From Candidatus Gastranaerophilales bacterium (GTDB lineage: Bacteria; Cyanobacteriota; Vampirovibrionia; Gastranaerophilales; Gastranaerophilaceae), in assembly GCA_944325585.1 (NCBI GenBank), contig CALVAS010000017.1, positions 1 through 33,386 of the forward strand: a DNA stretch of 33,386 nucleotides. The letters run 5' to 3'. The position numbers and the translations under genes are program-made. Below, piece by piece: positions 1-33,386 of this stretch; position 1 is the stretch's first letter; each line of letters starts with the position of its first letter. The notes below the pieces were generated by a model. It did no database searches and was not told where the DNA came from. It saw nothing but the letters and a program-made list of their open reading frames with translations.

Positions 1-76
1 ATTATATTACAAATAAAATTTTTGATTAAAACCCAAATTTAGAAAAAATATTTAAAAAATAAAAGAGGAGAAATTT

Positions 77-870
77 ATGAAAACACAAACTATGAGAGGA
101 TTCCAGCCAGGGGGGGGGGGGGCTTAAATAAGGCTGCCTTTACCATGGCTGAAGTTTTGATTACCTTAGGCATTATCGGAATTGTCGCGGCTATGACTCT
201 GCCCTCGCTTATTCAAAAACATCGCGACAAAGTAATCGTCACTCAGGTCAGAAAAGTTTATTCCGATATAAACAATGCCATAATCCATGCACAAGCAGAT
301 TTTGGAGTTATCGGTGACAATTCGCAGCTTTTCAACCCGAATAACACAAGTGTTCAAACCGCTGAAAATTTTGCAAAATATTTTACGGGCGCAAAGGTTT
401 GCAGGGGAAAAACCCGCAAAGAATGTAAACAATATTATCCTGATATAAAATATGCAACGCCTTATGTAGATTCATCCGGTACAAATGCATACTGGGTAAC
501 AAATGGTTTACCGACAATAATTTTACAGAACGGAGCAGTTCTATATATTCAGCAAAGAACTAATCCCGATTGTTACGGAGAGGAAACCTGGCAACATAAA
601 GATGAATTCGGAAATCCCATAAAAGACGCCGACGGTAATGTAATAACAAGTACATCAATTGTTCAAATCTGTGCAATGATAATGATGGATGTCAACGGAA
701 ACAAGTCGCCGAACAGATTCGGACAGGATGTACAAACTATACATGTTTATAAAAAAACTGTTGAACCGACGTATCAAAAAATGATGGGAAGCGAGAGTTT
801 TAAAAATATTCTTCAGGGAAATGACGAGTTTATTTATACGGATTATAAAATAGGGGAAACACCTTCTTAA
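77..870 (+). CDS. Type IV prepilin-like protein, frameshifted by a 13-G run in the leader
   Basis: Secreted pilin or pseudopilin subunit. The true start is probably ATG 77, six bases after a strong AGAGGAG ribosome site; it gives a leader beginning MKTQTMRGFQP followed by a glycine stretch. As written, the 13-G run at 110-122 leads to a TAA right after it. With 11 or 14 G the frame runs through LNKAAFTMAEVLITLGIIG, a class III prepilin signal with cleavage between A and F and the conserved Glu at +5. An internal ATG at 145 opens the main frame but would remove the cleavage site, so it is unlikely to make an exportable pilin. The C-terminal half has DVNGNKSPNRFGQD, shared with the other two prepilins here and reminiscent of pseudopilin calcium-binding loops (inference). 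The gene ends at a bidirectional terminator. Family assignment is firm, exact role unknown. Confidence 0.8.
110..122 (+). repeat. Homopolymer run of 13 G inside prepilin leader
   Basis: Thirteen consecutive G lie between the codons for FQP and LNKAAF. Run length decides whether the upstream ATG 77 is in frame with the pilin: 11 or 14 G is in frame, the present 13 is not. Such runs are classical slipped-strand phase-variation sites. A sequencing or assembly length error is the main alternative. Confidence 0.85.
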
Positions 871-871
871 C

Positions 872-912
872 AAAAAACGCGGGCTGCAAATTGCAGCCCG
901 CGTCGTTTTTTT
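872..912. terminator. Bidirectional Rho-independent terminator between prepilin and hydA
   Basis: A perfect 12-bp stem (878-889 with 891-902) is flanked by six A on the left and seven T on the right, so it can terminate transcripts from both convergent genes, the prepilin gene ending at 870 and the hydrogenase gene ending at 918. Confidence 0.9.
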
Positions 913-917
913 AACTT

Positions 918-2390
918 TTACTTTTCAACCTTATCGCTTTCCAAAAGCGGTTTGCTTGCGTTCACGTAATTTGTCAACTGCTTAAGCGCCGGTTTGTAAG
1001 CATTAACCGTCGCGTTACCCCCTAAACATCCGCCCGGACAAGCCATAACTTCTATCAGATTGCCGAGTTCGCACATACCGTTTTTGGCATATTTTTTCAG
1101 GTCTCTGATTGACTGTTTGTCAAGTCCGTTGATAACAACAGGATGCGCCGGAATTTCTTCAGGCAAAAGGGTTTGAACCGCTTTTGCAACCCCTCCGGTT
1201 ACCGCATAATTTCTTGCTTCAGCAGACGCTTCTGTTTTAAACTCGCTTTCTTTACATTCAGCAACCTGAATTCCGAGTGCAATAAACCATGCACCGAGTT
1301 CTTCGTAATTTAGAACATAATCTACATTATCATTTTGAAGAGCCTCACGGCGTTTGGCAACACAAGGGCTGAAAAATACCGTAACAGCGTCAGGATGTTC
1401 TTTTTTAACGATTTCCGCAGTATAGTAAAGCGGAGTTTTTGTGTCAGACCTGAACGGTTTCATTTCAGGCATATGTTTGTCTACAAGTTCGTTATAACCC
1501 GCACAGCATGATGTTGTCATAAATTCCGCACCGTGCTCCAGTCTTTCAACAAACTCTGCAGCTTCGGTTTTTGTCGTAACATCAGCACCTTGAGCAACTT
1601 CATAAACCTCATAGAATCCGAGTTCCTGAATGGCTTCTTTAAGTTGTTGAGGTGTGCAGGGCAGCTGTCCCATAATTGCCGGTGCAACCATCGCAATAAC
1701 TTTTTTGCCTTCTTTGATGTTTTTTAGAACATCTATTATCTGGCTTTTTTCATGAACCGCTCCGAAAGGACATGCTGAAACGCATTTGCCGCATGAAATA
1801 CATTTGTCAAAATCAATTTTGGCATGCCCGTCTTCGCCTTTTGCGATTGCGCCTACAGGGCAGGCATTTTCGCACGGAACGATTATTTTCTGAATCGCCT
1901 GATACGGACAAACCTGAGCACACATTCCGCAGTTTTTGCATTTTGCGGGATCAATTACGGATTTGCCGTTGATTACGCTGATTGCGCCGAATTTGCACGT
2001 ATTTACGCAAGGTCTTGCAACACAGCCCTGACAGAGGTCAGTTACATAAATTCTTGCCGGAACACAGCCTTTGCAGGCAGTTGTCAAAACCGTTAAAGGT
2101 TTTTCATCAGGCTCTTTTCTATCTAACGCCTTTTTTGCCAGTGTAGACAAAAGTTCGCTGTCCTCGGTTTCTTCAATAGATAAACCGAGCCCCGCAACCG
2201 TTCTGTCTCTCAAAATTGCGCGTTCCTTATAAATACAGCATCTGTAAGGTACTTCATGCCCTTTCGGACGCATATCATATGGTATTAATCTTGTATTTTC
2301 TTCAAAGTTGTCACTCAAAAAGGATTTGATGAGTCTCACCAAAATCTCTCTTTTTAAGTGGGATGTTTGTTTTGGGGTGTTTATTGCCAT
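918..2390 (-). CDS. hydA: [FeFe] hydrogenase catalytic subunit, monomeric, group B-like
   Basis: Catalyses reversible H2 formation/oxidation with ferredoxin-type partners in the cytoplasm. The 490 residues hold an N-terminal iron-sulfur region: a CxxCxxxxCxxxC set around 120-132, CKNCGMCAQVCP at 151-162, CENACP at 173-178 and CISCGKCVSACP at 197-208. The H-cluster domain follows with all three signatures: TSCCAGY (293-299; both cysteines kept, Ala where most enzymes have Pro), SPCVAK (341-346) and MACPGGC (449-455). The order and motif variants fit the group B enzymes of anaerobes rather than group A; subgroup is inferred. It is last in the operon starting at 6230. The start ATG has no good ribosome site of its own and lies 4 nt after the stop of a 15-codon ORF, suggesting translational coupling. 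HydF is encoded at 13890. Confidence 0.93.
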   Translation of the reverse strand: MAINTPKQTSHLKREILVRLIKSFLSDNFEENTRLIPYDMRPKGHEVPYRCCIYKERAILRDRTVAGLGLSIEETEDSELLSTLAKKALDRKEPDEKPLTVLTTACKGCVPARIYVTDLCQGCVARPCVNTCKFGAISVINGKSVIDPAKCKNCGMCAQVCPYQAIQKIIVPCENACPVGAIAKGEDGHAKIDFDKCISCGKCVSACPFGAVHEKSQIIDVLKNIKEGKKVIAMVAPAIMGQLPCTPQQLKEAIQELGFYEVYEVAQGADVTTKTEAAEFVERLEHGAEFMTTSCCAGYNELVDKHMPEMKPFRSDTKTPLYYTAEIVKKEHPDAVTVFFSPCVAKRREALQNDNVDYVLNYEELGAWFIALGIQVAECKESEFKTEASAEARNYAVTGGVAKAVQTLLPEEIPAHPVVINGLDKQSIRDLKKYAKNGMCELGNLIEVMACPGGCLGGNATVNAYKPALKQLTNYVNASKPLLESDKVEK

Positions 2391-2394
2391 TCTT

Positions 2395-2442
2395 TTATAC
2401 AGCCTGCAAAAATTCGTCTTTTATAAATCCGAGTCTTTGCAT
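2395..2442 (-). CDS. Possible 15-codon leader peptide coupled to hydA
   Basis: An ATG at 2442 preceded by AGGAAAGG (7-nt spacing) opens a 15-codon frame, MQRLGFIKDEFLQAV, ending in TAA 4 nt before the hydA ATG. It is out of frame with hydA. The much better ribosome site here than at hydA suggests that ribosomes finishing this ORF reinitiate at hydA. It might instead be the relic of a longer hydA N-terminus. Low certainty. Confidence 0.35.
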   Translation of the reverse strand: MQRLGFIKDEFLQAV

Positions 2443-2506
2443 ACGGCCGCCTTTCCTATTTTATTGTGTACATCAAATCTTTTTCTGTAAGACAACGATT
2501 AAAGAA

Positions 2507-2782
2507 TTACTGTTTGTTTTGAGCCGCAAGTTTGTCATCTATTGCTTTCAAAACTTTTTCCACAGTTGCTTCTTTAACAACGTCATCATCTACTTTTACA
2601 TACGGAGCTTTTGAAAATTCCCAGTCGATTGAGCATAAACCTAAACACGGTACGCCGGATACGTCTACTTTGTCACCGTATTTCTTAGGAACCATTTCGA
2701 TTAATTCCTGTAAATTCGCCGAACCCATTACGAAACATGTTGTTCCTAAACATACTTTTACACTAATTTTTTTGTTTTCCAT
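2507..2782 (-). CDS. Thioredoxin-like [2Fe-2S] ferredoxin (NuoE/HydC-like)
   Basis: Small electron-transfer protein of 91 residues. It starts with a beta strand and CLGTTC, and later has CLGLC, giving the CxxxxC...CxxxC ligand pattern of thioredoxin-fold [2Fe-2S] ferredoxins related to NuoE. The start has an AAAGGG ribosome site. It sits directly upstream of hydA and downstream of the SpoIIE-type phosphatase, so it probably passes electrons to or from the catalytic hydrogenase. A paralogue heads the operon at 5982-6230; the two differ enough to suggest separate partners (one for HydA, one for HydS; inference). Confidence 0.88.
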   Translation of the reverse strand: MENKKISVKVCLGTTCFVMGSANLQELIEMVPKKYGDKVDVSGVPCLGLCSIDWEFSKAPYVKVDDDVVKEATVEKVLKAIDDKLAAQNKQ

Positions 2783-2927
2783 TGTTTATGCCCTTTCCGT
2801 CAACTTTCGTTGAACTTATTAATATATAATTCTGTCACTTGCTTTCGTATATTTTTATTTACTTCCGTCTAAATTTTAAGAACGTTCGTTCCCGTTTTTA
2901 TCCTTTCCAGAAATTGTCGTCAAACTC

Positions 2928-4091
2928 TTACATGTATTGTATATTGACCTTTTTAAAGTATTTGTCCTGCAGGACATTGGCAATTTTTTTGATTATGTTT
3001 TTACGGATTTCGATTTCTATGGGAAGCGCAGGGTCATAATGCGCCTGATTCAGTTTTGCACCCACCATGAAATTGATACAATCGCTGTCCAATAAAAATT
3101 TTACCAACTTCCCTGCCGCATTGTCAATATCTGCGGTATTTGATTCCAGATACTCCATTGCCTTTGTCAAAGTAAGAATCCCCTCAGTTACAAGGTCAAC
3201 ACCTTCCATATATGAGCATGCCGGAAGTTTTCCGATACTGATTGTCGTATCCATTGTTATCGGACGGTTTAACTCTCTTGAAATCAGGTTGGCCGTTGTT
3301 CCGCCGCAGATTGCTTTTTTGCCTTTAAAGTTGTCAAACATTCTGGCATATTCGGCATCTTTTTGCTGATGGTAAGGCGGGCCCGTAAATATCAACGATT
3401 CGCGCGGTTCTCTAAAGTACAAAACGCATGCGGAAATATCATCTTTCGGTTTTCTGTCGGTTTCGATGTTTCTTGCCTGATTAACGATATACTGCGAAAG
3501 TTCCGAACTTGAAATATCCGGCTGTTCTAACAATTTATCTTTCACAAGAACTATCAACCCGTCACGGCGAAGCCCGAGTTTTAGTCTTCCTCCGCCAAGC
3601 CCCGCCTGAGTAACGCCGTCTGAACAAAATATCAGTCTGTCTCCGAGTTTAAGTTTCAATTTATAAACTTTCATTTTTCTGTTCTTGAAAGTTTTAGACT
3701 GAATCGTTTCATATTCCGGCGTCATAACTTCATTGTCGCGAATCCACAAAAATTCAGGGTTGCCTTCCTCAACAATCTTGGCATTACCGTAATCATCACA
3801 GTCAATCGCGGAAAATGTCGAATAACTTATGCGTCGTACTTTGCACACCGGAAGCGAATTCATAATGATTTCGGCTGCTTTTCTTATCGGGATTTGCCCG
3901 TTTTCGATAAATTGCAAAAGCATTGTTGCGGTCATACAGGATAAAATATTTGCTTTGATACCGCTTCCGAGTCCGTCAGACAGAACCGCAATCAAACGCG
4001 CTTCATCAGGATAACGTTTTGAGACAAAATAATCCCCGAACGCATTCTGATTGTATTTTTTCATTTGACTGCAGTCTATATCAATAAACAT
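2928..4091 (-). CDS. SpoIIE-family PP2C-type serine phosphatase of the hydrogenase operon
   Basis: Cytoplasmic protein of 387 residues. The N-terminal half is a SpoIIE/PP2C phosphatase domain: GDYF (19-22), the metal-binding LSDGLGSG (37-44), FCSDG (155-159) and KDDIS (216-219). The C-terminal ~150 residues, starting around KKAICGGTT, form an extra domain I recognise only as typical of phosphatases found next to [FeFe] hydrogenases. No membrane segment or receiver domain is visible. AAGGA precedes the ATG by 7 nt. Its place between the sensory hydrogenase gene and the second ferredoxin gene suggests that H2 or redox state sensed by HydS is passed on by dephosphorylating an unknown target; this link is inferred. 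No kinase gene is in the operon. Confidence 0.87.
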   Translation of the reverse strand: MFIDIDCSQMKKYNQNAFGDYFVSKRYPDEARLIAVLSDGLGSGIKANILSCMTATMLLQFIENGQIPIRKAAEIIMNSLPVCKVRRISYSTFSAIDCDDYGNAKIVEEGNPEFLWIRDNEVMTPEYETIQSKTFKNRKMKVYKLKLKLGDRLIFCSDGVTQAGLGGGRLKLGLRRDGLIVLVKDKLLEQPDISSSELSQYIVNQARNIETDRKPKDDISACVLYFREPRESLIFTGPPYHQQKDAEYARMFDNFKGKKAICGGTTANLISRELNRPITMDTTISIGKLPACSYMEGVDLVTEGILTLTKAMEYLESNTADIDNAAGKLVKFLLDSDCINFMVGAKLNQAHYDPALPIEIEIRKNIIKKIANVLQDKYFKKVNIQYM

Positions 4092-4165
4092 GTTTTATCC
4101 TTGTTTTATTTAAAGCCGTTTTGCCGTTCTTCGTCAGTTTCATTATTCAAATGTTCTTTGCTGAG

Positions 4166-4186
4166 ATGCTGAAATAAATTCAGCAT
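4166..4186. repeat. Short palindrome resembling dispersed REP-like elements
   Basis: In the 109-nt gap between the HydS-like and phosphatase genes, ATGCTGAA and TTCAGCAT form a perfect 8-bp stem with a 5-nt loop, within a context (GAGATGC...GCATGACA) that resembles dispersed intergenic palindromes of several bacterial lineages. It lacks a T-run, so it is not a standard terminator. It may lower downstream expression or stabilise upstream mRNA. Only one copy is visible here, so the repeat assignment rests on resemblance. Confidence 0.45.
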
Positions 4187-4200
4187 GACAAAACGTCTGA

Positions 4201-5922
4201 TTATTTACTTTCCTCATCTTCGTCCTTGTCGTCAAAGTCGTTTGCAATTGAACTTAAGAGGGTTTCGGTTTCAACCATGTGTTCGCCGAGAAGGCAGGCT
4301 ATTTCCTGAACGATTGAAATGTTTTTGGAAATTACTTCATGCGCTTTTTGAGAAATTTTTTCTCTGTTTGTTTCCGATTGTGTTACATCGGTTATTACCG
4401 CCCCGACAATCTCGTTTTCTTCAATTGTAAACGCGCTTATATCATAAAGACGATTTTTAATCGGATAACGTTCCTTATGCAAGTCTTTTCCCGATTTCAA
4501 AATTGTTTTAAATAAATCCGCAAAATCTACAATTCTTTCGATTGCAGCACCTGCAAGCCCGTCCGGACGCGCTTTAAACACTTCATACATATCTCCGGTG
4601 AACATTCTCATAAATGCGTCGTTTGCTTCAAGAATATTCATGTTGCTGTCCACCATTACCGTTGCGGACGGCATACATCTGAGCATTGCGGCAGCCTTTC
4701 TCATTGCGATTTTTCTCATATAAGAAACGCACATGGAAGTTTCCGCATCCCCGTCAAGAAGTGCTTTTGCAAGATCACGGCAGGTTGCATAACCGCATCC
4801 GCCGCAGTTAAGTTCGTCATCAACCGAGTGTTTACCGATTTTTTTAAGTGTTTTTAAGATATCTTCAATAGAATATTCGCTTGTAACAACTTTACGCGGG
4901 GAAACATCCATTTCAACAACGATTTCCGCAACTTTTGGAATAATTTCGCGCTCTTTTACTCTTGAAAGCACATCAGAAACAATGCTTATGCCGGCTTTTT
5001 CAGTTGAAATACAGGGCCCTGCAACACACCCGCCCTCACAGGAAAGTGCTTCGACAAAGATTATTTTATCCACTTTTTCCGGCTGCAAACTGTTGAGAGC
5101 GCGTTCAAACGGAAGAAGCCCCGCGATATCCATTAACTGCACTTCTTTTTTAATTCCGATTTTTCTGATGGTTTCATTCATTCCGCCGTCAATCGGATAA
5201 AGGGTTCCTTCATATGCGGCTTTCGGAACAAATTTTGAATCCGGTGAAACAGAAACAGACGAAATATCAATTGCCTCATCATGGAGCCACAATTTTAGCT
5301 CTTCAAACGTCAAAGCGACATCAAAAAGTTTAAATTCATCCGCTTCATTTTTTTTGCCTATACATGGCCCGATAAAAACAATCGCGATATCTTCTCCGAA
5401 TTTTTCTTTAAGCATTTTGGCATGCGTCATTGCCGGAGACCCTATCGGGGTGATACAGTCCGCAAATTCCGGATGATATTTTCTTATAAAGCTGACAATT
5501 ACAGGGCAGGCGCTTGAAATAAAGAGTCCTTTTTCCGCATTGTTAAGCATTTCGGCCGTTTTTATGGAAACTTCCTGTGCGCCGAGTGCGGTTTCGGAAA
5601 CGCCTTTAAAGCCAAGTTTTTTGAGCACGGAAACCATTTTCTCTTCACTGATTTCAAAAACTCCGTTCCAACTGGGAGCAAGAGAAACGTAAACATCTTT
5701 TTGAGCACGGATTAAATTCTTTGCTCTATCCACGTCCGCTCTTACACGTTTTGCATTTGAAGGACACGCTTTTACGCAGTTTCCGCATGCAATGCAGCGG
5801 TCGCCGATTACGGAAGCGTGGCCGTTTTCTATTTTAATCGCTTTTACCGGACATTCCCGAATGCATTTGTAGCAGTCGTGGCATTCGTTTGAAAGCGTAT
5901 AAACCGGATTGTTACTATTCAT
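4201..5922 (-). CDS. Sensory [FeFe]-hydrogenase-like protein with PAS domain (HydS-like)
   Basis: Putative H2/redox sensor of 573 residues. Domains in order: two [4Fe-4S] ferredoxin motifs (CHDCYKCIRECP 14-25; CIACGNCVKACP 43-54); H-cluster domain (~75-330) with altered signatures SSACP (136-140), GPCIGK (185-190) and LSCEGGC (293-299); a further Fe-S motif CGGCGYATC plus a later Cys (373-398); a PAS domain (~410-515); and a C-terminal helical tail. The proton-relay cysteine of catalytic enzymes is Ala here and the Met of the MPC motif is Gly, as described for the Thermotoga maritima sensory enzyme HydS. This predicts slow turnover and a signalling role. There is no kinase domain, so output must go through a partner, most likely the adjacent SpoIIE-type phosphatase. 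AGGGG precedes the ATG. Confidence 0.9.
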   Translation of the reverse strand: MNSNNPVYTLSNECHDCYKCIRECPVKAIKIENGHASVIGDRCIACGNCVKACPSNAKRVRADVDRAKNLIRAQKDVYVSLAPSWNGVFEISEEKMVSVLKKLGFKGVSETALGAQEVSIKTAEMLNNAEKGLFISSACPVIVSFIRKYHPEFADCITPIGSPAMTHAKMLKEKFGEDIAIVFIGPCIGKKNEADEFKLFDVALTFEELKLWLHDEAIDISSVSVSPDSKFVPKAAYEGTLYPIDGGMNETIRKIGIKKEVQLMDIAGLLPFERALNSLQPEKVDKIIFVEALSCEGGCVAGPCISTEKAGISIVSDVLSRVKEREIIPKVAEIVVEMDVSPRKVVTSEYSIEDILKTLKKIGKHSVDDELNCGGCGYATCRDLAKALLDGDAETSMCVSYMRKIAMRKAAAMLRCMPSATVMVDSNMNILEANDAFMRMFTGDMYEVFKARPDGLAGAAIERIVDFADLFKTILKSGKDLHKERYPIKNRLYDISAFTIEENEIVGAVITDVTQSETNREKISQKAHEVISKNISIVQEIACLLGEHMVETETLLSSIANDFDDKDEDEESK

Positions 5923-5981
5923 TTTAACCCCTGTAATAATTTTGTAAGGATGATAAAAACGGTTTGCAATTCAAAAAAAGA

Positions 5982-6230
5982 TTATTTGACCTTTAAGAGT
6001 TCATCAAGAACTTCTTTTAACTTAGTTTCATCAACTTCCGTATATTCAACGCCGTTGATGATTACATTCGGCCCCGTAACGCATTTGCCTTCGCAGCGGG
6101 AACCCGCCAAATCAATTTCTGCTTCCAATCCGTTTTCTTTAATATAATTTTCGATAAACTCAAGGTTTGACGCATTGCCGCGGGCAAAGCAGGAACTTCC
6201 CATACACACTGTTATATTTAGCTTTGACAT
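5982..6230 (-). CDS. Thioredoxin-like [2Fe-2S] ferredoxin heading the hydrogenase operon
   Basis: An 82-residue ferredoxin with CMGSSC near the N-terminus and CEGKC in the middle, the four-cysteine pattern of NuoE-like thioredoxin-fold [2Fe-2S] proteins. AGAGG precedes the ATG by 5 nt. It is first in the operon and directly upstream of the HydS-like gene, an arrangement known from sensory hydrogenase loci in Thermotoga and clostridia, so it is probably the electron partner of the sensor (inference). Confidence 0.88.
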   Translation of the reverse strand: MSKLNITVCMGSSCFARGNASNLEFIENYIKENGLEAEIDLAGSRCEGKCVTGPNVIINGVEYTEVDETKLKEVLDELLKVK

Positions 6231-6269
6231 ACTACCTCTTTTTTGTTTATCTCTTTCTTTTCTTATAAT

Positions 6270-6298
6270 ATTTTAACCCAACGGGAGATTTTAAGCAA
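6270..6298 (-). promoter_or_regulatory. Candidate sigma70-type promoter of the hydrogenase operon
   Basis: Reading on the minus strand, TTGCTT (6298-6293) and TAAAAT (6275-6270) are separated by exactly 17 nt. This lies about 40 nt upstream of the first operon start at 6230, leaving room for the AGAGG ribosome site. Seen by eye only. Confidence 0.5.
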
Positions 6299-6306
6299 GT
6301 ATTTTT

Positions 6307-6338
6307 AAAAAAGGAGCCCTTGAAATTTTCAGGGCTCC
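6307..6338 (-). terminator. Rho-independent terminator upstream of the hydrogenase operon
   Basis: On the minus strand GGAGCCCT and AGGGCTCC form an 8-bp stem that can be extended with A-T pairs, followed by six T. It ends transcripts arriving from the 6599-7831 gene or the small ORF at 6369-6491, insulating the hydrogenase promoter just downstream. Confidence 0.85.
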
Positions 6339-6368
6339 GAATTTACACTAACCTGCTCTTCACTTCGT

Positions 6369-6491
6369 TTAACCGTACGATTCTGAGGAATCACTATAAT
6401 ATAATTTATTAAAACAAGTGCAAAAAATCTTATAAGAAATCCCGTTTTTTAATCCGTTCTTTCTTATTAAGATTTTTGCATATTTTTTCAC
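6369..6491 (-). CDS. Possible 40-residue small protein with GTG start
   Basis: The 368-nt gap between 6230 and 6599 holds a short frame with a good ribosome site (AGGAAGAGG, about 6 nt before GTG 6491). It encodes 40 residues: a basic N-terminus (VKKYAKILIRKNGLKNG), a CTC cysteine pair and a serine-rich end. It stops about 30 nt before a Rho-independent terminator, as expected for a small gene or a processed transcript. I recognise no family. It could equally be the 3' UTR of the upstream gene or an sRNA. Coding status is uncertain. Confidence 0.35.
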   Translation of the reverse strand: MKKYAKILIRKNGLKNGISYKIFCTCFNKLYYSDSSESYG

Positions 6492-6598
6492 GAATTACCT
6501 CTTCCTATAATATTTAATGGAATCTTTTTTGATATTATTCATTATTTTCCCTTGAAACTGTGTGTCTGACTTTTGCCGCAATTTATGCGGGCTTTATC

Positions 6599-7831
6599 TT
6601 ATGCGGCTTTGTATTGATAGCCGCCAAGATTTTTGTGAATTGTACTGATGAGTTCGTAGATTTTTTCATCATCACGCCACCAGGATTTTAATTCTTCATT
6701 AAGTTCACTGTATTCTGCGCTTATATCAACTCCGGCTTCTTTTGCTTTTGCCGCAAGTGAATCCATTAATTTTCTGGTATATTCTTCACGTTCTTTACCC
6801 CAGAAGATATCTCCGTAAATGCTTTCAAGAAGTGATTCGCCGCCAAATTCTTTTGCGTGGGTTTTATTCCAGGCGTCTAAAACTTCCATTACGTTATCTT
6901 TGTTGATGCTGTCCATTGCTTTGTCCAATTTTTCTTCATCTGTTCCCCAGGTATAATTTATTGCATCAAACAAATCTTGTGCGATATTTTTTCCGTTTGT
7001 TTTTGCGGCATCTGAAGTTACATATTGTGATTGTTCATATTTAGCAGAATATTGAACATTTTCCATACCGTTTGTTTTGCCGTCCGCACCGTTTACGCTT
7101 TGCGGCTGCAGACTGCCTTCTGCATTTTCGGCGCTTTGTGCGCCTTCTTCAGCATCACCTGCGGCTTCAGGCTTATTTGAATCTTCATTGCCGTCAACTT
7201 TTTCTTCTTCTTCCGCTGCAGTATCTTCTTTTGCAGTTTCTTCAGCTTTTTCCAATTCTTCTTTAATTTGTTTTACAAGTTCAACGTATTCTTTTTCAAT
7301 AGCTTCTGCTGATTTTGAAATTTTTGCGAGCTTTTCTCTTAAAGCGGTTTTATCAGAACCTGATTTTTGCATTTCTTTTTTGTATTCGTTTAATTCTTTT
7401 TGAATAGCTTCTGCTTTTTCTTTAACTTCTTTTAATTTTTGTTTTTGAGCTTCGCTGATATTTTCGTCTTCCATAAGCGCGGAAGTTTGTCCTTTGATTG
7501 AACTTAATCTTTGCGCTGTTTGGCTGAATGTCATACCGTCCAAAGCCTGAGCAGCAAGATTACGTCCGTATTCTGCAGCCGCATCCAATCCTTGCTGAGT
7601 CAGCATAGGATTAGTTGTATAACTTTGAGTCGGGACTGAAAACATCGGATTCCATTGGCTTACATGCTCCGGATTCAACATCCCGTGTGCAAGTTCAGCC
7701 ATAAAAGGAGGCATTATATTCGGGAGAATGTTCATTTGTGTTTCAAAACCGTAATTTGACATCCATGCATACGGTCCGAATGATTGCCACAAATATGGAT
7801 TTGTTAAATTTGTAATCCCCGAATTCATCAT
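6599..7831 (-). CDS. Coiled-coil protein with C-terminal annexin-like repeat
   Basis: No signal peptide or membrane segment is visible in its 410 residues. The N-terminal ~95 residues are rich in Asn, Pro, Met and aromatic residues; 105-210 are a charged Glu/Lys coiled coil; 200-275 are acidic, low-complexity linker. Residues ~284-360 (DLFDAINYTWGTDEEKL...) match the annexin repeat pattern: a helix, GTDEE, a Y/W-rich middle, FGGESLLESIYGD and a closing helix. An acidic residue (E335) lies about 39 residues after the GT, the spacing of the type II calcium site GxGT-(38-40)-D/E, although the first Gly of GxGT is Thr here. AAGGAG precedes the start, which may be either of two adjacent ATGs. Calcium- or membrane-binding is a hypothesis from this one repeat. 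Confidence 0.7.
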   Translation of the reverse strand: MMNSGITNLTNPYLWQSFGPYAWMSNYGFETQMNILPNIMPPFMAELAHGMLNPEHVSQWNPMFSVPTQSYTTNPMLTQQGLDAAAEYGRNLAAQALDGMTFSQTAQRLSSIKGQTSALMEDENISEAQKQKLKEVKEKAEAIQKELNEYKKEMQKSGSDKTALREKLAKISKSAEAIEKEYVELVKQIKEELEKAEETAKEDTAAEEEEKVDGNEDSNKPEAAGDAEEGAQSAENAEGSLQPQSVNGADGKTNGMENVQYSAKYEQSQYVTSDAAKTNGKNIAQDLFDAINYTWGTDEEKLDKAMDSINKDNVMEVLDAWNKTHAKEFGGESLLESIYGDIFWGKEREEYTRKLMDSLAAKAKEAGVDISAEYSELNEELKSWWRDDEKIYELISTIHKNLGGYQYKAA

Positions 7832-7921
7832 CGAATTAATCTCCTTAATTGTTCCCGTACTTATATAAAGGATTTTTTATTTAAGAGATTGCTTTTTTCA
7901 TCAAAAATTCATTTACAAATG

Positions 7922-8572
7922 TTAACAATCAGAGAAAACGTTTATCAAATCCTGCATTGTTATATCAGGATTAATTTCTTTTACGGAAATTATTTCACCG
8001 GTTTCGACTTTTTCTTGAAATATTTTTTCAAGAAGGTTTTTGTCATAATCGTACAGGATTGAACCGTGTTGGAGAATATAACCGTTTTTGCGGCACTGTG
8101 CGGATCCGACAAATTTTTTCCCCTGATAGCAAAGATCCGCGCCGGTTGAAATCAGCATACAAAAATCAAACTTTGTCTTAACTGCTTTTTGCGTGCCAAA
8201 ATCCGTATAAATTCCGAGTTTTGCAAATTTTTCGATTAAAAATTCCGAAATTTCTTTGTAAGATTCAACGACATTCCCGCCGTTTTTAAGATATTTGGCA
8301 GGACAAATAAAACTATACGTTAATTCTTTATCGTGCAAAAGCGCCCGTCCGCCGGTCAAGCGTCTTACTATATCAATATTGTTCTCTTTTAAAAACTTTT
8401 TATCAAGAAAATCATCTTTCTGATTTCGTCCGAGAGAAATGCATGCCGGCGACCACCCGTAAAGCCTGAAAATCGGTTCGTTAAGACCTTTTTCAATTGC
8501 GGAATCCAGCAAATCGCTGTCAATTTGCATATTTTCAGAACCCGTTTGAATTTGATACGGTATAAATTTCAT
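7922..8572 (-). CDS. lipM: Octanoyl-[ACP]:protein N-octanoyltransferase (LipM-like)
   Basis: Moves octanoate from acyl carrier protein to lipoyl domains, the first step of lipoate synthesis. The 216 residues show the biotin/lipoate transferase fold motifs RRLTGGRALLHDKELTYS (70-87), GKKFVGSAQ (151-159) and LQHGSIL (167-173). Cys138 lies 15 residues before Lys153, the same spacing as the catalytic Cys to the conserved Lys of Bacillus LipM; this favours LipM over lipoate-protein ligase LplA, which has no such Cys. It is somewhat shorter than Bacillus LipM. Its ATG overlaps the stop of the upstream gene (TAATG), so it is translated in the same operon as the two exported helical proteins, with which it has no obvious functional link. 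Confidence 0.82.
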   Translation of the reverse strand: MKFIPYQIQTGSENMQIDSDLLDSAIEKGLNEPIFRLYGWSPACISLGRNQKDDFLDKKFLKENNIDIVRRLTGGRALLHDKELTYSFICPAKYLKNGGNVVESYKEISEFLIEKFAKLGIYTDFGTQKAVKTKFDFCMLISTGADLCYQGKKFVGSAQCRKNGYILQHGSILYDYDKNLLEKIFQEKVETGEIISVKEINPDITMQDLINVFSDC

Positions 8573-9453
8573 TACTGCTCTTCTTTATCTCTTTCAGCAA
8601 GGATTTTTTCAAACTCTACAAAAGTTTCGTTTCCGACAAACTGTTCCAATGCCGCACGTTTTGCCATAAAATCCGCCCGCGCCTTTGACTGCGCGTCAAT
8701 TGCAGAACGGTAATATGCGTCGGTAACCATTATAACTTCACGAGATTCATCCTGCGCCATATCATAGTTCTTCTTACGCTGAACAACAACTTTGTCCAGA
8801 AGTCCGAGCATTTTGCGGGAAGTCATGTAATTATAATAAAGATTAACAGTGGTCTGCTGAAGTTCTTCAATTTTACGAACAAGAATAATCATATCCGCAT
8901 CAGTTACACGTGTGTATTTGTAATTTAATGCTTTTGTATCCTGAGACATAATACCGAGAACATTTCCGCCAATCATTGAACCCGTTGCTATCAAAGGGTT
9001 TCCGATTCCGGCGCCCACTAACGTTGACATGCTTGCAATCGTTGTCAAAACATTTTTTACGGATTTTTCGTTAGGTTTGTCCTCGTCGGGGTTTGCGAGT
9101 TTGTAAAGCGCAAATGCAATCGTATCGCTCTTGGATGCTGCCCCGCGCCAGAGAAGCGACAAATCCCCCATCATTGTCTTTTCGTCATACCCCAATTCTT
9201 TTGAAACTTCACTCGAAATTTTCTTTATGCTTAAATCCGCATAAGTCAAATCCGTATTATCATAATCGGTTTCTTCTTTTTTAACGTACTCTTTTTCAAT
9301 CGGCGCAACTTCCTCTATATATTTTTTTTCAGGAAGTTCTGAAAGCCCTGTTCTGTAAGCAGGCGGCTTCGGCTCTGCCAACTCCTCATAAGAAACCGCA
9401 AACGCAGGCGTTGAAATGGTTAAAAGCAAAAGAAAAGTCAAATATTTTTTCAT
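8572..9453 (-). CDS. Exported helical protein, paralogue of the gene upstream
   Basis: Predicted periplasmic or envelope protein of 293 residues with a clear Sec signal (KK, hydrophobic core, AFA cleavage site near residue 19). A Pro/Glu-rich linker follows, then a conserved block LLWRGAASKSDTIAFALYKLANP (~99-121), a Gly/Ala-rich hydrophobic stretch (~131-170), and long helices with YYNYMTS and a C-terminal charged coil. The same order is found in its upstream neighbour (LWKGTVENNQVIGFALKKLATP, then YYNYKSS), so the two arose by duplication. The C-terminal helices faintly recall the coiled hairpins of TolC-type outer-membrane channels, but no beta-barrel portion is visible. The start overlaps the upstream stop (ATGA). 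Function unknown. Confidence 0.75.
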   Translation of the reverse strand: MKKYLTFLLLLTISTPAFAVSYEELAEPKPPAYRTGLSELPEKKYIEEVAPIEKEYVKKEETDYDNTDLTYADLSIKKISSEVSKELGYDEKTMMGDLSLLWRGAASKSDTIAFALYKLANPDEDKPNEKSVKNVLTTIASMSTLVGAGIGNPLIATGSMIGGNVLGIMSQDTKALNYKYTRVTDADMIILVRKIEELQQTTVNLYYNYMTSRKMLGLLDKVVVQRKKNYDMAQDESREVIMVTDAYYRSAIDAQSKARADFMAKRAALEQFVGNETFVEFEKILAERDKEEQ

Positions 9454-10265
9454 TCTTTTTCCTCTCCTTTCACTAACGCACTGTCAAAATTGTATTGATA
9501 TAAATTCAATTTATCAACAACTTTTTTGCCCGCCATCCGCTGAAGTTCAAGGTGATATTTTTTTGCATTCTGCATATAATAAAACTCTTCCAGCGCCATG
9601 TTGTCATAAAGTGATGATGAAATCGTAATTTCAAGCAAATCATTTGTTTCAAGAGCCTTTGAATAATTTTTGTTGTACAACAGAAGTTTTGCGCGGGTTT
9701 CTTTTAACTGAGTCAATGAACTTTTGTAATTGTAATATGCGTCAATTATTTTGTCCTGAAGATTTTCGATTAATCCTGCAAGTTCAATCAACTCCGTATC
9801 CGTAAGAGGAATTTCCTGCGGAATATTTTTGCGGTTGATAAGGTTTTGTGCGAGTCTTCCCGCTGCGAAAGCCGAAGACTGAACCAGATAGTCAGAACCC
9901 ATCATCATAGGGGCAAAAGAGGCCCCTGCAATAACTGCATTTAAAGTTTTCGCCATTAAAGAGGAGTGAATACGGCGCTGGCTTTCCGGAGTCGCAAGTT
10001 TTTTTAGGGCAAATCCGATAACCTGATTGTTTTCAACCGTTCCTTTCCAGAGATTTTCGATATCTTCAAGGTCTTTTTCTTTCTGGCGCTTAATTAGTTC
10101 CTGCATGACCTGTTCGTCGCTTATCACAAGCGAACCCTTCATCTGAACATCCGATTTAGGAAGTTCGATTTCCGGCTTGTCAACCCTGCCGAGAGTAACC
10201 TCTCCCGTATCGGCAAACACCGGCATACCCGCTAAGATAATCAACAAAAATACAAACTTTTTCAT
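9450..10265 (-). CDS. Exported helical protein, first of a tandem paralogous pair
   Basis: I place the start at ATG 10265 (MKKFVFLLIILAGMPVFA), which gives a textbook signal peptide cleaved after VFA. A longer frame back to 10343 has no signal-like N-terminus. A TATAAT box ends 6 nt before this ATG and there is no ribosome site, so the message is probably leaderless. The 271 residues contain the conserved LWKGTVENNQVIGFALKKLATP block, a hydrophobic Gly/Ala/Met region and long C-terminal helices ending in an acidic tail. It forms an operon with its paralogue and lipM through 1-4-nt overlaps. Envelope location is likely; a TolC-like helical role is only a weak resemblance. Confidence 0.75.
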   Translation of the reverse strand: MKKFVFLLIILAGMPVFADTGEVTLGRVDKPEIELPKSDVQMKGSLVISDEQVMQELIKRQKEKDLEDIENLWKGTVENNQVIGFALKKLATPESQRRIHSSLMAKTLNAVIAGASFAPMMMGSDYLVQSSAFAAGRLAQNLINRKNIPQEIPLTDTELIELAGLIENLQDKIIDAYYNYKSSLTQLKETRAKLLLYNKNYSKALETNDLLEITISSSLYDNMALEEFYYMQNAKKYHLELQRMAGKKVVDKLNLYQYNFDSALVKGEEKE

Positions 10266-10271
10266 ACCAAT

Positions 10272-10277
10272 ATTATA
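10272..10277 (-). promoter_or_regulatory. -10 box for leaderless start at 10265
   Basis: TATAAT on the minus strand ends 6 nt before ATG 10265. The usual 6-7 nt from the -10 box to the transcript start would place it on the A of the start codon. No Shine-Dalgarno is present. The -35 is not clear. Confidence 0.55.
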
Positions 10278-10333
10278 TATCACAATCCGATAAATAAATC
10301 CAATGATTGAGATTGCTCTACACCAAACGGTGG

Positions 10334-10362
10334 TTAAACGCAATTGCCCTGAAAAGTATAAT
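10334..10362 (+). promoter_or_regulatory. Candidate promoter of the TPR gene at 10390
   Basis: TTAAAC (10334-10339), a 17-nt spacer and a consensus TATAAT (10357-10362) lie 27 nt before the TTG start. The promoter is back to back with the minus-strand -10 box at 10272-10277. Confidence 0.55.
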
Positions 10363-10389
10363 TGATTTTAAAAGAAAAAGAGGCCGAGG

Positions 10390-11142
10390 TTGGGAAACGA
10401 TAATATTAACAAATCAAAATACATGACAACACAGTGCGAAAGGCAGAAAGTAAACTTTTTCCAAAAAGCTGATGAACTTTTGCAGAAAAAATTTTACAAA
10501 GAAGCTGCCGCAAATTATCTTAATGCAATTTTGATTTCGCGGGATGATGCCAAATCTTATTTTGGACTTGGCATGTGTTACAAAAACACAAAAAATTACG
10601 CAAAAGCAATCAAATATCTTGATAAAGCGGTTCAAATAGACGAAAACTATTTTGATGCATATTATGAACTCGGCATCTGTCATCTTCTGGAAGGAATTCC
10701 ATGCGGAGCAATCAAGAATTTTGTAAGAGCAGTACAAGTAAATCCTGACAATCCGGACGCTATTTTGCAGCTTGGAGTTTCGCATGAGTCCTGCGAAGAA
10801 TATGATATGGCTCTGATGATTTATCAAAAATTAATCGAAAACTCACCGGAATTTACAAAAGCATACGAGCATAAATCTTCGCTTTTGATGAAAATAGGGC
10901 AATATAAAGAGGCCTGTCTTGTTCTTAATGAACTTGTAAAAAGAAATCCTGCCGACACCAATGCCTTTGCCGGAATCGGCGTCTGTCTGGACAAACTTGG
11001 CAAACGAAGTGATGCACAAAGATATTACAGAAGATTTTTGCAGAAAAACCCGCTTTCAAATCAGGCGCAGTTTATAAAATCACGTCTTGAAAAACTGAAA
11101 TCGCTTGCAGCGTCAAAAGTTAAAAAATTCAGCGTGGTGTAG
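10390..11142 (+). CDS. Tetratricopeptide-repeat protein
   Basis: A protein of up to 250 residues made mostly of TPR helix pairs. Recognisable units include AKSYFGLGMCYKNTKNYAKAIKYLDKAVQIDENYFDAYYELGICHLLEG, AILQLGVSHESCEEYDMALMIYQKLIENSP, and AFAGIGVCLDKLGKRSDAQRYYRRFLQKNP, about six repeats in all. It has no signal peptide or enzymatic domain and probably acts as a protein-binding scaffold. The start is either TTG 10390, which has AGAGG 6 nt upstream, or ATG 10423, which lacks a ribosome site; I prefer TTG. It is monocistronic. Partner unknown; a longer TPR protein is encoded at 18868. Confidence 0.85.
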   Translation: MGNDNINKSKYMTTQCERQKVNFFQKADELLQKKFYKEAAANYLNAILISRDDAKSYFGLGMCYKNTKNYAKAIKYLDKAVQIDENYFDAYYELGICHLLEGIPCGAIKNFVRAVQVNPDNPDAILQLGVSHESCEEYDMALMIYQKLIENSPEFTKAYEHKSSLLMKIGQYKEACLVLNELVKRNPADTNAFAGIGVCLDKLGKRSDAQRYYRRFLQKNPLSNQAQFIKSRLEKLKSLAASKVKKFSVV

Positions 11143-11195
11143 TTTACTCCCTAAAAAATACTTTTTTAAACACAAGTGAGTATCATCAGAGACTT

Positions 11196-11477
11196 ATGAA
11201 GCAATTACTAATTATTTTAACAACAATTATGTTGACAGCTGTTATAACCAACAAGATCACTACCAATTATATAATGGATCAATTTAAATTAATGACAGAT
11301 TCTGGTATAATTAATATAAACTATTCTCATCCTATGGTTATAAAAGCCTTCCAACAGGCAAATTATTATAACATTAATCCCCAATTTAAGGCTTGTACAT
11401 TAAATCATGCAATGGTTGGTATGGATATGATTGATGCTATGAAAATATGCCAAAAACTGATGCTATTTAGAGATTAA
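11196..11477 (+). CDS. Small protein with N-terminal membrane anchor
   Basis: Unrecognised protein of 93 residues. The first ~20 residues (MKQLLIILTTIMLTAVITN) form a signal peptide or membrane anchor. The rest is polar, with two Cys (one in FKACTLNHAM, one in MKICQKLM) that could pair outside the cytoplasm. It looks more AT-rich than its neighbours, with many TTA and ATA codons, hinting at recent gain or weak selection. The ribosome site is weak. It follows the TPR gene by 53 nt and converges on purB. Coding status is probable, from the intact signal-like N-terminus and frame length. Confidence 0.6.
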   Translation: MKQLLIILTTIMLTAVITNKITTNYIMDQFKLMTDSGIININYSHPMVIKAFQQANYYNINPQFKACTLNHAMVGMDMIDAMKICQKLMLFRD

Positions 11478-11482
11478 TATTT

Positions 11483-11518
11483 AAAAATGACAAGTTTATA
11501 GCTTTCAAGCAAACTTGT
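11483..11518 (-). terminator. Probable terminator of purB
   Basis: Between two convergent genes, ACAAGTTT (11490-11497) and AAACTTGT (11511-11518) pair perfectly, with an inner GCTT/AAGC stem. On the minus strand the hairpin is followed by five T (11487-11483), so it mainly serves purB. Confidence 0.6.
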
Positions 11519-11539
11519 AAATATAAACATAACTTTATA

Positions 11540-12832
11540 TTATAAAATTCTTTTATAAATCTCGTTTATATGCTTTAAAAACTCTTTTTTGTCAAAAATC
11601 CTGTCAATTTCCTCAACTGACAGATGTTTTGTAACTTCTTCGTCTTTCAGAAGATTTGCTTTAAAATCGCCGTCGTTTTCAAACGCATCAAGCGCATTTC
11701 TTTGAACGATTTTGTAGGCGTCTTCACGCGTCAAACCTTTTTCTACGAGTTCGAGCAGAACTTTTTGCGAGAAAACTATTCCGCCGAAACGGTCTGCATT
11801 TCTAAGCATATTTTTTTCGTGTACAACAAGGTTTTGAACAACACCGTTGAAACGATTGAGCATAAAATCAACCAGAATCAGGCTGTCCGGAAAAATAATT
11901 CTTTCGGCAGAACTGTGTGAAATATCGCGTTCATGCCAGAGCGGAATATTTTCCATAGCCGCAAGAGAATTACATCTCACAACCCGCGCAAGTCCGCAGA
12001 GGTTTTCCGATAAAACCGGATTTTTCTTATGCGGCATAGCAGAAGAGCCTTTCTGCCCTTTTGCAAAACCTTCTTCCGCCTCAAGAACCTCTGTTCTTTG
12101 AAGATGTCTGATTTCTGTTGCAAATTGTTCAATAACACTTGCTGTAAGCGCCAGCGATTGCATAAAGTATGCGTGATAATCTCTTGCAATTATCTGAGTT
12201 GAAATTCTGGCCGGCTTAAGCCCGAGATTTTTGCAGGTAATCTTTTCAACTTCCGGCGAAATATTGCTGTAAGTTCCGACAGGCCCTGAAATCTGTCCCA
12301 CACGAATTTGCTCTAATGCGTGCTCAAAGTTGTCGCGCTGACGTTCAAGAATATCAATCCAGCTGCAAAGTTTTGCGCCGAATGTCATAACTTCCGCAAT
12401 AATACCGTGTGAACGACCGATACAGATTGTATCTTTGTGCTTTTTGGCAAGTTCTTTTAAGGACTTGATTGTTTCATCCAAATCTTTTTTGATAATTTTT
12501 CCGCTGTCCTGAATTTGAAGAGCAAAAGCAGTGTCAATCACGTCAGAACTTGTCATACCAACATGCATATGACGCGCCAAATCTTCGCCCAAACTTTCAT
12601 TCACGCAGGTCAGGAAAGCTATAACATCATGCCGGACTTCGCGTTCAATTTCATCAATCCGCTCAATCGTAAACTTTGCGCGTTTTTTAATCTCTTCAAC
12701 ATCTTTTTTGGGGATTTTACCCATTTTTGAATAGGCCTCGCAAACAGCAATTTCGACTTTCAGATAGTAGTCGAATTTGGAGTTCAAATCCCATATTTTT
12801 TTCATTTCTTCACGTGAATATCTGTCAATCAT
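11540..12832 (-). CDS. purB: Adenylosuccinate lyase
   Basis: Purine biosynthesis enzyme that removes fumarate from SAICAR and from adenylosuccinate. The 430 residues (start at MIDRYSREEM, normal length) carry the fumarase/aspartase superfamily regions: HVGMTSSDVIDT (~90-101), the GRSHG catalytic-His region (~139-143) and the flexible loop signature KGSSAMPHKKNP (261-272). I set the start at 12832 rather than the longer frame at 12850 because this matches the family N-terminus and because TACAAT, preceded by an extended TG, ends 6 nt upstream with no ribosome site. This suggests a leaderless transcript. No other purine gene is adjacent. Confidence 0.97.
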   Translation of the reverse strand: MIDRYSREEMKKIWDLNSKFDYYLKVEIAVCEAYSKMGKIPKKDVEEIKKRAKFTIERIDEIEREVRHDVIAFLTCVNESLGEDLARHMHVGMTSSDVIDTAFALQIQDSGKIIKKDLDETIKSLKELAKKHKDTICIGRSHGIIAEVMTFGAKLCSWIDILERQRDNFEHALEQIRVGQISGPVGTYSNISPEVEKITCKNLGLKPARISTQIIARDYHAYFMQSLALTASVIEQFATEIRHLQRTEVLEAEEGFAKGQKGSSAMPHKKNPVLSENLCGLARVVRCNSLAAMENIPLWHERDISHSSAERIIFPDSLILVDFMLNRFNGVVQNLVVHEKNMLRNADRFGGIVFSQKVLLELVEKGLTREDAYKIVQRNALDAFENDGDFKANLLKDEEVTKHLSVEEIDRIFDKKEFLKHINEIYKRIL

Positions 12833-12838
12833 AAATTC

Positions 12839-12847
12839 ATTGTAACA
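12839..12847 (-). promoter_or_regulatory. Extended -10 box for leaderless purB
   Basis: On the minus strand TGT followed by TACAAT (12844-12839) sits 6 nt before ATG 12832. An extended -10 can work without a good -35, and none is evident. Confidence 0.5.
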
Positions 12848-12952
12848 CAAAGAATTTAATTCGAATTTTGTAACATTTCTTCACAAAAAAGGCAATTTTT
12901 CAGGGAATAAATACTTTATATATATAAGTTATAAAAAGAGAAAGGGTTTATT

Positions 12953-13426
12953 ATGGCGACACCGCAAATTGATCAACATACATATATGACTGACACGAGA
13001 TTTGAAAAACTGCGTAATCAAGGCGTTTCATATGAATCTTTTGCTCAAAATCAAAGTTATTATCTGAATCAGTTAAGTACAACCAGTGTTATGGATTTGT
13101 ACAATATGGGTAAAGAAAAATATGAAATATATACAAATCTTTATAATCAATCCAACAATTTGTTTATTCAACTGAAAAATCAACAGGCCAAAAACAAAGT
13201 AAAATATGATGAACTTCTTGCAACATTTGCAAACAACAGCCAAACAGGCGAAGCAAGTTCAGCAGACAAGAGTCAGGCCGCACGTGAATCCGGTTATACG
13301 ACAGAGTTGATAAGAAACACAAATGATGCGGAAATTATGGCAAATGTTTACCTTGACGGAAGACGAAATGCCGTAAGCATGCAACGATTGGGATTGGCTC
13401 AGTCAGTATTTGAACAATTCTCTTAA
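12953..13426 (+). CDS. Hypothetical protein, soluble, helical
   Basis: I do not recognise this 157-residue protein. It is polar and rich in Asn, Gln and Tyr (SYYLNQLSTTSVMDLYNMGKEKYEIYTNLYNQSNNLFIQLKNQQAKNKVKYDELLATF), largely helical by composition, with a Ser/Ala/Gly linker around residues 96-110 and no signal peptide, membrane segment or cysteine. GAGAAAGGG lies about 7 nt before the ATG. It stands alone, divergent from purB and upstream of rpsO. The composition resembles structural or secreted small helical proteins, but this is too general for a functional call. Confidence 0.7.
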   Translation: MATPQIDQHTYMTDTRFEKLRNQGVSYESFAQNQSYYLNQLSTTSVMDLYNMGKEKYEIYTNLYNQSNNLFIQLKNQQAKNKVKYDELLATFANNSQTGEASSADKSQAARESGYTTELIRNTNDAEIMANVYLDGRRNAVSMQRLGLAQSVFEQFS

Positions 13427-13469
13427 TTTTTATTAATATATCTTGAGTTTCCATGTTGCAATTTTTTCT

Positions 13470-13478
13470 TGATATAAT
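13470..13478 (+). promoter_or_regulatory. Extended -10 promoter of rpsO
   Basis: TG, one base, then TATAAT (13473-13478) gives a strong extended -10. Transcription would begin near 13485, leaving a leader of about 55 nt with a weak GAGTG/CACTC hairpin and an AAAGGAAAA ribosome site. Confidence 0.6.
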
Positions 13479-13539
13479 AGAATTCCTTATGTAGAGTGCT
13501 TACGCCAATAATCACTCAACAAGAAAAGGAAAAAACATT

Positions 13540-13809
13540 ATGTCAATCAACTTAAAAAACAAGCAGGAAATCATTAAAGAATACGGTGCAAACGAAAAAG
13601 ATACAGGTTCTGCAGCTGTTCAAATCGCTTTGATGAGCCAAAAAATTTCTGAACTTACCGAACATTTGAAAAATAACAAAAAAGATTTTGCAACAAAAAG
13701 AGGTCTTTTAATGATGGTAGGTAAAAGAAAAAGACTGCTTTCTTACTTGAAAGATCAAAACCTTGATGAATACAGAGCACTTGTTAAAAAGCTCGGTATC
13801 AGAGGTTAG
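13540..13809 (+). CDS. rpsO: 30S ribosomal protein S15
   Basis: Primary 16S rRNA-binding protein of the small-subunit platform. The 89 residues are standard length and keep the family hallmarks [30 protein letters not shown] (21-50), [17 protein letters not shown] (55-71) and the end LGIRG. An extended -10 promoter, a ~55-nt leader and a strong terminator 40 nt downstream show that it is expressed alone or with limited read-through. In many bacteria pnp follows rpsO; here hydF does. Confidence 0.98.
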
Positions 13810-13848
13810 TTGAATTTCGGGCGAGCCCGAATGATTGAGATTAAATTA

Positions 13849-13877
13849 CAAAGGCGCCCTGCGGGCGCCTTTGTTTT
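13849..13877 (+). terminator. Rho-independent terminator after rpsO
   Basis: An 11-bp perfect stem, CAAAGGCGCCC (13849-13859) with GGGCGCCTTTG (13863-13873), with a TGC loop and then four T. A second smaller hairpin, TCGGGC/GCCCGA at 13817-13830, precedes it. The terminator ends only 12 nt before the hydF ATG, so hydF needs read-through or its own signal. Confidence 0.9.
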
Positions 13878-13889
13878 AGGGGGAAATTT

Positions 13890-15092
13890 ATGAAAACATT
13901 AAAATCAATGCGTCTGCATATAGGAATTTTCGGCAAAACAAATGTTGGAAAATCCTCGTTTTTAAACAGAATCGCCTCACAGAATATCTCAATTGTATCA
14001 GAAATCGCCGGAACAACTACTGATATTGTAGAAAAGTCCATGGAACTTCTGCCTGTTGGGCCGGTAAGATTTTTAGATACGGCGGGCATTGATGATGAAA
14101 CCGAACTCGGCGCAAAAAGGCTTGAAAAAACAAGGTCTGTGATAAACAGAACTGATGTTGCAGTTATTTTGTGCGACTTTAACGGGATTGACGATTATGA
14201 AAAAGAATTGATTAAAAAGTTTGAAGAATTGAAGATTCCGTATCTTGTTGTTGTGAACAAAATTGATGAAAAACCGCTCTCTGATGATAAGTACAATGAA
14301 ATTCTCGAACAAGTTCAGAATGAAAAATTAATTTTAAAAACCTCTGTCAAAACTGATAAAGATATCGTTTTCAGGTTTAAAGACGCGCTTGTTAAACTTC
14401 TCCCTGATGATTTTGTAAATTCGCCGAAAATCGCGGGCGATCTTGTGCCGCCTAAAAGCACCGTTATCCTTGTGATTCCGATTGACAAAGAGGCGCCGAA
14501 GGGAAGAATCATTCTCCCGCAGGTTCAGACACTAAGGGATTTGCTTGACAGCGACTGCCTGACTTATGTTGTTAAAGAAACCGAACTTAAAGACGCGCTT
14601 GACAATCTAAAAACTCCGCCGTCGCTTGTCGTAACAGACAGTCAGGCTTTCAAAAAGGTGGCGGAAATCGTGCCTGAAAACATTCCGTTAACATCATTTT
14701 CAATTCTTTTTGCACGGCTGAAAGGTGATTTGCAGGCGTTTACGGATGGCGCAAAAGCAATTGAAAACCTCAAAGACGGCGACAAAATTCTGATTTTGGA
14801 AAGCTGCACACACCATGCAATTGAAGATGATATAGGCAGGGTCAAAATTCCAAACTGGCTGAAACAAAAAACCGGCAAAAATCTTATTATAGAAAATTAT
14901 GCAGGACATGATTTTCCGGATATATCAGACTATGCGCTTGTCATCCACTGCGGAGCCTGTATGACAAACAGACGTGAGGTTTTATCAAGAATTCTGATTG
15001 CGCAGGAAAGAAATATTCCGATAACCAATTACGGGATTGTAATTTCGTATTGCCTTGGAATTTTGCCGAGAGCGGTGAAGATTTTCAATTAA
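13890..15092 (+). CDS. hydF: [FeFe]-hydrogenase H-cluster maturation GTPase HydF
   Basis: Scaffold on which the diiron subcluster made by HydE and HydG is completed and handed to HydA. The 400 residues are normal length. The N-terminal GTPase domain has the P-loop GKTNVGKSS (15-23), DTAG (63-66) and NKID (123-126). The C-terminal [4Fe-4S] site shows CTHH (306-309) and HCGAC (353-357), the CxH...HCxxC ligand set of HydF. AGGGGG lies 6 nt before the ATG. It follows rpsO and its terminator and is not linked to the hydrogenase operon at 918-6230, which it must serve; hydE and hydG are not in this window. Confidence 0.97.
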   Translation: MKTLKSMRLHIGIFGKTNVGKSSFLNRIASQNISIVSEIAGTTTDIVEKSMELLPVGPVRFLDTAGIDDETELGAKRLEKTRSVINRTDVAVILCDFNGIDDYEKELIKKFEELKIPYLVVVNKIDEKPLSDDKYNEILEQVQNEKLILKTSVKTDKDIVFRFKDALVKLLPDDFVNSPKIAGDLVPPKSTVILVIPIDKEAPKGRIILPQVQTLRDLLDSDCLTYVVKETELKDALDNLKTPPSLVVTDSQAFKKVAEIVPENIPLTSFSILFARLKGDLQAFTDGAKAIENLKDGDKILILESCTHHAIEDDIGRVKIPNWLKQKTGKNLIIENYAGHDFPDISDYALVIHCGACMTNRREVLSRILIAQERNIPITNYGIVISYCLGILPRAVKIFN

Positions 15093-15133
15093 TTCACTAA
15101 CGCGGTTTTCCGGCCAAACTTCACGCCTGATAT

Positions 15134-15352
15134 TTAAAATTTACAGTTAAAAATATCTTCTATATTAACTTTCAAAGCATCCGAAATATTTTTAAGATTT
15201 TTTAGTTTTATATTGTTAATTCCGCGCTCCAGCGTGCTTATAGAGTTCAAACTCAGTCCGGAACTGAATGCCAGCTCTTCCTGTGACATTTCATTTTTTA
15301 GTCTAAGATATCTTACGCTTTGTCCGATTTTGAACAAAAATTCATCTCTCAT
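15134..15352 (-). CDS. Small XRE-family helix-turn-helix regulator
   Basis: DNA-binding regulator of 72 residues, a bare Cro/CI-type domain: MSQEELAFSSGLSLNSISTLERG (22-44) is the helix-turn-helix, and helices 4-5 follow (LKNISDALKVNIEDIF). I place the start at ATG 15352 (MRDEFLFKIG); the longer frame to 15391 runs into the palindrome. TACACT ends 6 nt before this ATG and no ribosome site is present. It is divergent from a prepilin gene, and a 15-bp-arm palindrome covers the shared promoter region, so it probably controls both itself and the pilin (inference). The size and organisation resemble restriction-modification controller proteins, but no such system is nearby. Confidence 0.88.
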   Translation of the reverse strand: MRDEFLFKIGQSVRYLRLKNEMSQEELAFSSGLSLNSISTLERGINNIKLKNLKNISDALKVNIEDIFNCKF

Positions 15353-15387
15353 AACAAAAGTGTAATATATTGACAACTTCTCTTCTA

Positions 15388-15421
15388 ACAAATAAACTTG
15401 TATTATTACAAGTTTATTTGT
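15388..15421. promoter_or_regulatory. 34-nt palindrome, candidate operator between XRE gene and prepilin
   Basis: ACAAATAAACTTGTA, a 4-nt loop, then its exact complement TACAAGTTTATTTGT. It overlaps a plausible prepilin promoter (TTGTAT 15398-15403, 17 nt, TAATAC 15421-15426) and the -35 of a plausible regulator promoter on the other strand (TTGTTA 15391-15386, 16 nt, TATATT 15369-15364). The position fits an operator for the adjacent XRE protein. Confidence 0.65.
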
Positions 15422-15445
15422 AATACAAACATTAGAGAGGTAATT

Positions 15446-16201
15446 ATGTTTGATAAATTTAATAAAGCGAAAGCCTTCACACTGTCAGAAGTGCTGATAA
15501 CACTCGGAATAATCGGTATTATCGCCGCAATGACTCTGCCGTCTCTTGTCGGCAGATATCAGGAAAAAGTTACTGTAACAAGATTAAAAAAATACTATTC
15601 AATTCTCTCACAGGCTTTTGAACGTTCTGTCTATGATACCCAGACCAACCCCAAAGATTGGGGAATGGGAGATATGTATGACGCTCAAAGCCACATAAAT
15701 TTCGCCAATCATTTTGTACCTTATCTCAATATCAGCCAAAACTGCGTTGGAAAAGATAACAACTATGCGATGAAACACTGCTTTGCTACAGGTGATAATG
15801 CCAATCCAATATATTATGCTCACGTTGTTTTAAATGATGGAACAAGAGTATCTTTCAGACTGTGGTGGAGCGACTGCCAAGGAAAGTTTGGCACATCAAA
15901 ACCGCTTGAAAGCGTATGCGGTTCAATTGGTCTAGATTTGAACGGTAATAAAGCACCTAATCAATTGGGACAGGATCGATTTGACTTTTATTTAACAAAT
16001 TTGGGAGTTTTTCCAGCGGGCACCCAAACTGAAACTCGTTTGTCATTCAGCACATACTGTGACAAAGATGCAGGCTGGGGAACAAGCATTGGAGGATTTG
16101 GCAACGGCACAGGCTGTACAGCCTGGGTTTTGTATAATGAAAATATGGAGTATTTGAGATGTTCCGATTTAGATTGGAGCGGTAAAAATAAATGCCGTTA
16201 A
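15446..16201 (+). CDS. Type IV prepilin-like protein, intact
   Basis: Secreted pilin or pseudopilin of 251 residues. The start is ATG 15446, with GAGAGG 5 nt upstream; the longer frame from 15398 begins inside the palindrome. The leader MFDKFNKAKA is cut before FTLSEVLITLGIIGIIAAMTLPSLV, with Glu at +5 and a hydrophobic helix, so this copy is intact without any homopolymer. The globular domain has several Cys pairs and GLDLNGNKAPNQLGQD, the motif shared with the other two prepilins. The C-terminus has further Cys and Trp residues. The XRE regulator upstream probably controls it. It could be a major pilin, a minor pilin or a secretion pseudopilin; sequence alone does not decide. Confidence 0.88.
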   Translation: MFDKFNKAKAFTLSEVLITLGIIGIIAAMTLPSLVGRYQEKVTVTRLKKYYSILSQAFERSVYDTQTNPKDWGMGDMYDAQSHINFANHFVPYLNISQNCVGKDNNYAMKHCFATGDNANPIYYAHVVLNDGTRVSFRLWWSDCQGKFGTSKPLESVCGSIGLDLNGNKAPNQLGQDRFDFYLTNLGVFPAGTQTETRLSFSTYCDKDAGWGTSIGGFGNGTGCTAWVLYNENMEYLRCSDLDWSGKNKCR

Positions 16202-16279
16202 ATATTTTAATCAACATAATTTTTCTAATTAATTCAAAGATATGATATAAAAATAAATTGTTTCGGGTAAAATAGAATT

Positions 16280-16603
16280 ATGTATGATTATATGCCCGAA
16301 AATGAAGATAAAGATTTACGCGCCGTCGGACTTGAATTGATGTTTATGACTCCTGAAAAAGGCTCAAAAGAAGAAGGCGTGACAGCGGTTGAGCTTGCCA
16401 AAATGGTTGAACTCCCGCTTGAAGTTGTTAAAAAGAAACTTTTAGTTCTTAAGGATGCGGGCGTTGTTCAGGTCAAAGGGATTAATCCGAAATATTGGAA
16501 GTTTGACAATTACAGTTTTCAGCGTATGGATGAAAATGATGAAGTTTTCAAACTTTTGTGCAGTTTTGACGACGTGGATTTTGACAAATATTTTCAGTAT
16601 TGA
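16280..16603 (+). CDS. Winged-helix DNA-binding protein
   Basis: Probable small transcription factor of 107 residues. The core GVTAVELAKMVELPLEVVKKKLLVLKDAGVVQVKG (~38-72) reads as helix-turn-helix followed by a wing, like MarR/ArsR-type domains, and the C-terminus is acidic and aromatic. No sensor cysteines or ligand domain are evident. TAAAAT ends 6 nt before the ATG with no ribosome site, so translation is probably leaderless. It converges on mnmE with only 3 nt between stops. Target unknown. Confidence 0.75.
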   Translation: MYDYMPENEDKDLRAVGLELMFMTPEKGSKEEGVTAVELAKMVELPLEVVKKKLLVLKDAGVVQVKGINPKYWKFDNYSFQRMDENDEVFKLLCSFDDVDFDKYFQY

Positions 16604-16606
16604 TAG

Positions 16607-17941
16607 TTACTTCCCGATACAGAAATGGTCAAAAATATTGTTTAATATATCATCCGTAATGACTTCACCCGTAATTTCATCCAAAAACAGCAGCGCAGAC
16701 TTTAAATCAATTGAAATTAAGTCCTGAAGTTCGCCGATTTTTGCAGCCTCAAGCGCTCTGATTAAACTTTCGCGGCACTTTTTAAGACAATCCACCTGAC
16801 GCTCGTTTGTAATATATTCTGTATCCTCAAGCGAAAAATCACATACCTTTTGTTTAATTTGTTCCCGAAGTTCGTTTATCCCCTCACCGGTTTTGGTCGA
16901 AATGTAAAACTTTCCGTCCTCACGTTTTTCAATCAGGTCGCATTTGTTCGCAACTTCAAGATGAAGTTTATTTTTCACAAGTTCATAAATCTCTTTATCA
17001 TCATCAGTCAAACCCGCTGACGCGTCGTATAAAAATATAACCAGATCAGCTTCATCAACTGACTGTTTTGAAAATTCAATCCCGATTTCCTCAACTTTGC
17101 CGACATCTTCACAATCGCGTATTCCCGCTGTATCAATCAAAGTTACCGCAACATCCAGATCCAGAGTCTCTTTAATTACATCACGCGTTGTACCCGCAAT
17201 ATCTGTTACAATTGCGCGGTTTGCATTCAATAAGGAATTAAAAAGAGAAGACTTTCCGACATTCGGACGCCCGACAATCGCAACCTTAATTCCCTGACGC
17301 AAAATGTTTGATGAGCGCGCACACTCCAAAATATTATCAATTTCCGATAAGGATTTTTCAAAACTTTCAATAAGGTACGAATATTCAGGCTCTGCAACAT
17401 CTTCAGGAAAATCAATTCCCGCAACAATTCTTGAAAGCGTTTCAAAAATCTGCCCCTTAATTTCGCAAACCTTGTCGCGGAGAACTCCGGACAAATTTTT
17501 AGCCGATTGCATAGCAAAATTCCGCGTTTTTGCATGAATCAAATCCGCAACAGCCTCTGCCTGCGACAAATCCATTTTTTTATTCAAAAAAGCGCGTTTT
17601 GTAAATTCTCCGCGCTCTGCCATCCGCGCACCGTTTTTAATCGTTAAATCAAGAATATTTTTAACAACATTCACTCCGCCGTGGCAATGAATTTCAATAA
17701 CGTCTTCGCCTGTGTAGCTGTGAGGTTTTCTGAACGGAAGAATAAGAACTTCATCAACCCTTTTTTCGCCGTCCAAAATCCATCCGTGTGCGATTTTGCC
17801 TGCCTCAAGATTGTGTTTTGAAAACATTTTATCAATGATTTCAAAACAATTGTCGCCCGAAATTCTGATAACACCGACTCCGCCTGTTCCTAAAGGCGTT
17901 GCAATCGCTGTTATTGTATCAAATTCCTGTAAAATATTCAT
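16607..17941 (-). CDS. mnmE: tRNA modification GTPase MnmE
   Basis: With MnmG it adds the carboxymethylaminomethyl group to U34 of certain tRNAs. The 444 residues (start MNILQEFDTITAIATPLGTGGVGVIRISG) show the formyl-THF-binding N-domain, a helical domain and the inserted G domain: GRPNVGKSS (224-232), the GTTRD switch (250-254), DTAG (270-273) and NKCD (332-335). The end CIGK is the invariant catalytic Cys motif. A longer frame to 17983 exists but the family N-terminus begins at 17941, and TATAAT ends 6 nt before this ATG. No mnmG is adjacent. Confidence 0.98.
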   Translation of the reverse strand: MNILQEFDTITAIATPLGTGGVGVIRISGDNCFEIIDKMFSKHNLEAGKIAHGWILDGEKRVDEVLILPFRKPHSYTGEDVIEIHCHGGVNVVKNILDLTIKNGARMAERGEFTKRAFLNKKMDLSQAEAVADLIHAKTRNFAMQSAKNLSGVLRDKVCEIKGQIFETLSRIVAGIDFPEDVAEPEYSYLIESFEKSLSEIDNILECARSSNILRQGIKVAIVGRPNVGKSSLFNSLLNANRAIVTDIAGTTRDVIKETLDLDVAVTLIDTAGIRDCEDVGKVEEIGIEFSKQSVDEADLVIFLYDASAGLTDDDKEIYELVKNKLHLEVANKCDLIEKREDGKFYISTKTGEGINELREQIKQKVCDFSLEDTEYITNERQVDCLKKCRESLIRALEAAKIGELQDLISIDLKSALLFLDEITGEVITDDILNNIFDHFCIGK

Positions 17942-17947
17942 AAAACA

Positions 17948-17977
17948 ATTATACATGAAAAAGAACGGACTTGTAAA
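17948..17977 (-). promoter_or_regulatory. Promoter for leaderless mnmE
   Basis: On the minus strand TTTACA (17977-17972), an 18-nt spacer and TATAAT (17953-17948), which ends 6 nt before the mnmE ATG. The -35 overlaps the stem of the upstream terminator. Confidence 0.65.
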
Positions 17978-17988
17978 AAACAAATCCG
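17958..17988 (-). terminator. Terminator of the 18078-18719 gene
   Basis: On the minus strand CGGATTTGT pairs with ACAAGTCCG (one G-U pair) around a five-T loop and is followed by TTCTTTTT. It lies about 90 nt after the upstream stop and overlaps the mnmE promoter, so the two transcription units are packed together. Confidence 0.65.
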
Positions 17989-18077
17989 CCCTCTTTATTT
18001 AGGAAAAATTTATGCGAAAAACACATTCAGTGCTTTTATCTGCAAACACGCAGCTTCAAAACTATACCGTGCTGTTA

Positions 18078-18719
18078 TTACCATCTTGAAAATAATGTAG
18101 ATGCAATAGATGCCGCAAGACGCGCATAATCACCGAGCCCGCTGCCGGATGAAGACTGACTGTTATTATACGAATTGCCGGAATTACTGTTGCTTGCAGC
18201 CTGCTGAAGATAACTTAAAATATTTGAATTAGTCTGGTTCTGAACACCATTTAGAAAATCCAGATAATTATATCTTCTGCTGAGTTCATTATTAATCAGT
18301 TCATCCTGCTTTGCAAGAATATCCTGAGTTAATGAGTTCATCGCATCGGCACGGTTGGATTCTATATCATTCAAATTGTTCATGAATATAGAATTGTCAA
18401 AGTTTCCGAATCTTGAGGCAATATCTGTTTTCAAATCGTCAAGCATCGGAGTGTAAATGTCATTAATGGTTTCCAGACCTTTTTGAGTATATGAATTAAG
18501 CTGATTTTGCATATTTTTTTGGGTATCTTCCGAAAAAACATTAATTTTGGGAAGGTTTTCCAAAAAAGAATTCTGTGCATAATCGTATATGTTTTTTTCA
18601 GCGTCCGACATATTATAGTTTGAATAAACCGTATTGCCATTTTTGTACTGCGACGCTTTTTCTTGACCGTTAACGGTGACAACACCGCTTGAATATGCGG
18701 GTTTTGAAGATTTTCCCAT
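18078..18719 (-). CDS. Hypothetical helical protein with Ser/Asn/Gly-rich tail
   Basis: No family recognised. I set the start at MGKSSKPAY (18719), which has AAAGGGAC 5 nt upstream. The 213 residues have a short basic N-terminus, a long polar helical body (residues ~40-160, with RFGNFDNSIFMNNLNDIESNRADAMNSLTQDI), an Asn/Ser/Gly low-complexity stretch (~175-195) and a short hydrophobic end (YARLAASIASTLFSRW). The pattern of a long alpha-helical body with RFG-x-x-DNS and a Gly/Ser tail resembles small internal or ejection proteins of tailed phages, but no other phage gene is nearby. Function and location unknown. Confidence 0.65.
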   Translation of the reverse strand: MGKSSKPAYSSGVVTVNGQEKASQYKNGNTVYSNYNMSDAEKNIYDYAQNSFLENLPKINVFSEDTQKNMQNQLNSYTQKGLETINDIYTPMLDDLKTDIASRFGNFDNSIFMNNLNDIESNRADAMNSLTQDILAKQDELINNELSRRYNYLDFLNGVQNQTNSNILSYLQQAASNSNSGNSYNNSQSSSGSGLGDYARLAASIASTLFSRW

Positions 18720-18854
18720 TTTTTGTCCCTTTCTGTTGTTTAGGGACAACATTTGAGTTCTTAATAAGGCGATAAATTATTATAACATTGATTTTGAAAT
18801 TTTGTCCAGCATGAAAATCATTCGTCGGAATTATACAGTTGGTGATTTTTATAT

Positions 18855-18860
18855 TATAAT
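18855..18860 (+). promoter_or_regulatory. -10 box for leaderless TPR gene
   Basis: TATAAT ends 7 nt before ATG 18868. No ribosome site lies in between, so the transcript start probably coincides with the start codon. Confidence 0.5.
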
Positions 18861-18867
18861 TAAAATT

Positions 18868-20634
18868 ATGGATAAGATGAAATTAGATGAAATCAATCAG
18901 CTTGTAGTTGATAAAAAATTTGAAGAAGCAAAAAACGAACTTCTGAAATATAATCTGGATGAAGAAAAAGAAATTGATACACTGAAACTTCTGGGGCTTT
19001 GCAATGTCAACCTTGACCTGTATAAGGAAGGCCAGAGCAACTTTGAAACCGTTGTAAAATATGACCCCGAAGATGCTTCAAGCTGGTTTTATCTTGCCAA
19101 CTGCTACGACAATCTTGATGATGTAATTCATGCAAAGGCTGCATATCAAAAAGTTATTGAGTTAAGAGAGAATTTTCTGGATGCATACAAAAACCTGTGT
19201 ATTTTGTACGTAAAATGTGAAGAACCCGAAAATGCAATAGAACTTGCCAAAAAAGCACTTGAATTTGAAAAAGAAGATTATACTCTCTATTACATAATCG
19301 GAACTGCTTATATGTCAATGAAAAACTTCAAAGACAGTGTAAAATATCTTGAAAAAGCACTTGAATTAAATCCGGAACATTCACAGCTTTACAACAATCT
19401 CGGAACTTCTTATATAACAATCGGAAAGCTCGACAAAGCATACAAAAACTTTTTAAAGGCAAGTGAATTTGATCCGGACAATTCAATCACATACTTTAAT
19501 ATCGCATCAATTTTGCAGCTGAAAAATAAACATAAAAAAGCATGTGAATATTTTGAAAAAGCATACAAAATAGATCCGGAAGACAGTTATCTGGTCGCAC
19601 TTGCACTTTCCGAAACAAAATGCGGCAAATACGACAGCGCAATAGCGCATTACAAAACCCTGATAAGCCACCATCCGGAAAAAGATATTTATCAATACAA
19701 TCTTGCCTGCTGCTACGAAATGAAAGAGGATTATAATTATGCAATCGGAATTTTGTCCCATCTTGTGATGCTTAATCCCAAATCCGCAACAATGGCGCAG
19801 AAACTTGCAAACTTATACATAAAAGTAAGAAAACCCGCTCAGGCAAAAGATATTTATGAAAAAATTCTGCTTCAAGGCAATGTTAATGAAGATTTGTATT
19901 ATGAATTTGCCCATGTCTGCATTTTGACAAATGATACTGACAAAGCGGAAAAAATTCTCAAAAAAGTCATAGAGCTTAATCCGGAGCACGCCAATGCTCA
20001 TAAAGATCTGGGGGTAATTTATTTAAGCAAAAGACTCTTTGATTACGCAAAAGACGAATTTGAAACAGCATACAAAATTGCCCCCGATAGTTTTCAAATT
20101 GTTTTTGAGTACGCAAATTATCTTCATGCAACGACCGAATTTCAAAAAGCTGATGAAATGTATAAAAAAGCACTTGAATTTGAACCGGAAAACAGAGATG
20201 CACTTGCATTTTCCGCATTGAATAAACTTCACACCAACGATTTGGAAAATGCGAAAGAACAAATAGATCATGCGATAGCGCACTCAGTTCACAACAGTTT
20301 TTTGTTATACATTGCGGGAAAAGTCAGATTTGCACTGAAGGATTTTGAAGGCGCCAAAGACTTTTTGATAAAATCTTACGAACTGGAAAAAGTCGAAGAT
20401 GTTGAAAATCTTCTTGGAATTTGTTATTTTGAACTCGGCAACTTTGCGCAGGCAAACGTCATATTTGAAAATCTGTTGAAAACAAACCCCGGCAACATCA
20501 ATCTTTTGTTAAACCGCGCCAAATGTTTTGAAAAGATGAATGACAGCGACTCTGCTCTAAAAACTCTTGAAAAAGCAGTCGAAATATTCCCTGACTGCGA
20601 AGAAGCGCATGAAATGATCAGACGCCTTTCATAA
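18868..20634 (+). CDS. Long tetratricopeptide-repeat protein
   Basis: Scaffold-type protein of 588 residues made almost entirely of 34-residue TPR units. Examples are ASSWFYLANCYDNLDDVIHAKAAYQKVIELRENFLDAYKNL, YTLYYIIGTAYMSMKNFKDSVKYLEKALELNPEHSQLYNNLGTSYITIGKLDKAYKNFLKASEFDPDN and AHKDLGVIYLSKRLFDYAKDEFETAYKIAPDS. I count roughly 16 units. It has no signal peptide, membrane segment or other domain. The start at 18868 (MDKMKLDEINQL) is preferred over the longer frame at 18802, which adds a non-TPR basic stretch and lies in the promoter. Pilus assembly, secretion or outer-membrane biogenesis scaffolds are possible roles, but nothing nearby specifies the partner. Confidence 0.9.
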   Translation: MDKMKLDEINQLVVDKKFEEAKNELLKYNLDEEKEIDTLKLLGLCNVNLDLYKEGQSNFETVVKYDPEDASSWFYLANCYDNLDDVIHAKAAYQKVIELRENFLDAYKNLCILYVKCEEPENAIELAKKALEFEKEDYTLYYIIGTAYMSMKNFKDSVKYLEKALELNPEHSQLYNNLGTSYITIGKLDKAYKNFLKASEFDPDNSITYFNIASILQLKNKHKKACEYFEKAYKIDPEDSYLVALALSETKCGKYDSAIAHYKTLISHHPEKDIYQYNLACCYEMKEDYNYAIGILSHLVMLNPKSATMAQKLANLYIKVRKPAQAKDIYEKILLQGNVNEDLYYEFAHVCILTNDTDKAEKILKKVIELNPEHANAHKDLGVIYLSKRLFDYAKDEFETAYKIAPDSFQIVFEYANYLHATTEFQKADEMYKKALEFEPENRDALAFSALNKLHTNDLENAKEQIDHAIAHSVHNSFLLYIAGKVRFALKDFEGAKDFLIKSYELEKVEDVENLLGICYFELGNFAQANVIFENLLKTNPGNINLLLNRAKCFEKMNDSDSALKTLEKAVEIFPDCEEAHEMIRRLS

Positions 20635-20676
20635 ATACCACCCCCGAAGGCCTGCTTCGGCAAGATACAAAAAAGC

Positions 20677-20701
20677 AAAAAGGCGATTGAAACAATCGCC
20701 T
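20677..20701 (-). terminator. Rho-independent terminator of the GGDEF gene
   Basis: AGGCGATTG pairs with CAATCGCCT (9 bp, 3-nt loop) and is followed on the minus strand by five T, then GC and more T. It lies about 160 nt after the stop at 20860. A separate CCGAAG/CTTCGG hairpin at 20644-20660 lies just after the TPR stop without a T-run. Confidence 0.8.
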
Positions 20702-20859
20702 GATAACCAGATTTACACTATGTAAGTGTTCAGAAAGGAAGTCTTTTAGTGGTTTTCTGTTTTTATCCCCCGCTAAGTTTAAGGGTTAATCACATTGAAC
20801 CGTTTTTGAAATTTATTGGGAAATTCCGCACAATTGCTGCACGAAATTCCTGTCAGCCG

Positions 20860-21732
20860 TTACTCTCCCAAATTTATCTGAGAGAATTGAACTATTTTAT
20901 TTTTGCCGCGTTTTTTCGCATTGTATAAAGCGTGTTCCGCATAACGAATAATCGTATTTACGTCCTCATCTGTATCTTCAAGACACGGATAAGTTGATAT
21001 TCCGCCTGAAATCGTAATCGGATGTCTCTCTTCTTCTCCTGCGGGAATAAATTCCATTTTTTCAATGTCGCGGCGGAAACGTTCCGCAAAAAGAAATGCA
21101 TTTTCTTCAGACGTGTTCGGCAGAATCAAAAGAAACTCTTCATCCCCGTATCTTGTCAAAATATCTTCTTTTCTGATAAGCTGTTTCAACTTGTCAGCAA
21201 TAGAACGAAGTAAAACGTCTCCCCAGTCATATCCGTAAATATCATTTACGACTTTAAAGAAGTCTAAATCGAACAAAAGACATGAAAGTTTGGTTCCGTA
21301 ACGTTTTGCCCGTGACATTTCCTGTTCCAGACGTTCATGAAGATATTTTCTGTTATGCAGTCCTGTCAACTCGTCAGTTGTTGAAACCTGTAAAAGTTTT
21401 TCGCGTAAATCACGGATTTTCAACATTGATTTTGCTCTTATCAAAAGTTCATCATTATCAACCGGAGTTTTAATCATATCGTACGTATAAGCACGAACAG
21501 TCGAACCCTTGAACACTTCGCCCACAAAAAGCACCGGTGCCTTGAATTTGACAACCATCAAAACATCTTTTATATCCGGAACATCTTCAACAACAATCAA
21601 AGCCGGATTAAGCATTTCATAATCACGTAATTTTTCGGCATCTTCAATTCTAACGTTAACATCCTCAATACCTGACAAAACATCAGCAAGAGAAGAGGAT
21701 TTTTTACTTGTGTAAACAATTATATTTTTCAT
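20860..21732 (-). CDS. Receiver-like and degenerate GGDEF domain protein
   Basis: Member of the diguanylate cyclase family, 290 residues. The first ~105 residues have a receiver-like alternation of strands and helices ending in KTP, but the expected phosphate-accepting Asp is replaced in LIVVEDVPD, so it is probably not phosphorylated in the normal way. The GGDEF domain (~115-285) has DLDFFKVVND (155-164) for metal and substrate binding and RKED (187-190), an intact inhibitory I-site exactly five residues before the signature. The signature itself is GDEEF (196-200) instead of GG(D/E)EF: the second Gly is Asp. Either activity is reduced or it acts as a c-di-GMP receptor (inference). AGGA precedes the ATG. 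It is divergent from the alarmone-synthetase-like gene. Confidence 0.88.
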   Translation of the reverse strand: MKNIIVYTSKKSSSLADVLSGIEDVNVRIEDAEKLRDYEMLNPALIVVEDVPDIKDVLMVVKFKAPVLFVGEVFKGSTVRAYTYDMIKTPVDNDELLIRAKSMLKIRDLREKLLQVSTTDELTGLHNRKYLHERLEQEMSRAKRYGTKLSCLLFDLDFFKVVNDIYGYDWGDVLLRSIADKLKQLIRKEDILTRYGDEEFLLILPNTSEENAFLFAERFRRDIEKMEFIPAGEEERHPITISGGISTYPCLEDTDEDVNTIIRYAEHALYNAKKRGKNKIVQFSQINLGE

Positions 21733-21766
21733 CTTCTGTCCTAACTGTCAACTTACTCTTAGAAAA

Positions 21767-21796
21767 ATTCTATCACGGCGCATGATGTAAATCCAA
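21767..21796 (-). promoter_or_regulatory. Promoter of the GGDEF gene
   Basis: Minus strand TTGGAT (21796-21791), an 18-nt spacer and an extended TGA-TAGAAT (-10 at 21772-21767), giving a leader of about 30 nt that includes the AGGA ribosome site. Confidence 0.55.
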
Positions 21797-21797
21797 T

Positions 21798-21826
21798 TTG
21801 TAACAATCACTTAACAAAGTTAAAGT
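21798..21826 (+). promoter_or_regulatory. Promoter with internal inverted repeat, upstream of the 956-aa gene
   Basis: TTGTAA (21798-21803), a 17-nt spacer and TAAAGT (21821-21826). The inverted repeat TTAAC-AAA-GTTAA (21811-21823) overlaps the spacer and -10, so a repressor could bind here. The promoter is back to back with that of the GGDEF gene. Confidence 0.45.
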
Positions 21827-21858
21827 TTAATAAAAAAAAAGCCGTCAACCAGAAAGTT

Positions 21859-24729
21859 ATGACAAAGGTTAGTGCAGAATTAAACAGATTTTTAGAAAAA
21901 AATCAATCATTGAAATCGCTTCCCAGAAGCGAGATTTTGTCTATTATGACGGAAAAGGGCATTATAAGCCGCGAAGAAGCCGCCGACTTTTTAAAAAATT
22001 CTGCATTTGAAAAAGGTTTTAAAAACTCAATTGATGTGATTCCGGATTGGACAACACAAAAAACAGAAAAAGATTTTCAAAAAGATGCACTGACTTTTTT
22101 ACAAAATTCTATTTTGACAGCCGAACAGCAAATCGACCATCAGGACAAAACAGAAGGAGCAATTTCGCGTGCGGTAAACTTTGTCAAAGAAACTTTCGGC
22201 ACGGAAAACCGGAAATCAAATGTTGAAAATGTAATTGAAAGCAGTAAAAATGATTTAAAACAGCTTCAAGCCGCTGCGGAAGAAACGCCGGATGAGTTTA
22301 AAAATAAATTTAAGAAACTGAGAGGTGTTGAATTTTCTCCTGAAAATATTGAGTTCTGCGAACAAAAAGCAGACGAACTGAACCGTTTTGAGAGCGTAAA
22401 GGCAGCCTGCGGCAATTTAAAAAATTATCTTGAAAAATCAACTGTCAATGATGTTTCAAATGCAGGTATGCGTGATGCAAACAACGCAATTTTAAAAACC
22501 TTCAACGCACTTGGCATAAAAAACAAAAATGAAATCAATAAAATTTTAAAAGATATTGAAAACGCAAACAAAGATAACGAATCCATTCAAAAATACGGCG
22601 GAGAATTCCGAATCGCAAAAAACAAAAAAGGCCAATACACGATTTACAGAACGGACAAAAGCGGATTTCCTGCCGAGGCAACAATGGAAGAACTTCAGAT
22701 TATTGCAGATGAGATGAAACTGCGGCTGAACAAGGCCTACGCCTCCGCAGTCGGCATTGAACTTCCCGAAAATGCGAAAAATCCGGAAATTGAAAAACTT
22801 GTGAATGAAAAATACGATTCGGTAAAATCAGAGTATGAAACCGCATTCAAAAAGGCTTACGGGGACAAAAACGCCCAAACGCTTGCCGAAAACTACATAA
22901 AATCACAAAAAGAAAATACCGCCTACATTGAAACCGCAGTAAACTTAGCTTCAATGGCAACAATGGTTATGGGAAGCGGAATTATTTTAAAAGGTGCAAG
23001 CCTGCTGACCAAAACAGGCACCGGCATAAAAACAATTTCAGCGGCAACGAACATTGCCTCAAAAGCAGCCCCCGCAGTTGCAGCCATACAGCTTTCCCAA
23101 CCCGTTCAACTGGCAGAAAATCTGACCGCGGAAGAACCTGACTGGAAATCTTACGGAATGAGCACAGCCCAAGGCGCCCTCTGGGTTACCCTCGGTATGG
23201 TTTCAGGCGGAATAGGCGACAAAGCAAGACTTCTTTTAAAACAAAAAGGTCTTGCAAATGCAGTTAAAAACAGCGGAAAATCGCTTGATGAAATTATGAA
23301 TATGTACAAGAGCGGCGCAAAACTTCCCGACAATATTGCAAAATCACTTTACAAAGTAGAAACAATCGCAAACGTTCAAGGTTCCGGAGTTGAATTTGCC
23401 GCGGATGTTCTTCTTACATACTCCGCAAACAAAGCTCTTAACGGAGATGACATTTCGGTTAACGATATTCTGATGTCCTTGAACGGAACTTTAATCGGAA
23501 CTGCAATGCAGAAAAAAGTCGCTCAAATGTCAAATAAAGAAAGATTTACATTTTTACAAAATGAACTTGCAAAATCTCATACAAATCTTTCAAAATCAGA
23601 TTTGGAATTGCGGACAAATATGCTGGTTGAACTTTCCGACCTTGCCAAAAGTAAATACGGAGACAGTCTTTATCATACAACAATTCAAGGCAGCGACGGC
23701 AAACAGATTTTAAGCGAAAAAACCGAAACAGATGCACGAAATCAGGCCGAAATAATAAACAAAAAAGCAGAGCGGCACGAAAAACTTATCGTAAGTTATA
23801 TGGAAGATGCCGGACTCGGTGTTGATAAAACTTCAATGACACACCGTGCAAAAAGTGAACAAAGTTTGTACGACAAAATTAAAAATGCAATTCTTGACGA
23901 AAAACATCCGGCGACTTTTGACGAATCAATTGCGGCAATAAAAGACGCCATCGGAACCCGTACGGAACTTTCAGACTTTAATTATAAAAACCATCCGGAC
24001 ATTGTGGCAATGTATAAAAAAGACCCGAAAAAAGCTGTTATGATGGCGGCAGAACGCCAGAGCGAAGAAATGTGCGAAAAAGTTAAAGAAATTATCCGCC
24101 GGCAGGCCGCGGACGAGAATACACCCATAAAAGCAACGAGAATAACCAATTATATGGGTAAAGACGGCATTCCGTATTTTTCTGCGAAACAGGTTGCAGA
24201 ATTGCGTGACTATGCGGCAGAGCGCGGAATTGATTTGAACGTCAAAGACAAGTTAACAAAAGTTCGTCCGTCAGGATACACTGCCCTTCAAATGAATTTT
24301 GTAACTAAAGAGGGTTTTGTATATGAATGGCAGCTTCGGGGCGAAAAAATTAACAAATTTGCCGAATGTGAACATGTACCCTATGACATTCGGGAAAATA
24401 AAGATGTCACAGGCGGACGGAAAATTCTGAAAAATCTTTACGCGCCGATTGAAACCGCCGTAAAGCGGCTTGATGAAGTTCAATACGAAAATTATAACAA
24501 ATATCTGACCGCACATTACGAATACTTGAGAATGCAGGAACTCGGATTTGAAAGCACTCCGCCGAGACTTGAAGATTTTGGTCTGAATGATCCGAAACTC
24601 AAAGCTGAAAATCTTGAACTTTTACACGACCTTGCGGAAAAACTGAAAAAGAATAAAATTGATGAACCACAGGCATTGAGAACATATGCAGCAAAAACAG
24701 AAAAGAAAATTCATATTCCGAACAAATAA
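21859..24729 (+). CDS. Large protein with C-terminal RelA/SpoT-type synthetase domain
   Basis: Residues ~660-860 of this 956-aa protein resemble the alarmone synthetase fold: HRAKSEQSLYDKI (662-674) for ATP binding, KDAIGTR (695-701) with the metal-binding Asp696, RPSGYTALQMNF (803-814) with the base-stacking Tyr807 (the usual His of GYRSxH is Gln811), and VYEWQLRG (821-828) with the catalytic Glu823 of the EIQIR motif. No HD hydrolase, TGS or ACT domain is present, so it is not a housekeeping Rel. The N-terminal ~350 residues are charged and helical; ~360-460 is a Gly/Ala-rich hydrophobic region. The layout recalls toxins with a membrane-interacting middle and a C-terminal nucleotide-modifying domain, but no secretion signal is visible. 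The Shine-Dalgarno is weak. The small downstream gene could be its partner. Whether the product is (p)ppGpp, (p)ppApp or a modified RNA cannot be told. Confidence 0.8.
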   Translation: MTKVSAELNRFLEKNQSLKSLPRSEILSIMTEKGIISREEAADFLKNSAFEKGFKNSIDVIPDWTTQKTEKDFQKDALTFLQNSILTAEQQIDHQDKTEGAISRAVNFVKETFGTENRKSNVENVIESSKNDLKQLQAAAEETPDEFKNKFKKLRGVEFSPENIEFCEQKADELNRFESVKAACGNLKNYLEKSTVNDVSNAGMRDANNAILKTFNALGIKNKNEINKILKDIENANKDNESIQKYGGEFRIAKNKKGQYTIYRTDKSGFPAEATMEELQIIADEMKLRLNKAYASAVGIELPENAKNPEIEKLVNEKYDSVKSEYETAFKKAYGDKNAQTLAENYIKSQKENTAYIETAVNLASMATMVMGSGIILKGASLLTKTGTGIKTISAATNIASKAAPAVAAIQLSQPVQLAENLTAEEPDWKSYGMSTAQGALWVTLGMVSGGIGDKARLLLKQKGLANAVKNSGKSLDEIMNMYKSGAKLPDNIAKSLYKVETIANVQGSGVEFAADVLLTYSANKALNGDDISVNDILMSLNGTLIGTAMQKKVAQMSNKERFTFLQNELAKSHTNLSKSDLELRTNMLVELSDLAKSKYGDSLYHTTIQGSDGKQILSEKTETDARNQAEIINKKAERHEKLIVSYMEDAGLGVDKTSMTHRAKSEQSLYDKIKNAILDEKHPATFDESIAAIKDAIGTRTELSDFNYKNHPDIVAMYKKDPKKAVMMAAERQSEEMCEKVKEIIRRQAADENTPIKATRITNYMGKDGIPYFSAKQVAELRDYAAERGIDLNVKDKLTKVRPSGYTALQMNFVTKEGFVYEWQLRGEKINKFAECEHVPYDIRENKDVTGGRKILKNLYAPIETAVKRLDEVQYENYNKYLTAHYEYLRMQELGFESTPPRLEDFGLNDPKLKAENLELLHDLAEKLKKNKIDEPQALRTYAAKTEKKIHIPNK

Positions 24730-24758
24730 ATTAATAAACGGACAAGGATAACAAAATT

Positions 24759-25217
24759 ATGTATAATAAAAAAGAGGATGAAAGCATGGAACCAATAAAT
24801 CTCGGAAAACTTAATAACATAGCAAGAACAGCGGCAAAAGGCAAAGTTGACAGCTTTGAAGAAAGAACCAGAAGAGTTGTTAATCAATTGAAAGAGCACG
24901 CTGAACGTGAAGTTTGCGAATTCGGCCCGTTTAAAACAGTACGCGTAAACGCCTCCGCGGTCAATCCGAAAGATGCTTTGCAAGATTTGATATTGCAGAT
25001 AACTCCGCTGCCCAAATCATTGAAAAATGAGGTCGCAAACTTTGAAAAACTCCGCTATCTTGAACTTATCGGAGAAGGTTCCATGGGCCAGCAGGAAAGT
25101 GTAATTCTTAAACGCGGCACAAAGAAGGAAATCCTTGCCAAACTTAATGAAGAAGATTTTGTAAACAAAGTTCTTGAAAAGGCAAAAGAATTTAGAGTAA
25201 GTTTTATTGAAGATTAA
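24759..25217 (+). CDS. Hypothetical protein downstream of the synthetase-like gene
   Basis: No family recognised. The frame is 152 residues from ATG 24759 (AAGGA 10 nt upstream) or 143 from ATG 24786, which has AGAGG at a better 8-nt spacing. It is soluble, mixed alpha/beta by composition, with a basic helical N-terminal third, a single Cys, and a Lys/Glu-rich C-terminal helix (KEILAKLNEEDFVNKVLEKAKEFRV). It begins 29 nt after the 956-aa gene on the same strand with no terminator between, so the two are probably co-transcribed. An immunity protein, antitoxin or chaperone role would fit the position, but only position supports it. Confidence 0.7.
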   Translation: MYNKKEDESMEPINLGKLNNIARTAAKGKVDSFEERTRRVVNQLKEHAEREVCEFGPFKTVRVNASAVNPKDALQDLILQITPLPKSLKNEVANFEKLRYLELIGEGSMGQQESVILKRGTKKEILAKLNEEDFVNKVLEKAKEFRVSFIED

Positions 25218-25225
25218 TTTTTTGT

Positions 25226-25254
25226 TTGCCCGCAAACTTCTCTCGTGTTAGAAT
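25226..25254 (+). promoter_or_regulatory. Promoter for leaderless rimI
   Basis: TTGCCC (25226-25231), a 17-nt spacer and TAGAAT (25249-25254) preceded by an extended TG. The -10 ends 6 nt before ATG 25261, and no ribosome site is present. This is the clearest leaderless promoter in the window. Confidence 0.65.
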
Positions 25255-25260
25255 TTTTGT

Positions 25261-25797
25261 ATGGCAAAACCTCAAATTAAAATTGAACCGATGCAGCGGG
25301 AGCATCTTGATGACATAATCCGCTTGGAAGAGCAGGCTTACGGCCCCCATCACTGGTCAAAAGAATCATTTTTTAACGAAATTAACAACGAACTTGCCAG
25401 ATATTACTGCGCGTTTGACGAAAGCGGCGAACTTGCCGGATATGCGGGCTGCTGGCAGATTTTAGAGGAAGCGCATCTGACAAATATTGCGGTTTCGCCC
25501 GCCCGCAGACGAAATCATATCGGTGAAGCGCTTTTGACGGCAATTATCAAATCCTGCATTAATGAAATGATAAAATATATTACTCTTGAAGTCCGCGTCT
25601 CCAACATGCCGGCAATCAGTCTTTATGAAAAATACGGCTTCAAATCGCTCGGAATCCGCAAAGGATATTATCAGGACAATAATGAAGATGCCTTAATAAT
25701 GTGGACAGAAAATATATTTTACGATAAATTTAAAATTAAATACGAACAAAATCTTAAAAATTTGAACGAAAAAGCAGGGATTATTTATAAATTATGA
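25261..25797 (+). CDS. rimI: RimI-like GNAT N-acetyltransferase
   Basis: Probable ribosomal protein S18 N-terminal alanine acetyltransferase. The 178 residues contain the GNAT core: an N-terminal MQREHLDDIIRLEEQAYGPHHWSKESF typical of RimI, the strand-loop LTNIAVSPARRRNHIGEALL (73-92) for acetyl-CoA, and LEVRVSNMPAISLYEKYGFKSLGIRKGYY (109-137) with the expected catalytic Glu110 and Tyr122. About 25 extra Lys/Asn-rich residues extend the C-terminus beyond the usual ~150. It overlaps the next gene by 4 nt (ATGA). The substrate S18 is assumed from family membership; GNAT proteins are often mis-assigned, but the match over the whole length is good. Confidence 0.87.
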   Translation: MAKPQIKIEPMQREHLDDIIRLEEQAYGPHHWSKESFFNEINNELARYYCAFDESGELAGYAGCWQILEEAHLTNIAVSPARRRNHIGEALLTAIIKSCINEMIKYITLEVRVSNMPAISLYEKYGFKSLGIRKGYYQDNNEDALIMWTENIFYDKFKIKYEQNLKNLNEKAGIIYKL

Positions 25798-26456
25798 CAG
25801 AAGAAGCCGTAAAACCTCGTGTTAGAACAGTCAGAACTTCAAAATCAGGTTTAAAGTTCAGCATAAGCAGTCTTTTGCTGATTATTTTTTGTTCGTTTCT
25901 TCTTGTAATTTCAACATTCATACAGCTTAACATCAGCCACCTCGGCATTCCCGCAGAAATCTTTTCAGGCAGAGACTTGAAGATTCAGGATTACATCCAT
26001 ACCTTCAATCTTATTCCGCAGGTGCCGGCAGTTATGTTTATCGCGGCACTTCTCGGCAGAAAATTTGGTTTGACAAGCGTTATAATCTACATTTTGACAG
26101 GACTCTTCATCATGCCGGTTTTTGCACTCGGAGGGGGCTGGCAATATATCGGAGAATATGGTTTCGGATATATTTTAGCTTATATTCCGGCCGTATTTTT
26201 GACAGGCACAATCCTCAAAAACGGATTTACCTACAAAAACATTTTTAAAGCACTTTTTGCAGGAATTTTAACTATTCACATTATCGGAATAATTTATATG
26301 CTTATTATCGCCGGAATCAGACATGAAGGATTTATGTTTACGAGCGGCTGGATTCTTGCACAGAGCGGAATTAAAATTATTTACGATTTTATCTTCAGCT
26401 TTTTCGCGGTTCTGGTTGCAAAATACGCACGGCTTGTTTTGTGGCTTTATATGTAA
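25794..26456 (+). CDS. bioY: BioY-family biotin transporter S component
   Basis: Integral membrane protein of 220 residues with about six hydrophobic segments after a basic cytoplasmic N-terminus of ~25 residues. The stretch LLGRKFGLTSVIIYILTGLFIMPVFALGGGWQYIGEYGFGYILAYIPAVFLTG (residues ~85-138) matches the BioY signature: a Gly-rich loop after PVFA and a GFGYILAYIPA-type helix. BioY captures biotin and works with a shared ECF energy module or alone; no EcfA/T genes are adjacent. It is translationally coupled to rimI by ATGA overlap. No biotin-synthesis gene is nearby. The unusually long first loop (SHLGIPAEIFSGRDLKIQDYIHTFNLIPQVP) differs from the textbook protein, so substrate is probable rather than certain. 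Confidence 0.78.
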   Translation: MTEEAVKPRVRTVRTSKSGLKFSISSLLLIIFCSFLLVISTFIQLNISHLGIPAEIFSGRDLKIQDYIHTFNLIPQVPAVMFIAALLGRKFGLTSVIIYILTGLFIMPVFALGGGWQYIGEYGFGYILAYIPAVFLTGTILKNGFTYKNIFKALFAGILTIHIIGIIYMLIIAGIRHEGFMFTSGWILAQSGIKIIYDFIFSFFAVLVAKYARLVLWLYM

Positions 26457-26464
26457 ATAAAATC

Positions 26465-27790
26465 TCAACGGCTCAAATATTTAACCAATTTTTTAACATC
26501 ACGATTCCACAAACCGTTCCAGTTTCGAATAATAATATCCGCAGGACAAAGCCCCTCAAGCGCCAATTCTTTAATAGGTTCAATAAACTTCTCTTCGCGC
26601 GTGTTCATCTCAATCAAATACTTTTCTGCAATATACAAAATGTCTTTTACAACTTCATACGCCTCAATCCCGCGGACTTTTGCCTGAAGTGCATTCTTCG
26701 GAACATTATACCGGAATTCCGCAAAATCACGATATGAAAATCCTGACAACAATTCCTCTATTTCATTCATTGCACCTTCGTTATACAAAATTCCCTTATA
26801 AATCGCAAGAACAGCATAAATCATATCTTTTCCGACACAATCATGATTTCTTATTTCTATAAAGTTTCTAAGTCTGACTTCTGGGAAATAAAGGTTTGCA
26901 TGAAGTTTAAAGTCTTCAATATCCGCATCAAAATCGCCGAAACCGCTTTGCATAAATTCTTCAAAATTAATTTTACCCTTAACCTCAACAGGAATGCCCT
27001 CGCGATTGATGAAAATTATCGGGCTTTTCAAAACATTATCAACATATTTTTCAAATGAGAAATCTTCATCCATTTTGCCGCAAAAACCGCAGCGGTCATT
27101 ATCGGTGTTCAGCCAGCTTAAAGCACGGAAAGATTTATATCCCGTCTCAACGCCGCCGCGAATCGGTGAGTTTGCAAACATTGCGGTCATAAACGGAGAA
27201 AGTTTGTTTGCAATATTGAATTTGCGAATGGCGTCAGCTTCGTCTTTATAATCAAAAGTACCCTGAATACCTGCGGTTTCTCTCATCATAACATCCGACA
27301 AAATTCCCCAGAGATATTTTGCCATTATTCTGTAACGATTTTTCGGTATCAAATTTATATTCTTGTGGGTTGAAAGAGGTGAAACACCGTATTCCAAAAG
27401 ATTTATATTAAATTTATCAAGAATCGGCGCCATCTGTTTATTAAGAGAATCGATTTTCTTTTTTAAATCAAAAATACTTTTTTCGGGCTTTATACTTAAT
27501 TCAATCTGACTGCCGGGTTCAAGAGTTATCGTGTCATGTCCTTGCTTAAGACCTATAATATTGTAGTCATCCGTGATATAATCCCAGTTTTCGGATTTTG
27601 CAAATGCGCGTAAAAAATTACAAACACCGAAGTCGCCCTCATACGGAACAGCTTTTGCGGTCACAACAGAAACCGGCAGACGCTCGTATTCGATTCCGAT
27701 ATTAAAGTCAGTATCTGATTTGCAGCCGCTGTTAAAAAGATTTAAAATATCTTCTTTTTCTAACTTTTCCTTAGTGTGTAATTTACTCAC
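26465..27790 (-). CDS. Glutamate-cysteine ligase, plant-type (GCS2 family)
   Basis: ATP-dependent formation of gamma-glutamylcysteine, the first step of glutathione or a related thiol. The 441 residues are the length of plant/proteobacterial type-2 enzymes and show GIEYERLPV (~32-40), a substrate/metal-binding ITLEPGSQIELS (88-99), RYRIMAKYL, MMRETAGIQGTFDY (~168-181), and LRNFIEIRNHDC (~312-323). The start is GTG 27790 with GGAGGG 5 nt upstream. It converges on bioY with 8 nt between stops. No glutathione synthetase gene lies in the window, so gamma-glutamylcysteine itself may be the end product here (inference). Confidence 0.9.
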   Translation of the reverse strand: MSKLHTKEKLEKEDILNLFNSGCKSDTDFNIGIEYERLPVSVVTAKAVPYEGDFGVCNFLRAFAKSENWDYITDDYNIIGLKQGHDTITLEPGSQIELSIKPEKSIFDLKKKIDSLNKQMAPILDKFNINLLEYGVSPLSTHKNINLIPKNRYRIMAKYLWGILSDVMMRETAGIQGTFDYKDEADAIRKFNIANKLSPFMTAMFANSPIRGGVETGYKSFRALSWLNTDNDRCGFCGKMDEDFSFEKYVDNVLKSPIIFINREGIPVEVKGKINFEEFMQSGFGDFDADIEDFKLHANLYFPEVRLRNFIEIRNHDCVGKDMIYAVLAIYKGILYNEGAMNEIEELLSGFSYRDFAEFRYNVPKNALQAKVRGIEAYEVVKDILYIAEKYLIEMNTREEKFIEPIKELALEGLCPADIIIRNWNGLWNRDVKKLVKYLSR

Positions 27791-27870
27791 ATTACCCTCC
27801 GTTTAAAACTATACTATAACCATTGTTAAAATATCAAATCTTATTTGATTAAACATTAGCCTGTCTGTGC

Positions 27871-27876
27871 TATTAT
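27871..27876 (+). promoter_or_regulatory. Extended -10 box of the ksgA-ispE operon
   Basis: TGC then TATTAT (27871-27876), 10 nt before ATG 27887. The alternative ATG 27875 lies inside this box, which argues for 27887 as the real start. The predicted 5' UTR is only a few bases long. Confidence 0.45.
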
Positions 27877-27886
27877 GATAGTTAAG

Positions 27887-28747
27887 ATGAACTATTTTGA
27901 ACGCGCTAAATTTTTTAAAACAAAAAAACGACTCGGACAGAACTTTTTGATTAATCCGGATGTGATTGATGCGATTATTGAAAAAGCCGAAATCTCGCCG
28001 GATGATACCGTAATTGAAATCGGCCCCGGTGTGGGATTTGTAACAGAGCAGCTTGTAAAACATGCAAAAAAAGTTATTGCGATTGAACTTGATGAAGAAG
28101 CTATAAAGGAACTTGAAAAATTAAATGCGCCGAATCTTGAAATAATTCACCGCGATATTTTAAAAACGGATTTTTCAGAACTTACAAACGAAAAAGTCAA
28201 AATTGTTGCCAATATCCCATATTACATAACAAGCCCGATTATTGCTCATCTTCTGGGAGAAGTTGACGATTTAACCAACAAAAACCGCAGCCTGATTAAA
28301 GATATAATTCTTATGGTTCAGGAAGAAGTTGCACGCCGCATGGCAGCAGATAAAAATTCGCCTTCAAAACAGTACGGACTTTTAACTATTTTGTCGCAAT
28401 TTTGGGCTGATGTGGAAATTTTCAGACTTGTCGGCAGAAAATCATTTTATCCTGCGCCGAAGGTTAATTCGGCACTTGTAAAGTTGACAGTAAAAGAACA
28501 GCCCAAACTTGATTTAACAGATTACCGGCATTTCAGAAAGACTGTAAAAGCCGCTTTTTCACAGCGGCGCAAAAACATTAAAAATTGTCTTTTGCAGGGG
28601 GGATTTTCAAAAGAAAATATCCAAAAATCGCTTGCGGCATTAGGAATTGATGAAAACACAAGAGGTGAAAAACTTTCAATAGAAACTTTCGGCAAATTAT
28701 CAGAGGAGTTGTTAAAAAATGAAAATTCAATGTCCTGCAAAGATTAA
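27887..28747 (+). CDS. rsmA: 16S rRNA dimethyladenosine transferase
   Basis: Methylates the two adjacent adenines in helix 45 near the 3' end of 16S rRNA (also called ksgA). From MNYFERAKFFKTKKRLGQNFLINPDVID the protein has 286 residues. Family landmarks: KKRLGQNFL (12-20), the SAM loop VIEIGPGVGFVTEQL (~41-55), ELDEEAI, and the catalytic NIPYYITSPI (~109-118), followed by the C-terminal RNA-binding domain with FSQRRKNIKNCL. No ribosome site precedes the ATG. It overlaps ispE by 29 nt, a common pairing in bacteria. Confidence 0.97.
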   Translation: MNYFERAKFFKTKKRLGQNFLINPDVIDAIIEKAEISPDDTVIEIGPGVGFVTEQLVKHAKKVIAIELDEEAIKELEKLNAPNLEIIHRDILKTDFSELTNEKVKIVANIPYYITSPIIAHLLGEVDDLTNKNRSLIKDIILMVQEEVARRMAADKNSPSKQYGLLTILSQFWADVEIFRLVGRKSFYPAPKVNSALVKLTVKEQPKLDLTDYRHFRKTVKAAFSQRRKNIKNCLLQGGFSKENIQKSLAALGIDENTRGEKLSIETFGKLSEELLKNENSMSCKD

Positions 28748-29507
28748 TCTTGATTTGAAAATAACATCAAAACGCGAGGACGGATTTCATGAAATAAAAA
28801 GCGTTATGCAGACAATCAGTTTGTATGATTATTTGACGCTTGAGGCTGTACCTTCCCAAAAATTTGAAATAAACCTTTCCGGAAACAGTTTAGAGATTCC
28901 ATACAATGAAAAAAACCTTGTTTACAAAGCGATTTTGTTATTTGTTGAAACCGTAAATCTTCCGCCGCACAAAATTTCTGTGTACATTGAAAAAAACATT
29001 CCTGTTGCCGCGGGACTTGCAGGCGGAAGCACAGATGCTGCGGGAATATTGAAAGGTCTGAATGAATTTTTCGCATGCCCGCTTGCAAATGAACAACTTC
29101 ACACACTTTGCGCAAAGCTCGGCTCTGATTTGAACTTCTGTCTGGAAGGCGGAAGACAGCTTACACAGGGTCGCGGTGAAATTCTATCCCCTCTGCCGTT
29201 TGAGGAATTTACGGTTTCTCTTATAAAACCTATTTCTCTTGGTATTAGCGCAAAAGAGGCTTATACAAAATTCTCCGCAAAAAAATCCGTGAGTGAAGCT
29301 GACCGCCAAAATTTCAAAAATGACCTTGAGTGGGCTGTCATTGAGGATTACAAAGAACTTCAAAAAATTAAAGAACTTTATCCCGACTCTATGATGTCAG
29401 GGTCAGGTTCGACTTATTTTTTAACAGGAAAAGATTTTCTTCCGCTTGAAGGATACCGGATTATAAACGGACTTAAGGCAACTGAAAAAGGTGTTAAAAT
29501 TATTTGA
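28719..29507 (+). CDS. ispE: 4-diphosphocytidyl-2-C-methyl-D-erythritol kinase
   Basis: GHMP kinase of the MEP isoprenoid pathway. The 262 residues show PAKINLDLKITSKREDGFHEI (6-26), the ATP-binding PVAAGLAGGSTDAAGIL (~91-107), LGSDLNFCLEGGRQLTQGRGE (~130-150) and MMSGSGSTYFL (~227-237). It starts inside ksgA with an AGAGGAG ribosome site 8 nt upstream, so it is the second gene of an operon. It indicates use of the MEP route to isoprenoids, as in cyanobacterial relatives. Slightly shorter than the usual ~280-300 residues but all catalytic regions are present. Confidence 0.97.
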   Translation: MKIQCPAKINLDLKITSKREDGFHEIKSVMQTISLYDYLTLEAVPSQKFEINLSGNSLEIPYNEKNLVYKAILLFVETVNLPPHKISVYIEKNIPVAAGLAGGSTDAAGILKGLNEFFACPLANEQLHTLCAKLGSDLNFCLEGGRQLTQGRGEILSPLPFEEFTVSLIKPISLGISAKEAYTKFSAKKSVSEADRQNFKNDLEWAVIEDYKELQKIKELYPDSMMSGSGSTYFLTGKDFLPLEGYRIINGLKATEKGVKII

Positions 29508-29514
29508 ATTCCGC

Positions 29515-29537
29515 GCCGCGCGCAAATTCCGCGCGGC
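29515..29537. repeat. GC-rich hairpin after ispE
   Basis: GCCGCGCG (29515-29522) pairs with CGCGCGGC (29530-29537) around a 7-nt loop, just before the terminator. It is strikingly GC-rich for this AT-rich window and has no T-run. Confidence 0.6.
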
Positions 29538-29541
29538 ACTA

Positions 29542-29574
29542 AACAGGGCCGCCCTTCGGGCGACCCTGTTCTTT
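29542..29574. terminator. Terminator between convergent ispE and the 564-aa gene
   Basis: AACAGGG-C-CGCCC and GGGCG-A-CCCTGTT form a 12-bp stem with one mismatch and a TTC loop. CTTT follows on the plus strand; the stem can also stop transcripts of the minus-strand gene ending at 29594. Confidence 0.75.
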
Positions 29575-29593
29575 ATATAAATACAGACAGATT

Positions 29594-31288
29594 TTATTTT
29601 ATTTGTAAAAAGATATATTTATCAGGGTTTTCTTTTGCAAGTTTACTTGCTTCTTCATTTGCTTTTTCTTCACTCGGGAGTTTGTCGCGTAAAACATTGT
29701 TGTTGCAATCTTTTACATAATAACTGCTTCCCGGATATGTAACCGGTTTAAAGAAATTCATCTTTCCGCCGTTTATTACCGTTCCGAGTTTAACGTTGCC
29801 GTCATTGTATTTGTAATCGACATCACCAATCTTAACCGTATCCGGCAATTGAATTTTTCCTTGTCTTAAACCGTTATCTTTACCGAATATCTGGTTACGA
29901 ACAGCCATAATGTCATCGTGAGTCATAGGTTTACCGTCGGCTCTTACGTATTTACCCATTACGATATTGTACGGGTTGTCACCTTTTGTAACTACATTAC
30001 CGTTTTTGTCTTTTTCTTTTATACCTGCACGAACATAGTAATCATGTGCATTTACACCGTCTGTCTTACCTACACTCAAGTCGCAGAGTGCAGCTCCGAC
30101 TTCAGGAACTTCTTCCGGTACATCTTCAACTGTATCGCCGCCGGGTAAAGGTACAGGTGTAAGAACTACATCGTCATCAACATCAACATCAGGTGTCTCA
30201 ATAACTGTATGTTCTTCCAGACCAGGAAGTTTGTCGAAATCTTTCGGATCAAGTTCCGGATGTTTGTTATAGAAGTTGGCAATTTCATATGCCGCAACAA
30301 GTTCACGGTCATTAACTTTCTTACCTGTCAATTCCCCGTATGCAAGTTTAAGAATGAATGCTTTGTCCTCATTTGAAATATTTTCCATTCTTAATATTGC
30401 CTTCATCATTTTCTGGTTCTTTTCACCTCTGATTCTGGATTCAATATTCTTTTCACCCTTTGCAACTATTTCTTCAGCAGTGTTACCTTTAAAGATGTCT
30501 TTTCCTCCGTTATCTTTAACAACTGCAGCCAGAGCGATTGCCGGAATCAAACCTGTCAGCAGACCGCGTAATCCGCCGATTTGTGCGGAGTTGTCAGTTG
30601 ATTTGATTGTATCCAAAAGTTCAGATGAACCGTCGTTATGAATACCCCATACATTACTTGTAAATGATGCACCAAGAAGTGCGCCGGTTCCGGCGGTTGC
30701 GCCAAGAACACCAAGGAATGCAAGGGATTTATACAACCAAGTTAAATCTTTTTCAAGATCATAACCTGCGTAATCCATTGCTTTTCTGATTGTTCGTTTG
30801 CTTACTCCGTAATCTGCTGATGCCGTTGCAATTTCATCCAAATTACCTTTGTTATCAAAACCTGTAAATCCGCCAAATCTTCTTTTGTACTGATCGCTTG
30901 AAAATTCACCGTCAATATAGAAGTCTTCGGGATTTTCAGCAATAATTTTGCGGACTTTTTCATTTGAAATGTAAACATGATCTCTGTCCGGCATTGCTGA
31001 TTGAACAGCATTCATTTTGTTCTGATCAATATAAACCATTCTGTCGTCAACCCTTGCGGCTGCCGTTTCGTTCTGCATTGCTTTTTTACCAAAAGATTTT
31101 GCTTCACGATTTGTCAACTCGGGAATATTCTGTTTGTATTCCTGAGTTTTTTCATCTTTGAAAACACTTCTTGCTTCCCTGCTGGTTTTCAAAGCTCTTG
31201 CTTTCAATCTGTCCAGTCTTGACCGTCTGTACTGACCGTCTTCGTACCCAACAGATTGCACAGAAACTCCTTTTACTGCATCTGTCAT
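29594..31288 (-). CDS. Membrane-associated protein with LysM-like C-terminal region
   Basis: Not a family I recognise as a whole. The 564 residues lack a signal peptide. Residues 1-180 are charged and helical (several Arg/Lys-rich stretches). Two Gly/Ala-rich hydrophobic segments follow (~187-210 and ~238-257), either transmembrane or a hydrophobic hairpin. Then come a helical part (~265-350), an acidic Val/Pro/Asp hinge (~360-397) and a C-terminal domain. In it, KGDNPYNIVMGKYV...DDIMAVRNQIFGKDNGLRQGKIQLPD (435-483) follows the LysM pattern of GDN-x-x-x-I, an N in the second helix and a G-x-x-x-LP end, which would bind peptidoglycan-type glycans (inference). AAAGGGG lies 7 nt before the ATG. 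Topology is puzzling for a LysM protein without an export signal. Confidence 0.72.
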   Translation of the reverse strand: MTDAVKGVSVQSVGYEDGQYRRSRLDRLKARALKTSREARSVFKDEKTQEYKQNIPELTNREAKSFGKKAMQNETAAARVDDRMVYIDQNKMNAVQSAMPDRDHVYISNEKVRKIIAENPEDFYIDGEFSSDQYKRRFGGFTGFDNKGNLDEIATASADYGVSKRTIRKAMDYAGYDLEKDLTWLYKSLAFLGVLGATAGTGALLGASFTSNVWGIHNDGSSELLDTIKSTDNSAQIGGLRGLLTGLIPAIALAAVVKDNGGKDIFKGNTAEEIVAKGEKNIESRIRGEKNQKMMKAILRMENISNEDKAFILKLAYGELTGKKVNDRELVAAYEIANFYNKHPELDPKDFDKLPGLEEHTVIETPDVDVDDDVVLTPVPLPGGDTVEDVPEEVPEVGAALCDLSVGKTDGVNAHDYYVRAGIKEKDKNGNVVTKGDNPYNIVMGKYVRADGKPMTHDDIMAVRNQIFGKDNGLRQGKIQLPDTVKIGDVDYKYNDGNVKLGTVINGGKMNFFKPVTYPGSSYYVKDCNNNVLRDKLPSEEKANEEASKLAKENPDKYIFLQIK

Positions 31289-31538
31289 AATTTTCCCCTT
31301 TCAAATTTGACCTTTTCTTTTTTTCATAAAATAGTGTGTGCTATTTTACCCCTATGCTTTTATAAAAAAATTTTGCTCCCGAAAATTGCATGGTTACATG
31401 CTTTCAGCCTGTTTGAGGATGGCAAAAACGCCCGCAACTCAAGATTTTCCGACATTTAAAGTTATATTTACATTTCGTAACATTTTTGTTATTAAAAACA
31501 GCTAGCCGGAAGAGTTATTTGTTTTTTGTTTTATCGTG

Positions 31539-31544
31539 TATAAT
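31539..31544 (+). promoter_or_regulatory. -10 box for leaderless dppD
   Basis: A consensus TATAAT ends 7 nt before ATG 31552 with no ribosome site in between. The upstream region is T-rich and a -35 is not clear. The 263-nt gap before it also holds the divergent promoter of the 564-aa gene (TAAAAT near 31341-31346 on the minus strand). Confidence 0.5.
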
Positions 31545-31551
31545 TTGATAT

Positions 31552-32508
31552 ATGAAAATATTAGAAGTTAATAATTTAAATTTGGGGTTTAAAACAGAGA
31601 GCGGATTCAGACAGGCGCTTTTTGACATAAATTTTGCTCTTGAAGAGGGTAAGACTTTAGCGCTTGTGGGCGAGAGCGGATGCGGAAAAACAATGAGCGC
31701 CATGAGCATTTTAAGACTTTTGCCAAAAAACGCAAGGATAACTGGCGGACAAATTTTATATAAAAAACAGGACATTCTGGGTTTAAAAGAAAAAGAGATG
31801 CAAAAAATAAGAGGCGCAAAAATCGCATTGATTCCGCAGGATCCGATGACCTCTTTAAATCCTTTATATACAATTGAAAACCAGCTTCTGGAGGTTATAA
31901 AAATTCATCAGCATCTTAAGGGTGACGAGGCCAGGAAAAAAGCGCTTGAGGCGCTTGAAATGGTTCAGATTCCATGCGCGTCGGAAAGGCTTAAATCATA
32001 TCCGCACGAATTTTCGGGCGGAATGAAGCAGAGAGCAATAATTGCAATGGCGCTTGCATGTCATGCACAAATTCTTATTGCTGATGAGCCGACAACGGCT
32101 CTTGATGTAACGATTCAGGCACAGATTATGAAACTTTTGTCTGATATAAAATCTCAGCTGGGAACATCTGTTTTGTTAATTACGCATGATCTGGCGCTTG
32201 TCGGTGAAAACGCTGATGAAATTGCCGTAATGTACGCGGGCAGAATCGTTGAAAATGCACCGGCCAAAGAGTTTTTTGAAAAGCCTAATCATCCTTATTC
32301 GCTTGCACTGCTAAATTCGATACCTTCAAAACGCGGTGAAACGTTAGAAACGATTCACGGACAGCCGCCGACAATTCATCAGGATATTTCGGGCTGCCGA
32401 TTCCACCCGAGGTGTAAATATTGTTTTGAACCGTGCGGCAACGAAATCCCGCCGAACTTTACGGTCGGAGAAAATCACATGAGCGCCTGCTTTTTGAATC
32501 AGTGTTAA
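31552..32508 (+). CDS. dppD: Oligopeptide/dipeptide ABC transporter ATPase (DppD/OppD)
   Basis: Cytoplasmic ATP-binding subunit of a peptide importer. The 318 residues are the usual length, with Walker A GESGCGKT (40-47), the Q-loop IPQDPMTSLNPLYTI (~93-107), the ABC signature FSGGMKQR (~152-159), Walker B ILIADEPT (~173-180) and the H-loop LLITHDLAL. The C-terminal extension has the Opp/Dpp cysteine motif CRFHPRCKYCFEPC, a site reported to hold an iron-sulfur cluster in this family. Permease, binding-protein and second ATPase genes are not in this window, so it stands alone here. Its stop overlaps the convergent prepilin stop. Confidence 0.95.
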   Translation: MKILEVNNLNLGFKTESGFRQALFDINFALEEGKTLALVGESGCGKTMSAMSILRLLPKNARITGGQILYKKQDILGLKEKEMQKIRGAKIALIPQDPMTSLNPLYTIENQLLEVIKIHQHLKGDEARKKALEALEMVQIPCASERLKSYPHEFSGGMKQRAIIAMALACHAQILIADEPTTALDVTIQAQIMKLLSDIKSQLGTSVLLITHDLALVGENADEIAVMYAGRIVENAPAKEFFEKPNHPYSLALLNSIPSKRGETLETIHGQPPTIHQDISGCRFHPRCKYCFEPCGNEIPPNFTVGENHMSACFLNQC

Positions 32509-33330
32509 TCAAGGATATAAACAGGTGAACATCCCCAGCCGGATCCGCTTTCACAATCTTCTTTGTAGTTTTCACGATTTATTGTAGCCCAATAAGCCGC
32601 GCCTGAAGAACCGTTCACATTCAAATTTGCGTTGTTGCTTTCAAAAAATGTTAAATTATTACCGGAGTTTTTTGGAAGATAAAAGTAAAAAATATCCCGT
32701 CCAATAGTATTAGGCTTTTGTCTGCCGTTTACATCTACAAATATAGTTCTTGTTGCATTAAAGTTTACCCATGCACCATCGGCAAGATAGTATGTCATAA
32801 ACATATAACCCTCATTCAAAAATTGAGGCTCCTTTTTGCGGTTATACCATTCACCGTTTTTATGCCATGAAACTTTAGTGTTACGATGACCTTCAAAATT
32901 TTGGTAATCACCCGATTCAGCCATTTCAGCGCATTTCAATCCGGACTGTATAGCATTTAAATATTCACCCAGCCTGCACACATAATACGGCATCTCTCTC
33001 CAGTCAGAGAACTCCTGCGGAGTCTGATCCTCGGCATACAGCATCTGCAAAGCCTGTGACATCACCGAATATTGTTTTTTAAACATTGATTTAAACTGTT
33101 TGTCCCGAATATTATTAATAACCGTCGGCAGAGTCATAGCGGCAACGATTCCGATTATGCCGAGCGTTATCAAAACTTCTGCCATGGTAAAGGCGGGGTT
33201 AAAAAATCTGCGGTGTAAATGTTTTAAAAAATCACCCGAACAAGAACTGACGCTTTCTGAGGAATTACAATACCTTAAAATCGTCTGAGGAGCATTATTG
33301 CTGGTTGCCCCCCCCCCCCCTAAAACCCAT
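32505..33330 (-). CDS. Type IV prepilin-like protein with long leader, frameshifted by a 13-G run
   Basis: Third prepilin-like gene. The clear frame from ATG 33185 (MAEVLITLGIIGIVAAMTLPTVIN) lacks the leader. Upstream and in frame the sequence reads HLHRRFFNPA-FTMAEVL, a proper prepilin cleavage site with Glu at +5, and stays open to the homopolymer at 33308-33320. No ATG, GTG or TTG lies in frame between that run and 33185. The plausible start is ATG 33330 (MGFRGGG..., weak AAGGG 9 nt upstream), joined in frame only if the run has 12 or 15 G; the 13 seen give TAA soon after. The mature part has FVDVNGRQKPNTIGRD, matching the other two prepilins, and C-terminal Cys/Trp residues. The leader would be ~48 residues, long for the family. 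The last ~50 bases of the window are low-complexity, so their quality is uncertain. Confidence 0.78.
33308..33320 (-). repeat. Homopolymer run of 13 G (13 C on plus strand) in prepilin leader
   Basis: The run has the same length as, and a position equivalent to, the one at 110-122, again after a short MGF-type N-terminus and before the prepilin cleavage site. At 12 or 15 G the frame from ATG 33330 continues into the pilin; at 13 it does not. Confidence 0.8.
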
Positions 33331-33367
33331 CAAAGGCTTCCCTTTTCAGTTTCTTACCTCCCTTTCC

Positions 33368-33378
33368 TTTTTTTTTTT
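33368..33378 (-). repeat. Homopolymer run of 11 A (T on plus strand) at window end
   Basis: Eleven T on the plus strand lie about 38 nt upstream of the prepilin start on the minus strand. It could be a promoter-region length-variable tract or an end-of-assembly artefact. Confidence 0.5.
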
Positions 33379-33386
33379 CTCCACTT

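Follow-up and report, generated by a model that had tools for sequence, protein, structure and literature searches.

Poly-G runs in the leaders of type IV pilin-like genes suggest a phase-variable pilin repertoire in Gastranaerophilales

Gastranaerophilales are non-photosynthetic relatives of cyanobacteria that live in guts; we know of little work on their dealings with hosts and phages. The window, i.e. the whole stretch of DNA analysed here, comprises the entire contig C17 (33386 bp) of a 1.76 Mb Candidatus Gastranaerophilales genome assembled in 105 contigs. At its left end, on the forward strand, a strong Shine-Dalgarno sequence, AGAGGAG (64–70), precedes an ATG (77–79) that opens a leader translated as MKTQTMRGFQP (77–109). 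The leader runs into exactly 13 G (110–122), the putative switch, as read in the initial annotation. Downstream of the run, a linker of 16 nt (123–138) leads to a prepilin cleavage site between Ala (136–138) and Phe (139), identified by translation and by a match to TIGR02532 over its cut-off, and to an open frame for a mature pilin-like protein of 243 aa (139–867) with its stop at 868–870. With 13 G, the leader frame ends in CCA GGG GGG GGG GGG GCT TAA and is translated as MKTQTMRGFQPGGGGA, and the TAA at 125–127 is the immediate stop that had been predicted. The lengths named as joining leader and pilin, 11, 14 and 17 G, were correct, and 8 G joins them as well (n = 2 mod 3): MKTQTMRGFQP-G(n)-LNKAA is then fused to FTMAEVLITLGIIG, with which the mature pilin begins at position 139, and the complete in-frame product reads MKTQTMRGFQP-G(n)-LNKAAFTMAEVL. 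Shuffling the window gives an expectation of 0.02 runs of at least nine G; the window itself has two, both G13.

The prepilin motif of the left-locus protein, A↓FTMAE (arrow, cleavage), fits the pattern [G/A]↓FxxxE, and the TIGR02532 match, leader residues included, scored 18.6 bits against a cut-off of 16.3. AlphaFold2 predicted a helix from residue 3 to 55 followed by a beta-rich head (pLDDT 91.8). A Foldseek search with the whole protein gave no PDB match at E ≤ 0.001, so that the name pilin depends on the motif and the long helix at the N-terminus and on the machinery encoded in the genome: an A24 prepilin peptidase (PF01478, over cut-off) and PilB/PilT-type secretion ATPases (PF00437, four strong matches). 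The predicted product is thus limited to a pilin-like protein with an unfamiliar head. A termite-gut genome paper (PMC5877343) describes pilA along with type IV pilus genes for Gastranaerophilales, in passages without mention of runs.

Sensible sequence on the contig-end side of the run had been taken as an argument against a poly-G artefact. This holds for bases 67–122, which are confirmed by contig C7; approximately the first 66 bases (1–66, +) are an error-laden copy of the C7 end, and only the last bases of the Shine-Dalgarno sequence are matched there. Positions 1–137 of C17 align to C7, which terminates with the identical leader, the identical G13 and 15 bases past the run. Since the errors are confined to the outer part, C7 and C17 look like a single locus split at the G run, whose G13 was seen twice and whose outer bases are unreliable. 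The proposal that this copy is in the OFF state therefore stands for the assembled consensus, in which both contigs have G13. The right end of the window behaved in the same way with contig C68, the tail (33321–33386, −) being an error-laden copy of the C68 end. It adjoins a second G13 run (33308–33320, −), absent from the initial annotation, in the leader of another pilin at this opposite contig end; C68 has G12 there with one flanking base altered, leaving the total length unchanged. By translation, the linker of 116 nt (33192–33307, −) is open in the pilin frame, and the second run-bearing pilin comprises 228 aa (32508–33191, −; stop 32505–32507). Both window ends are hence breaks at pilin-leader G13 runs. 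A third pilin in the window (15446–16198, +) serves as a control: it has no run and starts with an ordinary short leader, MFDKFNKAKA↓FTLSEV. The window also contains two proteins with iron-only hydrogenase large-subunit domains (918–2390 and 4201–5922, both −) that flank a SpoIIE-type phosphatase (2928–4091) and a small 2Fe-2S thioredoxin-like protein (2507–2782), possibly a hydrogenase cluster.

Further apparent pairs of a broken locus, C59/C38 and C71/C43, have poorer or chimeric ends. Among the 39 G runs of the genome, 12 lie at most 120 nt from a contig end, compared to about 0.6 expected by chance (arithmetic from run positions). Such breaks may arise either from lengths mixed in the sample or from reads losing phase at the run, and are only suggestive of switching. 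The breaks at runs, and the corrupted sequence past them, are also what would be seen if base calling or assembly had set the lengths off by one and most loci were truly ON, although the agreement of two contigs on G13 at the left locus speaks against such an artefact; the run lengths considered below bear on it further.

The initial annotation had dealt with a single gene, which proved too small a scope. The source genome has 39 runs of at least eight G and 53 pilin-like places, and most runs lie just 5' of a pilin. After merging apparent contig-end duplicates about 35 runs remain, about 32 of which are located at the same position in pilin leaders. The common design comprises a strong Shine-Dalgarno sequence, an ATG (rarely GTG), a leader such as MKKQTMIEFQ, a run of G8–G14 typically followed by CAACCCGNAATAAAGCTCCTGAG, a linker of 16 to 224 nt and a prepilin site. 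A frame leading from the start to the pilin is present at each run-bearing pilin read in this genome, and one length class joins the two. Pilins without a run mostly have standard leaders of few codons, and three other pilins carry broken G runs. Long G runs, up to G20, also occur outside recognised pilin leaders, at three loci of the source genome (L087, L088, L091) and three of relatives (L307, L314, L320).

This design recurs throughout the family. In a survey of 59 genomes, many genera of the family carry dozens of runs of at least ten G in a genome (maximum 111), compared to 0–3 in other families of the order. Pilin leaders with runs occur in at least four genera (designated g1, g4, g10 and g22) and in scattered others, and the leader motif is also present in records of Candidatus Gastranaerophilales/Melainabacteria; several runs in other genera have no pilin motif within reach. 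A comparison with related genomes had been suggested as a check on the left locus, and the homologous genes have runs at the corresponding position that vary in length, with no conserved non-glycine codons at the run site. Pilin-leader switches with poly-C (C10–C13) in place of poly-G were observed at five loci of one genome, G034 (L264, L266, L272, L275 and L283), and at L128, L227 and L231; the flanks of the G034 poly-C runs resemble an inverted copy of the G-run flanks. The 13 runs of G026 (genus g14) are all G10, each directly followed by TAA and a sequence resembling a hairpin plus U run, and a pilin lies 380–940 nt downstream where the contig is long enough; the longer frame does not fuse it to the leader. 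The 13 leader ORFs concerned (within L245–L262) are of the MADAEIKNGQ- or MVTKKSGKN-type. By sequence, this arrangement looks like a run-controlled attenuator.

We classified each locus as ON (pilin frame joined), ON+1 (one G too many) or ON-1 (one G too few). Among 205 pilin loci, 35 were ON, 123 ON+1 and 47 ON-1, i.e. 170 were OFF; in an earlier set, 24 of 155 loci were ON compared to the one third expected (P = 8e-7, loci treated as independent). OFF is the usual consensus state. Mostly OFF loci, together with a few that have closed linkers or degraded Shine-Dalgarno sequences, could indicate a family of dead pilins in which the runs are a sign of decay. However, the pilin frame passes through the linker without a stop in 153 of 160 loci, compared to 13 of 320 for the other two frames, and even among linkers of 100–480 nt the pilin frame was open in 69 of 76 and the other frames in 1 of 152. 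Linkers that are open almost only in the pilin frame indicate that this frame is under selection. The pilin bodies are open as well, the design recurs across genera, and the Shine-Dalgarno sequences are unusually strong, the core GGAG being present at 105 of 112 run-bearing starts (g1 and other genera except g22) versus 14 of 130 ordinary ORFs of the source genome. Decay is thus an extremely improbable explanation. The linkers of L072, L095, L150, L162, L230 and L284 contain repeats translated as CHSELDSESIN or HPELDSGS while the frame is still open, which fits a segment that is translated and then cut off with the leader.

The lability of the runs was evaluated on greedy nearest pairs of loci aligning from the run onwards. 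The state differed in 7 of 13 pairs with at least 90% identity, in 3 of 8 at 85–90%, in 4 of 11 at 80–85% and in 2 of 12 at 75–80%, and the run length differed in 7 of the 13 closest pairs. Since the difference in state does not rise with divergence, flipping is already saturated between the closest copies, and the ON/OFF differences among pairs at least 90% identical indicate that the runs slip faster than the genes diverge. Examples are L061 (G11, ON) and L092 (G12, OFF) at 98.3% identity, L062 of the source genome (ON) and L300 of a sister species (OFF) at 96.8%, and L072 (G12) and L285 (G13) at 96.3%. In five leaders the run is interrupted by A, so that no stretch exceeds seven G and the length is reliably sequenced. 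Two of these are ON (L374, G5AG5; L373, G5AG4), two are ON+1 OFF (L371, G6AG4; L372, G4AG7) and one is ON-1 OFF (L048, G3AAG5). As the broken runs include both ON and OFF loci, OFF in g1, the genus of the source genome, is real DNA and not a base-calling artefact. A constant miscall would mimic the preference for one OFF register described below, but the two ON+1 broken runs of g1 do not agree with it, and within one genome the loci called at length 12 include both ON and OFF cases. Lengths that are wrong throughout are therefore very improbable; a one-base miscall in g22, which is represented by a single genome, is possible.

The frames, the recurrence, the lability and the broken runs make phase variation through a G run in the prepilin leader, as originally proposed, the best-supported reading. 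Judged from sequence comparisons, it is highly likely that these are contingency loci at which slipped-strand mispairing varies a large type IV pilin-like repertoire. Each switchable gene consists of a strong ribosome site, about 7–17 leader codons, a G run (mostly G10–G14), a linker of about 9 to 480 nt and a prepilin peptidase site. Replication slippage would add or remove a G; one length class modulo 3 fuses leader and pilin (ON), and the other two hit a stop past the run (OFF). Prepilin cleavage would then remove leader, run and linker from the mature pilin. Since all three are located 5' of the cleavage site, the run length leaves no trace in the mature pilin, and the linker, cut from the product, is free to drift and to gain repeats while its frame stays open. 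A large set of surface fibres would very probably be shuffled at random by the ON and OFF run lengths, so that cells within one population may differ in the pilins they make, and the benefit may lie in varied fibres presented towards host, phage or neighbours.

Phase-variable G runs are known from other surface structures. In Neisseria gonorrhoeae, the G run of pilC lies within the signal-peptide region (PMC5354566, citing Jonsson 1991). Both systems place the run in the cleaved signal part of a pilus gene and rely on a frameshift for ON/OFF control; however, PilC is a tip/base protein with two copies, whereas here the pilin-like subunits themselves appear to be controlled at about 32 loci, whose leaders are of the prepilin type and whose linkers are long and variable. 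Campylobacter jejuni NCTC11168 has 29 polyG/polyC contingency loci, and runs of this length slip there during replication, at reported rates of about 1e-3 per division (PMC4965091). As in Gastranaerophilales, many G runs of similar length occur per genome and allow combinatorial ON/OFF states, but those of C. jejuni mostly lie in the main part of surface-modification genes (PMC4965091), whereas nearly all Gastranaerophilales runs occupy the same position within a single gene family, whose leader is conserved and whose run-free paralogues lie next to them. Gene conversion in Neisseria and inversion in Moraxella bovis vary the displayed pilin (PMC11868660); whereas those systems work by recombination or inversion, every locus here carries a start and a repeat switch of its own. 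In the open-access full-text literature, no paper joined Gastranaerophil* with phase variation, and for Melainabacteria the combination led to a single paper, on a flagellin; subscription journals and preprints were outside the scope of this search. On the basis of the open literature, the switchable pilin repertoire would provisionally be the first such system reported in Gastranaerophilales. Given some 32 switchable pilin loci here and as many as 111 G runs in relatives, it would rank with the largest known repeat-based contingency systems. The system also explains why contigs of this assembly end at pilin genes, and many of these pilins will be cut short or overlooked in automatic gene calling.

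The distribution of the OFF states is a puzzle that simple slippage models do not predict. By genus, the numbers of ON, ON+1 and ON-1 loci were 16/84/9 in g1, 8/26/0 in g10, 2/7/1 in g4 and 7/1/34 in g22; thus, one OFF register is nearly empty per genus (ON-1 in g1 and g10, ON+1 in g22), a distribution at odds with free slippage and two equivalent OFF frames. The preferred register is independent of absolute length, as in g1 and g10 most loci of either class, 12 or 13, are ON+1. This dominance of one out-of-frame register whatever the length, together with an ON fraction of only 17%, would fit a programmed slippage of ribosome or RNA polymerase on the G run, with OFF as the normal DNA state, a steady pilin output and DNA switching as secondary. 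In g1 and g22, moreover, the stop in the occupied OFF frame lies at a median of 8–10 nt past the run (30 nt in the empty frame), a position common at frameshift sites. However, the sign differs by genus (+1 in g1, g10 and g4; -1 in g22), near-identical loci differ in state, and the DNA of some broken runs is already in the ON frame, which makes programmed slippage improbable. A conserved programmed +1 frameshift, considered because 64 of 90 loci were ON+1, was weakened by the ON-1 lock of g22 and again by the near-identical loci that differ in state.

Phase variation by DNA slippage remains our preferred reading, and several further ideas were examined. A rule placing loci in whichever OFF frame reaches a stop sooner described g1 and g22 (125 early, 24 ON and 6 late) but failed in g10 and g4 and is not general. 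The early stop in g1 and g22 lies near a sequence complementary to the Shine-Dalgarno sequence; the complementarity between the latter and the post-run sequence amounted to -11.3 kcal/mol versus -7.0 in shuffled sequence in g1 and to -8.9 versus -6.8 in g22. A ribosome-site hairpin was nevertheless rejected, as cross-pairing between genera gave no clear covariation, the fold z-scores were unremarkable and the hairpin was absent at the left locus of the window. Alternative starts in the pilin frame were dismissed by eye on typical g1 leaders, in which this frame is interrupted by TGA both at the ATG and ahead of the run, leaving no better start than a TTG or CTG distant from the Shine-Dalgarno sequence. 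We regard it as rather doubtful that each lineage is held in one OFF register in which the run acts as a two-state toggle on translation or attenuation, possibly with a slippage-based leak. In two genera, translation would then end right after the run, before the sequence complementary to the leader's own ribosome site, and in another genus the OFF stop precedes a hairpin with a U run. If so, dozens of pilins would be held at a tuned background and a few would be fully ON. Loss of mismatch repair was discarded, as mutS, the one repair gene considered, is present with an intact frame. This mutS (contig C8 of the source genome, 27476–30058, −) lies directly 5' of a run-bearing pilin on the same strand (L070/L305).

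What the first reader, a model, noticed from the sequence alone, without database searches (positions are those of the whole stretch)
21859..25217. 956-aa protein with a C-terminal alarmone-synthetase-like domain and a small co-transcribed neighbour
The C-terminus keeps the key synthetase features (RxKS...K, Asp696, Tyr807, Glu823) without any HD hydrolase or regulatory TGS/ACT domain, fused to a long helical N-terminus and a Gly/Ala-rich hydrophobic middle. Hydrolase-free synthetases are toxic when active (toxSAS proteins, the secreted toxin Tas1). A small orphan gene follows after 29 nt and could be the antidote. The layout differs from small toxSAS and from CapRel-type fusions, so it may be a new toxin, effector or phage-defence architecture.
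Basis: partly seen in the sequence, partly recalled or inferred. Interest (0 to 1): 0.82.

Follow-up and report, generated by a model that had tools for sequence, protein, structure and literature searches.

The report
Alarmone-synthetase toxin with dedicated antidote gene
A gut bacterium of the non-photosynthetic cyanobacterial lineage carries a large, fast-changing protein that ends in an alarmone-making enzyme domain and is followed by a small partner gene that looks like its antidote, suggesting an unrecognised family of toxins.

Summary
The 956-aa protein (21859-24729) ends in a RelA/SpoT-type synthetase domain (residues 606-950; pLDDT about 97; closest solved folds are small alarmone synthetases, Z 11.2). 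Asp696, Tyr807 and Glu823 show no exception where the column is filled. Pfam misses this protein, but 16 of 18 relatives match PF04607. In a 292-genome phylum sample, all 85 matches lie in the window's own family (Gastranaerophilales). The small gene belongs to an undescribed protein family that accompanies the domain through architectures of 320-4355 aa: 19 of 19 synthetase loci picked without regard to it carry it. In one same-genus genome the big gene is absent from the locus while an open copy of the small gene remains, as expected of an antidote. The locus keeps its flanks, in whole or part, in three genera, but the big proteins differ there in their tails (none, acetyltransferase, HExxH, HD). 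Giants with a calpain-like tail carry a second dedicated small gene. I read this as a lineage-specific polymorphic toxin/antidote system with a divergent pyrophosphokinase. Activity, toxicity and export are not shown; T4SS and T6SS markers were not found in 21 genomes; phage defence is not supported.

The parts
21859..24729 (+). 956-aa big protein (P0001): helical N-terminus, hydrophobic middle, C-terminal synthetase domain
21859..22029 (+). residues 1-57: short helical N-terminal tag shared with otherwise different giants (14 rows, the query included, in a profile search of 78 ORFs of 600 aa or more; e.g. L048, L086, L092, L103, L106)
22054..22938 (+). residues 66-360: helical N-terminal region, also found in giants that lack the synthetase (L162-L164, L052)
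22942..23517 (+). residues 362-553: Gly/Ala-rich hydrophobic stretch, mostly low model confidence; possible membrane or translocation segment (inference)
23674..24708 (+). residues 606-950: RelA/SpoT-type synthetase (pyrophosphokinase) domain
23845..23877 (+). R663-x-K665...K673: predicted ATP-binding motif (function recalled for the family)
23944..23961 (+). D696-x-x-G-x-R701: predicted Mg-binding Asp (syn2)
24271..24297 (+). S805-G-Y807-T-A-x-Q811-x-N813: acceptor-base (syn3) motif with Q where (p)ppGpp synthetases have H
   Evidence: motif meaning from PMC12226406
24325..24339 (+). E823-x-Q-x-R827: catalytic Glu (syn4)
24759..25217 (+). small partner gene (P0002), proposed antidote; start supported by relatives is 24786
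20860..21732 (-). GGDEF gene, conserved left flank of the locus
25261..25797 (+). GNAT gene, conserved right flank
25794..26456 (+). BioY gene, conserved right flank

Best explanation
The pair is one allele of a polymorphic toxin/antidote system of the Gastranaerophilales family. The big protein carries a C-terminal RelA/SpoT-type pyrophosphokinase that, when free, would transfer pyrophosphate from ATP to a nucleotide or tRNA acceptor and stop growth; its N-terminal part would handle delivery or localisation. The small protein would bind the synthetase domain and block it in the producing cell. Shown by computation: fold, intact active site, near-obligate pairing, shared divergence of the pair, tail exchange at one locus, an orphan small gene. 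Inferred: co-transcription, enzymatic activity, toxicity, inhibition by binding, delivery to other cells.
For: Fold: residues 608-948 at pLDDT about 97; VIA Z 11.2 to a small alarmone synthetase, 10.9 to the exported synthetase 8vx3, 10.8 to CapRel, 8.6 to Tas1; Foldseek RelP at probability 0.99 though E 0.04. Active site invariant. Pairing: 19 of 19 synthetase loci picked before the small family was searched have it (L036-L055 minus L052); of 87 small-family ORFs in fetched loci, 86 lie within 2 kb 3' of a synthetase ORF. Three giants with the same N-terminal region but no synthetase have no small-family gene (L162-L164). Orphan: in L095 the big gene is missing between conserved upstream DNA and an open homologue with 52% identity. 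Shared divergence: Mantel r 0.83 over 85 pairs, 0 of 2000 permutations; partial r 0.69 controlling for GNAT and BioY, n = 12 loci, 0 of 5000. Polymorphism: L048 and L051, same locus and genus, have synthetases 23% and partners 27% identical, against GGDEF 93%, BioY 78%, GNAT 77%, TPR 67%. Second module/partner pair: calpain-like module plus ~100-aa gene, 25 of 29 listed places within 4 kb, 18 of 29 within 120 nt.
Against: No assay of activity or toxicity. No known export signal or domain was found; VirB4 and VipB were each found in 0 of 21 genomes. In 25 of 96 ORFs the synthetase is internal, not C-terminal, unlike a classical toxin tip. The pair sits at one chromosomal site in three genera, which also fits a physiological role. 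P0002 has no recognisable relation to known antitoxins. 11 of 96 synthetase ORFs lack the small family by profile; 9 of the 11 have another small ORF there. Correlated distances can arise from shared ancestry alone; the partial test has 12 loci only. Sequence-level support is weak for this protein itself: PF04607 misses it, and Foldseek has no match at E <= 0.001.
Confidence: 0.6

Rival explanations
1. An intracellular stress or regulatory enzyme: an alarmone synthetase of this family whose activity is switched by the small subunit, with the N-terminal region and tails as sensors; nothing is exported.
For: One chromosomal site next to a GGDEF gene and housekeeping genes in three genera; no export signal found, no T4SS/T6SS marker in 21 genomes; tight two-gene unit.
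Against: The genome already has another RSH-type protein (743-aa frame). Tails differ among close species and include an acetyltransferase and HExxH-bearing stretches. An open small gene remains where the enzyme is gone. The pair changes faster than its flanks.
Confidence: 0.2
2. A toxin-antitoxin or abortive-infection unit acting only inside the producing cell against phages (CapRel-like in function).
For: toxSAS toxins with adjacent antitoxins and CapRel are known (PMC11782079); synthetase domain plus adjacent small gene; VIA Z 10.8 to CapRel over 228 residues.
Against: No PADLOC match; no relatives in viral contigs, in phages (synthetase domain only) or plasmids; neighbours scanned in the window are housekeeping genes; multi-enzyme giants of up to 4355 aa are unlike toxSAS modules.
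Confidence: 0.1
3. A host-directed or protist-directed effector set: the giants carry several enzyme modules and the small genes are secretion chaperones or self-protection.
For: Calpain-like, acetyltransferase and HExxH-bearing tails; gut habitat of the lineage; RelA/SpoT domains exist in T3SS effectors (PMC3482391, passages).
Against: The small family follows the synthetase domain, not the N-terminal region. No injection system was identified. An alarmone synthetase is not obviously useful in an animal cell.
Confidence: 0.1

Closest known systems
Polymorphic toxins with RelA/SpoT-like toxin domains (T7SS/ESX, MuF; PMC3482391, passages seen)
   Same: RelA/SpoT domain, mostly at the C-terminus (71 of 96 here), small gene directly downstream, tail exchange
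   Different: No known trafficking domain; synthetase internal in 25 of 96, with further modules behind it; partner family undescribed in the libraries searched; one lineage, and one locus kept in three genera
Exported alarmone synthetases, EAS (PMC12691689, abstract, sections 3 and 9, passages seen)
   Same: Same fold as SaEAS 8vx3 (Z 10.9); the T7SS-type AaEAS has a likely downstream immunity gene
   Different: None of the export modules listed there was found by Pfam; syn3 is [A/T/S/G]xQ, not GxN as in SaEAS; four lineage names searched in its main text gave 0 occurrences
Tas1/Apk1-Tis1 and Apk2-IapK/Aph1
   Same: Synthetase with adjacent inhibitor gene; Tas1 Z 8.6
   Different: syn2 and syn4 keep the arginines of (p)ppGpp synthetases (R701, R827); no hydrolase among the neighbours scanned
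toxSAS toxin-antitoxin modules and CapRel (PMC11782079, abstract and passages seen)
   Same: Synthetase without hydrolase, paired with a small protein; CapRel Z 10.8
   Different: 956-aa protein with relatives up to 4355 aa; P0002 lacks the YxxY motif, which that paper's section heading calls crucial for inhibition (12 of 84 family members have a YxxY anywhere)

Membership tests
RelA/SpoT-homology synthetase (SYNTH) domain | Synthetase fold | tested here: met
   AF2 pLDDT about 97; VIA Z 8.6-11.2 to 14 solved alarmone synthetase entries
RelA/SpoT-homology synthetase (SYNTH) domain | Catalytic residues R-x-K...K, D, Y, E | tested here: met
   64 of 64 rows; no exception in filled columns among 96 ORFs for R663, K665, K673, D696, Y807, E823
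RelA/SpoT-homology synthetase (SYNTH) domain | Pfam PF04607 match of this very protein | tested here: not met
   No match for P0001 and none at its place in a PF04607 search of its genome at E <= 1; 16 of 18 members of A1 match at E <= 1, best 1.3e-7
Polymorphic toxin | Variable C-terminal modules on a shared N-terminal part | tested here: met
   Tails none, GNAT, HExxH-bearing or HD-module at one syntenic locus
Polymorphic toxin | Immunity gene directly downstream | tested here: inconclusive
   Position and pairing are met; protection was not tested
Polymorphic toxin | Recognised trafficking domain | tested here: not met
   No Pfam, NCBIfam or PADLOC match in the N-terminal part
Exported alarmone synthetase (EAS) | Sec signal peptide or WXG/LXG, XopAD, MuF, DUF4157 or Rhs/PAAR domain | tested here: not met
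   No Pfam match to any such domain; no signal-like hydrophobic start by eye; SignalP was not available
toxSAS toxin-antitoxin module | Toxicity neutralised by the partner | not testable with these tools
   Needs expression in E. coli
toxSAS toxin-antitoxin module | Antitoxin of pZFD, Tis1 or Panacea type | tested here: inconclusive
   None listed among structural matches of P0002; best Z 6.6, rmsd 6.8, 90 residues, to PURA
Phage defence (CapRel-like) | Match to a catalogued defence family | tested here: not met
   0 PADLOC families for P0001 and P0002

The most novel reading that the evidence does not exclude
A stackable kind of polymorphic toxin. Enzyme modules are added at the C-terminus as cassettes, each with its own antidote gene, while older modules stay fused and older antidotes stay behind in reverse order (synthetase then calpain in the giant; calpain partner then synthetase partner behind it, in L086, L097 and L108). 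The synthetase module has an acceptor motif, mostly [A/T/S]xQ, seen neither in (p)ppGpp (SxH) nor in Apk2 (GxN) enzymes, so it may have a new product. Partner family tracks motif class: Q enzymes carry the P0002 family (85 of 87), N enzymes another small family (7 of 7), H enzymes none (0 of 2).
Probability: 0.25. Interest if true: 0.8.

Novelty: new variant of a known kind. Interest (0 to 1): 0.63.

Why it matters
It would extend toxic alarmone synthetases to a lineage of gut bacteria for which my paper searches showed no such toxin, with a new antidote family and an acceptor motif that predicts an untested substrate. The natural absence of the big gene with retention of the small one, and the match between motif class and partner family, make antidote function and substrate specificity directly testable.

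Tried and rejected
Phage or plasmid origin: no relatives in viral contigs by degenerate patterns, in phages by tblastn of the synthetase domain (P0002 was not searched there) or in plasmids by tblastn of both. These are single-sequence or pattern searches and would miss distant relatives. Known export route: VirB4 (PF03135) 0 of 21 and VipB (PF05943) 0 of 21 genomes, 13 of them of the genus (each family rang in 1 of 14 control genomes); phage sheath 6 of 21, not in this genome. Other systems were not searched. PHROGs gave weak matches to P0001, best endonuclease VII (phrog_3281, E 0.0035, residues 719-796), which lies inside the synthetase domain and which I take as chance. Known fold for P0002: Foldseek 0 matches at E <= 0.001, VIA best Z 6.6, too weak to use; known antitoxin folds were not in the list, which excludes nothing. 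Foldseek's top rows for the full-length model are MukBEF chains (E 0.005, 0.013), taken as coiled-coil matches. The N-terminal-region profile also hit TPR proteins; I treat those as compositional and lean on the BLAST result. GHKL-like for the shared tail of L049, L087 and L163, and HExxH/zincin-like for L039 and L044, are by eye; Pfam gave nothing for L039, L044 and L049. Literature: the listings showed me no paper on such toxins in this lineage; that is a statement about those searches only.

Sampling: L036-L055 were picked by me from the P0001 matches before the small family was searched; L086-L145 because they had a P0002-family hit; L146-L161 and L165 because they had a synthetase match but no such hit; L162-L164 because they had only the N-terminal region. 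So 85 of 96 is not a population rate; the figure free of that choice is 19 of 19. L052 ends 121 bases after its ORF, so its missing partner says nothing. Alignment A3 took 70 of the 82 rows listed (12 divergent rows left out), and one search dropped 6 N-terminal-only rows; one search then aligned all 96.
Full report
WHAT IS THERE. The window is contig C17 of a 1.76-Mb draft genome. Four of five relatives in named records are titled Candidatus Gastranaerophilales or Melainabacteria. The two ORFs are as reported. Neither has a usable match in Pfam, NCBIfam, PHROGs or PADLOC. The P0002 homologues start at the Met at 24786.

THE ENZYME DOMAIN. In a set of 18 relatives, 16 of 18 match PF04607 at E <= 1, best 1.3e-7; the window's own row does not. 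The profile's best PDB matches are a GTP pyrophosphokinase and the exported Streptomyces synthetase 8vx3, at weak E-values of 0.03 and 0.09. AlphaFold on the 956-aa protein (70 rows) gives about 97 pLDDT over 608-948; mean 79.9, pTM 0.49. VIA aligns this region to B. subtilis SAS1 (Z 11.2, 168 residues, 2.9 A), SaEAS (10.9, 187), CapRel (10.8, 228) and Tas1 (8.6, 166). Foldseek puts RelP at probability 0.99 but E 0.04, with no match at E <= 0.001. In the 64 synthetase-bearing rows of alignment A3, R663, K665, K673, D696, R701, N764, G806, Y807, Q811, N813, E823, Q825, R827, E838, H839, Y842, D843 and K848 are unchanged. Over all 96 ORFs there is no exception for R663, K665, K673, D696, Y807 or E823 where a residue is aligned; R663 and K665 are gapped in 13 ORFs, K673 in 9, D696 in 2.

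SUBSTRATE. PMC12226406 (abstract, sections 3 and 16 read) gives syn3 SxH for guanosine enzymes and GxN for Apk2, with syn2 AVR versus RYT and syn4 IR versus YH. The column mapping for syn3 and syn4 is visible. Here syn2 and syn4 keep the arginines (R701 and R827, 64 of 64 rows; 93 and 85 of 96 ORFs), but syn3 is [A/T/S/G]xQ (Q811, 64 of 64). Among 96 ORFs, Q811 is in 87, N in 7, H in 2. The 85 ORFs with a P0002-family partner are all of the Q class. The 7 N-class ORFs (L154-L158, L160, L161) have another small gene (alignment A7), perhaps a distant relative of P0002 (hhalign probability 57.6). The 2 H-class ORFs (L153, L159) have no comparable gene right behind them. Two Q-class ORFs (L152, L165) lack a profile match but have a 138- and a 132-aa ORF in the same place. 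The N and H groups are small and related among themselves, so this is a lead. The product cannot be told from sequence.

DISTRIBUTION. Relatives of some part of P0001 occur in 149 of 191 genomes of the family. The domain profile finds 85 of 292 genomes across the phylum, all 85 in the window's own family, 22 of 115 genera (the list of non-matching genomes was cut). The window's genome has one other RSH-type protein, in a 743-aa frame (its domains were not examined).

THE PARTNER. The P0002 family has matches in 101 of 191 genomes. In the 20 loci L036-L055, fetched only for resemblance to P0001, 19 have the synthetase and all 19 have the partner (in L055 the ORFs overlap by 62 nt). Over all fetched loci, 85 of 96 synthetase ORFs have it within 2 kb, 81 of these within 110 nt, median 28 nt; that rate is shaped by selection. 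Of 87 partner ORFs, one (L095) has no synthetase beside it. Giants that share the N-terminal region but lack the synthetase (L162, L163, L164) have no partner, so the partner goes with the enzyme domain. P0002 is predicted as alpha-beta4-alpha2 with pLDDT 90-98 per ten-residue block from residue 31 and a disordered N-terminus; no solved protein is convincingly similar. Distances of domain and partner correlate (r 0.83, 85 pairs, 0 of 2000 permutations), and still do after correcting for GNAT and BioY at the shared locus (partial r 0.69, 12 loci, 0 of 5000).

THE LOCUS. TPR, GGDEF, big gene, small gene, GNAT, BioY, GCS2, KsgA are kept, wholly or in part, in 13 other loci from three genera. L036 and L041-L043 keep all of them. 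L040 is rearranged; L044, L048 and L051 keep a part; L038 and L039 keep only TPR and GGDEF, no GNAT or BioY being found in the 5 kb fetched on the other side; for L087, L113 and L116 only the GNAT-BioY side was available. Compared with the window, GGDEF is 91-96%, GNAT 64-83% and BioY 57-85% identical, synthetase 29-69% and partner 19-67%. L048 and L051, same genus, differ at 23% and 27% in synthetase and partner with GGDEF at 93% and TPR at 67%. Tails behind the synthetase differ: none (window, L036, L040); acetyltransferase in L041 (PF00583 E 1.1e-4, over its cut-off; L042 and L043 have tails of the same length); HExxH-bearing (L039, L044; by eye); HD-module relative (L048). In G013 (L095) the same GGDEF gene and the DNA in front of it lead, within 130 nt, into an open 131-aa P0002 homologue: the big gene is absent. 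G013 has a different pair elsewhere (L050).

A SECOND PAIR IN THE SAME GIANTS. L086, L097 and L108 end in a calpain-like module: PF00648 in L086 (over the cut-off) and L097 (just under it), L108 by similarity to L086. The presumed catalytic Cys, His and Asn (triad recalled) are conserved in 3 of 3. Among the fetched loci these three alone have an extra gene of about 100 aa between the giant and the P0002-family gene. Across 191 genomes that small family has matches in 27. Of its 29 listed places, 25 lie within 4 kb and 18 within 120 nt 3' of a calpain-module match on the same strand; of the other 4, two contain stops, one lies in a 694-aa frame and one (G007:C12) has no listed match beside it, the list of module matches being cut.

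MECHANISM. Best supported: a modular toxin whose synthetase is held inactive by P0002 in the producer. Known antitoxins block either the acceptor site (Tis1) or the ATP site (pZFD) (PMC11782079, abstract and passages seen); P0002 could do either. Delivery is the weakest step: no signal, no T4SS or T6SS marker in 21 genomes. Vampirovibrio, a relative, is proposed to use a T4SS (PMC4451040, passages seen), but VirB4 was not found here.

JUDGEMENT. RelA/SpoT toxin domains in polymorphic toxins are known (PMC3482391, passages seen), as are exported synthetases (PMC12691689, abstract, sections 3 and 9 and passages seen). What seems new is the lineage, the partner family, the syn3 class, the multi-module giants with separate partners, and exchange at a kept locus. 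Hence a new variant of a known kind, interest 0.63.

Noticed in passing
L086:1634-8764(-), L097:1592-8218(-), L108:1-8532(+) and the small ORFs L086:1328-1621(-), L097:1283-1579(-), L108:8550-8873(+): Calpain-like C-terminal module with its own dedicated ~100-aa gene; the small family has matches in 27 of 191 genomes, 25 of 29 listed places within 4 kb behind such a module.
   Followed up: partly
N-termini of many P0002-family proteins, e.g. L046:16247, L049:18194, L128:2071; also L086:47-811(-), L110:5717-6127(-): A short N-terminal motif of the type (I/V)(N/S)F(K/R/Q)(G/A) recurs in otherwise unrelated proteins; possibly a localisation or docking tag.
   Followed up: no
L153:2490-3554(-), L159:1519-2736(+), versus L154-L158, L160, L161: Small synthetases with H at the syn3 position have no small partner gene right behind them; those with N have a different small family.
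   Followed up: partly
L108:9987-10418 and 10437-10874 (+): Two tandem P0002-family genes behind one giant.
   Followed up: no
L037, L046, L048, L052, L141, L142, L162, L164, C-terminal about 450 aa: A shared module, matched by Pfam HD (PF01966) in L037 and L052, not of the alarmone-hydrolase type by eye, with no dedicated small gene seen.
   Followed up: no
window 24739-24767 (+): Promoter-like site (10 of 12) between the two genes could let the small gene be expressed on its own; consensus match only, 11 such sites found against 6.8 expected.
   Followed up: no
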